Shown here: positions 1 to 64,000 of the stretch, in pieces
Layout: each line of letters starts with the position of its first letter
Numbering within the stretch: position 1 is the first letter of the stretch
NCBI GenBank assembly: GCA_030830005.1
Contig: JAURNV010000031.1
Span: forward strand, 1-64,000
Length of the DNA stretch: 64,000 nt
From: Flavobacteriaceae bacterium
Lineage (GTDB): Bacteria > Bacteroidota > Bacteroidia > Flavobacteriales > Flavobacteriaceae
Reading direction: 5' to 3'
Made by a program: the position numbers and the translations under genes
Notes under the pieces: model-generated
What the model saw: only the letters and a program-made list of their open reading frames with translations
Told to the model about the DNA's origin: nothing
Databases searched by the model: none

Positions 1-2805
<2,805 letters not shown>

Positions 2806-2809
<4 letters not shown>

Positions 2810-3489
2810 GTTAAATGGTATTGGTTTAATTTGTTTAGTTGTTCTAAAGTTAGGTTTTCAGCATTGGGTAAAATAAGATGGGCATTGCGCAATTCTTCAG
2901 CATTACCTAAGCCAACGGTCAGCATTCCTGCTGACAAGGCCGCCTCAATTCCTGCTGGCGCATCTTCTACAACGACACACTTTTTAGGATCAAGATTCAT
3001 GAGTTTTGCGGCCTTTATAAAAACTTCGGGGTCGGGTTTTGAATTGGTAACATTGTTGCCGTCAACAACAACATCAAAAAAATCTGTCAGCTTCAGTTTG
3101 TTCAAAACAAAAAGGGCGTTTTTACTCGCTGAGCCAAGAGCGACCTTTACATTACTCGCCTTTAATTCATGTATAAACTCCGAAATGCCGGGTAAAATGT
3201 CATTAGGAGTAAGGGCAGTACACAACGCTAAATATTTTTCGTTTTTACGGTTTGCTACTTCGTTGAGTTCGTTTTCGGACACCTTAACTTTAGCCCATGA
3301 GGCAATTTTCACAACAGAGTCTTTTCGGCTAATGCCCTTTAATTTTTCATTGTCTTCATGGGTAAGTGTATACTTCCATTCAGATGCAAGTGCTTTCCAT
3401 GAGGTATAATGAAAATGGGCGGTGTCTACTACTACACCATCTAAATCAAAAATGACACCATTTATATTAGGGTTGGTATCTAATAGCAT
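2806..3489 (-). CDS. pgmB: beta-phosphoglucomutase (HAD superfamily)
   Basis: 227 residues. It should convert beta-glucose-1-phosphate from the adjacent GH65 enzyme to glucose-6-phosphate. The HAD motif I is FDLDGVVVDTA, with nucleophile Asp15 and acid/base Asp17. The cap begins with HFHYTSWKALA. GSASKN supplies the motif II serine, and KPDPEVF with VVEDAPAGIEAA supplies motifs III and IV. The ATG at 3489 lies inside the permease 3' end (23-base overlap), and the stop overlaps the GH65 ATG. Neighbours and length agree with the bacterial maltose-type enzyme rather than a phosphoglycolate phosphatase. Confidence 0.93.
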
Positions 3490-4840
3490 TTTTTTCTGTG
3501 ATTAAAAAATTACAAAAGCCCGAAAGAAGTAATGAAATTCCAGCAACTACTAACGCAAAAATGGTTGATTCACCCAAAAGAGAAGCTGCAAAATTTACTC
3601 CTCCCAAAGCAGCAGTAATTTGTGGTAGGACAATGAATATGTTAAAGATGCCCATACTTATTCCCATTTTTCCTGAATCAACAACACTCGACAGCATGGC
3701 ATAGGGCATGGAAAGAATACTTCCCCATGAAATACCCACACAAGCAAACCAGAATTTGAGCAAATCGGGTTCGGGAAAGACATACATGGCAATAAATCCA
3801 AATCCACCAATAAAGAGTGACCCCATATGGATAAGTTTTCGGTTTATCGTACGCCTTGAGGTGTAAAAACTCAACAGCAACGCAAATGCCATAGAAGACA
3901 GTCCGTAGATACCCATATTTGATCCCACAAGGTTTGATGCTTTTTGGAATGCGGTATTATCTGCCTGAAAACGAGCTTGATCTAAAGGGTTTGCAAAATC
4001 ATACGCTTCCTCAACAGGTGCTGGGGAATGATACACATGCTCAGTAAGAGCAGGATTTGCCAAACTCCACATAGCAAAAAAAGCAAACCAACTAAAAAAT
4101 TGAATTACACCCAATTTGACCATCGTTTTGGGCATAGTTTGGATATAGCCAAAAATCTCAGAAAGCAAACTCCCTTCAGATTTCATTTTTTCAAATTTGT
4201 CAAGATCCTCAGGGGGGTATTCTTTAGTAGTGAAAATGGTATAAAGAATACTAGCAAAAAACACAAAAGCTCCAATAGAAAAGGCCACTTTTACGCTCAT
4301 GGGGATAACTCCCGGCGCAGCAGCATCACTTACGCCCAACTCCGAAACCAGCCACGGCAAATTACTCGCTACCCAAGTACCCACGCCAATAATAAGCGTT
4401 TGCACTACAAATCCGTAAGAGCGTTGTTGCTCGGGAAGTTTGTCGGCTACAAGGGCACGAAAAGGCTCCATACTAATGTTAATAGACGCATCTAAAATCC
4501 ACAAGCAGCCTACAGCTACCCAAAGCACAGGCGAATGTGGAACAAAAAATAAGGTTAATGAACTAAGAATCGCACCAATAAGAAAAAAAGGACGTCTGCG
4601 TCCAAACTTGGGATGCCAGGTTCTATCACTTAAATATCCAATAATGGGCTGTACAATAAGTCCAGTAAGCGGAGCAGCTATCCACAACAGTGGAATGTCG
4701 TCTTTTGCAGCCCCTAAGGTTTGGAAAATACGCGACATAAATCCACCCTGTAAGGCAAACCCAAATTGGATACCCAAAAATCCAAAACTCATGTTCCAGA
4801 TATCCCAGAATTTTAACAACGGTTTCTTCATCTTTAACAT
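3467..4840 (-). CDS. GPH/SLC45-like MFS sugar transporter (probable maltose permease)
   Basis: About 457 residues with around 12 hydrophobic segments, inner membrane. The loop GYLSDRTWHPKFGRRRPF is the signature shared by bacterial maltose permeases and plant sucrose carriers of the glycoside-pentoside-hexuronide type. The reading frame stays open to a TTG at 4855, but two in-frame ATGs (4840 and 4831) start a more natural protein (MLKMKKPLLKFW). The 27-base palindrome at 4850-4876 would then be upstream of the gene. It is first in the permease-pgmB-GH65-GH13 run. Inference: it carries maltose from periplasm to cytoplasm for phosphorolysis. Confidence 0.88.
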   Translation of the reverse strand: MLKMKKPLLKFWDIWNMSFGFLGIQFGFALQGGFMSRIFQTLGAAKDDIPLLWIAAPLTGLIVQPIIGYLSDRTWHPKFGRRRPFFLIGAILSSLTLFFVPHSPVLWVAVGCLWILDASINISMEPFRALVADKLPEQQRSYGFVVQTLIIGVGTWVASNLPWLVSELGVSDAAAPGVIPMSVKVAFSIGAFVFFASILYTIFTTKEYPPEDLDKFEKMKSEGSLLSEIFGYIQTMPKTMVKLGVIQFFSWFAFFAMWSLANPALTEHVYHSPAPVEEAYDFANPLDQARFQADNTAFQKASNLVGSNMGIYGLSSMAFALLLSFYTSRRTINRKLIHMGSLFIGGFGFIAMYVFPEPDLLKFWFACVGISWGSILSMPYAMLSSVVDSGKMGISMGIFNIFIVLPQITAALGGVNFAASLLGESTIFALVVAGISLLLSGFCNFLITEKNAIRYQP

Positions 4841-4849
4841 ATTTCTACA

Positions 4850-4876
4850 GCTCAACGCAATATGATTGCGTTAAGC
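4850..4876. promoter_or_regulatory. Near-perfect 27-base palindrome upstream of the permease gene
   Basis: Arms gctcaacgcaat (4850-4861) and attgcgttaagc (4865-4876) are reverse complements except for one base, around a 3-base centre. It ends 10 bases before the permease ATG at 4840. It could be a regulator binding site or an mRNA hairpin in the leader. The sequence differs from the palindrome before susC. Confidence 0.6.
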
Positions 4877-4878
4877 CG

Positions 4879-4903
4879 TACAATTAAATACGATTAAATT
4901 GTA
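4879..4903. promoter_or_regulatory. AT-rich imperfect palindrome, possible operator
   Basis: tacaatt (4879-4885) and aattgta (4897-4903) are perfect outer arms, and three of the next four inner positions also match. It abuts the 4850-4876 palindrome in the lacI-permease spacer. A third small inverted repeat, gccgc (4929-4933) and gcggc (4938-4942), follows, with no T-run for a terminator on either strand. The function is inferred only from symmetry and position. Confidence 0.35.
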
Positions 4904-5002
4904 ATGATGAATTTATACAAATGGTAATGCCGCATAAGCGGCTAACATCATCAAAACAAAAATGAAGAAGTGTGCATGTTTTGATGGGGCTAATATAAAA
5001 AT

Positions 5003-6040
5003 TTATGTTGAATCTCGGCGAACAATTTCACATGCAATGATTTTTGTGATTGCATCTGTCGATATTTCTTTTTGCTCAATCCTGTCAATGAGCATGTTAG
5101 CGGCTTCGATGCCAATTTGGGTTCCATGTTGATTTACGGTACTTAGCGGTGGTGAAGCGTATTTAGATATCACCCCGTCAGTAAAACAAATTACAGCAAT
5201 GTCTTTTGGAATTTGCAATCCAAATGCGCGAATCACCCGCATAGCGGCAGCAGCATAGATTTCATTTACGGTAAAAATCGCATCAATTTCGGGGTTGTTT
5301 TTTAGGGCACTTTTCAATTCCTCTTCTAATGCTGGTAGAATAATATCGGAACGTTTGCTATCCTCGGTTTTAATTATCAAGGAATTGTCAAGTGGTATTC
5401 CAGCGTTTCGTAATGCTTTCACATAGCCTTGGGTTCTCAAACGACCTACACTAATATAATCTTCAGTAGTAACAAGGAGAACATTTTTTCTTCCTTGTTC
5501 TAAAAGGTGTTGTGTTGCCAACATGGCTCCTTGTTCATCATTTACTACCACTTGGTCACAATTGATTTCGGGTACAGTCCGATCAAAAAGCACTACGGGC
5601 ATGCCCTGATCTATTGTTTGATGAATGTGATGATAGTCTTGCCTTTTAAGGGTTTCTTTGGATAATGAAATAATAAACCCACCAATTTGACTATCGGCAA
5701 AGGTTTCCATGTTAATGACCTCTTTTTCAAAAGATTCATTGGATAGTGAAATAAGCACATTGTAACCACGATCCATGGCCACCTGCTCAACCCCTTGAAC
5801 TACCATAGCAAAAAAATGATGCACTACCTCCGGTATAATCATCCCAATGGTTTTGGTTTTTTTGTTCTTTAAACTAAGGGCGATATTATTGGGGCGGTAA
5901 TTGTAGAATTTGGCAAATGCTTGTACTCTAAGGCGCGTTTCGTGGCTTATTTCGCTGCTGTTATTTAGCGACTTAGAAACGGTAGAAACCGATACACCCA
6001 GCTCGTTGGCAAGCTGCTTTAAGGTCATCTTTTTTTTCAC
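5003..6040 (-). CDS. LacI-family transcriptional regulator of the starch/maltose locus
   Basis: 345 residues. The N-terminal helix-turn-helix is TLKQLANELGVSVSTVSKSL, followed by the hinge region YNYRPNNIALSLKNKKTKTIG and a periplasmic-binding-protein-like sensor domain to the C-terminus. The listed start is a GTG at 6040 (MKKKMTLKQL); an ATG four codons in (6028) is an alternative. It is upstream of the permease operon on the same strand. In related loci such a regulator is next to susC; here two hemicellulose genes intervene. The effector is probably a maltooligosaccharide or maltose (inference). Candidate sites are the palindromes at 4850-4903 and 10321-10355. Confidence 0.92.
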   Translation of the reverse strand: MKKKMTLKQLANELGVSVSTVSKSLNNSSEISHETRLRVQAFAKFYNYRPNNIALSLKNKKTKTIGMIIPEVVHHFFAMVVQGVEQVAMDRGYNVLISLSNESFEKEVINMETFADSQIGGFIISLSKETLKRQDYHHIHQTIDQGMPVVLFDRTVPEINCDQVVVNDEQGAMLATQHLLEQGRKNVLLVTTEDYISVGRLRTQGYVKALRNAGIPLDNSLIIKTEDSKRSDIILPALEEELKSALKNNPEIDAIFTVNEIYAAAAMRVIRAFGLQIPKDIAVICFTDGVISKYASPPLSTVNQHGTQIGIEAANMLIDRIEQKEISTDAITKIIACEIVRRDST

Positions 6041-6173
6041 GTATTCTATTTTTAGGCCACTTATTCTGCTAATATCGTAAATTGCTGGAATTATTGTGCC
6101 AATTTGTTACATACATTAACAGCAAGTTTTTGTGTTAAAATTGAATAGTAGTTATTGTAATTAAATTTAAAAC

Positions 6174-7892
6174 ATGCGCTTACAATCATTAATTTACTTT
6201 TTACTTTTTGCTTCATTTTCTATTGGACAACAAACCTTTATGAATCCGATTATCCCTGGAGGTTATCCAGATCCTTCTATATGCAGGGTTGGGGATGATT
6301 TCTACATTGTCAATTCGTCATTTGAATATTTTCCTGGGTTACCCATTCACCACAGTAAAGATTTAGTGAATTGGAAACTTATTGGACATGGTCTTAACCG
6401 AGAAAATCAAGTCTCTGGAGCATTAAATCTTATTGATGTACAGGAAAATGGCGGGATACATGCACCAAGTATTCGTTATCATGAAGGAATTTTTTATATC
6501 GTATCCACCAACATGTATGACCAAATTGATCCAAACAATTCAAATGGTGTTTTACAAAATACAAATTTTATCATCACAGCAACAAATCCTGCTGGACCTT
6601 GGTCTGAACCCCATATAATTGAAGGAGCTCCTGGAATTGATCCAGATTTATTTTTTGACGATAACGGAAAAGTTTATTTTATTGGGACACATAGTCCTGG
6701 GAATGTTAACGCAAATGGAATCGGCGCCATATGGGCACAAGAAATTGATATTGAAACCTGGAAACTTGTAGGTGAACGTTATAGTTTGTGGGAAGGCGCT
6801 TGTGATAAAAATCATACAGAAGGGCCTCACATTTACAAGAGAAATGGTGTTTATTACTTGTTGGTAGCCGAAGGAGGAACTGGTCATCATCATGCAGTTA
6901 TGGTGGCTTCAAGTGATCACATTTTTGGTCCTTATGTTAGTGGTCTTAGGAATCCAATTTTAACTTCAAGGCATTTATCACTCAATAATTGGGTGCACAG
7001 TACTGGCCATGCTGATTTGGTAGAGCTCAAAGACGGCAGATGGTATATGGTTGCCTTGGGTATTCGAAATGATCGTGACGGCCGCTCCAATATGGCAAGA
7101 GAAACCCACTTAATTCCTGTAATATGGGAGTCACAAATTGTTCGTTGGGAACAAGTTAGCATTGATGACTGGCAGCCTGTTAAAGTTGATTTCCCTGTAG
7201 CTGCGCCAAGAACGGGAAGGGTAGAAAGAATAGATCAACTTCCATTTACTAATAAACCACAGCTATACAATACTGATTTCTTTGACAATTTTAACAATTC
7301 TGAGCTCCATAAGAATTGGTCTTTTAGAAGATTCCCTCAGCCAAATACCTACTCGCTTTCTGCTAAAAAAGGAAGTTTAAGGCTTTATTTAAAACCAGAA
7401 AAGTTTAGCCTAAGAGGTCGCTATAGTGCTATGGGATTCACACAAAAAGAAAGTGCTTTTGAATTTAAAACTAATATCATGTTTTCACCAAAACAAAATC
7501 TAGAAGAGGCAGGTATCAGTATTTATCAAAAAGATTTGAATTATATTAATTTTACAATTCAAAAGCTAGAAAACAACTATGTTTTAAAGCTTACAGTTCA
7601 AGAAAAAGGAGAAAAATCCATTTTGCCAGAGCTGAAGGAAAAAATAAAAATACTTGCAAATTATAGCGGACAATTAGTTTTAAAAGTTGTATCAAAAGAG
7701 GGTTTTTATTCTTTTCAATTTTCAAATGATAATGAAAAATCTTACAAAATTTTTCATCAAATATCGGATAATATAGTATTGGGTCAAGGGTATACTGGAG
7801 CAAATATTGGTTTGTATGCTACCTCAAATGGTCAAAAAACAAAAGCATATGCTGACTATGACTGGGTAAGCTATATAGGTCATATAAAATGA
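6174..7892 (+). CDS. GH43 beta-xylosidase/arabinofuranosidase-like glycoside hydrolase
   Basis: 572 residues with a short signal peptide (LIYFLLFASFSIGQ). The five-bladed propeller holds the three GH43 acids: Asp33 in GGYPDPSICR (base), Asp156 in GIDPDLFFDD (pKa tuner) and Glu216 in HTEGPHIYK (acid). NSSFEYFPGLPIHHSKDLVNW is typical of xylosidase-type subfamilies. Residues about 365-570 form a C-terminal beta-sandwich of the GH43 C2 type. The likely substrate is xylo- or arabinoxylo-oligosaccharides. This is unexpected in a starch locus, and the gene looks more AT-rich than the amylase gene (impression, not counted). It pairs with the esterase 213 bases downstream. Confidence 0.9.
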   Translation: MRLQSLIYFLLFASFSIGQQTFMNPIIPGGYPDPSICRVGDDFYIVNSSFEYFPGLPIHHSKDLVNWKLIGHGLNRENQVSGALNLIDVQENGGIHAPSIRYHEGIFYIVSTNMYDQIDPNNSNGVLQNTNFIITATNPAGPWSEPHIIEGAPGIDPDLFFDDNGKVYFIGTHSPGNVNANGIGAIWAQEIDIETWKLVGERYSLWEGACDKNHTEGPHIYKRNGVYYLLVAEGGTGHHHAVMVASSDHIFGPYVSGLRNPILTSRHLSLNNWVHSTGHADLVELKDGRWYMVALGIRNDRDGRSNMARETHLIPVIWESQIVRWEQVSIDDWQPVKVDFPVAAPRTGRVERIDQLPFTNKPQLYNTDFFDNFNNSELHKNWSFRRFPQPNTYSLSAKKGSLRLYLKPEKFSLRGRYSAMGFTQKESAFEFKTNIMFSPKQNLEEAGISIYQKDLNYINFTIQKLENNYVLKLTVQEKGEKSILPELKEKIKILANYSGQLVLKVVSKEGFYSFQFSNDNEKSYKIFHQISDNIVLGQGYTGANIGLYATSNGQKTKAYADYDWVSYIGHIK

Positions 7893-8105
7893 TGGTGTGA
7901 AAGAACTAAATTCTGATATGCAATAAAATAATTTTCTTATGTTTTATAAAGATCAATCTTTTTATGTTTTGAATTGGGCCGTTTAGTAACTGGATTAAAT
8001 TGTATAGATTAACAACACATGCTATGACAATAAAAAGCGCCAAAATAGCTGGCCCAGAAGTCTGCTACTGCTAAACATTGTAACTCCCATCCTTAAATTA
8101 TACTG

Positions 8106-10133
8106 ATGAATAAACTAATAATCGCGTTTTCTTTTTTAATACTGAGTTGCAACAATCAATCCGAGCAACATTTTTCAATTAATCGCCTGTTCTCTGATAA
8201 TATGGTAATTCAACATAACGCAGAACCCATTATTTGGGGTAAAGCACCGACAGGTTCTTCTGTACGTTTGATAAGTAGTTGGGGACAAACTGCTTCAACT
8301 CAGACGGACAAGGATGGAAAATGGAGTATTACATTAAAAACACCAAAAACAGATCAAAAAACACATAAATTGACTGTGATTAACAATAACCATTCCCTTG
8401 AAATCAAAAATATTCTTTTAGGTGAAGTATGGCTTGCTTCTGGCCAATCTAATATGGAAATGCCTATTAAAGGGTTTAACTATGCTAAAATTTCAGAAAT
8501 TGTTGAAGGAGCAAATGAAGAAATCCCTAAAGCTATCTTTCCAAAAATTAGAATGTTTACTGTTAAAAGAAATATCGCATATCAACCAGACCAAAAACTC
8601 GAAGGGGACTGGATAGTTTGTTCTCCAAAAACAGTTGGTGACTTTTCCGCGGTTGGATATTTTTTTGCTAAAAAACTTCACCAAGAATTAAATACCCCTA
8701 TAGGAATTATTCATTCAAGTTGGGGAGGATCCCCAGCTGAGAGCTGGACTCGGCTGGATTATCTTGAAAAAATAAGTGGATTTAATGAAACGGAAGCTAA
8801 ACTTAAAATAGCATTAGACCCTAACACTACATACAACAAATGGTTAAAAAATCGCCGTTTTGTTCATTGGGATAGCATAATTGAGGTTGAAAATTTTAAA
8901 TGGATTAGTAATGACAATAAAAAATTTAGTTCCGTTGATTTTGATGATGAAAATTGGAATAAAATACACTCTAATGATATTAACAACGTTTTTGAAGAAA
9001 ATGATTTTAATGGAATTGTTTGGCTTAGAAATAAAATAATTTTTGATACAATACCCGAGGCGAATTTAACTTTAGATTTAGGTGATATTGACGATCTGTA
9101 TGCAGTTTTTATTAACGGGGAAATGATTGGTAGAAAAGAATATTGGGGAATTAGTTCAAATAAATTTTCTGTGCCAAAAAATATTTTAAAAGAAGGCATC
9201 AATAACATTGCTATTCGCTTTATTGATGTTTGGGGAAAGGGGGGTCCTGTTGAAAATGAAAAAAGCGGATTTTTTAAGCAAAATAAAAAAATAAAGTCTT
9301 TAGGAAATTGGTGGAAAATAAATGTTGTAGCTTTCCTTACAAATGGGCATTTTTATTTATTATCAGATGAAAAAGATGAGATTGTTTTCCCTAATCCAGA
9401 AAGAATGCCGCATCATCCAAACTCTCCAACTGTTCTATTCAATGGCATGATTGCTCCATTAGTGCCATTTTCAATAAAAGGCGTGATTTGGTATCAAGGA
9501 GAATCAAATGAGTCAAGAGCTGATCAATACCAGACGTTATTTCCAGCTGTAATTGATAGCTGGAGGGATGAATGGAAAAACCAAAATATGCCCTTTTATT
9601 ATGTTCAAATTGCCCCTTTTGGTGGAGGATTTTGGGGGAATGATGAAATTTCAAAAGTAAGCGGCGCAGAGCTAAGGGAAAGCCAAATGTTAACCCTCTT
9701 TAAAAATGATGTTGGGATGGCAATAATTACGGATATTGGAAACGAAAAATTGATTCACCCTCCGAAGAAAAAAGAAGTTGGAGAGCGGCTAGCTCTTTGG
9801 TCTTTGGCTAAAAATTATGGGTATGACGACTTGGTACATTGTGGTCCGGTGTTTAAGTCTGTTGAATATAATGATTCCAAAGCTTTTGTAAGTTTCAATC
9901 ATATAGGTTCAGGTCTTTATTGCCCAGAGCAAAATATCAAATACTTTGAACTTGCTGGAGTTGACGGGCATTATTATCCTGCTAAAGCCAAGATTGTAAA
10001 CAATAAAGTAGTTGTATGGACAGAAAAAGTTACCAATCCACAAAAAGTGCGCTTTGCCTGGAAAAACTATGTTAAGGTAAATTTATTTAACAATGAGGGG
10101 CTTCCTGCATCTTCATTCAGAAGCAAAAGATAG
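8106..10133 (+). CDS. Sialate-O-acetylesterase-like (SASA/CE20-type) carbohydrate acetylesterase lipoprotein
   Basis: 675 residues, with a lipoprotein signal (FSFLILSC, Cys15). The SGNH core has GQSNMEMP with catalytic Ser115. SSWGGSPAESW and WYQGESNESRADQY are further core blocks, and His551 lies in KLIHPPKKKEVGERLA. Residues about 270-390 are an inserted GH2-type sugar-binding jelly roll (LTLDLGDIDDLYAVFINGE), an arrangement known in this family. Despite the family name, many members deacetylate xylan or xyloglucan. The partner GH43 and the absence of sialic-acid genes point to hemicellulose (inference). The 213 bases before it hold no gene that I can see. Confidence 0.87.
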   Translation: MNKLIIAFSFLILSCNNQSEQHFSINRLFSDNMVIQHNAEPIIWGKAPTGSSVRLISSWGQTASTQTDKDGKWSITLKTPKTDQKTHKLTVINNNHSLEIKNILLGEVWLASGQSNMEMPIKGFNYAKISEIVEGANEEIPKAIFPKIRMFTVKRNIAYQPDQKLEGDWIVCSPKTVGDFSAVGYFFAKKLHQELNTPIGIIHSSWGGSPAESWTRLDYLEKISGFNETEAKLKIALDPNTTYNKWLKNRRFVHWDSIIEVENFKWISNDNKKFSSVDFDDENWNKIHSNDINNVFEENDFNGIVWLRNKIIFDTIPEANLTLDLGDIDDLYAVFINGEMIGRKEYWGISSNKFSVPKNILKEGINNIAIRFIDVWGKGGPVENEKSGFFKQNKKIKSLGNWWKINVVAFLTNGHFYLLSDEKDEIVFPNPERMPHHPNSPTVLFNGMIAPLVPFSIKGVIWYQGESNESRADQYQTLFPAVIDSWRDEWKNQNMPFYYVQIAPFGGGFWGNDEISKVSGAELRESQMLTLFKNDVGMAIITDIGNEKLIHPPKKKEVGERLALWSLAKNYGYDDLVHCGPVFKSVEYNDSKAFVSFNHIGSGLYCPEQNIKYFELAGVDGHYYPAKAKIVNNKVVVWTEKVTNPQKVRFAWKNYVKVNLFNNEGLPASSFRSKR

Positions 10134-10213
10134 TTAGTAAAAGTGTTTCCAAATCTTAAGGGAATGTGCTTTTTTTGATTACTTATTTTTTGATTTTAAT
10201 TACGCTGATTCCA

Positions 10214-10244
10214 TATATCGCAAAAAAGCTTTTTTTGCGATATA
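10214..10244. terminator. 14-bp hairpin after the esterase gene, probable terminator
   Basis: Arms tatatcgcaaaaaa (10214-10227) and ttttttgcgatata (10231-10244) are perfect reverse complements around gct. It lies 80 bases after the esterase stop. The T-run is inside the stem rather than after it, so it is not a textbook terminator; it may instead be an mRNA-stabilising structure or a binding site. Confidence 0.5.
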
Positions 10245-10320
10245 CTTAATATTAGGGGTATTTATCTAATAATATCTTATTTTTATTTTATTAATTTTAT
10301 CAATATAAAAGTTATTAACA

Positions 10321-10355
10321 CTACAACGTTTTCGTAACTATCGAAAACGTTGTAG
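10321..10355. promoter_or_regulatory. Perfect 14-base inverted repeat upstream of susC: paired LacI-type operator candidate
   Basis: ctacaacgttttcg (10321-10334) and cgaaaacgttgtag (10342-10355) are perfect reverse complements around a 7-base spacer. Each arm holds its own central-CG core (acaACGTtt and its complement), the symmetry LacI-family proteins usually read. The two core centres are 21 bases apart, about two helical turns. It ends 101 bases before the susC ATG, upstream of the weak -7 candidate at 10402. Confidence 0.62.
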
Positions 10356-10456
10356 TTCAAATTCAATGATTTATATCCTTTAGGATACGAAAATCTTTAC
10401 ATAGTTTAGCTCATGAAGAAGTGTGTTAAATTTATTTATTAACCAATATTAACTAT

Positions 10457-13378
10457 ATGAAAAAACAAATACAAAACGCTTTTGTTTGCCTGTTGTTTGT
10501 AACCTCTTTTGGGTTGTATGCACAACAAACCGTAAGCGGAGTTGTTACGGATACTTCGGGGAGTCCGCTTCCTGCCGTAAACGTAGTGGTCAAAGGAACT
10601 ACTACCGGAGTTTCTACTGATTTTGATGGAAACTACACCATTTCCGTTGCCAATGGCAGCGTATTGGTATTTTCATCTGTTGGATTCGAAACTCAAGAAA
10701 TCAATGTTTCTGGGGCTAATTTAGATGTAACACTAATTGAATCAACTTCTGAATTAGATGAAGTGGTATTGATTGGATATGGAACATCACTTAAAAAAGA
10801 CCTGACAGGAGCTGTTAATCTCATCCAAGATGAAAGCTTCAATAGGGGTACTATATTCTCTCCACAACAACTTATACAAGGTAAAGTTGCAGGTGTGTCC
10901 ATTGTTAATAATGGTGGTGCTCCAGGAGAGGGTGCTAATGTACTCATTCGAGGTATCGGATCATTAAACTTGAATTCAAATCCACTTTATGTAGTAAATG
11001 GAATACCTTTAGACTCAGGAGGTGTTGGTGGTTCGCGAAACCCACTTAATGTTATAAATCCAAATGATATTGAATCTATTAGCATTCTTAAAGATGCATC
11101 AGCTACTGCTATTTATGGTTCGAGAGCTGCCAATGGTGTAGTACTTATTTCTACCAAAAAAGGAGTGTCTGGTGATTTTCAATTTAATTTTAATTCAAGA
11201 ATGTCAACTTATACTCCTGTTGATTATGTTGATGTACTCACATCTGATGAATTTAGAAAAATCATTAATTCTACTGGAAATTCAGATTACATCTCAAGGT
11301 TAGGAAACGAAAGTACTGATTGGCAGAAATTAATTTACAAACAGGCTTTTGCTAGAGATTATAATTTTTCCATGTCAGGTAGCCTTTTAAATACTCCTTT
11401 CAGAGTATCTATTGGTTCTACTAACCAAGGAGGTATTTTAAAAGATGATTCTTTTGAACGGTTAACTGGATCCTTGAATTTGAATCCTAGTTTTTTAGAT
11501 CAAAGCTTACGTATGGGTATTAATCTAAGATATATGGCTACTGAAAATGACTTTGCAAATAGAGATGCCATAGGATCTGCACTTAGATTCGATCCAACTA
11601 AACCAATTTATGACTTGGGTTCACCTTTTGGGGGTTATTATACCTGGTTAGATACTGACGGTACAAAATTGGCATTATCTGAAGTTAACCCTCTTGCATT
11701 ACTTAATTTAAGAGAGGATATCTCATCCGTTGATCGAATCATTGCAAATGTTAAGGCGGATTGGGACACTCCTATAGAAGATTTGGTAGCCACTATAAAT
11801 TTTGGGTATGATGCCTCTGATGGAATTGGAAATACTTTTACAGACCCATCAATGCCTGACGATGCTGATGGTTTTAATGGAAGTGAAAGTACTTACTCTA
11901 ATAAATCAACAAATATTCTGTTTGATGGTTATTTAAATTATGGAAATTCAATAAAAGATTTTGACTATAATGTTACAGCTGGATACTCATACCAAAGCTT
12001 TGAGTATGATAATTCCTCTTCAAACTACACGGAATACCTTAATGCAAATGGATCAGTAAACACTACATCTTCTATCATTAATTCTTTTATAGATACTTCT
12101 AAAAATGTACTCTTATCTTATTTTGGTAGAGCAAACATTAATTATAAGGATATTTTATTATTGACTGCAACACTAAGAGCTGATGCATCATCTAAGTTAC
12201 CTGAAAGTGACCGATGGGGCCAATTTGAGTCTTTTGCTTTAGCATGGAATGTGCACGAAACTATAAATCCTGATGACCTTGTGATATTTGATGAGCTTAA
12301 AGTACGTCTCGGATATGGTCAAGTAGGTAATGTTAATGGGTTGGGAGACTATAACTTTCTTACTCGTTATGTTTCAAGTACAAATTCTGCTCGCTATGGG
12401 TTTGGAAACTCTTTCTATACTACCTACAGGCCAGCACCAATTAACAAAGATTTGCGTTGGGAAATAGGCACTACACTTAATGCGGGGCTAGATTTTAGTT
12501 TGAAAGGTGTTGATTTAAGTGGTTCGGTTAACTTTTATGTTAAAGAAACCAATGACCTAATTGCTACTGCAGTAATTGATCCATTCACCAATTTTGGGAC
12601 TACAATTGATGCCAACATTGGAGATATGGAAAATAAAGGAGTTGAATTTGAAATCGGGGGAACTTTGGTGCAAAAAAACAATTTTACTCTTTCCTTTAAT
12701 TATAATATCTCGTATAACGATAACGAAATTATCCGTTTAGAAAATGAGCAAAATGTGGGTGATATTGGTTTTGGAAGTAGCATTCAACGTCACAGAGAGG
12801 GCATGGCTCCTTTTGCCTATTTTGTTTACAAACAAATCTATGATAGTAATGGAAAGCCCATAGAGGGTGCCTATGCAGATTTAAACAATGATGGCGTAAT
12901 AAATGGTGAAGATCGTTATTTCTACAAAGATCCGTATGCTGATATTTTGATGGGCTTTACATTAAATACTACTTACAAGAACTTTGATATAAACATGACA
13001 TCAAGAGCTAGCATTGGAAATTATAGTTTCAATTCTTCTCATGCTGCTGCTAAGTCTAGTTTGATAACTAATTTGGGTAGATTGTCAAATATCAGTGGAG
13101 ACTACTTGAATTCAGGGTTTACCGGAACATCTGGAATCAGCGATAGAAGTGATTATTTTATACAAAATGCTTCCTTCTTCAAAATCGATAATATTTCTTT
13201 AGGCTATACTATTGAAAATTTTATGAAGACCAATCCCGTAAGAATTTATGTTGCTGCTGATAACGTTTTGGTTGTAACCAAATATGATGGTATTGATCCA
13301 GAAATTACAGGTGGTATTGATAGTAATTTCTATCCAAGGTCACGTGTATTCTCCTTAGGCCTAAATTTTAACTTCTAA
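10457..13378 (+). CDS. susC: SusC-like TonB-dependent outer-membrane transporter
   Basis: 973 residues. A signal peptide (CLLFVTSFGLYAQQ) is followed by a carboxypeptidase-D-like domain (VSGVVTDTSGSPLPAVNVVV, about 25-105). Next is the plug (PLYVVNGIPL; SISILKDASATAIYGSRAAN; GVVLISTKKG), then a long beta-barrel ending in an aromatic terminal strand (LGLNFNF). It should form the energy-dependent pore that imports maltooligosaccharides with the SusD lid. SusD begins 12 bases after the stop. Substrate assignment rests on the neighbouring amylase, GH65 and binding-module genes, not on the transporter sequence itself. Confidence 0.95.
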   Translation: MKKQIQNAFVCLLFVTSFGLYAQQTVSGVVTDTSGSPLPAVNVVVKGTTTGVSTDFDGNYTISVANGSVLVFSSVGFETQEINVSGANLDVTLIESTSELDEVVLIGYGTSLKKDLTGAVNLIQDESFNRGTIFSPQQLIQGKVAGVSIVNNGGAPGEGANVLIRGIGSLNLNSNPLYVVNGIPLDSGGVGGSRNPLNVINPNDIESISILKDASATAIYGSRAANGVVLISTKKGVSGDFQFNFNSRMSTYTPVDYVDVLTSDEFRKIINSTGNSDYISRLGNESTDWQKLIYKQAFARDYNFSMSGSLLNTPFRVSIGSTNQGGILKDDSFERLTGSLNLNPSFLDQSLRMGINLRYMATENDFANRDAIGSALRFDPTKPIYDLGSPFGGYYTWLDTDGTKLALSEVNPLALLNLREDISSVDRIIANVKADWDTPIEDLVATINFGYDASDGIGNTFTDPSMPDDADGFNGSESTYSNKSTNILFDGYLNYGNSIKDFDYNVTAGYSYQSFEYDNSSSNYTEYLNANGSVNTTSSIINSFIDTSKNVLLSYFGRANINYKDILLLTATLRADASSKLPESDRWGQFESFALAWNVHETINPDDLVIFDELKVRLGYGQVGNVNGLGDYNFLTRYVSSTNSARYGFGNSFYTTYRPAPINKDLRWEIGTTLNAGLDFSLKGVDLSGSVNFYVKETNDLIATAVIDPFTNFGTTIDANIGDMENKGVEFEIGGTLVQKNNFTLSFNYNISYNDNEIIRLENEQNVGDIGFGSSIQRHREGMAPFAYFVYKQIYDSNGKPIEGAYADLNNDGVINGEDRYFYKDPYADILMGFTLNTTYKNFDINMTSRASIGNYSFNSSHAAAKSSLITNLGRLSNISGDYLNSGFTGTSGISDRSDYFIQNASFFKIDNISLGYTIENFMKTNPVRIYVAADNVLVVTKYDGIDPEITGGIDSNFYPRSRVFSLGLNFNF

Positions 13379-13389
13379 TTATTAATAAA

Positions 13390-15012
13390 ATGAAAAACAA
13401 TATTTTTTTACTGGGAGCATTTTTTATAAGTGCCTTGTTCGTTATTTCATGTACTGATGATTTGAATCAAAATCCTACTGATCCTGATTTATTTACAGAA
13501 GTAGATGTTTACAGCTCTTCACAAGAGGCTTTAAGTGCATTAGCTAAAGTTTACTCTGGATTGGCTGTTACAGGCCAAGAAGGTCCTGCAGGGCAGCCTG
13601 ATATAGATGGAAGTATAATTGATGAAGGATTTTCTTCCTTTACTAGAATTATGTGGAATCTTAATGAAGCTACTACCGATACTGGTATAATTAGCTGGGT
13701 TAGTGATTCAGGCGTTCCAGATATAAATCAATTGAATTGGGAACCTAATAATCCATGGACTAAAGGCATGTACTACAGATTAGCACAAAATATTTCATAT
13801 GCTAATTCATTTATTGAAAATGCGGCAGCTTTAGCAGCAAATAGTACAGAAGTTCAGAACTACATTAATGAAGCAAGATTTATTAGGGCATATTGTTATT
13901 CCCAATTAATAGATATGTTTGGAGATGTTCCATTAGTTACATCCGTAAGTGCAGTTTTACCTAATCAATCTTCTAGAGCAGAAGTATTTTCATTTATCGA
14001 ATCTGAACTCAAAGATTTGGCGAGTGTACTACCTGCCCCTGGCGTAAGTGAATATGGGCATGTAGACCGTATTGCGGCTTCTTCTTTATTGACTAGGATT
14101 TACCTTAATGCTGAAGTTTATATTGGTCAAGCTAAATATGCGGAAGTAATTACTCATGCGGAAGATGTGTTTTCCAGCAGCTATTCAATTAATAAAAGTG
14201 ATGGAAATAACAACGGGTCCGCCTATGATGAGTTGTTTTTAGCTGATAACGACACTAATGGGGCGCAAAATGAGTTTATTTTTGCACTCTTATACGATGG
14301 AATAAATACCCAAGCTTGGGGTGGAGCTACATTTTTAGTGCATGCACCCATTGGCGGAACTATGAATCCTGTTGAATTTGGTGTGAATGGAGGATGGGGT
14401 GGTCTTCGTACTACAAAGGGACTAGTCAAAAAATTTGATTATGCTGTAACCCAAGCCGACGGAAATGGTCATCCTATTACTTGGAGTGATTCTCGTGCAA
14501 TGTTTCACACCGATGGTCAAACCTATGAAACCGAAAAAATGTCAACCTTTAAAAGTGGCTACGCTGTTAGAAAATTTAAAAATGTTGATGTTAATGGTAA
14601 TCCTGGAAGCGATTCATCTGGAAATCATCCAGATATGGATGTTCCAATAATCAGATTAGCAGAAGTATATCTTAATTATGCCGAAGCCGTAACCAAAGGT
14701 GGTGGTGGAAGCACTACCCTTGCTACTGATTACATTAATGAGCTTCGTTCTAGAGCTAGTGCTCCCTTAATTAGCGTTTCTGATTTAACAACCGAAATGG
14801 TCATGGACGAAAGAGCACGAGAACTATTCTGGGAAGGCTTAAGAAGACCCGATTTAATCCGCGCCAATAAGTTTGTTTCAAGTAATTACTTATGGCCATT
14901 TAAGGGTGGAGCTGCTAACGGAACAGGTGTAAGTGATTACTTAAAATTATTTCCTATTCCCGAAGATGTACTCCTAGTTAATCCAAACATTAAACAAAAT
15001 CCTAATTATTAA
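13390..15012 (+). CDS. susD: SusD/RagB-like starch-binding lipoprotein
   Basis: 540 residues. The lipoprotein signal ends at Cys21 (ALFVISCTDDLNQNP), so it is surface lipid-anchored. The TPR-bearing N-terminal half has EARFIRAYCYSQLIDMFGDV. The C-terminal RagB/SusD part has IRLAEVYLNYAEAV and DERARELFWEGLRRPDLIR, both family hallmarks. It caps the SusC pore and captures glycan. It is co-transcribed with susC (12-base gap) and with susE (2-base gap). A Gly-rich loop near residue 435 is probably at the surface. Confidence 0.94.
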   Translation: MKNNIFLLGAFFISALFVISCTDDLNQNPTDPDLFTEVDVYSSSQEALSALAKVYSGLAVTGQEGPAGQPDIDGSIIDEGFSSFTRIMWNLNEATTDTGIISWVSDSGVPDINQLNWEPNNPWTKGMYYRLAQNISYANSFIENAAALAANSTEVQNYINEARFIRAYCYSQLIDMFGDVPLVTSVSAVLPNQSSRAEVFSFIESELKDLASVLPAPGVSEYGHVDRIAASSLLTRIYLNAEVYIGQAKYAEVITHAEDVFSSSYSINKSDGNNNGSAYDELFLADNDTNGAQNEFIFALLYDGINTQAWGGATFLVHAPIGGTMNPVEFGVNGGWGGLRTTKGLVKKFDYAVTQADGNGHPITWSDSRAMFHTDGQTYETEKMSTFKSGYAVRKFKNVDVNGNPGSDSSGNHPDMDVPIIRLAEVYLNYAEAVTKGGGGSTTLATDYINELRSRASAPLISVSDLTTEMVMDERARELFWEGLRRPDLIRANKFVSSNYLWPFKGGAANGTGVSDYLKLFPIPEDVLLVNPNIKQNPNY

Positions 15013-15014
15013 TT

Positions 15015-16139
15015 ATGAAAACTTTAAATAAAATTTCTTTTTTAAGTGTTGTCTTTTTTATGGCAATATTCATTTCATGTGAAAATGAAGACTACCTTAT
15101 ATTTACAGCAGCCGAACCATCGGAAGAAGTAACATTACTAACTACTGTTCAGCCTCTATACCTTATTTCAGAAGCTGTATCGTCAAACATTGCTGAACGA
15201 ATTGTCTGGAGTGAGCCAGATTTTGGAGCACCAACACCAAATGTTTATGTTGTTGAAATGTCATTGAATAGTGGCTTTTCAACCATTGATTTGAGTTCAG
15301 GGGATATTTCTGAAAACTTCATGTCACTGCATGTAAGTGACTTATTAAGTATGGCAGAACAGAAGGGATTAGAGCCTGGCGATTCAGGCAGTGTATACGG
15401 CAGAATTACTGCATACGCCGGATCATCCTCTGCAGCAGCTTCTGTTAGTTCAACTTCAGAAGTCTTTTCAATGACTATACAAATGCTTGAAGTTGATGGC
15501 TGTGATGAATTAGTTTCAAGCAATTGGGGATTAGTTGGAAGTGCTGTAAATAATTGGGGGAATATTAGTAGAGGTTTTTCAGCTACTAAGGACATAGAAA
15601 TGTTAACCGATGGCGCTGAAAACTATAGTACCTATGCTACCCTTTTAGATGGTGAATTCAAATTTAGACAAGATGGTGATTGGGGTGTAAATTATGGAGA
15701 TACTGGAAATGATGGAACTATTGATGCTGGTGGAGACAACATTACAGTTTCTGCAGGTACTTATTACATCACATTAGACTTAAACAATAATTCTTATTCA
15801 ATTTCTGCCGTATCTACAGAAGTCTGGGGTATTGTAGGTAGTGGGGTTACAATAGAGAAAGATGATGGTTCAGGTGATGTTGCCGAATGGGGTAATGGAG
15901 CCAAAGACACTAAGTTTACTCCTGATCCATGTAATGACGGTGTGTATTTACTTAAAGGAATTGGTCTGAAAGATGGTGAAATAAAATTCCGTCAAGATGA
16001 TGACTGGGGTGTTAATTTGGGTGACACTGGAGCTGATGGATCATTAGACGCTGGCGGAGACAACATTGCTGTATCAGCTGGTACTTACAACATCACTTTG
16101 GATATCACGAATAACACTTACTCTATTCAAAAACTTTAG
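15015..16139 (+). CDS. SusE-like surface lipoprotein with two starch-binding modules
   Basis: 374 residues; lipoprotein signal to Cys22 (FFMAIFISCENED). Residues about 30-155 are a SusE N-terminal domain (VYVVEMSLNSGFSTI). Two similar beta-sandwich modules follow at about 170-263 and 273-374. Both contain the block FRQD-DWGVN-GDTG, then D-GGDNI-VSAGTY-ITLD-NN-YSI. Aromatic residues in these blocks probably stack on glucose rings. Similar modules recur in the secreted protein at 19084. It directly follows susD and ends the susCDE unit at a strong terminator. Confidence 0.88.
   Translation: MKTLNKISFLSVVFFMAIFISCENEDYLIFTAAEPSEEVTLLTTVQPLYLISEAVSSNIAERIVWSEPDFGAPTPNVYVVEMSLNSGFSTIDLSSGDISENFMSLHVSDLLSMAEQKGLEPGDSGSVYGRITAYAGSSSAAASVSSTSEVFSMTIQMLEVDGCDELVSSNWGLVGSAVNNWGNISRGFSATKDIEMLTDGAENYSTYATLLDGEFKFRQDGDWGVNYGDTGNDGTIDAGGDNITVSAGTYYITLDLNNNSYSISAVSTEVWGIVGSGVTIEKDDGSGDVAEWGNGAKDTKFTPDPCNDGVYLLKGIGLKDGEIKFRQDDDWGVNLGDTGADGSLDAGGDNIAVSAGTYNITLDITNNTYSIQKL
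15660..16136 (+). repeat. Tandem duplicated binding-module coding segment in the susE-like gene
   Basis: The segments around 15660-15810 and 15985-16136 encode near-identical blocks. The DNA is also recognisably similar, for example gacaacatt followed by a -gcaggtacttat / -gctggtacttac stretch. This indicates an internal duplication of one carbohydrate-binding module. Confidence 0.7.
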
Positions 16140-16157
16140 TTTTATAACCTTAAATTC

Positions 16158-16187
16158 AAAAAGCTGCGCTTAGGCGCAGCTTTTTTC
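16158..16187 (+). terminator. Rho-independent terminator between susE and the amylase gene
   Basis: Stem gctgcgc (16163-16169) with gcgcagc (16174-16180), loop ttag, preceded by five A and followed by six T. It is one of the strongest hairpins in the window. It begins 19 bases after the susE stop, and its T-run ends 6 bases before the amylase ATG at 16192. Confidence 0.88.
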
Positions 16188-16191
16188 AATA

Positions 16192-19035
16192 ATGCGCTAC
16201 CTACTACTATTTATCCCAGTCTATCTGTTCGGGCAAGTCCAATCAGGGACATTTATATTTAACCCTTCCACCTTTGAAGAGACTGAAAGTGTAACCCTCA
16301 CCGTTTCAGGCGTAAATCCACAAACATGGGGTGTATCCGACCTATATATATGGGCATGGTATTTTAAAAATAATAGCAGTACTGCAACTGGAGATGCTGT
16401 AAATAATGGCGAATGGAATAATTCAGGTGAAGCGCAAAAACTCACCAATAACGGCAACGGCACATACAGTTTTTCTTTTGTTCCCACACAATTGTTTAAC
16501 GATACCAATATTACCCGAATGGGAATTTTGGTTAAAGCCAAAGACGGGACAGGCGATAAAAAAACACAAGATTTCCTTCAGTATGTAGGTAAGGTGCAAG
16601 TAGAACTGTCGCAGCCATCAACTAATGTTGTTGTGTTGCAAACAGGAGATAACCTTACGATTTCTGGACGTGCCGTAGTTGGGGGTGCGCCGCAATACGA
16701 AGCCGATATCAGAATTTATTTTGATAATGTGCTTAAAGCATCTGGAAAAGGGTTTCCTTATTACACAACAACTCTTACAAACATTACGCAAAGTGGCGTA
16801 ATAAAAGTTGAAGGGCAACCTAAAAATTCATCTGATATTGGTGAATATTCTGTCGAGGTTTTAGTTGCCCCAACAGTACCTGAGCAAGCCCTACCCTTAG
16901 GGTTACAAGAGGGCATCAACTACCACACCGATACTTCAAAAGCCACACTCGTGCTTAATGCGCCCGGTAAAGATTTTGTATATGTGGCAGGGAGTTTTAA
17001 TAACTACACCACAAACAGTACTTACCTTATGAAAAAAGACCCCACCTCTGACATCTTTTGGTTGGAGCTTACGGGACTAAATCCTGGGCAAATTTATCAT
17101 TATCAGTATTGGGTTTACGACACCACTCCCATTACAAACAGCCCTGCCATTGTTAAAACTGCCGATCCTTACTCCACATTGGTTTTATCGCCTTTTGATG
17201 ACGAATACATTCCGACAAGTTCTTACCCTAATCTTCCTGCTTATCCCATAGGGCAAGATCGTGAAGTAAGCGTATTGCAAACCGCACAAGCTGCCTACAA
17301 CTGGCAAGTGCCCAATTTCCAAAAACCCGCCAAGGAAGACCTCGTCATTTATGAGGTTCTTATTCGGGATTTTGATGCAAATCGCTCTTTCCAAGACCTT
17401 ATTGATCGTGTATCGTACTTCAAAAATCTAAACATTAACGCCATTCAACTGATGCCCGTAATGGAATTTGAAGGCAACGAAAGTTGGGGCTATAACACTG
17501 CCTTTCACATGGCGCTAGATAAGTTTTATGGAACTCCCGAAAAATTCAAAGAGCTGGTTGATACCTTCCATCAAAATGGTATTGCCGTAATTTTGGATCT
17601 GGCCATCAATCACGCCTTTGGTCGCGCGCCTGGTATTCGCATGTGGATGACCGATGAAGACGGTAACGGTTGGGGCGACCCCTCAAGTGAAAATCCCTAT
17701 TTTAATGTAGAAGCTAAACATAGCTACAATGTGGGAAGCGATTTTAATCATCAATCTGCAATGACAAAATACTTTACCAAACGAGTAATCAAGCATTGGA
17801 TAGAAGAATATAAAATTGATGGATTTCGTTGGGATTTAACCAAAGGATTTACCCAAAACTGTACCGCCAACGATGAAGGTTGTACAGGAACTTACCAACC
17901 CGACAGAGTAGCAATTCTCAAAGAATACGCCGATTATTCTTGGTCGTTAGATGCTAATCATTATGTAATTTTTGAGCATTTGGGTGGAGATACGGAAGAA
18001 AAAGAGTGGGCAGATTACCGCCTAAGTGAAGGTAAAGGCATCATGCTTTGGGGTAAAATGACAGAACCGTATAACCAACTTAGTATGGGATTCGGTTCTA
18101 GCAATGATATTAGTAGAATGCGTTCCGAAAGTCGTGGGTTTAACGGCAAACGTTTGGTCGGCTATCCCGAAAGTCACGACGAAGAAAGGTTGATGTATAA
18201 AAATCTTCAGTTTGGTAACGCTACACAATCGGGACACAATGTGAAAAATCTAAATGTTGCGTTAAGCCGTATGTCCGCTATTGGTGCTGTGAGTTTACTC
18301 GTTCCAGGACCCAAAATGATTTGGCATTTTGGTGAATTGGGCATGGAGCTTTCTATAAACACCTGCAATGACGGTACAGTAGGCGACTGCAAACTAGACA
18401 CCAAGCCACAACCGCAATGGGCAAACAATTGGCTTACGAATACGCAACGCAAGAAAATTTATGACGACTGGAGCCATATGAATATCCTAAAACAAAGCAA
18501 TGCGGTTTTTAAGGGAAATTCTAGCATTAGTCCCATGAGCACCAATAGCCTTTTACAGCGAATTTATTTATGGGACGATACCCTAAGCGGACTTAAAAAT
18601 GTGGTTATTCTCGCAAACTTTAGCGTAACCACTCAAAACGTAACCGCTGATTTCCCGTATACCGGTACTTGGGTTGACCTAATGGACAACAGCACCCTCA
18701 GCGTAAGTTCTACTGGGCAGGCGGTAACATTAGCACCTGGAGAATTTAAAATTTACGGCAACCAGCAGGCAACGCTTAGTACCCATAGCCCGCAACTGCT
18801 GGCATTAGGCTTGCGCCAAAACCCCGTTAAAGAACGTATTGAAATTGACCTCCCCACTACAGCTGTATATTCGTATAAACTGTATAGTGCTTTGGGGCAA
18901 GAATTACACCATGGAATACACAGCACAGGTAATTTACTGTCACTAAAAGCACCTACGCAACAGGGAATGTACTTTGTGGTAGTAAAAAACACAACGACCA
19001 ACCAATACGGACTCTGTAAAGTGTTGATTGAATAA
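16192..19035 (+). CDS. Multidomain GH13 alpha-amylase with T9SS sorting domain
   Basis: 947 residues. The signal peptide is short (LLLFIPVYLFGQ). Two or three N-terminal beta-sandwich domains (about 20-370) include an E-set module of the branching-enzyme/pullulanase type (FVYVAGSFNNYT). The GH13 barrel carries region I LDLAINHAF, region II DGFRWDLTKGF with nucleophile Asp548, region III VIFEHLGGD with acid Glu595, and region IV PESHDEER with Asp663. The last ~80 residues are a type A T9SS C-terminal domain (YSYKLYSALGQELHHG; QQGMYFVVVKN), so the enzyme should be exported to the surface or medium. Likely extracellular starch or pullulan cleavage feeding SusCD. Confidence 0.92.
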   Translation: MRYLLLFIPVYLFGQVQSGTFIFNPSTFEETESVTLTVSGVNPQTWGVSDLYIWAWYFKNNSSTATGDAVNNGEWNNSGEAQKLTNNGNGTYSFSFVPTQLFNDTNITRMGILVKAKDGTGDKKTQDFLQYVGKVQVELSQPSTNVVVLQTGDNLTISGRAVVGGAPQYEADIRIYFDNVLKASGKGFPYYTTTLTNITQSGVIKVEGQPKNSSDIGEYSVEVLVAPTVPEQALPLGLQEGINYHTDTSKATLVLNAPGKDFVYVAGSFNNYTTNSTYLMKKDPTSDIFWLELTGLNPGQIYHYQYWVYDTTPITNSPAIVKTADPYSTLVLSPFDDEYIPTSSYPNLPAYPIGQDREVSVLQTAQAAYNWQVPNFQKPAKEDLVIYEVLIRDFDANRSFQDLIDRVSYFKNLNINAIQLMPVMEFEGNESWGYNTAFHMALDKFYGTPEKFKELVDTFHQNGIAVILDLAINHAFGRAPGIRMWMTDEDGNGWGDPSSENPYFNVEAKHSYNVGSDFNHQSAMTKYFTKRVIKHWIEEYKIDGFRWDLTKGFTQNCTANDEGCTGTYQPDRVAILKEYADYSWSLDANHYVIFEHLGGDTEEKEWADYRLSEGKGIMLWGKMTEPYNQLSMGFGSSNDISRMRSESRGFNGKRLVGYPESHDEERLMYKNLQFGNATQSGHNVKNLNVALSRMSAIGAVSLLVPGPKMIWHFGELGMELSINTCNDGTVGDCKLDTKPQPQWANNWLTNTQRKKIYDDWSHMNILKQSNAVFKGNSSISPMSTNSLLQRIYLWDDTLSGLKNVVILANFSVTTQNVTADFPYTGTWVDLMDNSTLSVSSTGQAVTLAPGEFKIYGNQQATLSTHSPQLLALGLRQNPVKERIEIDLPTTAVYSYKLYSALGQELHHGIHSTGNLLSLKAPTQQGMYFVVVKNTTTNQYGLCKVLIE

Positions 19036-19083
19036 AATAACGAATTGCTATGAAATGTTTGTTTAACTTTTAAATCATTAATT

Positions 19084-19941
19084 ATGAGAAATTTTTTACT
19101 TTTTATTTTTATTATATGTATTTCATATTCATATAGTCAAAGTATAGGCTTCTTGGGAGATTTTAATGGCTGGGGGGATGATATTGACATGACTACTTCG
19201 GACAATACAATTTACACTAAGACTAATTATTATTTACCCGCTGGGGGTATTAAGTTTAGAGAAGGGAACGGTTGGGTTGGAGGTAAATGGCCAGGCGGCG
19301 ATGACAATTATAATGTGGCCAATGCAGGTTTTTATGACATTTCATTAAATACCACTACAAACACAATTACACTAACTTCTTTAAGTTCAGGTTCAAATCA
19401 AAACATAAGCTTGATTGGCGATTTTAACACCTGGGGCGATACAGCTATGAATACTACAGACAACATAACCTATACACTAGATGCCATTTCTATTTCAGCG
19501 GGGAATGTCAAATTCAGACGTGATTCTGGATGGGAGTGTAACTGGGGTGATACTGCTACAGCGGATGGCACCGCAGATCCAAATAGTGGAGATAATATTG
19601 TTATTGGAACAACAAACACTTATGATGTTTCATTTAATTTATCAACCCTAGCGTACACGTTTACGGTCAGCACTACTGCTTCAAATAATGATACGGCGTT
19701 GAACGACCTAGTTGACATTCACTATAATTCATCCGAGAAAACACTTAATGTAAATATAGTATCAGCTCCTGAAAAATTGGCTTATCGAATCTATACCGTT
19801 AGGGGCAGACTTATTAGGGATGGCTATTTTTTCGAGGGAATGAACAAATTAAGCTGTGACGCGTTATCATCAGGGCTTTACATACTGAATGTAGCCGATA
19901 ATGCTTCAAAGGAACGTACCATAAAAAAGTTTATCAAATAA
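19084..19941 (+). CDS. Secreted non-catalytic carbohydrate-binding protein with T9SS sorting domain (SusF-like modules)
   Basis: 285 residues. A signal peptide (LLFIFIICISYSYSQ) is followed by two SusE/SusF-type modules: about 20-98 (FLGDFNGWGDDIDM, KFREGNGWVGGKWPGGDDN) and 104-202 (LIGDFNTWGDTAMN, KFRRDSGWECNWGDT). The C-terminus, about 210-285, resembles a T9SS type A sorting domain (YRIYTVRGRLIRDGYF; SGLYILNV; KKFIK). No catalytic domain is visible. It starts 48 bases after the amylase stop and probably shares its transcript. It differs from classic SusF by being T9SS-exported rather than a lipoprotein. Confidence 0.82.
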   Translation: MRNFLLFIFIICISYSYSQSIGFLGDFNGWGDDIDMTTSDNTIYTKTNYYLPAGGIKFREGNGWVGGKWPGGDDNYNVANAGFYDISLNTTTNTITLTSLSSGSNQNISLIGDFNTWGDTAMNTTDNITYTLDAISISAGNVKFRRDSGWECNWGDTATADGTADPNSGDNIVIGTTNTYDVSFNLSTLAYTFTVSTTASNNDTALNDLVDIHYNSSEKTLNVNIVSAPEKLAYRIYTVRGRLIRDGYFFEGMNKLSCDALSSGLYILNVADNASKERTIKKFIK

Positions 19942-19954
19942 AAATATTGAATTT

Positions 19955-19984
19955 AAAAGCCTCCACAACGGGGGCTTTTTTTTG
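19955..19984. terminator. Bidirectional terminator between the starch locus and nifU-like gene
   Basis: Arms aaaagcctcc (19955-19964) and gggggctttt (19970-19979), with one G-U pair, loop acaac, followed by more T. A-run and T-run on the two sides allow it to end both the plus-strand starch operon and the minus-strand Fe-S operon. Confidence 0.82.
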
Positions 19985-19992
19985 TCCTAGAC

Positions 19993-20220
19993 TTACACAC
20001 TCACCACCTCCTGAATTTCGGGGGCGTGTTTTTTGATGGTAAGCTCAACGCCTTGTTTTAGGGTCATTTGGTTTACCGAGCAACCCACACAAGCACCTAA
20101 CAATTGTACTTTTACGGTGTGGTTTTCAATGTCTACAAGGGCGATGTCGCCGCCGTCAGATTTTAAAAACGGACGAATTTCCTCTAGGGCTAATTCTATA
20201 CGAGTATTGAGGTCAGACAT
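19993..20220 (-). CDS. NifU-like Fe-S cluster scaffold protein
   Basis: 75 residues from the ATG at 20220 (MSDLNTRIELALEEIRPFL); the frame extends 10 codons further upstream, but that part (MRCCNKKINV) overlaps the preceding gene and lacks family similarity. The NifU C-terminal domain is intact: SDGGDIALVDI and the cluster-binding GACVGCSVNQMTLKQGVE with CxxC. It lies 5 bases after the Mrp-type ATPase gene, a standard Fe-S assembly pairing, and should hand clusters to apo-proteins in the cytoplasm. Confidence 0.92.
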   Translation of the reverse strand: MSDLNTRIELALEEIRPFLKSDGGDIALVDIENHTVKVQLLGACVGCSVNQMTLKQGVELTIKKHAPEIQEVVSV

Positions 20221-20225
20221 AACGT

Positions 20226-21368
20226 TTATTTTTTTGTTACAGCAGCGCAACCTGCCATAGTGGTTATTTTTATCGCCTCTGTTGGCGGCAAATGTTCGTT
20301 TCGGGCTACCACTTCGGAAACCACAGCACGGGTAACTGCGGTAAGCGCCTGGGCAACAGTGGTGTTTTCTTGCATGGCTGCGGGCCTTCCCACATCGCCC
20401 GCCTCGCGTATACTCTGCACCAATGGCAATTCCCCCAAAAAGGGAACGTCCAAATCGGCGGCTAAAAATCGTGCACCAGCTTTCCCAAAGATATAATATT
20501 TATGGTCTGGTAATTCCTCGGGAGTAAAATATGCCATGTTTTCTATAATGCCTAAAACAGGAACCTGAATGTTTTCTTGTTGAAACATGGCTACCCCTTT
20601 TTTGGCATCAGAAAGTGCCACCGCCTGTGGCGTACTTACCACAACCGCACCCGTTATGGGTAACGACTGCATTATACTTAAATGAATATCTCCCGTTCCT
20701 GGAGGCAAATCAATGAGTAAAAAATCCAATTCACCCCACGCAGCATCAAAAATCATTTGATTAAGGGCTTTAGCCGCCATGGGACCCCGCCAAATGACTG
20801 CTTGGTCGGGCTTGGTAAAAAAGCCTATCGACAAAAGCTTAACTCCAAAATTTTCGACAGGTACCATTTTAGAAACCCCAATGACATTTTTAGCTAAGGG
20901 TTTTTCATTTACCACATCAAACATCAAGGGCATAGAGGGGCCATAAATATCAGCATCAAGAACGCCGACACGAAAACCCATATTGGCAAGTGAGACCGCC
21001 AAATTTGCGGTAACCGTAGATTTACCAACACCCCCCTTTCCTGAAGCAACTGCCACTACATTTTGAATGCCAGGAATTGGTTTTCCTTTTATAAGATTCG
21101 CATTTTCCTTCTTTGGAGGAGCAGTAACCGTAATATTTACTGAAACCTTCGCTTTTTCATAGACCTTATCATGGACAGCTTTCATAACCTCCACCTCTAC
21201 TTTTTTCTTGGCTTGCAATGCAGGATTTGCCATAAGAATATCAATCACTACCTCTTGACCAAAAATATTGATGTTTGTAACTGCCTTGGCTTCAATGAGA
21301 TTTTTACCCTCACCCGGAAGGCTAATACTGGCGAGAGCTTTTTCTACATTGGAGCGTGTAATTTTCAT
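20226..21368 (-). CDS. mrp: Mrp/ApbC-family Fe-S cluster carrier ATPase
   Basis: 380 residues. Residues 1-85 are a MIP18/DUF59 domain. Residues about 105-350 are the P-loop ATPase with the deviant Walker A ASGKGGVGKST (residues 109-118) and DADIYGPSMP, LLIDLPPGTGD (Walker B) and VVVSTPQ. It binds and transfers [4Fe-4S] clusters. A CxxC pair of the usual Mrp type is not obvious near the C-terminus; only Cys373 (MAGCAAVTKK) is seen there. It is expressed with the NifU-like protein downstream. Confidence 0.92.
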   Translation of the reverse strand: MKITRSNVEKALASISLPGEGKNLIEAKAVTNINIFGQEVVIDILMANPALQAKKKVEVEVMKAVHDKVYEKAKVSVNITVTAPPKKENANLIKGKPIPGIQNVVAVASGKGGVGKSTVTANLAVSLANMGFRVGVLDADIYGPSMPLMFDVVNEKPLAKNVIGVSKMVPVENFGVKLLSIGFFTKPDQAVIWRGPMAAKALNQMIFDAAWGELDFLLIDLPPGTGDIHLSIMQSLPITGAVVVSTPQAVALSDAKKGVAMFQQENIQVPVLGIIENMAYFTPEELPDHKYYIFGKAGARFLAADLDVPFLGELPLVQSIREAGDVGRPAAMQENTTVAQALTAVTRAVVSEVVARNEHLPPTEAIKITTMAGCAAVTKK

Positions 21369-21410
21369 TCAGTCTAAATAAGAATACAAATATAGGGTAT
21401 ACGGCTTAGA

Positions 21411-21740
21411 CTATTGTATAGGTTTTGGTTCCCCAAATGCGTTATTAAAATCGTTGATTTGATCGTCAACAATAATGTGTCCCTCAGCCTCAAGGAGCTG
21501 TTGCATGGTATTTATTCCACCAAAATGGTGTTTCCCTGTAAGTAGTCCTACCCTGTTTACAACACGATGTGCCGGCACGTCATCTAGGTTGTGAGCTGCG
21601 TTCATGGCGTATCCAACAGTTCTTGCGCTTTTGGCAGCGCCTAAAGCACGAGCAATAGCGCCATAAGTAGTTACTTTGCCATAAGGGACTAGACGTACTA
21701 CATCATATACGCGTTCAAAAAAATCATTGGATTTGGGCAT
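21411..21740 (-). CDS. Alkyltransferase-like (ATL) DNA-repair protein
   Basis: 109 residues covering only the DNA-binding domain of O6-alkylguanine-DNA alkyltransferases (VYDVVRLVPYGKVTTYGAIA; ARTVGYAMN). The active-site motif PCHRV is PAHRV here, so the methyl-accepting cysteine is replaced by Ala. By family knowledge such ATL proteins flag alkylated bases for excision repair instead of reversing them. It overlaps trmB by 17 bases and is translated downstream of it. Confidence 0.85.
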   Translation of the reverse strand: MPKSNDFFERVYDVVRLVPYGKVTTYGAIARALGAAKSARTVGYAMNAAHNLDDVPAHRVVNRVGLLTGKHHFGGINTMQQLLEAEGHIIVDDQINDFNNAFGEPKPIQ

Positions 21741-22413
21741 GGGTAGGAAATGAAAATTTAAGATATGTTATGGGTATCCCTTTTTCACGATATTGCTGTT
21801 CGTAAAATGTTTGAATTCCAATAACTTCTTTGGGGGCGTGAACATATTCGTATACGTTATGATGTGCCATTTGGGGTTTGATGTTCCAACCATCCAAAAC
21901 ACCAAGAGTATACCCGTGCAAAAAGGCTGAATCCGTTTTTAAATGCACTATTCCATTGGGTTTTAAAATACCCTTATATTGACATAAAAACGAGGGATTG
22001 GTCAATCGGTGATGCGTGCGTTTAAATTTGTATTGCGGATCGGGGAAGGTGATCCAAATTTCTGAAACTTCATTTGCAGTAAAAACATGTTGAATAAGCT
22101 CAATTTGAGTACGCACAAAAGCTACATTTTTAAGCTGTTCTTCTAGTGCTGTTTTGGCGCCGCGCCAAAAACGAGCCCCCTTAATATCAATCCCGATATA
22201 ATTAACTTCTGGGTTTTTACGTGCTAATCCAACCGTATATTCCCCTTTTCCGCAGCCTAGCTCTACCACAATGGGATTGTCGTTTGTGAAGTACTTCCCC
22301 CAACTGCCTTTGTGGGTAAATGCCCCCGACAATAACGCTTCTCGAGTAGGTTGAATGACATTCTCAAACGACTCATTTTCCTTAAAACGCTTTAACTTAT
22401 TCTTACTTCCCAA
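21724..22413 (-). CDS. trmB: tRNA (guanine-N7-)-methyltransferase
   Basis: 229 residues. SAM-binding motif VVELGCGKGEYTVGLA, then YIGIDIKGARFWRGAKTA and the TrmB signature ITFPDPQYKFKRTHHRL, which holds the tRNA-binding and catalytic residues. It makes m7G46 in the tRNA variable loop. It is located between a histidine kinase gene (9 bases upstream) and the ATL gene, all on the minus strand and probably one transcript. Confidence 0.94.
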   Translation of the reverse strand: MGSKNKLKRFKENESFENVIQPTREALLSGAFTHKGSWGKYFTNDNPIVVELGCGKGEYTVGLARKNPEVNYIGIDIKGARFWRGAKTALEEQLKNVAFVRTQIELIQHVFTANEVSEIWITFPDPQYKFKRTHHRLTNPSFLCQYKGILKPNGIVHLKTDSAFLHGYTLGVLDGWNIKPQMAHHNVYEYVHAPKEVIGIQTFYEQQYREKGIPITYLKFSFPTHAQIQ

Positions 22414-22422
22414 AACACAACT

Positions 22423-23499
22423 TTAATCTCCTTTTGAGGCCTTTCCTTTTTCTAATGTAAATGAAAACTCAGACCCTATGTCAGGTTGACTTTCAACAAA
22501 AATTTGTTCCTCATGTGCCTCAATAATATGCTTCACAATGGCAAGCCCTAAGCCCGAGCCGCCCATGCGCCGGTTACCACTTTTATCAACCCTGTAAAAA
22601 CGTTCAAATAAACGCGGAAGGTGTTTTTCTTCAATCCCTTCTCCATTATCTCTAATGCGAACAATGATTTTATCCTTATATATTGGCTGTATGCTTACCT
22701 CAGTAGTTCCTTTGATTTTTCCGTATTTGATAGAATTCATAATCAAATTTGTTACTACTTGTTGCACCCTTTCAAAATCAGCGTATACCGGTATAGGCTC
22801 GTTATACGTTTTGTCAAACTCTAGTCGAATACTCGACTTAGAAGCCTGTATCTCTAACATGTCAAAAACGTTTTGAATCAAGTCTAAAATATCAAAATAA
22901 TCGAGTTCAAGTTCGGTTCTTCCCTTTTCCAAATTGATTAATAAGTCAAGGTCTTTTACAATATAAATTAAACGCTCAACTCCTTTGCTTGCTCTTGATA
23001 GATACTTTCTGTTAACTGCTTTGTCGTTTATCGCGCCGTCCAATAATGTAAGAATATATCCTTGAACTGTAAACAATGGCGTTTTGAGTTCGTGAGAAAT
23101 GTTTCCTAAAAATTCTCGCCGAAAAGCAGCTTGGTCTTTTAAACTATCGATTTCAATACTTCGTTTTCGAGCAACCTCTTTTACGTTTTTTAGTAACGCA
23201 TCCATATCATTAGTAATAAGAATATCGTTAAGTTCTTCTTTTGGCATTGGCTCCAAATCATTGTTCAAGACCCTAATCTGTTTGTAAATAAATTTTTCAG
23301 CACCAAAATTCAAAATCAAAAAACACGCTAAAAAAATAGCGATACTGGATAAAGCCAAGGAAACCATGATGCTTTTGGTAAATAGAAATTCATCAGATAA
23401 AAACAACAGTAGTCCAGCAATAAACACAACAACAACAAGGGTAATTAGCAAAGACAGTGTCAGTGAAAATCGATACGCCTTAAGTGGTTTGATTGGCAT
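22423..23499 (-). CDS. PhoR-type membrane sensor histidine kinase
   Basis: 358 residues with two N-terminal membrane segments (about 12-34 and 42-65) and almost no periplasmic loop. A linker leads to the dimerisation domain FLGNISHELKTPLFTVQGY (His136). The ATPase domain has TNLIMNSIKYG (N box), RDNGEGIEEKHLPRLFERFYR (G1/F) and GGSGLGLAIVKHI (G2). It is coupled to the response regulator gene one base upstream. The short sensor region suggests that the signal comes from the membrane or a partner. The signal is unknown; PhoR-like names are by kinase class. Confidence 0.9.
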   Translation of the reverse strand: MPIKPLKAYRFSLTLSLLITLVVVVFIAGLLLFLSDEFLFTKSIMVSLALSSIAIFLACFLILNFGAEKFIYKQIRVLNNDLEPMPKEELNDILITNDMDALLKNVKEVARKRSIEIDSLKDQAAFRREFLGNISHELKTPLFTVQGYILTLLDGAINDKAVNRKYLSRASKGVERLIYIVKDLDLLINLEKGRTELELDYFDILDLIQNVFDMLEIQASKSSIRLEFDKTYNEPIPVYADFERVQQVVTNLIMNSIKYGKIKGTTEVSIQPIYKDKIIVRIRDNGEGIEEKHLPRLFERFYRVDKSGNRRMGGSGLGLAIVKHIIEAHEEQIFVESQPDIGSEFSFTLEKGKASKGD

Positions 23500-23500
23500 C

Positions 23501-24184
23501 TTAAACCACGTATTTATAACCTACGCCTTTCACTGTTTTAAAGTGTTGGTCGCCTATTTTTTCTCTTAATTTTCGAATGTGAACATCAATGGTCCTACCG
23601 CCTACAACAACCTCGTTTCCCCAAACGCGACTAAGGATTTCTTCACGCTCAAAAACCTTGTTAGGTTTTGATGCTAGCAATGAAATCAATTCAAATTCTT
23701 TACGAGGCAATATTATTTCTTGACCTTGGTAAACAATTTTATATTCTTCCCGATTAATGACTAAGTCCCCCGCCTCCACAAGTTGACTCGTCTGCTCATC
23801 GTCTTTAAAACGACGTAATAACGCTTTGATTTTACTCATTAACACTTTAGGCTTAATAGGCTTAGTAATGTAATCGTCTGCGCCAGCTTCAAGGCCTGCA
23901 ACTTGAGAATAATCCTCGCTACGAGCTGTGAGGAAAACGATAAGTAAATCAGAAAGTTTTTTACTGCTACGTAATTTTTCACAGGTTTCTATTCCATCCA
24001 TTTCGGGCATCATCACATCTAAAAGCACTAAATGAGGCTTCCAATCGGTTGCTTTTTTTAAAGCCTCAAGCCCATTTTTGGCAGTAGTAATTTGATACCC
24101 CTCTAAAGTCAAGTTATATTCTAATATTTCTAAAATATCGGGCTCGTCATCAACCAATAAAATACGCGTTTGCTTTTTTTTCAT
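23501..24184 (-). CDS. OmpR/PhoB-family response regulator
   Basis: 227 residues. Receiver domain with acidic pocket LLVDDEPDI, phospho-accepting Asp56 in VLLDVMMPEMDG, switch FLTARSE and Lys in ITKPIKPKVL. Winged-helix DNA-binding domain from about residue 130 (LPRKEFELISLLASKPNKVF; GRTIDVHIRKLREKIG; VKGVGYKYV). It is the cognate partner of the kinase starting one base later. Its -7 element is at 24202-24209. Confidence 0.94.
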   Translation of the reverse strand: MKKKQTRILLVDDEPDILEILEYNLTLEGYQITTAKNGLEALKKATDWKPHLVLLDVMMPEMDGIETCEKLRSSKKLSDLLIVFLTARSEDYSQVAGLEAGADDYITKPIKPKVLMSKIKALLRRFKDDEQTSQLVEAGDLVINREEYKIVYQGQEIILPRKEFELISLLASKPNKVFEREEILSRVWGNEVVVGGRTIDVHIRKLREKIGDQHFKTVKGVGYKYVV

Positions 24185-24201
24185 TGCTTTCGTAGTATGT
24201 T

Positions 24202-24209
24202 CAAAAATA
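24202..24209 (-). promoter_or_regulatory. -7 element for the two-component operon
   Basis: TATTTTTG on the minus strand fits TAnnTTTG exactly, 17 bases before the regulator ATG. A clear -33 element at normal spacing was not found. Confidence 0.5.
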
Positions 24210-24237
24210 TAAAAAATAGAGTTGCCCTTTTGATGTC

Positions 24238-24265
24238 AAGTATTAAAAAATCATCAATACTTTTG
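24238..24265 (+). promoter_or_regulatory. -7 element and 7-base inverted repeat before the LuxE-like gene
   Basis: TACTTTTG (24258-24265) fits TAnnTTTG and ends 7 bases before the ATG, so the mRNA may have almost no leader. aagtatt (24238-24244) and aatactt (24256-24262) form a perfect inverted repeat that overlaps the -7 box, a placement suited to a repressor. Confidence 0.45.
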
Positions 24266-24272
24266 AATAATC

Positions 24273-25208
24273 ATGGAAACGTTTGAGAAAGTCGCTATTG
24301 AGCTTTTTGCCTATCAGTACGAACACAACACTGTGTACCGTTCCTATTGCGATTTAATTAACACAAGCCCAACAGAAGTGAATTCGTTAATTGAAATTCC
24401 TTTCTTACCCATAGAGCTGTTTAAAACCCATCGAGTTAGCTGTAGCGCTAAAAGTGAACAGATTTTTGAAAGTTCTGGAACGGGTGGGCCTGTTAGCCAG
24501 CATCATTTGAAGTCTTTAAAGACCTACGAAGAAAGTTTTCGGAGTGGGTTTACCCATTTTTATGGATCACCATCAAACTACCATATTTTAGCACTTTTGC
24601 CTGGTTACCTCGAACGCCCAAATGCCTCTCTTGTGTATATGTGCAAAGATTTGATTCAGCATGCCAAAAAAGAATTTAGCGGATTTTATTTAAATCAAAA
24701 TGAAGCATTGCATTCAGCTTTAACAGCATTGAATGAGAAAAAACAGAAAACCCTTCTTATTGGCGTGAGCTTTGCCCTCCTTGATTTTTGTGAAGCATTT
24801 CCCCTACAGCTCCAAAACACTACCATAATGGAAACTGGTGGCATGAAAGGTAGGCGAAAAGAATTAATTCGTGAAGAATTGCATGCCAAACTCCAAAAGG
24901 GATTTGGTGTTAAAACCATACATAGCGAATATGGGATGACTGAATTACTTTCTCAAGCCTATTCAAAAGGAAATGGGGTTTTTGAGCCCTCGCCAAGTAT
25001 GCGGGTTTTTATTAGAGATTTGCGTGACCCAAAACACGTTCGTAAAACTGGTTCGGGAGGACTAAATATAATTGATCTTTCCAATAAAGACTCCTGTGCA
25101 TTTATTGCCACACAAGATTTAGGGAAATGCCACAGAAATGGAACGTTTGAAGTACTCGGTCGCTTTGATGCCTCAGATGTGCGCGGCTGTTCGCTTATGA
25201 CGGCTTAA
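24273..25208 (+). CDS. LuxE-like acyl-protein synthetase/acyltransferase, orphan
   Basis: 311 residues. Similar to the LuxE family of adenylate-forming acyl-protein synthetases. A Gly/Ser-rich [15 protein letters not shown] (about 66-80) is the ATP/AMP-binding loop, and [16 protein letters not shown] and [16 protein letters not shown] (near 218) match the family's adenylation motifs. The C-terminal domain ends in [15 protein letters not shown], similar to the hinge of AMP ligases. No luciferase or fatty-acid reductase neighbours are present, so it is not a lux operon. Substrate unknown. It overlaps tyrS tail-to-tail by 14 bases. Confidence 0.75.
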
Positions 25209-26496
25209 CAACTAATAAAAAATAGTTTTTCTTCCCACGCTGCAACAATACATAGCGTTCACATATGAGGTCTACAGATGTGATTTTTTTTGTTTCGGAA
25301 ACCTTTTCTTTATTTACCGAAATGGAATTTTCATTCAGTGCCCTTCGCGCCTCGCTATTTGATTTTAAAAAGCCTGTATTTCCCGCCAGTGCGTCTAAAA
25401 TATCCAGTCCACCTCCAGAAAGTAAATCAGCAGATACCTCCGCTTGAGGCACGCCTTCAAACACATCAAGAAGGGTTTGAGCATCTAAGGCTTTTAGTGC
25501 TTCTGAAGTAGCTTTGCCAAATAAAATTTGAGACGCTTGTTCAGCACGTTCTACGTCTTCTTCGCTATGTACCATTGTAGTAACCTCTTGTGCTAGTTTT
25601 CGTTGCAACTGCCGTTCGTGTGGCGATTCTCGGTGGGTTTCTATTAAGGCCTCAATTTCATCTTTACTTAAAAATGTAAAAATCTTAATGTACTTTTCTG
25701 CGTCTTCATCTGAAGCGTTAAGCCAATATTGGTAAAACTTGTATGGTGATGTTTTTTCTCTATCCAACCATATATTACCGCTTTCGGTTTTTCCAAATTT
25801 AGTTCCATCAGCTTTTGTTATCAACGGACAAGTAAGTGCATAAGCCTTTCCTGCAAGTTTTCTTCGAATAAGCTCTGTTCCTGTAGTAATGTTCCCCCAC
25901 TGGTCGCTGCCTCCCATTTGCAACAAGCAGTTGTGATGCTGATATAAGTGTAGAAAATCATACCCCTGAATAAGTTGATATGTAAACTCAGTAAACGACA
26001 TACCTTCTTTGGCGTCAGCTCCCAGGCGCTTTTTCACTGAGTCCTTTGCCATCATATAGTTTACGGTGAGGTGTTTTCCAACATCACGGGCAAAATCAAT
26101 CAAACTAAATGATTCCATCCAGTCGTAATTGTTGACCATTACCGCACCATTTTGTTTGGCGCTATCAAAATCCAAAAATTTAGCAAGTTGTTTTTCAATT
26201 CCTTGGCAATTCCGATTAAGGGTTGAATTATCTAACAAATTGCGTTCCTCAGACTTTCCTGAAGGATCACCAATCATTCCTGTCGCACCACCAATTAAAG
26301 CGTAGGGCTTATGCCCATAACGTTGAAAGTGCATCAAAATCATAATTTGAACCAAACTGCCTATGTGTAGCGAGTCTGCTGTAGGGTCAAAGCCAATATA
26401 CCCTGCCGTCAATCCTTTAGCAAGGGTTGATTCTGTTTCGGGCATGATGTCGTGCAGCATCCCGCGCCATGAAAGTTCTTCAACAAATGATGCCAT
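25195..26496 (-). CDS. tyrS: Tyrosyl-tRNA synthetase
   Basis: 433 residues, a bacterial TyrS. Class I signature HIGS (residues 44-47), [17 protein letters not shown], the tyrosine-site stretch [23 protein letters not shown], and the KMSKS equivalent KFGKT at 233-237. A C-terminal S4-type RNA-binding domain ([13 protein letters not shown]) completes it. It charges tRNA-Tyr. A -7 element is at 26511-26518. Confidence 0.97.
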
Positions 26497-26510
26497 GTAA
26501 CAAATTTTAG

Positions 26511-26518
26511 CAAATATA
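26511..26518 (-). promoter_or_regulatory. -7 element for tyrS
   Basis: TATATTTG on the minus strand, exact TAnnTTTG, 14 bases before the tyrS ATG at 26496. No good -33 match. Confidence 0.5.
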
Positions 26519-26552
26519 GACCTCTATTAACGAACCTAAAAAAGTTAATCGT

Positions 26553-26900
26553 TTATTCTTTAGGTAGCATCTTGATTGGTTTTAATAATGTGTCTATTTC
26601 ATTCATCTTTTCTAACTCTGTTTTAACCTGGTCAAAAATTTTGGTATATACTTTAGGTTTTGAAGCATAATAAAGATTGTTTTTAACAAATGTGAGGCTA
26701 TCAATGCCATGAAATTTATATAACGAATCTATAGGCACAAAGCTGTCTTTGACATAACTTGAAGCTGCATTTAGCAGTGCTAAATCAACATGGAAAGCAG
26801 TCATTTCTTCTAGTGATAATAATGGCTTGGGTTTTTGGATACGGTCTTGGGCACACCCAAAAAGTAAGACCAAAAAGAATATAAGAACTGTTTTTTTCAT
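26553..26900 (-). CDS. DUF4296-type lipoprotein
   Basis: 115 residues with a lipoprotein signal (LIFFLVLLFGCAQ, Cys16). The rest is mostly helical, with the DUF4296 pattern LLSLEEMTAFHVDLALLNAA and YKFHGIDSLTFVKNNLYYASKPKVY written here in part. Its role is not known. The start overlaps the pyrC stop by ATGA, so it is coupled to pyrC and the upstream glycosyltransferase, a common Flavobacteria order. Confidence 0.8.
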   Translation of the reverse strand: MKKTVLIFFLVLLFGCAQDRIQKPKPLLSLEEMTAFHVDLALLNAASSYVKDSFVPIDSLYKFHGIDSLTFVKNNLYYASKPKVYTKIFDQVKTELEKMNEIDTLLKPIKMLPKE

Positions 26901-28237
26901 CGTAAATACCTAAGTGCTTTGGCGTTGATTACTCCCGTAAAATTACCTTTTTCATACATCAGTGTACCATTGACAATAGTATGGGTTACTACTCCTCGCA
27001 GTGTAGTGCCCTCGAGTGGAGACCATCCACATTTATAAAGAATATTGTCTTTGGTTACTGTTTGGCTCTGTTGGGTGTCTACTAAAACTAAGTCGGCGAA
27101 GTACCCAGAGCGAATATACCCCCTGTCTTTGATGTCAAATAAAATAGCTGGGTTATGACACATTTTCTCAACTACTTTTTCTAAGGTTATTTTTCCTTGT
27201 TGAACACATTCTAAAAGTACAGGAAGCGCGTGTTGTACCATAGGACCGCCCGAAGGTGCTTTTGTATAGTGTTGATTTTTTTCTTCAATAGTATGTGGCG
27301 CATGGTCAGTCGCTATAATATCAATGCGATCGTCGTTAAGTGCCTCCCAAAGCCCCTCACGATCTTTTGCAGTTTTTACAGCTGGGTTCCACTTAATGTG
27401 TGTGCCTTTATTTTCATAATCCTCATCTGAAAACCACAAATGGTGAATGCAAACTTCAGATGTAATTTGTTTTTTATGTAATGGCAACTCATTAGAAAAT
27501 AATTCCGTTTCTTTTGCAGTAGACAAATGAAAAACATGAAGCCTTGCGCCCGTCTCTTTGGCAAGTGCTATAGCTTTTGATGACGATAAATAGCATGCTT
27601 CTTCAGAACGAATTTTCGGGTGATATGCAATCGGTATTTCATCGCCATATTTATTAGTGTATTCCTTAAGATTTGTTCTTATGGTGTTTTCGTCTTCACA
27701 ATGAACCGCAATAGGAAGTTTAATGTTTGAGAAGATTTCTTTGAGCGTATTAGGGTTGTCTACAAGCATATTCCCTGTAGAGGAGCCTAAAAATAATTTT
27801 AATGCGGGTGTGGTTTTAGGATCAACTGCTTTTATCTGGTCAAGATTGTCATTTGTGCCTCCAAACATAAACCCATAATTTACCCATGAGGTTTTGGCAG
27901 CTACTTCCAGTTTTTTAGCATACGCATCAGCATTGGTGGTTTGTGGGTTGGTATTGGGCATTTCCAAATAAGAAGTAATCCCGCCTGCTACGCATGCTTT
28001 AGATTCAGTGCCAATGGTTGCCTTGTGTGTGAGTCCAGGCTCTCTAAAATGAACCTGATCGTCAATACAGCCAGGCAAGAGGTATTTACCGCGTCCATCA
28101 ATGATTATCATGTCCTTTGAAGCAGAAATTTTTGGGGCAACTTTAGCAATGCGCTCCCCCTCGACCAGAACGTCTAATTGAACTGTTTCCCCTTCGTTAA
28201 CAACCTTTGCTCCTTGAATTAAAACTCTATTTATCAT
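26897..28237 (-). CDS. pyrC: Dihydroorotase, class I (amidohydrolase), altered metal motif
   Basis: 446 residues. Amidohydrolase fold with GCIDDQVHFREPG at about 57-68, VAGGITSYLEMPNT, LKLFLGSSTGNML, AVHCEDE, HVFHLSTAKE and ATDHAPHT. It should catalyse carbamoyl-aspartate to dihydroorotate in pyrimidine synthesis. The first metal His of the usual HxH is Gln61 (QVH), with His63 and Arg65 kept. The later His and the catalytic Asp in ATDHAPH are present, so it is probably active with altered metal binding, but a non-catalytic role cannot be ruled out. The start overlaps the glycosyltransferase end by 11 bases. Confidence 0.87.
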   Translation of the reverse strand: MINRVLIQGAKVVNEGETVQLDVLVEGERIAKVAPKISASKDMIIIDGRGKYLLPGCIDDQVHFREPGLTHKATIGTESKACVAGGITSYLEMPNTNPQTTNADAYAKKLEVAAKTSWVNYGFMFGGTNDNLDQIKAVDPKTTPALKLFLGSSTGNMLVDNPNTLKEIFSNIKLPIAVHCEDENTIRTNLKEYTNKYGDEIPIAYHPKIRSEEACYLSSSKAIALAKETGARLHVFHLSTAKETELFSNELPLHKKQITSEVCIHHLWFSDEDYENKGTHIKWNPAVKTAKDREGLWEALNDDRIDIIATDHAPHTIEEKNQHYTKAPSGGPMVQHALPVLLECVQQGKITLEKVVEKMCHNPAILFDIKDRGYIRSGYFADLVLVDTQQSQTVTKDNILYKCGWSPLEGTTLRGVVTHTIVNGTLMYEKGNFTGVINAKALRYLR

Positions 28238-28958
28238 TATTTTTTTTGAATATACTTCTCCATTTCATAACGACAATTCCAAAAATAGCCTCACTTATAA
28301 TAGATGTATTCATTTTTGACTCGCCCTTAGTTCTGTCAGTAAAAGTAATAGGGAATTCAACAATACGAAAATTCTTTTGCCAGGCATTAAATTTTAAAGC
28401 AATTTGAAAGGCATATCCTTTAAATTTTATTTCACTTAAGTCCAATGATTTAAGAACTTTAGTATGATATCCAACAAATCCGGCTGTGGGGTCTGCCACG
28501 GGAAGTCTAGTTATCAGTCTAACATATAAAGATGCTCCTACAGAAAGTGCTATCCTACTAATGGGCCATTCTCGCACACGAATTCCCCTTTTATATCGAG
28601 ATCCGACCACAACATCCGCTTTATCCTGGCTGAGAATTTCAAACATGGGTTCGAGTGCTTTGGGTGGGTGCGAAAAATCAGCATCCATTTCAAAAAGATA
28701 GGTGTAATGCTTTTCTAGTGCCCAAGAAAATCCGTGCACATAAGCCGGGCCTAGCCCCTCTTTTTTTTCTCTTTCTAGGAGATGTATTTGTGGGTAATCC
28801 CCCATCATTTCTTTAACAATCCATGCCGTTTTATCTGGGGAGTTATCGTCTACCACTAAAACATCAACAGCTAGTGGCAATGCCAAGATGACTTTAATAA
28901 TGCGCTGAATGTTTTCTGCCTCATTATAGGTCGGAATGACAACTACAGTGGGATTCAT
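28227..28958 (-). CDS. Family 2 glycosyltransferase, polyprenyl-phosphate mannosyltransferase-like
   Basis: 243 residues from ATG 28958 (MNPTVVVIPTYNEAENI); the open frame runs 22 codons further up, but only this start fits the family. GT-A fold with VLVVDDNSPDKTA, MDADFSHPP and VVGSRYKRG; DPTAGFVGY and the C-terminal EFPITFTDRTKGESKM are typical of dolichyl-phosphate mannose synthase-like enzymes. It should transfer a sugar from GDP- or UDP-sugar to a polyprenyl phosphate on the inner membrane. It leads the GT-pyrC-DUF4296 run. Confidence 0.9.
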   Translation of the reverse strand: MNPTVVVIPTYNEAENIQRIIKVILALPLAVDVLVVDDNSPDKTAWIVKEMMGDYPQIHLLEREKKEGLGPAYVHGFSWALEKHYTYLFEMDADFSHPPKALEPMFEILSQDKADVVVGSRYKRGIRVREWPISRIALSVGASLYVRLITRLPVADPTAGFVGYHTKVLKSLDLSEIKFKGYAFQIALKFNAWQKNFRIVEFPITFTDRTKGESKMNTSIISEAIFGIVVMKWRSIFKKNNDK

Positions 28959-29010
28959 AGAAAAGCTAAAATACGTATTTAAATGTGTGAAGTCACGGTA
29001 AAAAATTAGA

Positions 29011-29018
29011 TACTTTTG
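29011..29018 (+). promoter_or_regulatory. -7 element next to the DUF4271 start codon
   Basis: TACTTTTG fits TAnnTTTG and ends 4 bases before the ATG at 29023. Transcription would begin at or near the start codon, suggesting a leaderless message. No clear -33 box. Confidence 0.45.
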
Positions 29019-29022
29019 TGCC

Positions 29023-29664
29023 ATGTATTGGCTTCGTGAACTTGAAACATCCTACTTGGGGCTTTATTTGCTTACGGCTTTAGTAATGTTCGTAATTCTA
29101 AAGGGTTATAATCCCTCACGCTATAAGTCCATGGTGTCTTTTTGGGCGCGAACAAGTAGTAATTCAGAATTAAACAAGCCTTTTAATAAAGATAAAGCGC
29201 TATCAATTATTCCTTTTTTGTTTAGAGCAATCATCTTTGGATTGATAATCCAAATAGTATTGACTAAAGATGTAAGTGTGTCTGTCTTTGACGGGATGGC
29301 TTTAAATTGGACTGGGGGTTTTATAGTATTTTGGGCAATTAAAACTCTTGTTGAGGGTGGACTTGTTTCGTTGGTAAATAAGCAAGAGTGGCTTTTAAAA
29401 ATATTTTATATCCGAAGTGTTTTTAAAGAAAAGTTTGCCTTTTTTTATGCTTGTTTATTGCTATTTCTTGTTTATCTAAAGCTTTCTTCAACAGCCGCTA
29501 TTATGTTTGGCCTTAGTTATATGATTGGATTATGCTTTATTCACTTACGTTTTATTAAACTCTATTTTAGACACAACAAAATAAAACAGGTGTATATTAT
29601 TTTGTACCTTTGCGCCTTTGAAATCGCTCCTGTATGGCTATTGATACAAACACTCAAACATTGA
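29023..29664 (+). CDS. DUF4271 integral membrane protein
   Basis: 213 residues with about six hydrophobic segments and few polar stretches, inner membrane. Family recognised from composition, length and its fixed place before the hemD-type gene in Flavobacteria. The last 31 bases overlap hemD in another frame. Function unknown. Confidence 0.75.
   Translation: MYWLRELETSYLGLYLLTALVMFVILKGYNPSRYKSMVSFWARTSSNSELNKPFNKDKALSIIPFLFRAIIFGLIIQIVLTKDVSVSVFDGMALNWTGGFIVFWAIKTLVEGGLVSLVNKQEWLLKIFYIRSVFKEKFAFFYACLLLFLVYLKLSSTAAIMFGLSYMIGLCFIHLRFIKLYFRHNKIKQVYIILYLCAFEIAPVWLLIQTLKH
29605..29612 (+). promoter_or_regulatory. -7 element for hemD inside the DUF4271 gene
   Basis: TACCTTTG fits TAnnTTTG exactly, 21 bases before the hemD ATG, inside the upstream coding region. 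It suggests hemD can be expressed separately. The -33 element is poor. Confidence 0.4.
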
Positions 29665-30419
29665 CAAAACCATCTAGAGTAAAAACCATTTTGGTTTCGC
29701 AACCAGAGCCATTGGTTGAAAACTCTCCATATAATCAACTTATTGAAAAACGTAAAGTCACCATCGATTTTAGGCCGTTTATTCATGTTGAAGGAGTTCC
29801 TTCTAGAGAAGTGCGTATGCAAAAAATCGATATCACTAAATTTAGTGCGATCATTTTTACAAGCCGAAATGCCGTTGATCATTTCTTTCGCTTAGCGGAA
29901 GAATTACGCTATACTGTCCCAAGTACATTGCGTTATTTTTGTCAGTCTGAGGCGGTTGCTTACTACCTGCAAAAATATGTGGTCTATCGTAAACGAAAAG
30001 TATATGTAGGTGCTCGAACTTTGGAAGACGTGCTTAAAGAAGCCGTTAAATATAAAAATGAATCATTTTTATTTCCTTGTTCAGATGTGCTTAAATCAAC
30101 CATTCCACAAACCCTTGATGCATCAGGCATAAATTGGACAAAAGCAGTTTTTTATAAAACCGTAATCAGCGATCTATCTGATTTAAGAGATGTTTATTAT
30201 GATATTTTGGTCTTTTTTAGCCCATCTGGAATAGAGTCATTATTCCATAATTTTCCTGATTTTGAACAAAACAATACCCGTATTGCGGTATTTGGAGCTT
30301 CAACTCAAAAAGCTGCTGAAAGCAAAGACCTTCGTATAGACATTTTAGCGCCAACGCCTCAAAACCCATCAATGACAAAGGCGCTAGACGATTATATTGT
30401 TATAGCTAATAAACGTTAA
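29634..30419 (+). CDS. hemD: Uroporphyrinogen-III synthase
   Basis: 261 residues. Two-lobed HemD fold with low conservation: KTILVSQPEPL at the start, IIFTSRNAVDHFF (first-lobe SxNAV motif), FLFPCSDVLKSTIP, and FFSPSGIESLF with AVFGASTQKAA in the second lobe. It closes hydroxymethylbilane to uroporphyrinogen III in haem synthesis. The N-terminal ~17 residues before KTILV are extra and may be unstructured. Confidence 0.9.
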   Translation: MAIDTNTQTLTKPSRVKTILVSQPEPLVENSPYNQLIEKRKVTIDFRPFIHVEGVPSREVRMQKIDITKFSAIIFTSRNAVDHFFRLAEELRYTVPSTLRYFCQSEAVAYYLQKYVVYRKRKVYVGARTLEDVLKEAVKYKNESFLFPCSDVLKSTIPQTLDASGINWTKAVFYKTVISDLSDLRDVYYDILVFFSPSGIESLFHNFPDFEQNNTRIAVFGASTQKAAESKDLRIDILAPTPQNPSMTKALDDYIVIANKR

Positions 30420-30805
30420 TTATTTCGAATATAACCTGCCAACAGGTTTGCCCATCCAAAAATCAACAGCAACCCCCCAACAGGTGTAATTGGTCCTAAA
30501 ATTTTGAGAAAGATTGGGTTTGAAATTGTACTTGCAAAAGTCAACCCGTAAATAGAGCCCGAGAATACTATCACTCCAAACAAAAAAAGTAAGGCCGAAG
30601 TACGAGCAAACTTCTTTTTATTTTGATCTAAACTTAAAAAAAGTAAGGCAAGACCATGAAAAAACTGATACCGAATGCCTACTTCAAAGCTATTGATTGC
30701 CGTTTCACTTAACCATTTTTCTAGTAAATGTGCACCAAATGCACCAAGAATTACGGCGCTTCCACAAAGGAATGCCCCCCATATAGTACATTGTTTTTGT
30801 GTCAT
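30416..30805 (-). CDS. DUF423 small membrane protein
   Basis: 129 residues, four membrane helices. The family start GAFLCGSAVILGAFGAHLLEKW and the FEVGIRYQFFHGLALL segment are clear. Inner membrane; function unknown. It overlaps the hemD stop by 4 bases tail-to-tail, and its start codon faces the Lrp gene. Confidence 0.88.
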   Translation of the reverse strand: MTQKQCTIWGAFLCGSAVILGAFGAHLLEKWLSETAINSFEVGIRYQFFHGLALLFLSLDQNKKKFARTSALLFLFGVIVFSGSIYGLTFASTISNPIFLKILGPITPVGGLLLIFGWANLLAGYIRNN

Positions 30806-30858
30806 ATAATATTATTTCTAAAATACTTATTAAGTTTATACATCCAAAATTAAACACA

Positions 30859-31329
30859 TTGAAAAAAGCAGAGGAACATATTTCACTTGACGGAATTGAT
30901 AAGGCTATATTACGTGTTTTAATGAATAATGCCAGAACACCTATACAAGAAATTGCACGCCAACTCAATCTTTCTGGCTCAGCAGTACATCAACGAATTA
31001 AAAAACTCGAGGATGCCAAGCTCATCAAAGGAAGTTATTTAAAGTTAAATCCTACTTCATTAGGTTACACCACCACGGCTTACATTGGAGTTTATTTAGA
31101 CAAAGCTATGCGAAATCCGGAAGCGGTGGCGCAACTCAAAAAAATACCCGAAGTTGTAGAATGTCATTACACTACAGGGAATTGGAGTATTTTAATCAAA
31201 ATTATGTGTAAAAACAATGAAGATTTAATGCGCCTACTCAACCACAAAATACAATCTATTGAGGGTGTTTCACGGACAGAAACCTTTATTTCACTTCACC
31301 AACAAATAGACCGTCAAATCAATATTTAA
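30859..31329 (+). CDS. Lrp/AsnC-family transcriptional regulator
   Basis: 156 residues from a TTG at 30859 (MKKAEEHISLDGIDKAIL). The frame is open to a GTG at 30799, but that would add 20 residues without family similarity and overlap the divergent DUF423 start; no ATG occurs before the HTH. Helix-turn-helix: RTPIQEIARQLNLSGSAVHQ. The RAM ligand domain follows (YIGVYLDKAM; VVECHYTTGNWSILIKIMCK). It probably senses an amino acid or related small molecule. The start choice is an inference. Confidence 0.88.
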   Translation: MKKAEEHISLDGIDKAILRVLMNNARTPIQEIARQLNLSGSAVHQRIKKLEDAKLIKGSYLKLNPTSLGYTTTAYIGVYLDKAMRNPEAVAQLKKIPEVVECHYTTGNWSILIKIMCKNNEDLMRLLNHKIQSIEGVSRTETFISLHQQIDRQINI

Positions 31330-32018
31330 CGACGAGAGCTAGCAACTCTTAATGCAAAGTAAATAAGTGTTGCCAACGACCCAATTGCTGCGACTACATA
31401 AGTGCGTGCTGCCCACTTTAAGGCGTCTTTTGACATGGCAAACTCACGCTGATTAACCATATTTTTACGTTGTAGCCAAGCCAAAGCTCGATTACTAGCA
31501 TCATATTCTACAGGAAGTGTAATAAAACTAAACAATGTTCCTAAGCCAAAAAGCACCACCCCTGCAACAGCTAGATTGTATCCCATTGCAGAGCCAATTC
31601 CAAGCATGAAACCACCGAAAATAACATACATGGAAAATTGTGAAGCTACACTTACAACAGGCACTAAAAGCGAACGAAACTGAAGCCATTCATAACTCTG
31701 TGCATGCTGTACAGCATGACCACACTCGTGTGCGGCAACGGCAGCGGCAGCGGCATTGCGCTCGTGATATACACTTTCGCTAAGATTTACTGTTTTGTTT
31801 TTTGGATTGTAGTGATCCGTAAGCTTTCCCCGAACAGCAGTTACTTTTACATCACGAATGCCATGGTCAGAAAGCATTTTTTCAGCAATTTCTTTGCCTG
31901 ACATTTGATTTCCTAATTGTACTTTTGAGTATTGCTTAAACTTTGATTTAAGTTTGTATTGCACCCACATACTTGCTCCTGCAAAAACAGCAATAATAAA
32001 ATAATATTCTAAATACAT
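31326..32018 (-). CDS. YugP-type zinc metallopeptidase, membrane-bound
   Basis: 230 residues. An N-terminal membrane anchor and the zinc motif AAHECGHAVQHA (His97, Glu98, His101) are followed by two or three more membrane helices (SVASQFSMYVIFGGFML; AVAGVVLFGLGTLFSF) and PVEYDASNRALAWL, typical of the neutral zinc metallopeptidase family. The substrate is unknown. It overlaps the Lrp gene stop by 4 bases tail-to-tail. Confidence 0.88.
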   Translation of the reverse strand: MYLEYYFIIAVFAGASMWVQYKLKSKFKQYSKVQLGNQMSGKEIAEKMLSDHGIRDVKVTAVRGKLTDHYNPKNKTVNLSESVYHERNAAAAAVAAHECGHAVQHAQSYEWLQFRSLLVPVVSVASQFSMYVIFGGFMLGIGSAMGYNLAVAGVVLFGLGTLFSFITLPVEYDASNRALAWLQRKNMVNQREFAMSKDALKWAARTYVVAAIGSLATLIYFALRVASSRR

Positions 32019-32055
32019 AATCTTTTATTTAAAGTTAAGCAAATAACATACCGTA

Positions 32056-32313
32056 CTATTTTCTATAGCGGATTATAAAAATACTAATAAATACGGTTAT
32101 AGAAAATGACAAAGAATTTGCTGCAATTACCGAAGGACTTTCTATCATAATACCGTAGATAAGCCAACTTAAAATACCCAAACCCATCGTGGCGTACATA
32201 GTAAGTGACAAACCGTCAGCATTTTTGGACTTCCAAATTTTAAATGCTTGTGGTAAAAAGGCAGCAGTGGTTAATATTGCCGCAAAAAAACCAATATATT
32301 CAGGGCTATACAT
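32056..32313 (-). CDS. SemiSWEET-type small sugar transporter
   Basis: 85 residues with three membrane helices, the MtN3/SWEET half-repeat. PQ-loop FLPQAFKIWKSKNADGLS lies in helix 1 and the loop. SemiSWEETs dimerise to make a sugar uniporter. It starts 2 bases after the leuS stop. The substrate cannot be read from sequence. Confidence 0.88.
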   Translation of the reverse strand: MYSPEYIGFFAAILTTAAFLPQAFKIWKSKNADGLSLTMYATMGLGILSWLIYGIMIESPSVIAANSLSFSITVFISIFIIRYRK

Positions 32314-32315
32314 AA

Positions 32316-35129
32316 CTACACTACAATATTCACAATCTTATTAGGCACAACAATTACTTTTTTGGGTGTTTTCCCTTCCAAATAAGCTTGTGTTCGGTCA
32401 TCTTCCATCACGGCATCCTGAATTTCGTCTTTACTTAAAGAAGTAGAGAGTGCTAAAATAAATCGCATTTTTCCGTTAAAACTAATGGGATATTCTTTGG
32501 TGTCGTCCTGAAGATAATCAGGATTTGCAACAGGATAACTAGCTGTTGTTATCGATTCGTTGTGACCCAACAGCGACCATAATTCTTCGCAAATATGTGG
32601 TGCAAAAGGGGCAAGTAGTACCGTTAATGGCTCAAGTACTAAACGATGGTTACACTTTTGAGAAGTGAGCTCATTGGTAGCAATCATAAAGGCACTTACC
32701 GAAGTATTCAACGAAAACTGATCAATATCCTGTGTAACCTTTTCAATGGTTTTATGTAAGGTTTTGAGTGATTCCTTGGATGGCTGATCATCACTGATGT
32801 CAATATTTTCTCCATCATGAAACAAGCGCCAAAATTTATTTAAAAAGTTACTTACTCCTGAAATTCCGGCAGTGTTCCACGGTTTAGCTTGCTCAATAGG
32901 ACCCAAAAACATTTCATACATCCTTAGGGTATCGGCTCCGTATTGATCGCAGATGGCATCGGGGTTTACGACGTTGTATTTGGACTTTGACATTTTCTCA
33001 ACCTCGCGACCTACAAAAAACTTTCCATCCTCCAATTCAAAAACAGCTTCAGAAAAATGTGGCTGCCATTGTTTTAAACCTTCGATGTCTAACGTGTTTT
33101 GAGCCGAAACCAAGGAAACATCTACATGAACAGGAATCACATTTTTGTTTTCACATAAGCCTTTTGAAAGATAGGTCTGAGTGTCAGGAACACGATAAAT
33201 AAAAGCACTCTCCCCCAAAATCATACCCTGATTAATTAACTTTTTTGCAAAATTTGCAACAGGCACCAATCCAAAATCGTATAAAAAATATTGCCAAAAA
33301 CGAGCATACAAAAGATGTCCTGTTGCGTGCTCACTCCCGCCTAAATACAAATCAACTTCCTTCCAGTAACTCAACGCCTCCTTACTTGCAAAAACACCTG
33401 TGTTACTCGGATCCATGTATCGATTAAAATACCACGAACTTCCCGCCCATCCTGGCATGGTGTTTTTCTCCAAAGGGAAAATAGTTTTATGATCAATTTT
33501 ATCGTTAGAAACTACCCTATTTTGATCGGTATCCCATGCCCATTCGATTGCATTTCCCAGTGGAGGAGCACCATCAGGGGTTGGCAAATAGTTTGAAACT
33601 TCGGGTAGTTCTAGTGGCAAACAGCTGTCAGGGATAAGTTGGGGCTGTCCATCTGCATAATAAACAGGGATAGGTTCCCCCCAATACCTTTGCCTACTAA
33701 ATACCGCATCGCGTAACCGATACGTAGTTGCGCCCTCACCCATACCATTTTCAGAAAGGTATTGGATTACTTTCTGAGTAGCCTCAGCATAAGAAAGTCC
33801 ATTTAAAAATGCAGAGTTTGTAATAACGGTATTTTCTTTGTCGATATACGCTGCCTTAGTAACATCAACATCTTTAAAAATATTTATAATGGGCAACCCA
33901 AAATGTGTTGCGAAATCAAAGTCCCGTTGATCACCACAAGGTACAGCCATCACCGCACCGGTGCCATAGCCTGCCAACACATAATCTCCAATCCAAATAG
34001 GTACTTTTTCATTGGAAATGGGGTGCTGAGCATAAGCCCCCGTAAACACTCCGCTGATGCGGTTAACGTCACTCATGCGGTCACGCTCGGTACGCTTTGC
34101 AGTTTGAGCTATATAGGCATCTACTTCAGTTTTTTGTGTTGGGGTTGTTAGGTCTTTAACCCACTCGTGCTCTGGTGCAAGCGTTAAAAAAGTAACCCCA
34201 AAGAGTGTGTCAGGACGCGTGGTAAAAACTTCTATTTGTTTGTTACTGTTTTCAACCTTGAATCGCACACTTGCTCCAACCGATTTACCTATCCAATTAC
34301 GTTGCATTTCCTTAAGGGGTTCGGGCCATTCTACATCGTTTAATCCCTCCAGAAGCCTATCAGCAAAGGCAGAAATACGCATACTCCATTGCTTCATTTT
34401 TTTTCGCTCAACCGGATGTCCTCCACGTTCAGAAACCCCTTGTATCACCTCATCATTTGCCAAAACAGTCCCTAAGGCCGGACACCAATTTACTTCAGTT
34501 TCTGCCAAATACGTTAGGCGAAAGTGTAGTAAAAATTTTTCTTTCTGGGCTTTACTCATTTGCTTCCATTCGGCTGCAGTAACATCAGGTGTAATCTCAT
34601 CACAAACAGCATCTAACTGCTGTGTTCCAAATTGTGTCAAATGTTGAACAAGAAATTCAATAGGACGTGCCTTATTTTGCTTAGTGTCAAACCATGAATC
34701 AAACAAAAGCGAGAAAATCCATTGTGTCCAGCGGTAATACCCAGAATCAGAAGTTCGCACCTCTCTAGACCAATCAAACGAAAAACCCATTCGATCCAAC
34801 TGTTCGCGATAGCGCTTAATGTTTGTTTCGGTAGTAATAGCTGGATGTTGCCCAGTTTGAATAGCGTATTGTTCAGCCGGCAGACCAAATGAATCGTAGC
34901 CTTGTGGATGGAGGACGTTAAAGCCCTTGTGGCGTTTGTAACGCGCTACAATATCACTAGCAATATATCCAAGCGGATGACCAACATGAAGCCCAGCGCC
35001 TGAGGGGTAAGGAAACATATCCAAAACATAAAACTTAGGTTTTTCAGATGGATGCGAAACCTTATAGGTTTGATTTTCAGCCCAATAGGTTTGCCACTTA
35101 TATTCTATGTCTTTGAAAGGATATCCCAT
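32316..35129 (-). CDS. leuS: Leucyl-tRNA synthetase
   Basis: 937 residues. Class I signature HVGH at 48-51 (PSGAGLHVGHPLGY), CP1 editing domain in the middle (TTRPDTLFGVTF; PVERKKMKQW), SSWYFNRYMDP, and KMSKS at 712-716. Zn-binding cysteines usual in bacterial enzymes (CPxC) are not seen; NWCPALGTVL has one. An apparent extra region of about 100 residues before KMSKS (EFLVQHLTQ and FVGREVEKMSKS surroundings) is usual for this phylum. It charges tRNA-Leu. A -7 element is at 35146-35153. Confidence 0.97.
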   Translation of the reverse strand: MGYPFKDIEYKWQTYWAENQTYKVSHPSEKPKFYVLDMFPYPSGAGLHVGHPLGYIASDIVARYKRHKGFNVLHPQGYDSFGLPAEQYAIQTGQHPAITTETNIKRYREQLDRMGFSFDWSREVRTSDSGYYRWTQWIFSLLFDSWFDTKQNKARPIEFLVQHLTQFGTQQLDAVCDEITPDVTAAEWKQMSKAQKEKFLLHFRLTYLAETEVNWCPALGTVLANDEVIQGVSERGGHPVERKKMKQWSMRISAFADRLLEGLNDVEWPEPLKEMQRNWIGKSVGASVRFKVENSNKQIEVFTTRPDTLFGVTFLTLAPEHEWVKDLTTPTQKTEVDAYIAQTAKRTERDRMSDVNRISGVFTGAYAQHPISNEKVPIWIGDYVLAGYGTGAVMAVPCGDQRDFDFATHFGLPIINIFKDVDVTKAAYIDKENTVITNSAFLNGLSYAEATQKVIQYLSENGMGEGATTYRLRDAVFSRQRYWGEPIPVYYADGQPQLIPDSCLPLELPEVSNYLPTPDGAPPLGNAIEWAWDTDQNRVVSNDKIDHKTIFPLEKNTMPGWAGSSWYFNRYMDPSNTGVFASKEALSYWKEVDLYLGGSEHATGHLLYARFWQYFLYDFGLVPVANFAKKLINQGMILGESAFIYRVPDTQTYLSKGLCENKNVIPVHVDVSLVSAQNTLDIEGLKQWQPHFSEAVFELEDGKFFVGREVEKMSKSKYNVVNPDAICDQYGADTLRMYEMFLGPIEQAKPWNTAGISGVSNFLNKFWRLFHDGENIDISDDQPSKESLKTLHKTIEKVTQDIDQFSLNTSVSAFMIATNELTSQKCNHRLVLEPLTVLLAPFAPHICEELWSLLGHNESITTASYPVANPDYLQDDTKEYPISFNGKMRFILALSTSLSKDEIQDAVMEDDRTQAYLEGKTPKKVIVVPNKIVNIVV

Positions 35130-35145
35130 ATCTGCTATTAAGTCA

Positions 35146-35153
35146 CAAAAATA
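35146..35153 (-). promoter_or_regulatory. -7 element for leuS
   Basis: TATTTTTG on the minus strand matches TAnnTTTG, 16 bases before the ATG. The -33 region is weak. Confidence 0.45.
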
Positions 35154-35230
35154 ACATTTTAAGTACGTGCTTTAGAAATTGTGGCAAGATTGTTCCCGCA
35201 TATTTTCTATTTTTATCGCTTATAAGAACT

Positions 35231-36100
35231 ATGTCAGCTACCCGTATTTACAAACGTCGCCTTTTTACATCATACCTCTCCGTTGTGAGTAGTACTACAT
35301 TAGTCCTTTTTGTTTTAAGCTTACTAGGGTTTGTATTACTTAATAGCCAATCAATTGCCAATTACTTTAAAGAGCAAGTTATGATGACTGTTTTCTTAGA
35401 AGATGAGACAAAAGAAATGGAGCGAGAACAGCTGATGACTACGTTGCGCTTAGCTTCCTTTACTAAAGCTGTTCGATACATCTCCAAGGAAACTGCTGCT
35501 ATTGAGCACAGTGAGGCAATTGGCGAGGATTTTATGGATTTTTTAGGGTATAATCCGCTACAAGATGCACTGGACATTGGGCTAAATGCTGATTTTGTAA
35601 CCACTGAAGTTTTAGATAGTCTCAGCGATGTTATGGAGCAAAAGCCTTACGTTTCTGAAGTACTTTATGATCGTCCACTTATTGTACTTCTCAATAAAAA
35701 CATCGCCCGATTTGGGTTTTGGTTATTAGTGTGTAGTGGTGTTTTTGTGGGCATTGCATTATTACTGATAAATCATTCCATTAAATTATCTATTTACAGC
35801 AAAAGACTTGTCATTCAAACCATGTTGTTAGTAGGGGCAAAAAAACGCTTTATTCGCCGTCCTTTTATGTGGCGCTACATGGGCTTAGGAGCTATAAGTG
35901 CAGTAATTGCTCTTTTGGGTTTTGGGGGAGTACTGCGTTTTTTAGCCGAGCTGATCCCTCAAATACAATGGTGGGGGAACCAAGAATCGTTATTGATTTT
36001 AGCAGCCGCTATTTTAGGTGGATCTGTGCTTATTTGTGCTTTGAGTGCTTTCTTTGCCACCCAAAAACATCTTAGATTAACCTATGATATCGTTTACTAA
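35231..36100 (+). CDS. ftsX: Cell-division protein FtsX-like permease
   Basis: 289 residues, four membrane segments: one at about 18-40 and three in the C-terminal half (WLLVCSGVFVGIALLLI; GLGAISAVIALLGFGG; LLILAAAILGGSVLIC). The N-terminal ECD region has MMTVFLEDETKEME and YISKETA. It pairs with FtsE to control cell-wall hydrolases; ftsE is not in the window. It heads a run with DUF3098, uppP and truB, all envelope or division-linked in this phylum. Confidence 0.92.
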   Translation: MSATRIYKRRLFTSYLSVVSSTTLVLFVLSLLGFVLLNSQSIANYFKEQVMMTVFLEDETKEMEREQLMTTLRLASFTKAVRYISKETAAIEHSEAIGEDFMDFLGYNPLQDALDIGLNADFVTTEVLDSLSDVMEQKPYVSEVLYDRPLIVLLNKNIARFGFWLLVCSGVFVGIALLLINHSIKLSIYSKRLVIQTMLLVGAKKRFIRRPFMWRYMGLGAISAVIALLGFGGVLRFLAELIPQIQWWGNQESLLILAAAILGGSVLICALSAFFATQKHLRLTYDIVY

Positions 36101-36107
36101 CATGAAA

Positions 36108-36120
36108 GCCCATAATGGGC
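36108..36120. other. Small hairpin in the ftsX-DUF3098 spacer
   Basis: gccca and tgggc around taa form a 5-bp stem 8 bases after the ftsX stop. With no T-run it is a poor terminator; it may be an mRNA processing or protection point. Confidence 0.3.
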
Positions 36121-36195
36121 ATTTAGCAGCAAAACAATAATGTCAAATGATAGAATTCAATATTGATTATCAACGAATTGTAAATTTTTAAATAG

Positions 36196-36426
36196 ATGAA
36201 AAGAGAAAAAGTATTCTTATTTGGTAAACGAGCCTACCGCATAATGGGTCTTGGAATTGCGCTTATCGTTTTAGGTTTTATTCTGATGTCAGGAGGCGGA
36301 AGCGACGACCCTAATATCTTTAACGAAGAAATTTACAGTCTTACTCGAATACGTGTGGCTCCAGCCTTGGTATTAGCAGGATTTGCTGTATTGGTTGTTG
36401 CCATCTTATCTACTAAGAAAAAATAA
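36196..36426 (+). CDS. DUF3098 small membrane protein
   Basis: 76 residues: a basic start (MKREKVFLFGKRAYRIM), two membrane helices (GLGIALIVLGFILMSGGG and VLAGFAVLVVAILS), and an ending KKK. The conserved SGGGSDDPNIFNEEIYSLTR loop between them is the family mark. Its position between ftsX and uppP is typical for Bacteroidota. Function unknown; likely envelope-related by context. The stop overlaps the uppP start by one base. Confidence 0.87.
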   Translation: MKREKVFLFGKRAYRIMGLGIALIVLGFILMSGGGSDDPNIFNEEIYSLTRIRVAPALVLAGFAVLVVAILSTKKK

Positions 36427-37220
36427 TGGGCTTGTGGGAAGCCCTTTTGCTGGGAATTATTCAAGGACTAACGGAATTTTTGCCCGTTTCTTCTAGTGGA
36501 CATTTGGCACTTTTTACCGAGATTCTGGGTGCTGACAGACTTCCCGAAGAAAACCTTCTATTTACTATTTTGGTGCATGCCGCCACGGCTTTAGCAACCC
36601 TTATTGTGTTTCGAAAAGATATTGCAGCAATTATTTCTGGAGTTTTTCAAAAAGATGATACCCAAGCACGTCATTTTATAGCAAAAATTGTTGTTTCGAT
36701 GCTACCTGCTGTTGGTATTGGATTGTTTTTTGAAGAAGAAATCACAGCCCTTTTTGGGTCAAACCTAGGTCTAGTAGGAGCTATGCTTTGCATTACTGCA
36801 TTACTTCTTTTTTTTACCGACAGAACCTCAGAAAAAAAACAATCAATCTCCTATAAAATTGCGTTTATTATTGGAATTGCGCAGGCAATTGCTATACTTC
36901 CTGGAATTTCAAGAAGTGGAGCAACCATTGCCACAGCATTACTCATTGGTTCAGCCCGTCCCGAGGCGGCACGCTTCTCATTTTTAATGGTTATACCTCT
37001 TATTTTTGGAAGCATGGCAAAAACACTCCTCGATAACGACATAGCTGTTTTTAGTGCTATTGATGCCATACCTATGGCTGTAGGCTTTGCAGCTGCTTTA
37101 ATTTCTGGTATTCTTGCTTGTACTTGGATGATAAGCTTAGTAAAACAAAGCAGACTCAGTTATTTTGCGCTTTATTGTGCTGTTGTAGGGTTGACCGCAT
37201 TATTTATTTCATGGAGTTAA
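36426..37220 (+). CDS. uppP: Undecaprenyl-diphosphatase
   Basis: 264 residues, about eight membrane helices. Both family motifs are present: GLTEFLPVSSSGHLAL near residues 15-30 and LPGISRSGATIAT near 158-170, which hold the acidic and Ser/Arg catalytic residues. It recycles undecaprenyl diphosphate to the monophosphate for cell-wall and polysaccharide synthesis and can give bacitracin resistance. It overlaps truB by 10 bases. Confidence 0.95.
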   Translation: MGLWEALLLGIIQGLTEFLPVSSSGHLALFTEILGADRLPEENLLFTILVHAATALATLIVFRKDIAAIISGVFQKDDTQARHFIAKIVVSMLPAVGIGLFFEEEITALFGSNLGLVGAMLCITALLLFFTDRTSEKKQSISYKIAFIIGIAQAIAILPGISRSGATIATALLIGSARPEAARFSFLMVIPLIFGSMAKTLLDNDIAVFSAIDAIPMAVGFAAALISGILACTWMISLVKQSRLSYFALYCAVVGLTALFISWS

Positions 37221-37918
37221 CTTATACCAAAGATGCCTTTTTAGCGGGGCAACTCCTGCTCATCGACAAACCTCTAGAATGGACATCATTTCAGCTGGTA
37301 AATAAAATTAGATGGGCGATTAGAAAAACCTATGGGATCAAAAAAATTAAGGTCGGGCATGCAGGCACTCTAGACCCGCTGGCAACGGGACTTATGCTTA
37401 TTTGCACTGGAAAAATGACCAAACAAATAGAGCAATTTATGAGTATGGACAAATCTTATACGGGAACCCTTAAACTGGGTGCAACGACACCCTCTTACGA
37501 CTTAGAAACTGAAGTGAGTGGTTTTAAATCAACAGAACACATCACCAACAAATTGTTAGAAAACACTCGCAATACCTTCGTGGGTACCATCTGGCAAAAA
37601 CCCCCTCTACATTCTGCCATAAAAATTGACGGAAAACGATTATACACCCTAGCTAGAGCAGGGGATACAGCTAAAATTCCTAAGCGAGAAATAACAATTT
37701 CATCGTTTGAATTAACAGCAATAAAGCTTCCCTGTATCGACTTTTCTGTATCTTGTAGTAAAGGTACTTACGTGCGGTCTTTGGCACACGATTTTGGACA
37801 GGCGCTAAATTGTGGGGCGCACTTAACATCTTTACGTCGAACTCGAATAGGAGACTATACTCTTTCGAATTGCTTGACACTTGATAACTTTTTGAGTAGC
37901 TTAGAGCAAAAATCTTAA
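37211..37918 (+). CDS. truB: tRNA pseudouridine-55 synthase
   Basis: 235 residues from ATG 37211 (MELTYTKDAFLAGQLLLIDK); the same frame is open 31 codons further up inside uppP, which is not credible. The catalytic motif VGHAGTLDPLATG holds Asp55. IWQKPPLHSAIKIDGKRLY and SCSKGTYVRSLAHD are further TruB blocks. It makes pseudouridine in the T-loop of tRNAs. It is short at the C-terminus (no PUA-like domain), as in this phylum. Confidence 0.95.
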   Translation: MELTYTKDAFLAGQLLLIDKPLEWTSFQLVNKIRWAIRKTYGIKKIKVGHAGTLDPLATGLMLICTGKMTKQIEQFMSMDKSYTGTLKLGATTPSYDLETEVSGFKSTEHITNKLLENTRNTFVGTIWQKPPLHSAIKIDGKRLYTLARAGDTAKIPKREITISSFELTAIKLPCIDFSVSCSKGTYVRSLAHDFGQALNCGAHLTSLRRTRIGDYTLSNCLTLDNFLSSLEQKS

Positions 37919-37920
37919 GC

Positions 37921-38505
37921 ATGGAACCCTATCGATGCGATTGGTGTTTATCAAATGCTACCTACGTATCCTATCACGATAACGAATGGGGGGTTCCCAT
38001 TTATGATGATCAAAAATTATTTGAGGCCCTACTACTCGAGACATTTCAGGCGGGTTTGTCTTGGTGGACTGTTTTAAGAAAACGAGAATGTTTCAGAGAA
38101 GCCTTTTATGATTTTAATGTAGGGCGTGTGGCTAAGATGACAACTTATGATCAAGAACGGTTGTTAAAAAACAATGGAATAATACGGAATAAAGGTAAAG
38201 TAGCAGCAGCGATCACAAATGCACAAGCATTTATCAAAATTCAAAAAGCGGTCGGGAGTTTTAGTGAGTTTATGTGGTCTTATACCAATGGAGTTCCCAT
38301 TCAAAATAGTTTTACACAAACACAAGAACTTCCACAAACCACAACTCTAGCCCAACAAATGAGCGATGATTTAAAAAAACAAGGCTTTAAGTATTTAGGC
38401 GGAATTACGATGTACGCACACATGCAGGCCGTGGGAATGGTCAACGACCACGTTGTAAATTGTTTTCGTCACAAAGAAGTAGCTGCGCTTAGTCTAAATA
38501 GCTAA
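37921..38505 (+). CDS. tag: DNA-3-methyladenine glycosylase I
   Basis: 194 residues, two bases after truB. The TAG start YRCDWCLSNATYVSYHDNEWG carries Zn ligands Cys6 and His19, and the C-terminal GMVNDHVVNCFRHKE has the His/Cys pair. ETFQAGLSWWTVLRKRECF is the base-binding pocket. It removes 3-methyladenine from DNA. It overlaps aat tail-to-tail by 17 bases. Confidence 0.95.
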   Translation: MEPYRCDWCLSNATYVSYHDNEWGVPIYDDQKLFEALLLETFQAGLSWWTVLRKRECFREAFYDFNVGRVAKMTTYDQERLLKNNGIIRNKGKVAAAITNAQAFIKIQKAVGSFSEFMWSYTNGVPIQNSFTQTQELPQTTTLAQQMSDDLKKQGFKYLGGITMYAHMQAVGMVNDHVVNCFRHKEVAALSLNS

Positions 38506-39121
38506 GGAACTCTTTTCGTGAGATAGGAGCTGCCCCCATACTTGCTAAATGGGCAGTAGGCACTTGACAATCAATAAGCTTATATTTATTTTTCTTTAGT
38601 TCACGCACAAGATATATCAAAGCCAACTTACTTGAATTGCTCGATTTTGAAAACATGCTTTCACCACAAAATATCTGGCCAATATCAATACCATAAAGTC
38701 CACCCACAAGCTCAGAGCCATCCCAAACCTCAACCGAATGGGCATGACCTTGTTCATGAAGCACTTCATAAACTTCCATTAGTCCAGGAGTAATCCACGT
38801 GCCTGTTTGCCCAAATCGCTTTACACGAGCACAAGCCTTAACTACCTCGTTAAATGCTTTATTAAAGGTGATTTCATACGTGTGGTTCCGCATAAATGCT
38901 TTCATGCTTTTTGAGACGTGAAGTTGATCTGGAAAAAGCACCATTCTTGGATCAGGACTCCACCAAATCAAAAAATCATCTTTTTCAAACCAAGGGAAAA
39001 TTCCCTTTTTATAGGCTAGTAACACTCTCTCGGGGCGCAAATCTCCTCCAACAGCAACTATGCCCTCTTTTGTGGCCAAGTGAGGCGAAGGAAAACGTAA
39101 TTCGTCCGATAAATGGTACAT
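38489..39121 (-). CDS. aat: Leucyl/phenylalanyl-tRNA-protein transferase
   Basis: 210 residues. Signature FPSPHLATKEGIVAVGGDL, LLAYKKGIFPWFEKDD, WWSPDPRMVLFPDQLHVS, GTWITPGLMEVYEVLHEQGH, GGLYGIDIGQIFCGESMFS and DCQVPTAHLASMGA. It adds Leu or Phe to N-terminal Arg or Lys for N-end-rule degradation by ClpAP. It starts 9 bases after the DUF3127 stop and is probably co-transcribed with it. Confidence 0.95.
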   Translation of the reverse strand: MYHLSDELRFPSPHLATKEGIVAVGGDLRPERVLLAYKKGIFPWFEKDDFLIWWSPDPRMVLFPDQLHVSKSMKAFMRNHTYEITFNKAFNEVVKACARVKRFGQTGTWITPGLMEVYEVLHEQGHAHSVEVWDGSELVGGLYGIDIGQIFCGESMFSKSSNSSKLALIYLVRELKKNKYKLIDCQVPTAHLASMGAAPISRKEFLSYLD

Positions 39122-39130
39122 ACTAAATGC

Positions 39131-39496
39131 CTAGAAAGGTAGATCGTCCGGCGTTTCATTTTCCGGAGCATCGGGCATGGTTTCGAATGGCGGTGCAGTA
39201 GGGGGCGCAGCAGTTGTTGCCTCGACTGAATCAACACGCCAGCCCTGGATAGAGTTAAAGTATTTAATTTCACCTTGAGGGCTTTGCCACTCACGTCCAC
39301 GAAGGTTAATTCCTACTTTGATGCGTTGGCCAACAACAAAAGTATCGAGTAATGCACATTTATCTTGTACAAATTCAACAAGAATATGTTGCGGGTATTG
39401 CTCTTCAGTTGTAAGCACTAATTCACGCTTTTGAAAGCCATTAGTTCCAAATTCTTTTGTTTCACCAATTTGTTTGATTTTTCCAGTAATTTCCAT
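39131..39496 (-). CDS. DUF3127 OB-fold-like protein
   Basis: 121 residues. The first ~90 residues are the DUF3127 domain (MEITGKIKQIGETKEFG; KRELVLTTEEQYPQHILVEF; RIKVGINLRGREW), which resembles an SSB-type OB fold. An Ala/Pro-rich linker and an acidic tail ending DDLPF follow; that tail is like the SSB C-terminal peptide (the SSB here also ends DDLPF), suggesting it docks on the same replication/repair partners. A -7 element TAAATTTG lies at 39519-39526. Confidence 0.85.
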   Translation of the reverse strand: MEITGKIKQIGETKEFGTNGFQKRELVLTTEEQYPQHILVEFVQDKCALLDTFVVGQRIKVGINLRGREWQSPQGEIKYFNSIQGWRVDSVEATTAAPPTAPPFETMPDAPENETPDDLPF

Positions 39497-39518
39497 GCGA
39501 TGGGTAATATTGCTCTTA

Positions 39519-39526
39519 CAAATTTA
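39519..39526 (-). promoter_or_regulatory. -7 element for DUF3127-aat
   Basis: TAAATTTG on the minus strand matches TAnnTTTG, 22 bases before the ATG at 39496. No clear -33 box. Confidence 0.4.
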
Positions 39527-39575
39527 CTTAATTTATAAAGAATATAAAGAATGAAAATACACTATATTCGTAACC

Positions 39576-40748
39576 ATGAGCATTGATTTCTCTCTACTAA
39601 ATCAACAATACATACGTATTACAGGATTTGTCCTTGTTTTAAGCTTTGTTGGTATTGTGCTTTGGAACACAAATACACTTATTCAGCGTATTCAACAAGA
39701 TGAACGTAATCAAATGGAACTTTGGGGATTGGCACAGCAAGAACTAGCTTACAACACTGATCTAAGCCAACCTATAGACCCCGTAACCTTTGAAATACTC
39801 ACTAGCGAAAACAAAATTCCCATGATAGTGGTTGACGTTGAAGAAAAATTGCTCTTTTCAAATAATATAAATGAAAAGAAGCTAGCCAAAGACTCTCTTG
39901 TTTATACTCAAGAACTCATTTATGAATTTAGTGCTGAGAATACACCTATTGAAATTATGTACAATGAAAGTTTGTATCAAAAAATGTATTACGGCCAATC
40001 AAAACTAATTCGTCAATTGCGATACTATCCCGTTGCCTTTCTTATAATTATTGTTCTTTTAGGAGGGCTTTTAGCAGCTTTCTTCAAAAGTTCGCAGCAG
40101 GCTGTTGAAAACAAACTTTGGACTGGAATGGCAAAGGAAACTGCTCATCAGTTAGGCACCCCTATTTCATCACTATTAGGGTGGATGGTTCTTTTAGAAA
40201 ATGATGTCAAACCAGAAATTTTGAAGCAAATCAATAGTGATATCCATCGACTGGAAACTATAAGTGCGCGTTTTTCAAAAATTGGTTCCATGCCGCAACG
40301 AAAAAAAATCTTGCTAAGTACGGTTGTTTATGGGATAACCGAATACATGGAAATTAGGATGCCCAAAAAAGTTTCATTGAATGTGCAAATAAGTGGTTTG
40401 GAGCAAGAAGTTGAAATTAATCCAGAACTCATAGCTTGGGTGCTTGAAAATCTTATAAAAAATAGCATCGACGCTATAAGAGGAAAAGGTGAAATAACAC
40501 TTTCTGTAAGTTGGGACACGACAGCAATTATTTTAGTGCGGGATACTGGAAATGGAATTCCTAAAAAACTTCAAAACAAAATTTTTAGTCCCGGAGTTAC
40601 AACCAAAAAAAGAGGTTGGGGACTAGGGCTTTCATTAGCTAAGCGAATTGTAGAACAATACCATAAAGGCAAATTAAGTCTTGTGGAAAGTTCTGAAAAC
40701 GGGACAGCTTTTGAAGTTAAACTACCCCTTACACAAATGCAGCGCTGA
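39576..40748 (+). CDS. Orphan membrane sensor histidine kinase
   Basis: 390 residues. Membrane segments at about 14-32 and 148-168 flank a ~110-residue periplasmic sensor. The phosphoacceptor helix is MAKETAHQLGTPISSLLGW with His191, a form frequent in Bacteroidota orphan kinases. The ATPase domain has ENLIKNSIDAIRGKGE, VRDTGNGIPKKLQNKIFSPG and GWGLGLSLAKRIVEQ. No response regulator is adjacent, so the target is unknown. It overlaps the HIT gene tail-to-tail by 20 bases. Confidence 0.9.
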   Translation: MSIDFSLLNQQYIRITGFVLVLSFVGIVLWNTNTLIQRIQQDERNQMELWGLAQQELAYNTDLSQPIDPVTFEILTSENKIPMIVVDVEEKLLFSNNINEKKLAKDSLVYTQELIYEFSAENTPIEIMYNESLYQKMYYGQSKLIRQLRYYPVAFLIIIVLLGGLLAAFFKSSQQAVENKLWTGMAKETAHQLGTPISSLLGWMVLLENDVKPEILKQINSDIHRLETISARFSKIGSMPQRKKILLSTVVYGITEYMEIRMPKKVSLNVQISGLEQEVEINPELIAWVLENLIKNSIDAIRGKGEITLSVSWDTTAIILVRDTGNGIPKKLQNKIFSPGVTTKKRGWGLGLSLAKRIVEQYHKGKLSLVESSENGTAFEVKLPLTQMQR

Positions 40749-41121
40749 TATTCTGGGTTAGTTCTTGCATTTCTTCCTTAGTTAAGGACAACTTTTTTTG
40801 AAAAGTAGCATCTGCCATTTCATTTAACGGTATTAAATGTACATGCACATGAGGCACTTCCAGTCCAATAACAGTTAACCCTATCCGCTTGCAGGGCACT
40901 GCTTTCTTAACAGCAAATGCCACACGACGGCTGAATTGCATCAGCGCTAAATAGGCTTCCTGATTTAAATCGAATAATTTGTCCTCTTCTTTCTTAGGTA
41001 CGCAAAGGGTGTGCCCAATAGCGTTTGGGTTGATATCCAAAAAAGCAATATGATTTGCGTCCTCTGCAACAATGTAAGCAGGTAATTCTCCTGCAATAAT
41101 TCGACTAAAAATAGAAGGCAT
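40729..41121 (-). CDS. HIT-family nucleotide hydrolase
   Basis: 130 residues. The catalytic motif HVHVHLIP lies near residue 95 (LEVPHVHVHLIPLNEM), with the early FLDINPNAIGHTLCVPK block. It acts on nucleoside phosphoramidates or dinucleotides such as AppppA by family knowledge. The ATG shares one base with the greA stop, so the two are translationally coupled, a common Flavobacteria pair. Confidence 0.93.
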   Translation of the reverse strand: MPSIFSRIIAGELPAYIVAEDANHIAFLDINPNAIGHTLCVPKKEEDKLFDLNQEAYLALMQFSRRVAFAVKKAVPCKRIGLTVIGLEVPHVHVHLIPLNEMADATFQKKLSLTKEEMQELTQNISAAFV

Positions 41122-41594
41122 TAGCGTTCGATTGAAAGAATTTCGAATTTGAGCGTACCATTTGGAACCGTCATTTCGGCTATATCTCCAACAGATTTCC
41201 CTAAAAGTCCTTTTCCAATGGGTGAATTGACCGAAATTTTTCCAGATTTTAAATCGGCTTCGCTTTCAGCAACAAGGATATAATTCATTTCCATGTTGTT
41301 GGCCAGATTTTTAATCCGAACCTTAGAAAGCACTAAAACTTTAGAAACATCTAACTGCGACTCATCAATAAGTCGTGCAGTAGAAAGTGTTTCTTCTAAT
41401 TTGGCAATCTTCATTTCGAGTAACCCTTGTGCTTCTTTAGCAGCGTCGTACTCGGCGTTTTCACTCAAATCTCCCTTGTCGCGTGCTTCGGCTATTGCCT
41501 GTGACGCAAGAGGGCGCTCAACATCTTTTAGATGATTTAGCTCTTCTCGTAATTTTTTTAGCCCTTCGGCTGTATAATATGAAACTGTACTCAT
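41121..41594 (-). CDS. greA: Transcript-cleavage factor GreA
   Basis: 157 residues from ATG 41594 (MSTVSYYTAEGLKKLREEL); upstream in-frame codons to 41684 overlap the divergent gene and lack similarity. The N-terminal coiled coil has the catalytic acidic tip ARDKGDLSENAEYDAAKEAQ. The C-terminal FKBP-like domain starts near 85 (KVRIKNLANNMEMNYILV; SVNSPIGKGLLGKSVGD). It rescues backtracked RNA polymerase by stimulating transcript cleavage. Confidence 0.96.
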   Translation of the reverse strand: MSTVSYYTAEGLKKLREELNHLKDVERPLASQAIAEARDKGDLSENAEYDAAKEAQGLLEMKIAKLEETLSTARLIDESQLDVSKVLVLSKVRIKNLANNMEMNYILVAESEADLKSGKISVNSPIGKGLLGKSVGDIAEMTVPNGTLKFEILSIER

Positions 41595-41675
41595 TGGGGT
41601 ATAGTTAAAAAAATCCCTTATTTTTAAGGGATGACTGCAAATATACGATTTTCCTTTTTCTTTCGTTTTCCTTGG

Positions 41676-42089
41676 GTGAGACACACGACATTAGTACTGT
41701 TTTTAGTTTTTTTTGGTTGCTCAAAAAACAGTGTAGAGCGCAATCCGTATTTATACGAAACCCGCTTTGATCAGACCTTAAATTTGACACTCCCCGCTTT
41801 TAACAATTTAAACTACCAAGGGGGTAGTTTGTACTGGGCAAATGGAGGGATTAAGGGATTGCTCCTTTTCAATTTAGCGGGGACGATTATGGCATGGGAA
41901 GCCAGTTGTCCCAATCATGCGCCAAGCAGTTGTTCTACTGTGCAAATAAATGGCGTTACGGCATCTTGTCTATGCGAAGACTTTCAATACAGTTTGGCAA
42001 CAGGGCAGCCCCTAACAGAAGGAGCTACCTATAGCCTACTATTTTATAAGGTTCAGCAAAACGGAACTTTGTTACGTGTTTATAATTAA
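41676..42089 (+). CDS. Rieske-like lipoprotein with altered cluster ligands
   Basis: 137 residues from a GTG at 41676, which gives a clean lipoprotein signal (VRHTTLVLFLVFFGC); the frame is also open from an ATG at 41631. The fold resembles a small Rieske domain: SCPNHAPSSCSTV, then VTASCLCEDFQYSLATGQPL. The first ligand box CxxH-like CPNH (normally CxH) is shifted, and the second (normally CxxH) is CLCED without His. It may bind metal in another way or be structural. It faces greA across 81 bases and overlaps the TonB receptor stop by 4 bases. Confidence 0.72.
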   Translation: MRHTTLVLFLVFFGCSKNSVERNPYLYETRFDQTLNLTLPAFNNLNYQGGSLYWANGGIKGLLLFNLAGTIMAWEASCPNHAPSSCSTVQINGVTASCLCEDFQYSLATGQPLTEGATYSLLFYKVQQNGTLLRVYN

Positions 42090-44293
42090 AAAATCAATGT
42101 AATGCCCATCAGAAAATGACGCCCTGCTTGGGGGTAATATCCAACTCCTTCAATGGTAGTTACAATTCCTGGATTGGTAAAATCATCATCATATGTATAA
42201 AAGTATCCATTTGAACTATATTTTTCATTGAAAATATTGTAGATATGAGCATTTATGTCTAATTGTGGGCCATTGGCATTATTTAGTAAGGTTGCCTGAA
42301 ACTGAATGTCATGAACTGAGTAGCTTTCTAATTTTGACAGTTCTGCATTTATATTACCCATGTACTGCTCTCCAACATATTTACTCCCTATTGAAATAGA
42401 CCAACTTTCTTGATTGTATGTAAGTTGATTGGCAGCAATTAATGAAGGTGAATAAGATAAATGCGTCTCACCAAGTTCTTCTAACTTTCCGTTACGTTCA
42501 AAATATTTATACTTATTTCTGTTTTTACTCCACGAAAAATTGGCTTGCCAATTCCAGTTAGTTGCTACTGCCCAACCGCCTTCAATTTCGAGCCCTTGTC
42601 GGTAACTATCGCCAGAATTTTCTCGAACAGGCGCCCCAACGTTATCAATGGCACCAGTTAAAACCAATTGGTTTTTGTACCCCATATAGTAAAGGTTAGC
42701 GTTTAAAAAAGCCGCTTTGGATTTCCACCGCCATCCCAACTCAAAATCATTGAGTTCTTCAGGAACAGGATTTCCGTTTTCATAATCGGTACGATTAGGT
42801 TCTTTATGAGCTTTGGCGTATGACACATAAAACTGAAGTGCCTCGTGAGGCTTATACACTACACCTGCTTTGGGGTTAAAAAAGGTGTGTGCATCATTTA
42901 CCAAAATGGCCGTTGGGCCTGCAAGTTCACCTATTGCGTTATAATCAATCCAACGTAGCTGTGTGTCTACGTAAAGGTTCCATTGGTTACTCAGAGCAAT
43001 GTTCCACTTGGCAAAAATATTACTGTCTTTCTTTTTGCCTATGTTCTCATAGAAACGGTGATTGGGATTAACGCTTGCCCTATTTGCCCAAACAAGTGAC
43101 CCAAAATGCAAACCCTCGTAGCGACTAAAATAAGCTCCGGCATGTAGTAGGTGATTCCCTTTTTGGTGATAAAACAAAAGACTGGCAACATAAAAATCGT
43201 TATCTAACCATTTGCGAACCACATTCTCAGTTTGTGTAACAGGCTGCCCATTAATACTCAATTGAGGTAGCTTTAGGTATTCGTAGGAAATCTCGTTTCC
43301 AAAAGTTACATTCTGAACGTTCCATAGGTCGTAAAATTCTTCGTAATAGCCTGCTCCATGTGTGTAATTTAGCCCCAAAGAAATTCGTGAGAAATTGCTT
43401 AGGCGTTGTTCAATATGAAGTTGTGTGTGGTCTTGCATGTAATTATCCACTTGATTATCATAATACCCTTGAAAGTTTCCGTTATCATCATATTGTATAC
43501 CTGCAGGATTATAAGTTCTATCGTTTTCTAAAGTAACCGCATCAATGCCATACCATGCTTGGTACGTACGCTCTTTTCCGCCAAAAGTCAATGCCTTTAT
43601 TTTGGTATTGGCAGCGGTATAGGTTCCTTGCAAAAAATAGCCTTTGAGTTGTGATGAAGCTCTATTTATGTAGCCGTCAGAGCTGATGTTAGACAGACGA
43701 CCACTAAACTCAAAACCACTTTTTGTAATTCCGGTAGAAAATTTAATGGTGTTTTTAAAGGTATTAAAACTTCCAATACTCGACGAAAGCTGCGCAAAGG
43801 GGCTTTCATAAGCCTTGTCTGTCAATATGTTGATGCTTGCACCAAAGGCACCCGCACCGTTTGTGGAAGTACCCCCACCACGTTGTACTTGTAAATCTTC
43901 AACAGAAGAGGCAAAGTCAGCCAGATTTACCCAAAATGTGCCATGCGATTCGGAATCGTTCAAGGCAATTCCGTTAATCGTTACATTTACCCTAGTGGCA
44001 TCGCTGCCGCGCACACGTATTCCGGTATATCCTACTCCAGCTCCAGCATCACTTGTTGTAACCACGCTAGGGGAAAAACGCAACAAAACAGGAAGGTCTT
44101 TCCCAATGTTTTGTTTGTTAAGCTCCTCTTTAGAAATATTTGTAAAAGCTATTGGTGTGTTTTCATTTGCTCTGAGTGCACTCACTGTAACAGATTTTAA
44201 AGCTACAGTCTTAACATTTAATGTATCTATATTAGGATTGGCTTGCTGTGCTATCGAACTACTTGCAAGCATTAGTATAATAATGGTTTTCAT
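42086..44293 (-). CDS. TonB-dependent receptor under TPP riboswitch control (probable thiamin uptake)
   Basis: 735 residues. Signal peptide (IIILMLASSSIAQQ), plug at about 40-160 (DLPVLLRFSPSVVTTSDAG; GIRVRGSDATRVNVTINGI; LQVQRGGGTSTNG; AFGASINILTDK), then a barrel ending HFLMGITLIF. The plug type resembles iron and vitamin receptors rather than SusC. A TPP riboswitch lies directly in front, so the substrate is likely thiamin or a phosphate ester (inference). It is the last gene of the PnuT/NadR-like/DUF4301 run. Confidence 0.9.
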   Translation of the reverse strand: MKTIIILMLASSSIAQQANPNIDTLNVKTVALKSVTVSALRANENTPIAFTNISKEELNKQNIGKDLPVLLRFSPSVVTTSDAGAGVGYTGIRVRGSDATRVNVTINGIALNDSESHGTFWVNLADFASSVEDLQVQRGGGTSTNGAGAFGASINILTDKAYESPFAQLSSSIGSFNTFKNTIKFSTGITKSGFEFSGRLSNISSDGYINRASSQLKGYFLQGTYTAANTKIKALTFGGKERTYQAWYGIDAVTLENDRTYNPAGIQYDDNGNFQGYYDNQVDNYMQDHTQLHIEQRLSNFSRISLGLNYTHGAGYYEEFYDLWNVQNVTFGNEISYEYLKLPQLSINGQPVTQTENVVRKWLDNDFYVASLLFYHQKGNHLLHAGAYFSRYEGLHFGSLVWANRASVNPNHRFYENIGKKKDSNIFAKWNIALSNQWNLYVDTQLRWIDYNAIGELAGPTAILVNDAHTFFNPKAGVVYKPHEALQFYVSYAKAHKEPNRTDYENGNPVPEELNDFELGWRWKSKAAFLNANLYYMGYKNQLVLTGAIDNVGAPVRENSGDSYRQGLEIEGGWAVATNWNWQANFSWSKNRNKYKYFERNGKLEELGETHLSYSPSLIAANQLTYNQESWSISIGSKYVGEQYMGNINAELSKLESYSVHDIQFQATLLNNANGPQLDINAHIYNIFNEKYSSNGYFYTYDDDFTNPGIVTTIEGVGYYPQAGRHFLMGITLIF

Positions 44294-44309
44294 TTGCTTT
44301 AAGGCAAAT
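44292..44309 (-). promoter_or_regulatory. Hairpin over the receptor start codon
   Basis: In the mRNA, atttgc (44309-44304) and gcaaat (44297-44292) pair around cttaaa; the last two stem bases are the first two of the ATG. Such a 6-bp stem would hinder initiation and may be the output of the riboswitch. Confidence 0.45.
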
Positions 44310-44339
44310 AAAGGGGTGTTATTTACAATGGATTTAAGT

Positions 44340-44420
44340 TAAACAATTCCTTGGCAGCATTACCTGCCCAGGTTCAATGGGTATAATCTCAGCCGTTGGG
44401 CACCCCTAGAGACAGGAGCA
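44340..44420 (-). ncRNA. TPP riboswitch (THI element)
   Basis: On the minus strand the conserved core is complete and in order: GGGGTGCC (44406-44399), GGCTGAGA, TACCC, AACCTG (44374-44369), GGTAATG (44364-44358), and a closing GCTGCC-AAGGAA. This is the thiamin pyrophosphate aptamer. It ends 47 bases before the receptor ATG and begins 13 bases after the DUF4301 stop. No T-rich terminator follows, so translation control is more likely. Confidence 0.93.
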
Positions 44421-44432
44421 AAAGTATGAAAA

Positions 44433-45950
44433 TTATTGTGATTGATGCATAGGACGCAACAAATCATTAACCGTTTTTACAGGATTAAACGTCCGCGAAG
44501 GAACCTCAACCAAAATCGTGTTCCAGTTAGCCATGGAACCATTCCAAAGACCAGGACGCTCAAGCACTTTTATCGCAACTCCATCGACAGATTTTTGGGT
44601 AGTAAAATAGGCGTCGTAATCTATAAATTTAGTTAAGTCGTACTTGTTGCCCTCATAGTCATGTGTTGCACAAACAATATCTGTTGGATTGAAGTGGGAA
44701 CTGCTTTTAAAAAGGCTTTTTTGATGATTATTATCCATATCTACTTGTGCGCTTTCAACAATCTGAAGACTTCGTTCATTATTTTTTTCAACCCAAAAAG
44801 GGCCACCACCTGGTTCACCCTCATTTTTTACCACACCACACACCCGCAAGGGCCTGTTAAGTTTTTGCTTTAAAAACAGGATCAGTTTATTGCCCAACAG
44901 CGCTTGAGGAACTTCTACATTGAGCTTTTCTTGCACAAAGGCTTTTATTTCAATAAGGTTTATTTCTTCCTCTTCATTTAGTGCGCGGCAGTAATTAAAA
45001 ATTTGATGTTGTAATGATATCAATAGCCCAGCCAGCATTTTCTTATATCGAGCCAATTGAACGTGGTATTTTTTGACAGAAACATTGTCAATATTAGATA
45101 TGAAGATGATTTGCTCTTGCATGTCATTAAGGACTCCAATAAGCGACCCATGCCCAGCTGCCCTAAAAACGAGTTTGCCTTTTTTATCACGAACTGGAGT
45201 GCCGTTTTGAAAAACAGCTAAAGTATCTGTATTCCTTTTTTGATTTGAAAAAGATAGATTGGTATTGACATTATAGGCCTCTAACTTTTTAATGGTTTTA
45301 GAAAGGTGCTGTTTAAAAATTGCTGTTTTTGAAGGAGGGACCGAAAAGTGAATGTTCATTTTCTTATGGTTTACCATAAATTCTTTTGAAAACATCAACT
45401 GTTCTTCAGCAGCAGTTCGCACCGAGTCTTTATACTTGTGAAAAGGCACAAGAGCCTTGGGCAAATTTCCTAGTATTTTAACAATATAAACTATAAATTG
45501 ATACCTATAATCCGTTTTAAATGTCCCATTTTCAGTTTCAGACACAGCATTTCTTGCCTGTTTGTAAAATGGGAATTTTTCAATACCCCCTAAAAATACA
45601 CCAAGCTTATATGACTTATTATAATTAAGATAGCTGACAAGGGTTTCTTTTTCAGGATTATATTTTTCCAAAAAATAGTGAAGAAACTTAAACATTCGTG
45701 TTGCCAGTCCAGAGGCTGGTATAAACCTAGCAACAGAAAAATTTCTTTTCTCATTTTCAAAAACTGAGACGTAGTTGCCAACCTCGCTTTCAGTGAGGGA
45801 CATGATTCCGTCATCGGTTGCTGCAGGACGGTGAAGCTTTGTAAAATTTGAGCCTTTTTGCAACAAACTTAACTGTTGCAAAGCCTCTTTCTCAGCTATA
45901 CCAACTTTGCTTAAAACCTCCCTATCGAGTTGCGTAAACTTATGGTTCAT
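44433..45950 (-). CDS. DUF4301 protein, nucleotidyltransferase-like
   Basis: 505 residues, no signal peptide. RFIPASGLATRMFKFL (about 76-91) resembles the sugar-nucleotide pyrophosphorylase loop (GxGTRM). FRAAGHGSLIGVLND followed by IIFISNIDNVSVKKYH (near 265-300) resembles the UDP-sugar pyrophosphorylase GGHGAL and NIDN blocks. RVCGVVKNEGEPGGGPFWV near 377 is also conserved-looking. I read it as a GT-A-type nucleotidyltransferase of unknown substrate. It overlaps the NadR-like gene by ATGA and sits just before the riboswitch. Confidence 0.75.
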   Translation of the reverse strand: MNHKFTQLDREVLSKVGIAEKEALQQLSLLQKGSNFTKLHRPAATDDGIMSLTESEVGNYVSVFENEKRNFSVARFIPASGLATRMFKFLHYFLEKYNPEKETLVSYLNYNKSYKLGVFLGGIEKFPFYKQARNAVSETENGTFKTDYRYQFIVYIVKILGNLPKALVPFHKYKDSVRTAAEEQLMFSKEFMVNHKKMNIHFSVPPSKTAIFKQHLSKTIKKLEAYNVNTNLSFSNQKRNTDTLAVFQNGTPVRDKKGKLVFRAAGHGSLIGVLNDMQEQIIFISNIDNVSVKKYHVQLARYKKMLAGLLISLQHQIFNYCRALNEEEEINLIEIKAFVQEKLNVEVPQALLGNKLILFLKQKLNRPLRVCGVVKNEGEPGGGPFWVEKNNERSLQIVESAQVDMDNNHQKSLFKSSSHFNPTDIVCATHDYEGNKYDLTKFIDYDAYFTTQKSVDGVAIKVLERPGLWNGSMANWNTILVEVPSRTFNPVKTVNDLLRPMHQSQ

Positions 45951-46504
45951 AAAAAGCTTTGTATATGGTCGGTGGCAAGTTTCATTCTTGCTTCAATACT
46001 TCCTTTTAAGGTTACGAAGTTAATATTTCTTTGCTTTAATGCCGCTGTAAAGTAGCCAAACATGACCTCACGCTGATTTGGTCTATCTCTTAGAAGGTCT
46101 TTTTCCCAAGGCACATCAATCTCTGTTAAAAAATAAATGTCATATTTATTTTTCTTATTGGCAAGAACAATTCGTTCATCGCACCACCCTTCAAAATAAG
46201 CTTCAGAATACACCTGTGTAGACAGTAATGTTGTGTCGCAAAAAAGAAGCTTATTTGCATGTCGAGCTGCTTTGTTTTCTAGTTTCATTTGACCTACCCC
46301 AATTGGGTAAATATCCTCTGAAGCGCAAATTTCGCCTTTTTCATGCCATTTTTTTTCAAGGTATTCACGAGCATATTCTGGTACCCAAGCCGTGTTGTAG
46401 TGTTTAGCTAATGCTTGCGCCAAGGTGGTTTTACCAGTAGACTCAGGCCCATACAAGGCTACTTTTAAGCAATTGGACGGGTATTGTTCAAGATTTTTTT
46501 CCAT
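45947..46504 (-). CDS. NadR-like AAA/P-loop kinase (thiamin-module kinase candidate)
   Basis: 185 residues. Walker A ALYGPESTGKTTLAQALA (about 17-34) and VPEYAREYLEKK match the ribosylnicotinamide-kinase domain of NadR; DIYFLTEIDVPWEKDLLRDR contains the lid. It lacks the NadR adenylyltransferase domain. By context it may phosphorylate thiamin carried in by the PnuT-type transporter, or be a nicotinamide-riboside kinase. Its start lies 40 bases inside the transporter gene, a tight coupling. Confidence 0.82.
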   Translation of the reverse strand: MEKNLEQYPSNCLKVALYGPESTGKTTLAQALAKHYNTAWVPEYAREYLEKKWHEKGEICASEDIYPIGVGQMKLENKAARHANKLLFCDTTLLSTQVYSEAYFEGWCDERIVLANKKNKYDIYFLTEIDVPWEKDLLRDRPNQREVMFGYFTAALKQRNINFVTLKGSIEARMKLATDHIQSFL

Positions 46505-47094
46505 GCAAAATATCCGAAAAAGGCGATAACAGTAAATATAAGATATTGGAAGCTGGTAAAGGTTAATCCTTTATAAAAATAAAGCGGTATCGAAATAATA
46601 TCCCCAACAATCCAAAACCACCAATTTTCAATTTTTCGGCGTGCCATGAGCCACATGCCAACAAAAAATATTGCAGTAGTAAACGTATCTACATAAGCCG
46701 TCCATGACGTCCATTTATCTGCAGAATGATATATTAAAAAAACTACTACTAATGTGGTAGTAAATATCAATACAGAAACTCTTCTTTCTCTTTTTGAAAT
46801 AGTGCTTATTGGAGTGCTCTTTTGGTTGGTTTCTCGAGTCCAAATATACCATCCATAGAGGCTCATTATAAAATAATAAGCATTGATAAGCATATCGCCC
46901 AAAAGCACCCACTTCCAAAGGAGGTAAACAAAAATTGCTGTTGAAAACATTCCCGCGGGAAATACCCAAATGTGATTTTTTTTAGCATACCATACACTAA
47001 AAAAACCAAAAAGGACTGCTGTAATTTCGAGAGAAATATCTATCGCTTGATATGAGGCATATTGCCCAAAAAGGAAGTTAAAAAAACGGCTCAT
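46465..47094 (-). CDS. pnuT: PnuC/PnuT-family vitamin transporter
   Basis: 209 residues with seven or so membrane helices. Family blocks: ITAVLFGFFSVWYAKKNHIW, INAYYFIMSLYGWYIWTR and WWFWIVGDIISIPLYFYKG. PnuC proteins move nicotinamide riboside; the PnuT branch moves thiamin. The TPP riboswitch and YkoF-like neighbour favour thiamin (inference). It overlaps the YkoF-like gene by 17 bases. Confidence 0.88.
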   Translation of the reverse strand: MSRFFNFLFGQYASYQAIDISLEITAVLFGFFSVWYAKKNHIWVFPAGMFSTAIFVYLLWKWVLLGDMLINAYYFIMSLYGWYIWTRETNQKSTPISTISKRERRVSVLIFTTTLVVVFLIYHSADKWTSWTAYVDTFTTAIFFVGMWLMARRKIENWWFWIVGDIISIPLYFYKGLTFTSFQYLIFTVIAFFGYFAWKKILNNTRPIA

Positions 47095-47338
47095 ATTCGC
47101 TGCGATTGGATTTAACCACTTTCATGTTTAAAACGATGTGGGTTGTTTTTTCAAAAGCCTTTTCAGTAGCACTAGTAACCAGTGACATGACAGATGAAAA
47201 TTCTCCATAAATTTGGGTGCTAAGGGGTGTTTCTTTAATCGCAAATCCCGAATTGCGAAGTGCTTTTATAAAATCAATTATAGGTGGTTCAAAATCATCT
47301 TGAAGAGGAGTAAGCGTGAGTTCAACGGAAATTTCCAT
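47078..47338 (-). CDS. YkoF/MTH1187-like thiamin-binding protein
   Basis: 86 residues. The ferredoxin-like fold of the Thiamine_BP family: VELTLTPLQDDFEPPIIDFI, ALRNSGFAIKETPLSTQIYGE, then a helix and HIVLNMKVVKS. Members bind thiamin or HMP in the cytoplasm. It starts 2 bases after the phosphopantetheinyl transferase stop and overlaps pnuT, so it probably helps to sense or hold imported thiamin. Confidence 0.82.
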   Translation of the reverse strand: MEISVELTLTPLQDDFEPPIIDFIKALRNSGFAIKETPLSTQIYGEFSSVMSLVTSATEKAFEKTTHIVLNMKVVKSNRSEYEPFF

Positions 47339-47340
47339 AC

Positions 47341-47955
47341 TTAATGGGTTTTAATGGTAAGTGCACACGAGTAATCTTTCCAAAAATATACCCAATTTTT
47401 TAAAACTACGGTAGTTTCTTTAAGCGAGACTTCAGCTAACGGGTTTTTCGTATCCATGTTCGATATCCGAATGTTTTCTAAAAAACTAATCCCCTTTTTT
47501 CCGAGCGCCTTATAGACCGCCTCCTTTATACACCATTGCGTGGTAAGAAGTCGATCAGAGGCGTTGGGGGTCATCTCGGTGGGATGTAAAAATTTTGATG
47601 CGATACGATGCACTTTATCACGCTCCAGTTCTATGTCAACTCCTAATGGCTTATCCCCAATGGCAATAGCAGAAAAGCTATGGGAATGTGAAATGGAAAT
47701 ATACCTACCGTCACATAAATGGGGTTTTCCAAAGCTGTTATATAAAAGGGCTTTGGGGGTGTATCCTGCAACTTTTAACAACTGTCTTACACTTAGAAAA
47801 CCAAGACGGTGGCCTTGCGACTTCATGTCTGCTAACCTGTTAACACAAGAATCTGTAAGCTTAATCCCTTCAATAAGGTGAACTTCATCTTCTGTAATAT
47901 GCCATATCCACAATTGAGTATTATATGGTGCGTCATGTTTTTTGTAAATGGGCAT
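47341..47955 (-). CDS. 4'-phosphopantetheinyl transferase, Sfp-type
   Basis: 204 residues. The family motifs are [19 protein letters not shown] near 105-122 (Mg2+-binding Asp/Glu) and [21 protein letters not shown] near 142-162 (WxxKEAxxK). [11 protein letters not shown] precedes them. It activates acyl carrier proteins by adding the CoA arm. It is first in the thiamin-module run, though its task is unrelated. Its -7 element TATATTTG is at 47992-47999. Confidence 0.92.
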
Positions 47956-47972
47956 GGAATACTGTATTTTTG
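47941..47972 (+). promoter_or_regulatory. ahcY promoter, full consensus
   Basis: TTTG (47941-47944), a 20-base spacer, and TATTTTTG (47965-47972) fit the Bacteroidota -33/-7 promoter well. The -33 box is inside the divergent transferase gene. Transcription should start near 47979, leaving about a 26-base leader. Confidence 0.68.
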
Positions 47973-47991
47973 CCTACAAATTGCTAAGAAT

Positions 47992-47999
47992 CAAATATA
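47992..47999 (-). promoter_or_regulatory. -7 element for the transferase/thiamin run
   Basis: TATATTTG on the minus strand matches TAnnTTTG, 36 bases before the transferase ATG at 47955 and overlapping the ahcY leader. No clear -33 box. Confidence 0.45.
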
Positions 48000-48004
48000 C
48001 AACT

Positions 48005-49321
48005 ATGGCTACTAAAACTACTACTTACGTTCCCTTTAAGGTAAAAGACATTTCTCTCGCCGATTGGGGAAGAAAAGAAATTGAACTTGCCGAGGCTGAA
48101 ATGCCAGGACTAATGGCGCTTCGTGAAGAATACGCTCAAGAGCAACCCTTAAAAGGCGCACGTATTGCCGGCTGCCTTCACATGACCATCCAAACAGCAG
48201 TACTCATTGAAACACTTACAGCGTTGGGTGCAGAAGTTACGTGGAGCTCATGTAATATTTTCTCTACCCAAGACCATGCTGCTGCGGCTATTGCTGCTGC
48301 TGGGATTCCGGTTTATGCATGGAAAGGCATGAATGAAGAAGAATTTAATTGGTGTATTGAGCAAACGCTATTTTTTGGTGAAGACCGCAAACCCCTTAAC
48401 ATGATTTTGGATGATGGTGGCGACCTTACCAATATGGTTTTGGACGACTATCCTGAATTGGCATCAGCCATTAAAGGGCTTTCTGAAGAAACGACTACAG
48501 GCGTACACCGCCTTTATGAGCGTGTACAGAAAGGCACGCTTCCGCTGCCTGCCATTAACGTGAATGACTCGGTAACAAAATCGAAGTTTGATAACAAATA
48601 CGGCTGTAAAGAGTCAGCAGTAGATGCGGTGCGTCGGGCTACAGACATCATGTTGGCAGGGAAACGCGTTGTAGTAGCTGGATATGGTGATGTAGGTAAA
48701 GGAACTGTGGCTTCATTCCAAGGGGCAGGAGCCATTGTTACCGTTACCGAAATTGACCCGATTTGTGCACTGCAAGCCTCTATGGATGGCTATGAAGTAA
48801 AGAAATTAGAAACTGTGATTGGTAATGCCGACATTATTGTAACTGCTACAGGTAACAAAGACATTGTTGGTGAGCGTCATTTTCGTGCGATGAAAGACAA
48901 AGCTATAGTCTGTAATATTGGACACTTTGACAACGAAATTGATATGTCATGGCTAAACAACAGCTATGGCAACACTAAGATTGAAATCAAGCCTCAAGTG
49001 GATAAATACACTATTGAAGGTAAAGATATTATTGTACTTGCCGAAGGGCGTTTAGTGAATTTAGGTTGTGCCACAGGACATCCAAGTTTTGTAATGAGTA
49101 ACTCCTTTACAAACCAAACCTTAGCACAAATCGAACTTTGGAAACACGCCGACCGCTACGAAAACAATGTGTATATGTTGCCTAAGCATCTGGACGAAAA
49201 AGTAGCTCGATTGCACTTAGACAAACTCGGTGTGGAATTGGAAGAATTAAACCAAGACCAAGCGGATTATATCAGCGTACCGGTAGCCGGACCCTATAAG
49301 CCAGAATACTACCGCTACTAA
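48005..49321 (+). CDS. ahcY: S-adenosylhomocysteine hydrolase
   Basis: 438 residues from ATG 48005 ([22 protein letters not shown]); 19 codons further up in frame overlap the promoter. SAH-binding [15 protein letters not shown] and [11 protein letters not shown], substrate loop [20 protein letters not shown]-binding [16 protein letters not shown], and the C-terminal [19 protein letters not shown] and YKPEYYRY. It splits S-adenosylhomocysteine to adenosine and homocysteine to keep methylation going. Confidence 0.97.
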
Positions 49322-49342
49322 AAGTTGTTTTAGAACTGTACC

Positions 49343-49374
49343 AAAACCCGCGGCGATTGCCTCGGGTTTTTTTT
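49343..49374 (+). terminator. ahcY terminator
   Basis: aaaacccg (49343-49350) pairs with cgggtttt (49363-49370), inner GG/CC, followed by TTTT, 21 bases after the stop. Confidence 0.8.
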
Positions 49375-49391
49375 AGAAAACTAGATAACAA

Positions 49392-49417
49392 AAAACCCCG
49401 ATGCACATCGGGGTTTT
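49392..49417. terminator. Bidirectional terminator between ahcY and rpmA
   Basis: aaaaccccgatg (49392-49403) and catcggggtttt (49406-49417) are perfect complements; A-run and T-run on both sides. It ends the rplU-rpmA transcript and backs up the ahcY terminator. Confidence 0.85.
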
Positions 49418-49440
49418 GTTTTTAATAATATACCGTTTCT

Positions 49441-49698
49441 TTACTGTTGAGGATCAACAGAAACATATGAGCGGTTGTTTTTCTTTTTAGTAAAGCGCAC
49501 AACACCATCTACTTTAGCATGTAACGTATGGTCTTTACCTAAATATACATTGTCTCCAGGGTGGTGAGTAGTACCCCGTTGGCGAACAAGAATATTGCCA
49601 GCAATGGCGTGTTGTCCACCAAAAATCTTAACGCCCAAGCGTTTCGATTCCGATTCTCTTCCGTTTTTCGAGCTACCAACTCCTTTTTTGTGTGCCAT
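49441..49698 (-). CDS. rpmA: 50S ribosomal protein L27
   Basis: 85 residues; [20 protein letters not shown] and the following [20 protein letters not shown] are standard. The N-terminal tail reaches the peptidyl-transferase centre; no cleavable leader of the Firmicutes kind is present. It follows rplU by 12 bases. Confidence 0.97.
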
Positions 49699-49710
49699 GG
49701 TGTTCTCTTT

Positions 49711-50247
49711 TTAATTTTTAGCTTCAAGCGCCGCTATCAAGTCGGCTTTTTTCATTGAAGAAATACCTTCTATGCCCGCTTCCTTAGCCAATGTCTTAAG
49801 CTCAGCTACGGTTTTAGACGAAAAATCAGCTGCCTTTGGTGCTTCCTTTTTTGGTGCCGCAGCTTTTTTGGTTTCAGTCTTTTTGGTTTCAGCTTTTGGT
49901 GCTGCTGCTTTTGAAGCAGGTGCTTTTTTTGCTGTACCTACTCCTACCGACTCAATCAAGATTTCGGTAAGCGACTGGCGGTGACCATTTTTTACGCGGT
50001 ATCCCTTACGACGTTTCTTTTTAAATACAATTACTTTGTCATCTTTCAAATGACGAACCACTTTTGCTTCTACCGAAGCATTGGCTACAGCTGGGGCGCC
50101 TACGGATACCTTGTCGCCATCTGCTACCAAATACACCTTGTCAAACGAAACGTTATCTCCGGTTTTGGCGTCCAAACGATGTACAAATACCTTCTGGTCT
50201 TTTGCAACTTTAAATTGCTGCCCTGCTATCTCTACGATTGCAAACAT
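49711..50247 (-). CDS. rplU: 50S ribosomal protein L21 with C-terminal extension
   Basis: 178 residues where a plain L21 is about 103. Residues 1-103 are L21 (MFAIVEIAGQQFKVAK; VIVFKKKRRKGYRVKNGHRQ). Residues ~107-140 are an Ala/Lys/Pro-rich linker (KAAAPKAETKKTETKKA). The last ~38 (KTVAELKTLAKEAGIEGIS, SMKKADLIAALEAK) form a helix-extended-helix module like Rho-N/SAP domains, probably nucleic-acid binding. It is in operon with rpmA. Confidence 0.95.
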   Translation of the reverse strand: MFAIVEIAGQQFKVAKDQKVFVHRLDAKTGDNVSFDKVYLVADGDKVSVGAPAVANASVEAKVVRHLKDDKVIVFKKKRRKGYRVKNGHRQSLTEILIESVGVGTAKKAPASKAAAPKAETKKTETKKAAAPKKEAPKAADFSSKTVAELKTLAKEAGIEGISSMKKADLIAALEAKN

Positions 50248-50284
50248 ATTTTTTGTTTTTTGATACTTCTAATTGAAGCGGGGG

Positions 50285-50315
50285 CAAATATACAATCTTG
50301 TTCTCAATCAACCAA
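50285..50315 (-). promoter_or_regulatory. rplU-rpmA promoter, full consensus
   Basis: On the minus strand TTG (50315-50313), a 20-base spacer, and TATATTTG (50292-50285). About 38 bases separate the -7 box from the rplU ATG. Confidence 0.68.
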
Positions 50316-50401
50316 CCGTTTTTTATGTGTAACAATATTTTGAGTAAGTCGTTGTAGTTGTTAGCGTTAATTACTAAATTGGAACACTAAAATCTTAAAA
50401 C

Positions 50402-51715
50402 ATGAATAAATACACATCTTTAGCCTTTTTATTCGTAATGGGGGTTGTGGCAGCACAGTCCGTTTCCTTTGAGGAATACGACCTTAACAATGGCTTACAC
50501 GTAATCTTACATCAAGACAACACAGCTCCTGTAGTCACCACATCGGTGATGTATCACGTGGGTGCTAAAGACGAACAACCAAACCGCACAGGGTTTGCGC
50601 ACTTTTTCGAACATCTCCTTTTTGAGGGTACGGAAAACATTGACAATGGCGCATGGTTTTCTATAGTAACTGAAAACGGCGGTACAAACAATGCTAATAC
50701 CACTGATGATAGAACCTATTATTACGAAGTTTTTCCGTCTAACAATCTGGAATTGGGTTTGTGGATGGAATCGGAACGTATGTTACACCCTATAATCGAG
50801 CAAGGAGGTGTTGATACCCAAAACGAGGTAGTGAAAGAAGAAAAACGCCTCAGAGTAGACAATCAACCCTATGGAAAATTTTTGGAAAATGTGAAAAAAC
50901 ATCTATTCAAAAATCATCCCTATAGATGGACAACTATTGGGGAAATGGAGCATTTGGATGCTGCAACGCTTGATGAGTTCTTAGCATTTAACAAAAAATT
51001 CTACGTGCCTAATAACGCTGTGCTTGTGGTTGCGGGAGATATTGATATCGATGCCACAAAAAAAATGGTTGAAGACTATTTTGGGGATATTCCAAGAGGG
51101 AAAGACATTTTTAGAGAAAACTTTGTTGAAGACCCTATTTCTGAGGAAATAAACAAAAAAGCGTATGATGGTAATATTCAGATTCCTGCTGTAATTGCTG
51201 CCTACCGCACGCCCTCATTTAAAGACAGGGATTCTCGTGTTTTAGACATGATTTCTACCTATTTAAGTGATGGTCCTAGCTCTAAGTTGTACAAAAAATT
51301 AGTCGACGAAAAGAAAATGGCTTTGCAAACAGGGGCGTTTAATATTTCCCAAGAAGATTACAGTATGTATGTGTTGTTTGGACTTCCTCAAGGTGAATTT
51401 AAACTTACCGACTTAGTTACTGAAATAGATGAGGAAATTGTAAAACTTCAAACCAACCTTATTTCGGAGCGTGACTATCAAAAATTACTTAACAAATATG
51501 AAAATGGTTTTGTAAGGAGTAACGGTTCGGTTGAAGGCATTGCCAACTCGTTAGCAAGATATTACATGTTATACGGCGACACCAACCTCATTAACAACGA
51601 AATTGACATCTACAGTTCAATTACCAGAGAGGAAATGCGTGACATTGCAAACAAGTACTTAAAAACCAATCAGCGTTTGGTACTTGAATACTTACCAGAA
51701 CCTGAAACCAACTAA
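50402..51715 (+). CDS. M16-family zinc protease, catalytic subunit
   Basis: 437 residues with a signal peptide (LAFLFVMGVVAAQS), periplasmic. The inverted zinc motif HFFEH is at 67-71 (His67, Glu70, His71), with the distal Glu in DTQNEVVKEEKRLR (about 141-148). The second half is an inactive M16 domain with the usual R/Y pair region (AAYRTPS). It should form a clam-shell with the next gene's product, 11 bases downstream. Confidence 0.93.
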   Translation: MNKYTSLAFLFVMGVVAAQSVSFEEYDLNNGLHVILHQDNTAPVVTTSVMYHVGAKDEQPNRTGFAHFFEHLLFEGTENIDNGAWFSIVTENGGTNNANTTDDRTYYYEVFPSNNLELGLWMESERMLHPIIEQGGVDTQNEVVKEEKRLRVDNQPYGKFLENVKKHLFKNHPYRWTTIGEMEHLDAATLDEFLAFNKKFYVPNNAVLVVAGDIDIDATKKMVEDYFGDIPRGKDIFRENFVEDPISEEINKKAYDGNIQIPAVIAAYRTPSFKDRDSRVLDMISTYLSDGPSSKLYKKLVDEKKMALQTGAFNISQEDYSMYVLFGLPQGEFKLTDLVTEIDEEIVKLQTNLISERDYQKLLNKYENGFVRSNGSVEGIANSLARYYMLYGDTNLINNEIDIYSSITREEMRDIANKYLKTNQRLVLEYLPEPETN

Positions 51716-51726
51716 CTGTTAGCACG

Positions 51727-53775
51727 ATGAAAAAATTACTTGTTTTATTTACGACATTATTGACGTTTTTGTCATACGCACAAATTGACCGTAGTCAACA
51801 ACCTAAACCAGGTCCAGCCCCAATTATTCAGGTTAAGGAACCTTTTCAATTTAAACTTAAAAATGGGCTTACTGTTATGGTGGTTGAAAACCGAAAACTT
51901 CCTCAAGTAAGCGCGAGCTTGACCTTAGATAATCCTCCTATTTTAGAAGGAATAAAAGCTGGAATGGGGCAGCTTACAGGCAGTTTGCTAGGAAAAGGGT
52001 CAAAGAAAATCAAAAAAGATGATTTTTATGATGAGGTAGACTTTATGGGCGCTAACATTAATATTAGCATATCTGGAGCATTTGCTCAATCCCTTACGCG
52101 CTACTTTCCTAGGGTTTTTGAAATGATGGCAGATGCTGCAATAAATCCGAATTTTAATGAAGAAGAGTTTATTAAAGAACGCGATGTGATTATTGACGCT
52201 CTTAAGTCTAACGAAAAAGATGTTACTTCTGCTGCTCGACGTGTAGAGGATCTATTGGCGTATGGTGGAAATCACCCCTACGGAGAATTCATTACATCGG
52301 GAACTGTTTACAACATCAAATTGGAAGATGTTCAGCGTTTTTACCAGGCCCGATTTAGACCAAATAATGCGTACTTGGTTGTCGTTGGGGATATAGACCC
52401 CGCTTCAGTGAAGGCATTAGCTGAAAAACACTTCAAAAAGTGGAAAGCTAATCCAGTTGCTTCAAGCCCTTTGCCTAATGTTGAAAATGTGAATCAAACA
52501 CAAATCGATTTTGTAAACATGCCCAATGCTGTGCAGTCTGAAGTCGTTGTGCAAAGCACAACCCATTTGGCCAAAAAAGACCCCGATTATTTTCCAGTAC
52601 TTATGGCAAATTCCATTCTTGGCGGCGGCGGCGAGGCACGTTTGTTCTTAAACCTCCGCGAAGACAAAGGCTATACTTATGGGTCATATTCAAGCATTGG
52701 AAACAATAAACGTACCGCTACCCGATTTCGTGCTACAGCAAGCGTGCGTAATGAAGTTACCGATAGCGCCGTTGTTGAATTGTTAAGTGAAATCAAACGG
52801 ATTCGTACAGAATTGGTTACTGAAAGTGAATTGAAAAAAGCTAAGGCAAAATATGTAGGGAGTTTTGTGCGTTCACTTGAAAATCCTGCTACAATAGCAC
52901 AATTTGCTTTGGAAATTGCTACCGAAGGATTAGACAAAGATTTTTACATGAATTATCTAGATAAAATAAATGCCGTAACCGCTGAAGATGTGACTCGAGT
53001 TGCTCAAAAATACTTTAATGTAAATCAGGCTCGAGTTGTAGTGACAGGAAAAGGAGTGGATGTGCTGGACAACCTAGAGCGTGTAGTTTTTAATGGAAAA
53101 CCTCTAGCTGTTTCTTATTATGACAAATATGGAATTCCAATTGAACGTCCAAGAAAAGCCTCGGTTGAAGGGGATGTTACTGCCAAAAGTGTGTTAAGCA
53201 CATACTTAGAGAAAACAGGGGTTACAAATATTTCCGATTTGAATGCGTTGAAAATGACTTATAAAGGGGAATTTATGCAGACTGTTATCGAAGTAGAAGA
53301 AACCTATTCTGCAAACGAACAAAAGCAAGTGATATCCGTTGGTGGTAATGCGATGATGAGTAGTGTGGTTTCAGCAGAAAGTGCCTATATGAAACAAGGT
53401 CCAAACCAAATGGATATGCCCAAAGCTATACATGATGATCTGAAAAAAACCCTTGGTGTTCTTCCTGAACTGGCATTGTTAAACAGCGATGAGGTATCAC
53501 TTGAAGGCATTGAGAATATAAATGGTGAAAATGCCTACACCCTTAAGGTCCCTGGGACAGGAGTCAGCTATACTTATTACTACAATGTAGATTCAGGGTT
53601 AAAAGTAAGAGAATCTACTATGGTAAACTTTGGAGGACAAATCCAAACCAACACCACAGATTATTCGGATTACACAGAGCAATCCGGGTTAAAATTGCCA
53701 GGCAAAAAAAGCTTATCACTTGGTGGGCAGGAAATATCACTATCTCTTGATAGTGTAGAATTAAATCCTGAATAA
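51727..53775 (+). CDS. M16-family protease-like subunit without zinc motif
   Basis: 682 residues, signal peptide (LLVLFTTLLTFLSYAQ). Two M16 domains (about 40-240 and 250-470), but the HxxEH position reads GMGQLTGSLLGKG, so no zinc site. NVTAEDVTRVAQKYF-like segments and GGGGEARLFLNLREDKGYTY are typical of the second domain. A ~200-residue C-terminal beta-rich tail (about 480-682) resembles the outer-membrane lipoprotein-sorting fold and is absent from short M16 proteins. Expected partner of the upstream catalytic subunit. Confidence 0.9.
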   Translation: MKKLLVLFTTLLTFLSYAQIDRSQQPKPGPAPIIQVKEPFQFKLKNGLTVMVVENRKLPQVSASLTLDNPPILEGIKAGMGQLTGSLLGKGSKKIKKDDFYDEVDFMGANINISISGAFAQSLTRYFPRVFEMMADAAINPNFNEEEFIKERDVIIDALKSNEKDVTSAARRVEDLLAYGGNHPYGEFITSGTVYNIKLEDVQRFYQARFRPNNAYLVVVGDIDPASVKALAEKHFKKWKANPVASSPLPNVENVNQTQIDFVNMPNAVQSEVVVQSTTHLAKKDPDYFPVLMANSILGGGGEARLFLNLREDKGYTYGSYSSIGNNKRTATRFRATASVRNEVTDSAVVELLSEIKRIRTELVTESELKKAKAKYVGSFVRSLENPATIAQFALEIATEGLDKDFYMNYLDKINAVTAEDVTRVAQKYFNVNQARVVVTGKGVDVLDNLERVVFNGKPLAVSYYDKYGIPIERPRKASVEGDVTAKSVLSTYLEKTGVTNISDLNALKMTYKGEFMQTVIEVEETYSANEQKQVISVGGNAMMSSVVSAESAYMKQGPNQMDMPKAIHDDLKKTLGVLPELALLNSDEVSLEGIENINGENAYTLKVPGTGVSYTYYYNVDSGLKVRESTMVNFGGQIQTNTTDYSDYTEQSGLKLPGKKSLSLGGQEISLSLDSVELNPE

Positions 53776-53779
53776 AAAA

Positions 53780-54667
53780 TTATTTGGGTTTCGCTGGTCT
53801 ATGGGCCAGCGAAACCCCTACCAAAATAATTGCCGTTGCCAACAGTTGCAACCTACTGATTTGTTCCCCATCTAAAGTGCCCCAAAAAAGTGCAATAATA
53901 GGTAATGTATAGGTTACCGAAGAAGCAAATACAGCAGATGCCATTTTTATAAATCTATTAAACATTACCTTAGCAATGGCAGTGCCAAAAAAAGCCAATA
54001 ACGCTATAAAACCCAAACTAGTTAATACCTCTGGATTTTGTATATTTTTAACGGACAAAAGATCGGTAAAAAATAGCAGGACCACTGCTGGAGGAAGAAT
54101 GGCAATAAAATTTCCTAAAGTCATTGCCATTGGAGAAACATCGGCAAGTTTGTGTTTTAAGAAATAAATGTTCACAGCGTAACACATTGAAGCGCACATA
54201 ATAAGCAACACATATCCCGTTGGCTGACTTGCGTTAATTTGAGTTCCTCCCCAAATCAATCCAACTGAACCTACAAACCCTAATAACACCCCCACATACT
54301 GTCGCGTTAATATTTTTGTAGCGAAAAAAAACATCCCAATCAAAAGAGTAAAAATAGGGGTCAGTGAATTCATGATTGCAGCTACAGCTGAGTCGATATG
54401 TTGTTGGGCGAAAGCAAAAAAGAATGAAGGGAAAAAAGTTCCAATAAAACCTGTTATAACAAGCCACTTCCATTGATATCTTGAAAGTCCTTTAAGTGAT
54501 TTGTATCCCATTAAAATCAAAAAAAAGGTGCTAAAAACAATACGTATGCTGCCAAGTTGTATTGGGGTTAGACCTATTAGTCCGCGTTTGATCAATATAT
54601 AAGAACTTCCCCAAATTATGGATAACAAAAAAAGGTACAGCCATTTGTTTTGAGGAATACGCAACAT
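53780..54667 (-). CDS. EamA/DMT-family transporter
   Basis: 295 residues from ATG 54667 (MLRIPQNKWLYLFLLSIIWG); 13 codons more are open upstream. Ten membrane helices in two EamA repeats (SIIWGSSYILIKRGL; FGTAIAKVMFNRF). Probably an inner-membrane metabolite exporter; substrate unknown. Its last codons sit inside a 12-bp-arm hairpin (53786-53817). Confidence 0.9.
   Translation of the reverse strand: MLRIPQNKWLYLFLLSIIWGSSYILIKRGLIGLTPIQLGSIRIVFSTFFLILMGYKSLKGLSRYQWKWLVITGFIGTFFPSFFFAFAQQHIDSAVAAIMNSLTPIFTLLIGMFFFATKILTRQYVGVLLGFVGSVGLIWGGTQINASQPTGYVLLIMCASMCYAVNIYFLKHKLADVSPMAMTLGNFIAILPPAVVLLFFTDLLSVKNIQNPEVLTSLGFIALLAFFGTAIAKVMFNRFIKMASAVFASSVTYTLPIIALFWGTLDGEQISRLQLLATAIILVGVSLAHRPAKPK
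53786..53817. terminator. Strong hairpin spanning the 3' end of the EamA gene
   Basis: gggtttcgctgg (53786-53797) and ccagcgaaaccc (53806-53817) pair perfectly, closed further by a G-U and C-G pair. On the minus strand a T-rich run follows within a few bases of the stop; on the plus strand it lies 11 bases after the M16 stop. It probably serves both convergent genes. Confidence 0.7.
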
Positions 54668-54738
54668 GGTAGCGCAAAACTGGTAAAAAACAACGACAAA
54701 TAGCAATATTTTACTACATTTGATGAAAATATAATATT

Positions 54739-55272
54739 ATGAAAAGCCCTTTTTATTACCTTTTAGTTATGCTTTTTATCGGGTGTACTACTACAACAAA
54801 ACCTGAAAAAAAATCCATAACTCACGCCGAAGAAAAAACTGTAGCCTTATCCGCTGACTTGTCACATATTTCTTTTCCTATTGAAGGAATGACGTGTGAA
54901 GTGGGCTGTGCTGCACGAATAGAAAAAAAAGTAGCTGCTTCTGAAGGCATTTTTTCTTCAAAAGTAGATTTTAGTAAAAAAACTGCTTACGTATCTTTCG
55001 ATCCTTCTTCAACTTCATTTGATGCCATTCGTGCTACCATTGAAGGGTTGGGTGCTGATTACAAGGTTGGAGAAGCACAGGTAGATTCTCAATATTTTCA
55101 AATCAATCAATCAAAAAGCTGTGCCCCAGATTGCGATAAACCTTGTTGTTCTGAAAAGAAAACATGTGAAAAAGAATGTTGCAAAGACGGCAAAAAAGAC
55201 ATGGAGAAAAAAGCATGTGCTGCCGATTGTCAGAAGGCTTGTTGTGCTCATAAAGAAGCAGATAAAGCCTAA
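54739..55272 (+). CDS. HMA-domain lipoprotein with Cys-rich metallothionein-like tail
   Basis: 177 residues; lipoprotein signal to Cys16 (LLVMLFIGCTTTT). Residues ~43-110 are a heavy-metal-associated domain (ISFPIEGMTCEVGCAARIEK) with Cys53 and Cys57 in a CxxxC rather than CxxC. The tail from ~127 has 11 Cys in CC, CxxxC and CxxxxC pairs (CAPDCDKPCC, CEKECC, CAADCQKACC) with Lys and Asp between. It probably binds copper, silver or zinc in the periplasm or at the membrane. It stands alone and overlaps gldD tail-to-tail by 4 bases. Confidence 0.83.
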   Translation: MKSPFYYLLVMLFIGCTTTTKPEKKSITHAEEKTVALSADLSHISFPIEGMTCEVGCAARIEKKVAASEGIFSSKVDFSKKTAYVSFDPSSTSFDAIRATIEGLGADYKVGEAQVDSQYFQINQSKSCAPDCDKPCCSEKKTCEKECCKDGKKDMEKKACAADCQKACCAHKEADKA

Positions 55273-55811
55273 TTCCAGCGTAAGGATTCTAGAAGTTTTT
55301 CCACATCCTTCTTAATATATTCAATAGCAGGAGAAAGTGAATCATAATTGGGAGTTGCTTCAAAAAGCAATGATCCTGATATATAGTGTCTTTGGGTATC
55401 TGTGCCAAAAAAATGAACGTTTGATGGAGAGTCTCCAATAAGAGTCACACAAGTACCAACAACTTTTTGCTCTGGATTTTCAAAAGAACTCTCATCAACT
55501 TTAAAAGCCTCTTTACCAAACATCTGAATGCGTTTTTCAAAATCCATAAGTAAGGTATCTAATGACGCTTTATTTAAATCGAAATAGGTGATGTATAACG
55601 TTGCGTTAAGTTCTGCATACGCTAACTCAGTTCCACATAAGGAAAGGGGTTTAGTTTCAGCTAAATAATTATACTCGAATTGGTACGGACAGTTGCTCGT
55701 AAAGACAGCGTATTCTGGCTGAGGATAGGTAAGTGCAAGTTGTGCTTTGGGTTTTGGTGTTGGCGTTTGACAGCCCATTATAAAAAGTGCTAAAGGAACT
55801 AACCGAATCAT
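55269..55811 (-). CDS. gldD: Gliding-motility lipoprotein GldD
   Basis: 180 residues; lipoprotein signal (LVPLALFIMGCQTPTPKPK, Cys14). The body (LTYPQPEYAVFTSNCPYQFEY; NVHFFGTDTQRHYISGSLLF) matches GldD. GldD is needed for gliding and for T9SS function in Flavobacterium. It follows gldE with a 4-base overlap, the known order. Confidence 0.9.
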   Translation of the reverse strand: MIRLVPLALFIMGCQTPTPKPKAQLALTYPQPEYAVFTSNCPYQFEYNYLAETKPLSLCGTELAYAELNATLYITYFDLNKASLDTLLMDFEKRIQMFGKEAFKVDESSFENPEQKVVGTCVTLIGDSPSNVHFFGTDTQRHYISGSLLFEATPNYDSLSPAIEYIKKDVEKLLESLRWN

Positions 55812-57106
55812 GGGCGTAATTGTACTTTAAGTTGTTTTATGCGTTTGCGATCAATAGCTTCTACAGTAAAAATCACATTTTTAAATCGCATTACGGTATT
55901 GACCCTTGGAAAACCACCCAACTGCTCTAAAACAAACCCCGCAATGGTTTCCGATTCCCCTTTGTTTTCTTCAAAATCTTTGCTGTTAGAAAGCTTCATC
56001 ACAGCATAAAAATCTTTTAAGGAGGTTTTGCCGTCAAATACGAAAGTAGTTTCGTTGAGTTTTGAATAACTAATATCCGTTTCGTCAAATTCATCGCTGA
56101 TATCCCCAACAATTTGTTCAATTACGTCTTCAAGAGAAATCACTCCTGATGTTCCGCCGTATTCGTCTACAACTATGGCAAGATGTATTCTCTTAGATTG
56201 AAACTCCTCTAGCAAATCATCCAGTTTTTTATTTTCAGGAACAAAATAAGGCACCCGTAATAAGCGTGTCCAATCGAATTTTTTTTCTTCTAAATGGGGT
56301 AATAAATCTTTAACATAAAGCACTCCAACAACCTTGTCGATAGTTTCCCGAAAAACAGGAACTCTTGAAAACCCCTTTTCTACTACACCTTCTACAACTT
56401 GCAAATAAGGTGTTTTTTCGTCAAGTGCAAATACATCAATCCTAGGACACATCACTTGCTTGGTCTCTGTGTTGCCAAAAGTAACAATGCCTTTTAAAAT
56501 TTTTTGCTCGTCTTTAGTAGTTTCTGAGTCTGCTGTCATTTCAAGAGCTTGTGAAAGGTGATCAACCGAAATGTTTGATGCTGTCTTACCCAAGCGCTGT
56601 TGAAGTTTAAATGTGATATAGCTCATTGGAAACGTAATTGCAAAAAACACATAACGATCCAACGCAAATATTGGTAATGCCATGTACTTAGCAAAACCCT
56701 TTGGATTTTTGTTAGCATATACTTTAGGTAATATCTCACCAAAAATCAGAACTATAGATGTTATGATTCCCACTTCAAGTAAAAAACGTAACCAAGGTTG
56801 GGAAATGGTATCAAAAAACAGTGAAGAAAGGGAAGCAAAAACAAGAACAGTTGCAATATTTATAAGATTATTTAGTAGTAAAATAATCGCCAATAAGCGT
56901 CTTGGGTTTTTACGTAGATGTGCAATAACGCGCTCGGATTTGTAGGAAGAGGTTGAAGCTTGTTTTACAAAAGATGGAGATAAAGAAAAAAATGCTACCT
57001 CCGATCCCGAAATAAGGGCAGAGCATAACAGCAATATTAACAACAGACCTACTTTTGCTGTTTCTAGAGTTTCAAAATCAATAACCAAAAGGGGTAATTC
57101 CAACAA
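55808..57106 (-). CDS. gldE: Gliding-motility-associated GldE (CNNM/CorC-type)
   Basis: 432 residues. DUF21/CNNM membrane domain (about 15-165; LLCSALISGSEVAFFSLSPS), paired CBS domains (about 205-335; VMCPRIDVFALDE; FQSKRIHLAIVVDEYGG; TSGVISLEDVIEQIVGDI), and a C-terminal CorC/HlyC domain (KTSLKDFYAVMKL; TIAGFVLEQLGGFPRV). The family transports or senses Mg2+ or similar ions. Its place between ssb and gldD identifies it as GldE. Confidence 0.9.
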   Translation of the reverse strand: MLELPLLVIDFETLETAKVGLLLILLLCSALISGSEVAFFSLSPSFVKQASTSSYKSERVIAHLRKNPRRLLAIILLLNNLINIATVLVFASLSSLFFDTISQPWLRFLLEVGIITSIVLIFGEILPKVYANKNPKGFAKYMALPIFALDRYVFFAITFPMSYITFKLQQRLGKTASNISVDHLSQALEMTADSETTKDEQKILKGIVTFGNTETKQVMCPRIDVFALDEKTPYLQVVEGVVEKGFSRVPVFRETIDKVVGVLYVKDLLPHLEEKKFDWTRLLRVPYFVPENKKLDDLLEEFQSKRIHLAIVVDEYGGTSGVISLEDVIEQIVGDISDEFDETDISYSKLNETTFVFDGKTSLKDFYAVMKLSNSKDFEENKGESETIAGFVLEQLGGFPRVNTVMRFKNVIFTVEAIDRKRIKQLKVQLRP

Positions 57107-57113
57107 CTAGGGT

Positions 57114-57539
57114 TTAAAAGGGCAAGTCGTCATTGCTTTCAGGTTGACTCGCTTGAGTTGGTTGTTGTCTGGGTTCTTCTGGTGAAGTGCCACCCTCATT
57201 AGGGCGTTGGGTTAGAAAGGTGAAATCATCAACGTGAATTTCAGTAGAATATCGATCTTTCCCGTCCTCTCCTTGCCACTTTCGGGTTTTTATTCGTCCT
57301 TCAACATAAACCTTATCTCCCTTTTTAAGGTATTTTTCACAAATTTCGGCAGCTTTATTTCGTACTACAGCATTGTGCCATTCGGTATTGGTTACTTTTT
57401 CGCCGGTTTGTTTACTGGTGTAGGTTTCGTTGGTTGCAATTGGAAAGCGCCCTAGGCAATTTCCTCCTTCAAAATAGGTCACCTTTACATCATCTCCTAG
57501 ATGACCGATTAGCATCGCCTTGTTTAATGTTCCGCTCAT
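57114..57539 (-). CDS. ssb: Single-stranded DNA-binding protein
   Basis: 141 residues. OB-fold (MLIGHLGDDVKVTYF; NTEWHNAVVRNKAAEICEKY; KVYVEGRIKTRKW), a Gln/Ser/Pro linker, and the acidic docking tail NDDLPF. It coats ssDNA and recruits repair partners. It is between mutY and gldE. Confidence 0.95.
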   Translation of the reverse strand: MSGTLNKAMLIGHLGDDVKVTYFEGGNCLGRFPIATNETYTSKQTGEKVTNTEWHNAVVRNKAAEICEKYLKKGDKVYVEGRIKTRKWQGEDGKDRYSTEIHVDDFTFLTQRPNEGGTSPEEPRQQPTQASQPESNDDLPF

Positions 57540-57563
57540 AATAGATTTTCCATCAAATGTACA

Positions 57564-58598
57564 TTATCGACTGAACTTGTGCAAAAATCGTTCAATAAGA
57601 CGCGGCACGCCATAAGTGTGTACGTTATTCCATGAAATTGGAAACTCTTCCTCAGCACACTCTAAAATCCAAAAATGGGCTTTTAAGGTTTGATGTGAGA
57701 GTTTGTGTATTATTACTTTATCATCAAATTTTATCCATTGGGCTTTTTCAGCCCAAGAAGGTGCTTTGGGATGGGATTTTAATGCTTCTTCACTTAAAGT
57801 TTCGTCTCCTTCTAATAGCGGGAACTCATACAACCCTTGCCAAATATCTTTCTCCTTTCGTTTGATAAGTAGGGTGTTTTGGTTGTTATCTAGAGGTACT
57901 AAATAATGAAAAAAGCGATTTTTTACAGCCTTAGCTTTGATCTTCTGTGGACGCAAAGAAATAGTATTATTGGCTAATGACCGACAACTTTCTGCTAAAG
58001 GACAAGTAGTACAAATGGGTTGTCTTGGTTTGCATTGCATTGCGCCAAATTCCATAATCGCTTGATTATAAATACCCGGGTCTTTGGTGTCTATTAAAGA
58101 CTGTGCCAATTCTTGAAAGTAACGTATTCCAACAGGTTTGTTAATGGGGAATTCGACATCAAAGTAACGGGCTAAAACGCGATATACATTTCCATCAACA
58201 ACAGCTTTAGGTTCATTAAAACATATAGAGGCTATTGCACTTGCGGTATAAGAGCCAATACCAGGTAGGGCAATCAACTCTTTGTAGGAGTTGGGAAAAA
58301 CACCTTGATATTGATAAGCAATAATTTTGGCGGCTTTATGCAAATTTTGTGCTCGAGAATAATAGCCTAGTCCTTGCCATAATTTTAAAACTTGGTCTTC
58401 ATTGGCATTAGCTAAATCTGTAACTGTTGGGAAGGCTGCCAAAAAACTTTCGTAGTACGGAAGTCCCTGTGCTACACGGGTTTGTTGTAAAATCACTTCA
58501 GAAAGCCAAATATTATAGGGGTTTTTGGTGTGTCGCCAAGGTAAATCACGGTTATTCTCGTTATACCACGCTAACAATTTGGATATGAATATGTTCAT
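57564..58598 (-). CDS. mutY: A/G-specific adenine glycosylase
   Basis: 344 residues from ATG 58598 (MNIFISKLLAWYNENNRDLP); an ATG at 58613 is less likely because a -7 box (58603-58610) overlaps it. Catalytic Glu34 in WLSEVILQQTRV, HhH LPGIGSYTASAIA with the following VDGNVYRVL, four Fe-S Cys with C-x6-C-x2-C-x5-C (CKPRQPICTTCPLAESC), and a C-terminal Nudix-like domain (LLIKRKEKDIWQGLYEFPL). It removes A opposite 8-oxoG. Confidence 0.95.
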   Translation of the reverse strand: MNIFISKLLAWYNENNRDLPWRHTKNPYNIWLSEVILQQTRVAQGLPYYESFLAAFPTVTDLANANEDQVLKLWQGLGYYSRAQNLHKAAKIIAYQYQGVFPNSYKELIALPGIGSYTASAIASICFNEPKAVVDGNVYRVLARYFDVEFPINKPVGIRYFQELAQSLIDTKDPGIYNQAIMEFGAMQCKPRQPICTTCPLAESCRSLANNTISLRPQKIKAKAVKNRFFHYLVPLDNNQNTLLIKRKEKDIWQGLYEFPLLEGDETLSEEALKSHPKAPSWAEKAQWIKFDDKVIIHKLSHQTLKAHFWILECAEEEFPISWNNVHTYGVPRLIERFLHKFSR

Positions 58599-58602
58599 GT
58601 TC

Positions 58603-58610
58603 CAAAAATA
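58603..58610 (-). promoter_or_regulatory. -7 element for the mutY-ssb-gldE-gldD run
   Basis: TATTTTTG on the minus strand matches TAnnTTTG and ends 4 bases before ATG 58598, which decides the start and suggests a near-leaderless mRNA. Confidence 0.5.
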
Positions 58611-58667
58611 CACGCAAAGAATGAGAATTGTATGCCTTTCATAACCTTAAAGTATCAATTAAATTTT

Positions 58668-58675
58668 TATATTTG
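58668..58675 (+). promoter_or_regulatory. -7 element for HU
   Basis: TATATTTG, exact TAnnTTTG, 35 bases before the HU ATG. No good -33 box at standard spacing. Confidence 0.5.
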
Positions 58676-58710
58676 CTGACCTAAAATTTACAACCACAAA
58701 AAATTTAAGG

Positions 58711-59001
58711 ATGACAAAAGCCGAAATCGTATCAAACATTTCCGAGAAGTTAGGAGTTGAAAAAAGTGACGCGCAAGCAATTGTAAACCACTTTATGAAA
58801 GAAGTTAGAGGTGCATTAGAATCTGGTGAGAACGTATATTTGCGTGGATTTGGGAGTTTTGTTGTAAAAACTCGTAAAGCCAAAAAAGGTCGCAACATTT
58901 CAAAAAACGTTACTATAGACATTCCTGCACACAACATCCCTTCATTTAAGCCTGCAAAGGTTTTCTTGGAGAAAGTAAAAACGAAAGTGGCCGTCAAATA
59001 A
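58711..59001 (+). CDS. HU-family DNA-binding protein
   Basis: 96 residues. MTKAEIVSNISEKLGVEKSD and NVYLRGFGSFVVKTRKAKKG are standard HU/IHF, with IPSFKPAK near the end. A histone-like DNA-bending protein. Its position before RNase G is conserved in the phylum as far as I know. A 29-residue gene follows by 34 bases. Confidence 0.95.
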   Translation: MTKAEIVSNISEKLGVEKSDAQAIVNHFMKEVRGALESGENVYLRGFGSFVVKTRKAKKGRNISKNVTIDIPAHNIPSFKPAKVFLEKVKTKVAVK

Positions 59002-59035
59002 CGCCCACATTATATTAATCATTAGAAGATAACAT

Positions 59036-59125
59036 ATGCCAAGTGGTAAAAAACGAAAAAGACACAAGGTAGCCACGCATAAGCGTAAGAAAAGAAGCCG
59101 TGCAAATCGACATAAGAAAAAATAG
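59036..59125 (+). CDS. 29-residue highly basic protein (probable ribosome or nucleoid associated)
   Basis: ATG at 59036, stop TAG at 59123. MPSGKKRKRHKVATHKRKKR and then SRANRHKKK. About two thirds of the residues are Lys, Arg or His, with no acidic residue. A complete small ORF with an intact start and stop, 34 bases after HU and well before rng. Similar tiny basic proteins occur in Bacteroidota; from memory they are ribosomal, but I cannot verify which. It could instead bind DNA or RNA like the HU neighbour. Confidence 0.72.
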   Translation: MPSGKKRKRHKVATHKRKKRSRANRHKKK

Positions 59126-59221
59126 GTTTCTGTAATCACCGAACACCCCAAGTTCTTTGACATGGAATTTTTTAGAACTGTTCACTCTAAGTTTATTTCC
59201 AACGCAACATATTGTTAAATC

Positions 59222-59241
59222 GTTCTGCAGTATTGCAGAAC
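59222..59241 (+). promoter_or_regulatory. 8-bp hairpin in the rng leader
   Basis: gttctgca (59222-59229) and tgcagaac (59234-59241) pair perfectly with loop gtat, 14 bases before the GTG start. There is no T-run, so it is not a terminator. It may be a regulatory stem in the RNase G mRNA. Confidence 0.5.
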
Positions 59242-59255
59242 TAAAAATCATAATT

Positions 59256-60806
59256 GTGAGTAAAGAACTAATTATTCGTTCACGATCCTCTGCAGTTGAT
59301 TTTGCCTTACTCAAAGACGGAAAGCTCGTTGAGTTTCACAAAGAAATTGAAGATAATAAATTTCACGTAGGTGATATCTTTTTAGCAAAAGTTAAAAAAA
59401 CTCTTTCTGGTTTAAATGCCGCATTTGTAAATGTTGGTTATGAAAAAGATGCTTTTTTGCATTACCACGATTTAGGGCCTAAAGTAACTACGCTGCTAAA
59501 GTTTATCAAGCGTGCCAGTTCAGGAAAAGTAAAAGATTTTTCACTTGGAAAATATCCCCTAGAACCTGAAATTAATAAAGACGGCATAATAACAGACGCC
59601 GTTCAAGCTAATCAATCTCTGCTTGTGCAAATTATCAAAGAACCCATTTCCACAAAAGGACCCCGTATCAGTTCGGAATTGTCCTTAGCGGGAAGGTATT
59701 TGGTTTTGGTTCCTTTTTCTGACCGTGTATCCATGTCACAAAAAATTTCTACACGAGAAGAAAAGAACCGCTTAAAAAAGCTTGTTATGAGTATAAAGCC
59801 AAAAGGATTTGGAGTAATTATCCGAACCGTGGCTGAAGGCAAAAAAGTTGCTGAACTTGACAAAGATTTAGAAGATCTCTATAATCGATGGGTTCAAATG
59901 TGTAAAAAAATTCAAAAAGCAGATTATCCCTCTAGGGTGTTGAGCGAACTCAACAGAGCCTCCTCTATCCTTCGTGATATTTTTGATGATGAATTTACTG
60001 GTATACACGTAGATGATCCTGAATTACTAACAGAAGTTAAAGAATATCTGGAGCAAATTGCTCCCGATAGCGTTAATATTGCTAAGCTTTTTAAAAGTCA
60101 AGTGCCTATTTTTGAGCACTTTGGAATTGAACGACAAATCAAAGCCTCATTTGGACGCACAGTGTCCATGAATAGAGGCGCTTATCTGATTGTCGAGCAC
60201 ACCGAAGCCCTCCACGTAATTGATGTTAATAGTGGTAATCGATCCAACAAAGCGAAAAATCAAGAAGATACCGCTTTGGAGGTTAATATGATTGCAGCTA
60301 CCGAAATTGCGCGCCAGTTGCGCTTACGCGATATGGGTGGCATTATAGTCATTGATTTTATTGACATGGTACGTCAAGAAAATAGAAAAAAGCTTTTTGA
60401 GCACTTCCGAAGTGAAATGGAAAGTGACCGAGCAAAGCATAAAATTCTACCTCCAAGTAGAATTGGGCTTATTCAAATGACACGTCAACGTGTTCGTCCC
60501 GAAATGGACATTAAAACAACAGAGCCAAACCCTAACGTCAATGGAGAGGTTGAAGCACCAATTGTTTTAATTGATAAAATAAAAGCTGATTTAGAAAAAA
60601 TCATAGCAAATCCTAAACACAAAAAGAAAAAGATTGTGTTGCATATACATCCATTTATTGCAGCTTACGTTGCAAAAGGGTGGAAATCTGAACGCATGAA
60701 GTGGTACTTTGAGTACAACAAATGGGTTAAAGTAGTCCCCCGAGATGCATATACTTATCTTCACTATCGTTTTTTTGATGATAACGGAAAAGTAATTCAC
60801 GTATAA
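59256..60806 (+). CDS. rng: Ribonuclease G/E family endoribonuclease
   Basis: 516 residues from a GTG at 59256 (MSKELIIRSRSSAVDFALLK); the frame is open 33 codons upstream but that part lacks similarity and crosses the hairpin. S1-like domain (FHVGDIFLAKVKKTLSGLNA), RNase H-like and 5'-sensor regions (SRASSIL-like NRASSILRDIFDDEF; RGAYLIVEHTEALHVIDVNS, the DxxD metal site IDFIDM), and the C-terminal small domain (HIHPFIAAYVAKGWKSERMK). It lacks the RNase E scaffold tail. A strong terminator follows. Confidence 0.94.
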   Translation: MSKELIIRSRSSAVDFALLKDGKLVEFHKEIEDNKFHVGDIFLAKVKKTLSGLNAAFVNVGYEKDAFLHYHDLGPKVTTLLKFIKRASSGKVKDFSLGKYPLEPEINKDGIITDAVQANQSLLVQIIKEPISTKGPRISSELSLAGRYLVLVPFSDRVSMSQKISTREEKNRLKKLVMSIKPKGFGVIIRTVAEGKKVAELDKDLEDLYNRWVQMCKKIQKADYPSRVLSELNRASSILRDIFDDEFTGIHVDDPELLTEVKEYLEQIAPDSVNIAKLFKSQVPIFEHFGIERQIKASFGRTVSMNRGAYLIVEHTEALHVIDVNSGNRSNKAKNQEDTALEVNMIAATEIARQLRLRDMGGIIVIDFIDMVRQENRKKLFEHFRSEMESDRAKHKILPPSRIGLIQMTRQRVRPEMDIKTTEPNPNVNGEVEAPIVLIDKIKADLEKIIANPKHKKKKIVLHIHPFIAAYVAKGWKSERMKWYFEYNKWVKVVPRDAYTYLHYRFFDDNGKVIHV

Positions 60807-60810
60807 AACA

Positions 60811-60837
60811 AAAGCGGCCATAGTGCCGCTTTTTTTA
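60811..60837 (+). terminator. rng terminator
   Basis: aaagcggc (60811-60818) and gccgcttt (60825-60832) with a T-run, starting 5 bases after the rng stop. Confidence 0.87.
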
Positions 60838-60848
60838 TTTTAGCACTT

Positions 60849-61328
60849 ATGAAAAAATCATATTCCATTGCAGAGGCTTTGCAAAAACTTCGTCACTACT
60901 GTGCTTATCAAGAACGTTGCCATAAGGAGGTTAAAGAAAAACTTTATGCCATGAATATGATTCCTCAAGCTGTGGAACAAATAACAGGAACTTTAGTATC
61001 CGAAAACTACCTAAACGAAAGTCGCTTTGCCCAGCAATTTACCCATGGTAAATTTACCATCAAACATTGGGGGAAAATTCGCATCGTTAGAGAATTAAAG
61101 GTAAGAGCCGTTTCTGACTACGATATTCAGAAAGCCATTATGGCCATAGATACGGAATCTTACCTGAATACGTTAACAAGTATATGCCAAAAAAAATGGA
61201 ATCAGCTAGAGGGTATTAGCCTTGAACAAAAAAAGAAAAAGCTATATGATTATTTGGCTTATCGAGGCTGGGAAACCGAATTGATTTATGACCAAATAGG
61301 TCAGTTAGCCGAAAACTATAGAGAGTAA
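60849..61328 (+). CDS. recX: Regulatory protein RecX
   Basis: 159 residues of three-helix repeats: ALQKLRHYCAYQERCHKEVK, LVSENYLNESRFAQQFTHGK and IVRELKVRAVSDYDIQKAI are RecX blocks. It inhibits RecA filaments. No recA is in the window. It overlaps the TonB receptor gene tail-to-tail by 13 bases. Confidence 0.9.
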   Translation: MKKSYSIAEALQKLRHYCAYQERCHKEVKEKLYAMNMIPQAVEQITGTLVSENYLNESRFAQQFTHGKFTIKHWGKIRIVRELKVRAVSDYDIQKAIMAIDTESYLNTLTSICQKKWNQLEGISLEQKKKKLYDYLAYRGWETELIYDQIGQLAENYRE

Positions 61329-63121
61329 CGTAGGGTAAGTATTCCGTGTGCCCTGGGCATCGAAATAAGGTTTTCATAGTAAGTAACGTTAAACAAGTTA
61401 CGTCCTTGAAGTGATACGTTCCATTTTGAACCTAACGCATAATTTAGCTGAAGATTAAAGAGTTGATAGGTGTCCCCCAAAGCACGTTTGGCATAACGGT
61501 AAGCAGCTGTTGAAGAAAAGCGAGACGAAAACTGCTTTGTCAATTGCAAGTTCACATCGTGTTTTAGAAAATTAAGCGCATACTTTGAATACACGGTTTT
61601 GATATAATCGTCTTGCAAATAAGCGTACGAAAGGTTGAGGGTATGCTGTTGTTTTCCGATACTGTATTTCCAAACGGCATTTAACTCACCTCCTACGGTT
61701 CTAATTTGTTTAGCAATATTTTCTGCTACCCATGCAACATCATCAGGTGATTGCTTTACAAAATCAATCAAATTCTCGCCATCACGTTGAAAAACAGTAG
61801 TCTCAATGGACCACTTTAGCGTCTTATAGCGCATTGACATTTCGTGGCTTAGCGCTTTTTCAGGTTGTAAATTAACGTTTCCCTTTGTAGTTGTGCTTTG
61901 ATAATACAAGTCTGTATAGGTCGGAATACGGTATGTGTAGCCGGTGTTATAAGTAATTTTTACTCGATCGGATAACCGATATCCCATATCAATACCGGGA
62001 TAGAAAAAACCGCCCATATCGGAGTAGTTACTCCACGCAAATCCGGGAGTAAGGTCAAAAGTCCCGACAGTAAAACGGTGTTCAAAAAAGAGGTGGGCAA
62101 TTGTTCTGTTTTTATCTCCCAAATTATTGCTTTGGATATTTACACGAGAAAATTCAACACCAAAACCTGTAGCACCCCAAAGGTTTGTGCTTTTAGCATC
62201 TAATGATGCCCCTAACCTATTTGTAATATGAATGTTGCGAAAAAAAGAGGGGTTGTTTCTGATATAAACATACTCATCTTGACCACGTTTCCAAAAAAGA
62301 CGCGGGGTCCAACTCCAGTTTTGGTTTTTACTAACAAGAACTGTTGAAAGAGCTATCAAACTGCTTTGCGTTTCTTCGTATTGTTCAGTTGCAGTAACGG
62401 CACGATAAAACCCATTTGCGCCAAACTTACGCTCCGTAAACATGGTCATTAAATCGATATTGGATGTGCCTGTAGCAAAACTACTTTTGGTAAAAAGATG
62501 AAGATTTTTAAAGTCTGTATTGTAGCGATAGCCATCGCTTTCTTGCAGTGAAAAATGCGCAATATGCTGTTGCTTTTCCGTTTGAATTTGTTCGGTTACA
62601 TTTATTTGATTGCTCTCAAATGAGCCTTGTGCAACGGCAACGGTCGTTTTGTTTGAGGAAGCTTTTTTAGTAACAATATTTATGGCGCCAGTAAAGGCAT
62701 TTTGTCCGTAAATACGGGCTGCTGGACCCTTAACAATTTCAATACGCTCAATAACATCAAGAGGCAATGCACTGTTTAGCGTGTGGTGGCCTGTTTGGGG
62801 ATCGTCAACACGGATGCCGTCAATAAGAAGAAGTACTTGGCTGTAGGTTCCGCCACGCAAATAAATATCGGCATTTGATCCTTCTAAACCCTGTCTTAAT
62901 ACATCTACCCCAGCTTGAAATCTAAGCACATCTACTAAGCTCGTTACGGGCATGTTTGCAATTTGCTCAGCAGTAATAACGGTTACAGACTTTGAATCGT
63001 CAGAAAAAGGCACGCTAAGTCTAGGAGATGAAACCACAACTTCTTCTAAATTGTTTTGACCCCTAAATAGGTGAAAACAAAACAAGAAACACAATAAAAA
63101 TATTGGTTTTATTGAACTCAT
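61316..63121 (-). CDS. BtuB-like TonB-dependent receptor
   Basis: 601 residues, small for the class. Signal peptide (IFLLCFLFCFHLFRGQ), TonB box region (LEEVVVSSPRL), plug (VLRFQAGVDVLRQG; DIYLRGGTYSQVLLLIDGIR; VIERIEIVKGPAARIYGQNA; FTGAINIVTKK), and a 22-strand-type barrel ending GILTLRYSL. The plug is closest in style to vitamin-B12 and siderophore receptors. No cobalamin riboswitch lies in the 45-base gap to atpC, so it is probably read through from the atp genes. The substrate is open. Confidence 0.88.
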   Translation of the reverse strand: MSSIKPIFLLCFLFCFHLFRGQNNLEEVVVSSPRLSVPFSDDSKSVTVITAEQIANMPVTSLVDVLRFQAGVDVLRQGLEGSNADIYLRGGTYSQVLLLIDGIRVDDPQTGHHTLNSALPLDVIERIEIVKGPAARIYGQNAFTGAINIVTKKASSNKTTVAVAQGSFESNQINVTEQIQTEKQQHIAHFSLQESDGYRYNTDFKNLHLFTKSSFATGTSNIDLMTMFTERKFGANGFYRAVTATEQYEETQSSLIALSTVLVSKNQNWSWTPRLFWKRGQDEYVYIRNNPSFFRNIHITNRLGASLDAKSTNLWGATGFGVEFSRVNIQSNNLGDKNRTIAHLFFEHRFTVGTFDLTPGFAWSNYSDMGGFFYPGIDMGYRLSDRVKITYNTGYTYRIPTYTDLYYQSTTTKGNVNLQPEKALSHEMSMRYKTLKWSIETTVFQRDGENLIDFVKQSPDDVAWVAENIAKQIRTVGGELNAVWKYSIGKQQHTLNLSYAYLQDDYIKTVYSKYALNFLKHDVNLQLTKQFSSRFSSTAAYRYAKRALGDTYQLFNLQLNYALGSKWNVSLQGRNLFNVTYYENLISMPRAHGILTLRYSL

Positions 63122-63166
63122 TTAGAAAAAATTAAACGCAACAACAAGAGAAAAGCACTGCCTGTG

Positions 63167-63445
63167 CTAATCTACAAAAAGGATAACCTTATTGCCATTC
63201 ATTTCCAAAATACCGCCATTTTCTAAGGTCAAAATAGTCTCATCCCCTTTATGCTGAAAATATGCTTTGAAGGCTTCTTTAATCTCTAGTTTGCCTTCAA
63301 TTTTAGCGATTCCTTTTACAAGGGTAGAGACAACTGCAGCGTGATGATTAAGAACTTGAAACGAACCCTGTGCTCCTGGAACAGAGACAGAAGTTACTTC
63401 GCCTTGAAAAAGTGTGGCCTCGGGACTTACAATTTCTAAATACAT
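63167..63445 (-). CDS. atpC: ATP synthase F1 epsilon subunit, short form
   Basis: 92 residues, about 40 fewer than a typical epsilon. The N-terminal beta-sandwich (MYLEIVSPEATLFQGEVTSV; VPGAQGSFQVLNHHAA) is complete; the C-terminal two-helix inhibitory domain is absent. It links the gamma subunit to the c-ring. It starts 5 bases after the atpD stop. Confidence 0.93.
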   Translation of the reverse strand: MYLEIVSPEATLFQGEVTSVSVPGAQGSFQVLNHHAAVVSTLVKGIAKIEGKLEIKEAFKAYFQHKGDETILTLENGGILEMNGNKVILFVD

Positions 63446-63450
63446 CGGAA

Positions 63451-64000
<550 letters not shown>

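Follow-up and report, generated by a model that had tools for sequence, protein, structure and literature searches.

TPP riboswitches constitute the most widespread riboswitch class. They have been reviewed as strand-exchange switches, with cobalamin riboswitches described as kissing-loop dockers (PMC10907184). The arrangement examined here, a TPP aptamer preceding a receptor gene, has already been reported in Bacteroidota as the OMthi/omr TPP riboswitch (PMC5613172; PMC2211319), but no expression platform was described in these reports, and the mode of action of the receptor TPP riboswitches of Bacteroidota has been termed uncertain (PMC5613172). We found no earlier account of the platform described below in the literature searched, mostly outside subscription journals.

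Our analysis concerns a window of 64,000 nucleotides from a Flavobacteriaceae bacterium (contig JAURNV010000031.1), in which the leader of a TonB-dependent receptor gene carries such an aptamer. The relevant features, given in the order in which they are read on the minus strand, are as follows.

44433-45950, minus strand: gene for a DUF4301 protein, upstream of the leader (Pfam DUF4301; order conserved)
44419-44426, minus strand: Bacteroidota -7 promoter box TACTTTTG (TAnnTTTG), with a predicted transcription start near 44414
44347-44412, minus strand: TPP aptamer core (RF00059 match 44331-44417)
44401-44407, minus strand: X, AGGGGUG, in which one A and G flank the 5ʹ strand of P2 (from the sequence)
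44379-44382, minus strand: ACCC, the P2 partner of GGGU 44405-44402 (from the sequence and the Rfam alignment)
44319-44326, minus strand: A, GUAAAUAA, the 5ʹ arm of the hairpin with loop Y, predicted to pair with B
44312-44318, minus strand: Y, the loop CACCCCU, complementary to X (from the sequence)
44304-44311, minus strand: B, UUAUUUGC, predicted to pair with A or C (an A/B/C position covaries)
44290-44297, minus strand: C, GCAAAUGA, which holds the receptor AUG (paired in the B:C fold)
44293-44291, minus strand: AUG start codon of the receptor, within strand C
42086-44293, minus strand: TonB-dependent receptor of 735 aa, probable outer-membrane thiamine transporter (Pfam TonB_dep_Rec_b-barrel and Plug; aptamer 5ʹ of orthologs)

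The RF00059 match extends over the full model (1-105) with a score of 41.6 bits and an E-value of 3.6e-7 for the searched stretch, which bears out the description of the aptamer as complete in a first-pass annotation of this DNA. Its alignment contains the conserved core sequences GGGGUGC, CUGAGA, ACCC and GAACCUG together with P2/P3 and P4/P5. Because the score falls below the curated Rfam cut-off of 54.3 bits, which is a convention and not a biological feature, a default Rfam scan is silent here, and such a score is typical of most receptor-type leaders in the family. By its core motifs and its placement among thiamine genes the element is a predicted TPP riboswitch of class RF00059, which would bind TPP and change expression. 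A common gene order in the family is Thiamine_BP, PnuC, AAA_28, DUF4301, receptor and GreA (Pfam), such that the Thiamine_BP and PnuC genes adjacent to the aptamer-receptor unit provide a thiamine-gene context. From this context and the placement of the aptamer, thiamine is the probable substrate of the receptor.

The receptor aptamer is the sole RF00059 match in the genome (1.55 Mb, 88% complete), and this supports the earlier suggestion that only the receptor is under direct control. Matches to ThiC were obtained in 0 of 17 genomes of the same genus, all 17 of which are incomplete. Uptake may therefore be the chief source of thiamine, with the receptor leader as the sole TPP switch found.

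Matches to RF00059 occur in 113 of 120 genomes of Flavobacteriaceae. Strong matches reach 80 bits, and those inspected resemble thiC-type leaders, while many others are weak (27-53 bits). A receptor ortholog is present at 73 of 80 weak-match loci (L032-L111), as a rule directly 3ʹ of the aptamer. Additional loci were retrieved with the platform pattern or taken from those weak RF00059 matches that remained, and the 108 family leaders that could be segmented served as the comparison set. The leader pattern demands TAA in A and then RCCYCTTT and leaves the outer A:B pairs free, so that the A:B pair counts given below are partly conditioned by it. It is also biased towards the standard layout, which the small-genome relatives L032, L036, L072 and L147 do not have. 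The full leader is found in 12 congeners, and Flavobacterium filum has the same element. When the platform pattern was used by itself, it occurred about once per genome, plus looser matches. An aptamer lies upstream in all 20 canonical platform sites that were fetched irrespective of the Rfam result; some of these come from genomes without an Rfam aptamer, and in several P3 is enlarged to about 100 nt. The platform offers a sequence signature for finding receptor-linked aptamers, most of which default Rfam scans miss.

X (44407-44401) matches the reverse complement of Y (44318-44312) at every base, and P2 pairs GGGU 44405-44402 with ACCC 44382-44379. Both the seven-base perfect complement noted earlier and the mutual exclusion of X:Y and P2 are therefore confirmed. 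Among 200 dinucleotide shuffles of the 75 nt leading up to the ATG in the window leader, 2 reached a duplex with X of this strength. This single-leader result is modest by itself, and the same test is weak in many leaders, partly owing to a wrong, downstream ATG in some of them; conservation in relatives is what carries X:Y beyond chance. GGGGUGC is invariant in the 108 leaders. Since TPP binding fixes X, its core cannot covary, and the evidence for X:Y consequently comes from transitions, from the flanks and from the placement of Y in loops.

The variable positions of the Y core carry A or G opposite U and C or U opposite G, which keeps the pairing, a pattern that the leader search presupposes for the 108. 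Leaders that deviate from the search pattern show mostly the same Y changes (ACUCC in L038, AUCUC in L066 and L107, GCCCUUU in L049), with U-U ends in a few (L051, L080, L098 and L150). Covariation between X and Y, which the first-pass annotation had proposed as a check, is hence absent from the invariant X core, but changes in Y keep the pairing and the flanks compensate in some leaders. The A-run before GGGG is long enough to pair all loop Us up to B in 108 of 108 leaders, as compared with 99 in the best of 5000 permutations, and the lengths of the A-run and the U-run remain correlated once the tree is taken into account (r 0.355, t 3.87, 105 contrasts). Three leaders without the standard platform have complements that were located by eye: AAUAGGGGU with ACCCCUAUU inside the gene start in L055, GGGGUGC with GCACCCC in L145, and AAAAGGGGUG with CACUUCUUUU in L153. 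Where a complement is present, 106 of the 108 family leaders carry it in a hairpin loop (stem of at least 6; 18.4 expected).

In the window this hairpin, A:B, spans 44326-44304 and has Y as its loop. Of the 108 leaders, 107 form the full set of six core A:B pairs. The bases at the sixth position of A, B and C are G/C/G in 83 leaders and A/T/A in 15, and the leaders outside these two groups have G-T in A:B or a B that is unpaired with C at this position. Mapped on a tree of the receptor, the A6/B6 pair shows at least 5 changes and A6 itself only two, so that the A/B/C triple rests on few independent events. In the B:C fold, 95 of 106 leaders have every base of the AUG paired. There are 57 distinct B:C stems, and chimeras assembled from different leaders fold less favourably than the native combinations (-2.7 versus -5.8 kcal/mol). 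A:B and B:C are mutually exclusive via their common strand B, and B:C hides the initiation region. Given the conservation, the covariation and the B:C stem tests, both exclusive helices look selected, and A:B versus B:C would represent the antisequestor and sequestor of a translational switch. This start-codon switch design seems to be kept across Flavobacteriaceae and partly beyond.

At the class level, 60 loci with receptor orthologs were covered, 57 of them from beyond Flavobacteriaceae, and in 58 of the 60 an Rfam TPP aptamer lies 5ʹ of the ortholog. With Rfam-placed aptamers and strict thresholds, high-scoring hairpins with X-complementary C-rich loops were obtained in 14 of 49 scorable leaders versus 0.4 by shuffling; a looser scan with regex-placed aptamers gave no clear contrast (10 of 26, versus 23% by shuffling). 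The complement sits in a hairpin loop in 13 of 37 class leaders (stem of at least 7; 1.7 expected) and in 0 of 9 thiC leaders. More than half of the class leaders score no C-loop hairpin, and the design therefore appears to be common in the class and not universal. The stems have no common sequence (CAGCAAC/GUUGCUG in L198, CAAAUGCA/UGCAUUUG in L194, GGUGCGCACA/UGUGCGCAUU in L171). In L183 and L215, the flanks of X and Y have changed jointly (UUGGGGU with ACCCCAA; UUGGGGUG with UGCCCCAA).

These flank changes bear on the idea that the switch between A:B and B:C is real but that Y is kept for another partner, such as a protein or another RNA, with X:Y only tuning the folding of the aptamer. The similarity of Y to the 16S anti-SD tail would suit this idea, as would the invariant X core, which leaves no two-sided change there to prove pairing. 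We nevertheless consider it improbable, because flanks compensate outside the core in L055, L183 and L215, the A-run rule holds, the Y variants keep pairing to GGGGU, and the base that adjoins Y, which would lie opposite the following G, is random.

We instead favour, as a probable reading that still leaves appreciable room for doubt, a switch that turns thiamine uptake off at the level of translation and operates by docking X onto the loop of A:B. Without TPP, X would leave the aptamer and pair with Y in the loop of A:B to form a kissing-type pseudoknot. The docked X would hold A:B closed and thereby keep B from C, leaving the AUG in C free (ON). When TPP is bound, P2 would reclaim X and leave A:B unsupported, whereupon the stronger B:C would form and bury the AUG (OFF). 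Comparison among leaders supports the aptamer, the promoter box, the X:Y complementarity, A:B and B:C as components of this device, whereas we infer the geometry of the ON-state pseudoknot and the direction of control.

By folding energy, B:C surpasses A:B in stability by 3.7 kcal/mol on average, which makes the hidden AUG the default state. Docking of X is the only interaction seen that could favour A:B, and it is barred by the TPP-bound fold. The result is OFF logic, which is what one would expect of a gene for uptake. By ordinary folding, the MFE structure of the window leader consists of X:Y plus B:C at -33.9 kcal/mol, and the aptamer plus B:C reaches -31.5 kcal/mol. Folding both states, another check that had been proposed, thus returned X:Y in the predicted MFE but placed the AUG in B:C whether X:Y is formed or not. 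The original notion of a switch made by X:Y accordingly keeps its conserved pairing but loses its output, and nested X:Y alone was rejected as the switch since the AUG is hidden in both states. Because ordinary folding gives B:C, the ON state must come from the stability of the pseudoknot or from the folding of A:B before C is made.

In a plain strand exchange of the kind first proposed, X:Y would form without TPP as a long-range helix that competes with P2 and stacks on B:C, A:B would be incidental, and the accessibility of the start would differ in some other way. The predicted MFE is exactly this combination, and X:Y and B:C are able to stack end to end. We judge the scheme unlikely even so: the AUG is paired in both of its states, and it explains neither the conservation of A:B and its covariation with B and C nor the presence of Y in hairpin loops with unrelated stems across the class. 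That the complement of X is found in hairpin loops more often than by chance is our chief ground for favouring a loop-docked pseudoknot rather than a plain helix. If extended to a Bacteroidia-wide, SD-free TPP switch, in which the ligand-free aptamer releases a P2 strand that docks into a C-loop hairpin, translation is activated by this pseudoknot and the switched element is the start codon itself, the proposal becomes tentative, and we are slightly more inclined to doubt it in this general form than to accept it.

No intrinsic terminator was found on the minus strand of the leader, in agreement with the earlier remark that a T-rich terminator is missing, and this candidate was rejected for that reason. 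Translation control, which had been called likely, is the likelier mode. A terminator controlled by TPP could in principle be formed by a helix ending in CACCCCUUUAUUU or, at the class level, by the hairpin and the U-rich sequence after it. A U-run does follow the C-rich strand, and U-rich sequence lies 3ʹ of some class-level hairpins (L198), but the window leader has no terminator-like site on this strand, the U-run lies inside conserved helices, and the receptor mRNA of B. thetaiotaomicron is unresponsive to thiamine (PMC5613172), all of which makes such a terminator very improbable. Flavobacteria are without SD sites, and their initiation depends on local structure (PMC6847099). The unchanged B. 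thetaiotaomicron mRNA and this structure-sensitive initiation both fit translation control, for which the docking model offers a concrete, testable SD-free mechanism in Bacteroidota.

The element resembles the translational TPP riboswitches of E. coli (thiM/thiC) in its aptamer class, its expected OFF logic and its use of the mRNA start region as output. That type employs strand exchange (PMC10907184), whereas here the strand that appears to be exchanged is the 5ʹ strand of P2 instead of one from P1, the switch does without an SD, and the partner of X sits in a hairpin loop. With the L5-L13 kissing loop of cobalamin riboswitches it shares a downstream regulatory hairpin loop that pairs with the aptamer (PMC10907184; PMC2258182), the complementarity in the window being 7 pairs, as compared with about 5-7 for the kissing-loop feature. 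However, the cobalamin ligand promotes docking and represses, whereas docking here would need the absence of the ligand and would activate. Moreover, X is one strand of an aptamer helix and does not form a loop in the folded aptamer, and because this strand belongs to P2, the sequence makes docking with the folded, ligand-bound aptamer impossible. The element may work like the kissing-loop dockers but is not classed as a member. What it appears to add to the known aptamer-receptor arrangement is a loop-docking platform coupled to a TPP aptamer, with a ligand logic opposite to that of cobalamin riboswitches.

The first-pass annotation had placed the aptamer inside the thiamin operon. The box at 44426-44419 falls just past the DUF4301 stop codon, and an exact TAnnTTTG begins 19-29 nt 5ʹ of GGGG in 105 of 108 leaders, against a background of 0.027 per leader. 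The published position of the -7 box is -12 to -5 (PMC9723704), from which transcription, and with it the leader, would begin at the aptamer. This conserved box about 20 nt before GGGG renders the operon claim doubtful, as 'inside the operon' is a statement of position and not necessarily of transcription, and an aptamer merely embedded in an operon was rejected as the main reading. Most likely, the aptamer and the receptor form their own transcript. Any read-through RNA would carry the switch as well.

Dyadobacter-type leaders, compared from other genomes (L233, L237, L240, L242 and L244), carry a hairpin, AUAGGU-GGCCCCU-GCCUGU, whose loop is complementary to X, the 5ʹ strand of aptamer P2. 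An early stretch of the coding sequence is a second potential partner for the 5ʹ arm of this hairpin (AGAUAGGU/ACCUAUCU), and in L244 the corresponding pair is changed to AGAUAGGC/GCCUAUCU. These alternative partners suggest a two-way choice analogous to that of the window platform, in which strand B can pair with either A or the AUG-containing C.

The platform of Chitinophagaceae-type leaders (L249, L252, L253, L257 and L260) is unlike that of the window. Here, CCCUGUUCCCA or CCUGUUCCCA lies 3ʹ of the aptamer and has two possible partners: GAACAGGG of the aptamer, or UGGGAAC within the first codons of the receptor gene. The latter pairing would enclose the AUG.

Strong thiC-type leaders (L003-L011 and L013) exhibit a conserved hairpin followed by GTTTAC and, further on, TTCAAAG. 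The last segment might pair with CTTT of P1. The arrangement may be a further conserved platform. Separately, repeat-like sequence enlarges P3 to ~100 nt in the aptamers of L125, L126, L128, L130-L137 and L144, and some of these therefore escape the Rfam model.

Two features flank the receptor gene:
44433-47338: Thiamine_BP, PnuC, AAA_28 kinase-like and DUF4301 genes
41631-42089, + strand: lipoprotein-like ORF (152 aa), convergent with the receptor

Adjacency of the first group to the receptor is retained across many genera, and a function connected with thiamine is possible for DUF4301 and AAA_28. A Pfam search of the convergent ORF returned zero matches; its product contains a Rieske-like CPNH...C.C pattern.
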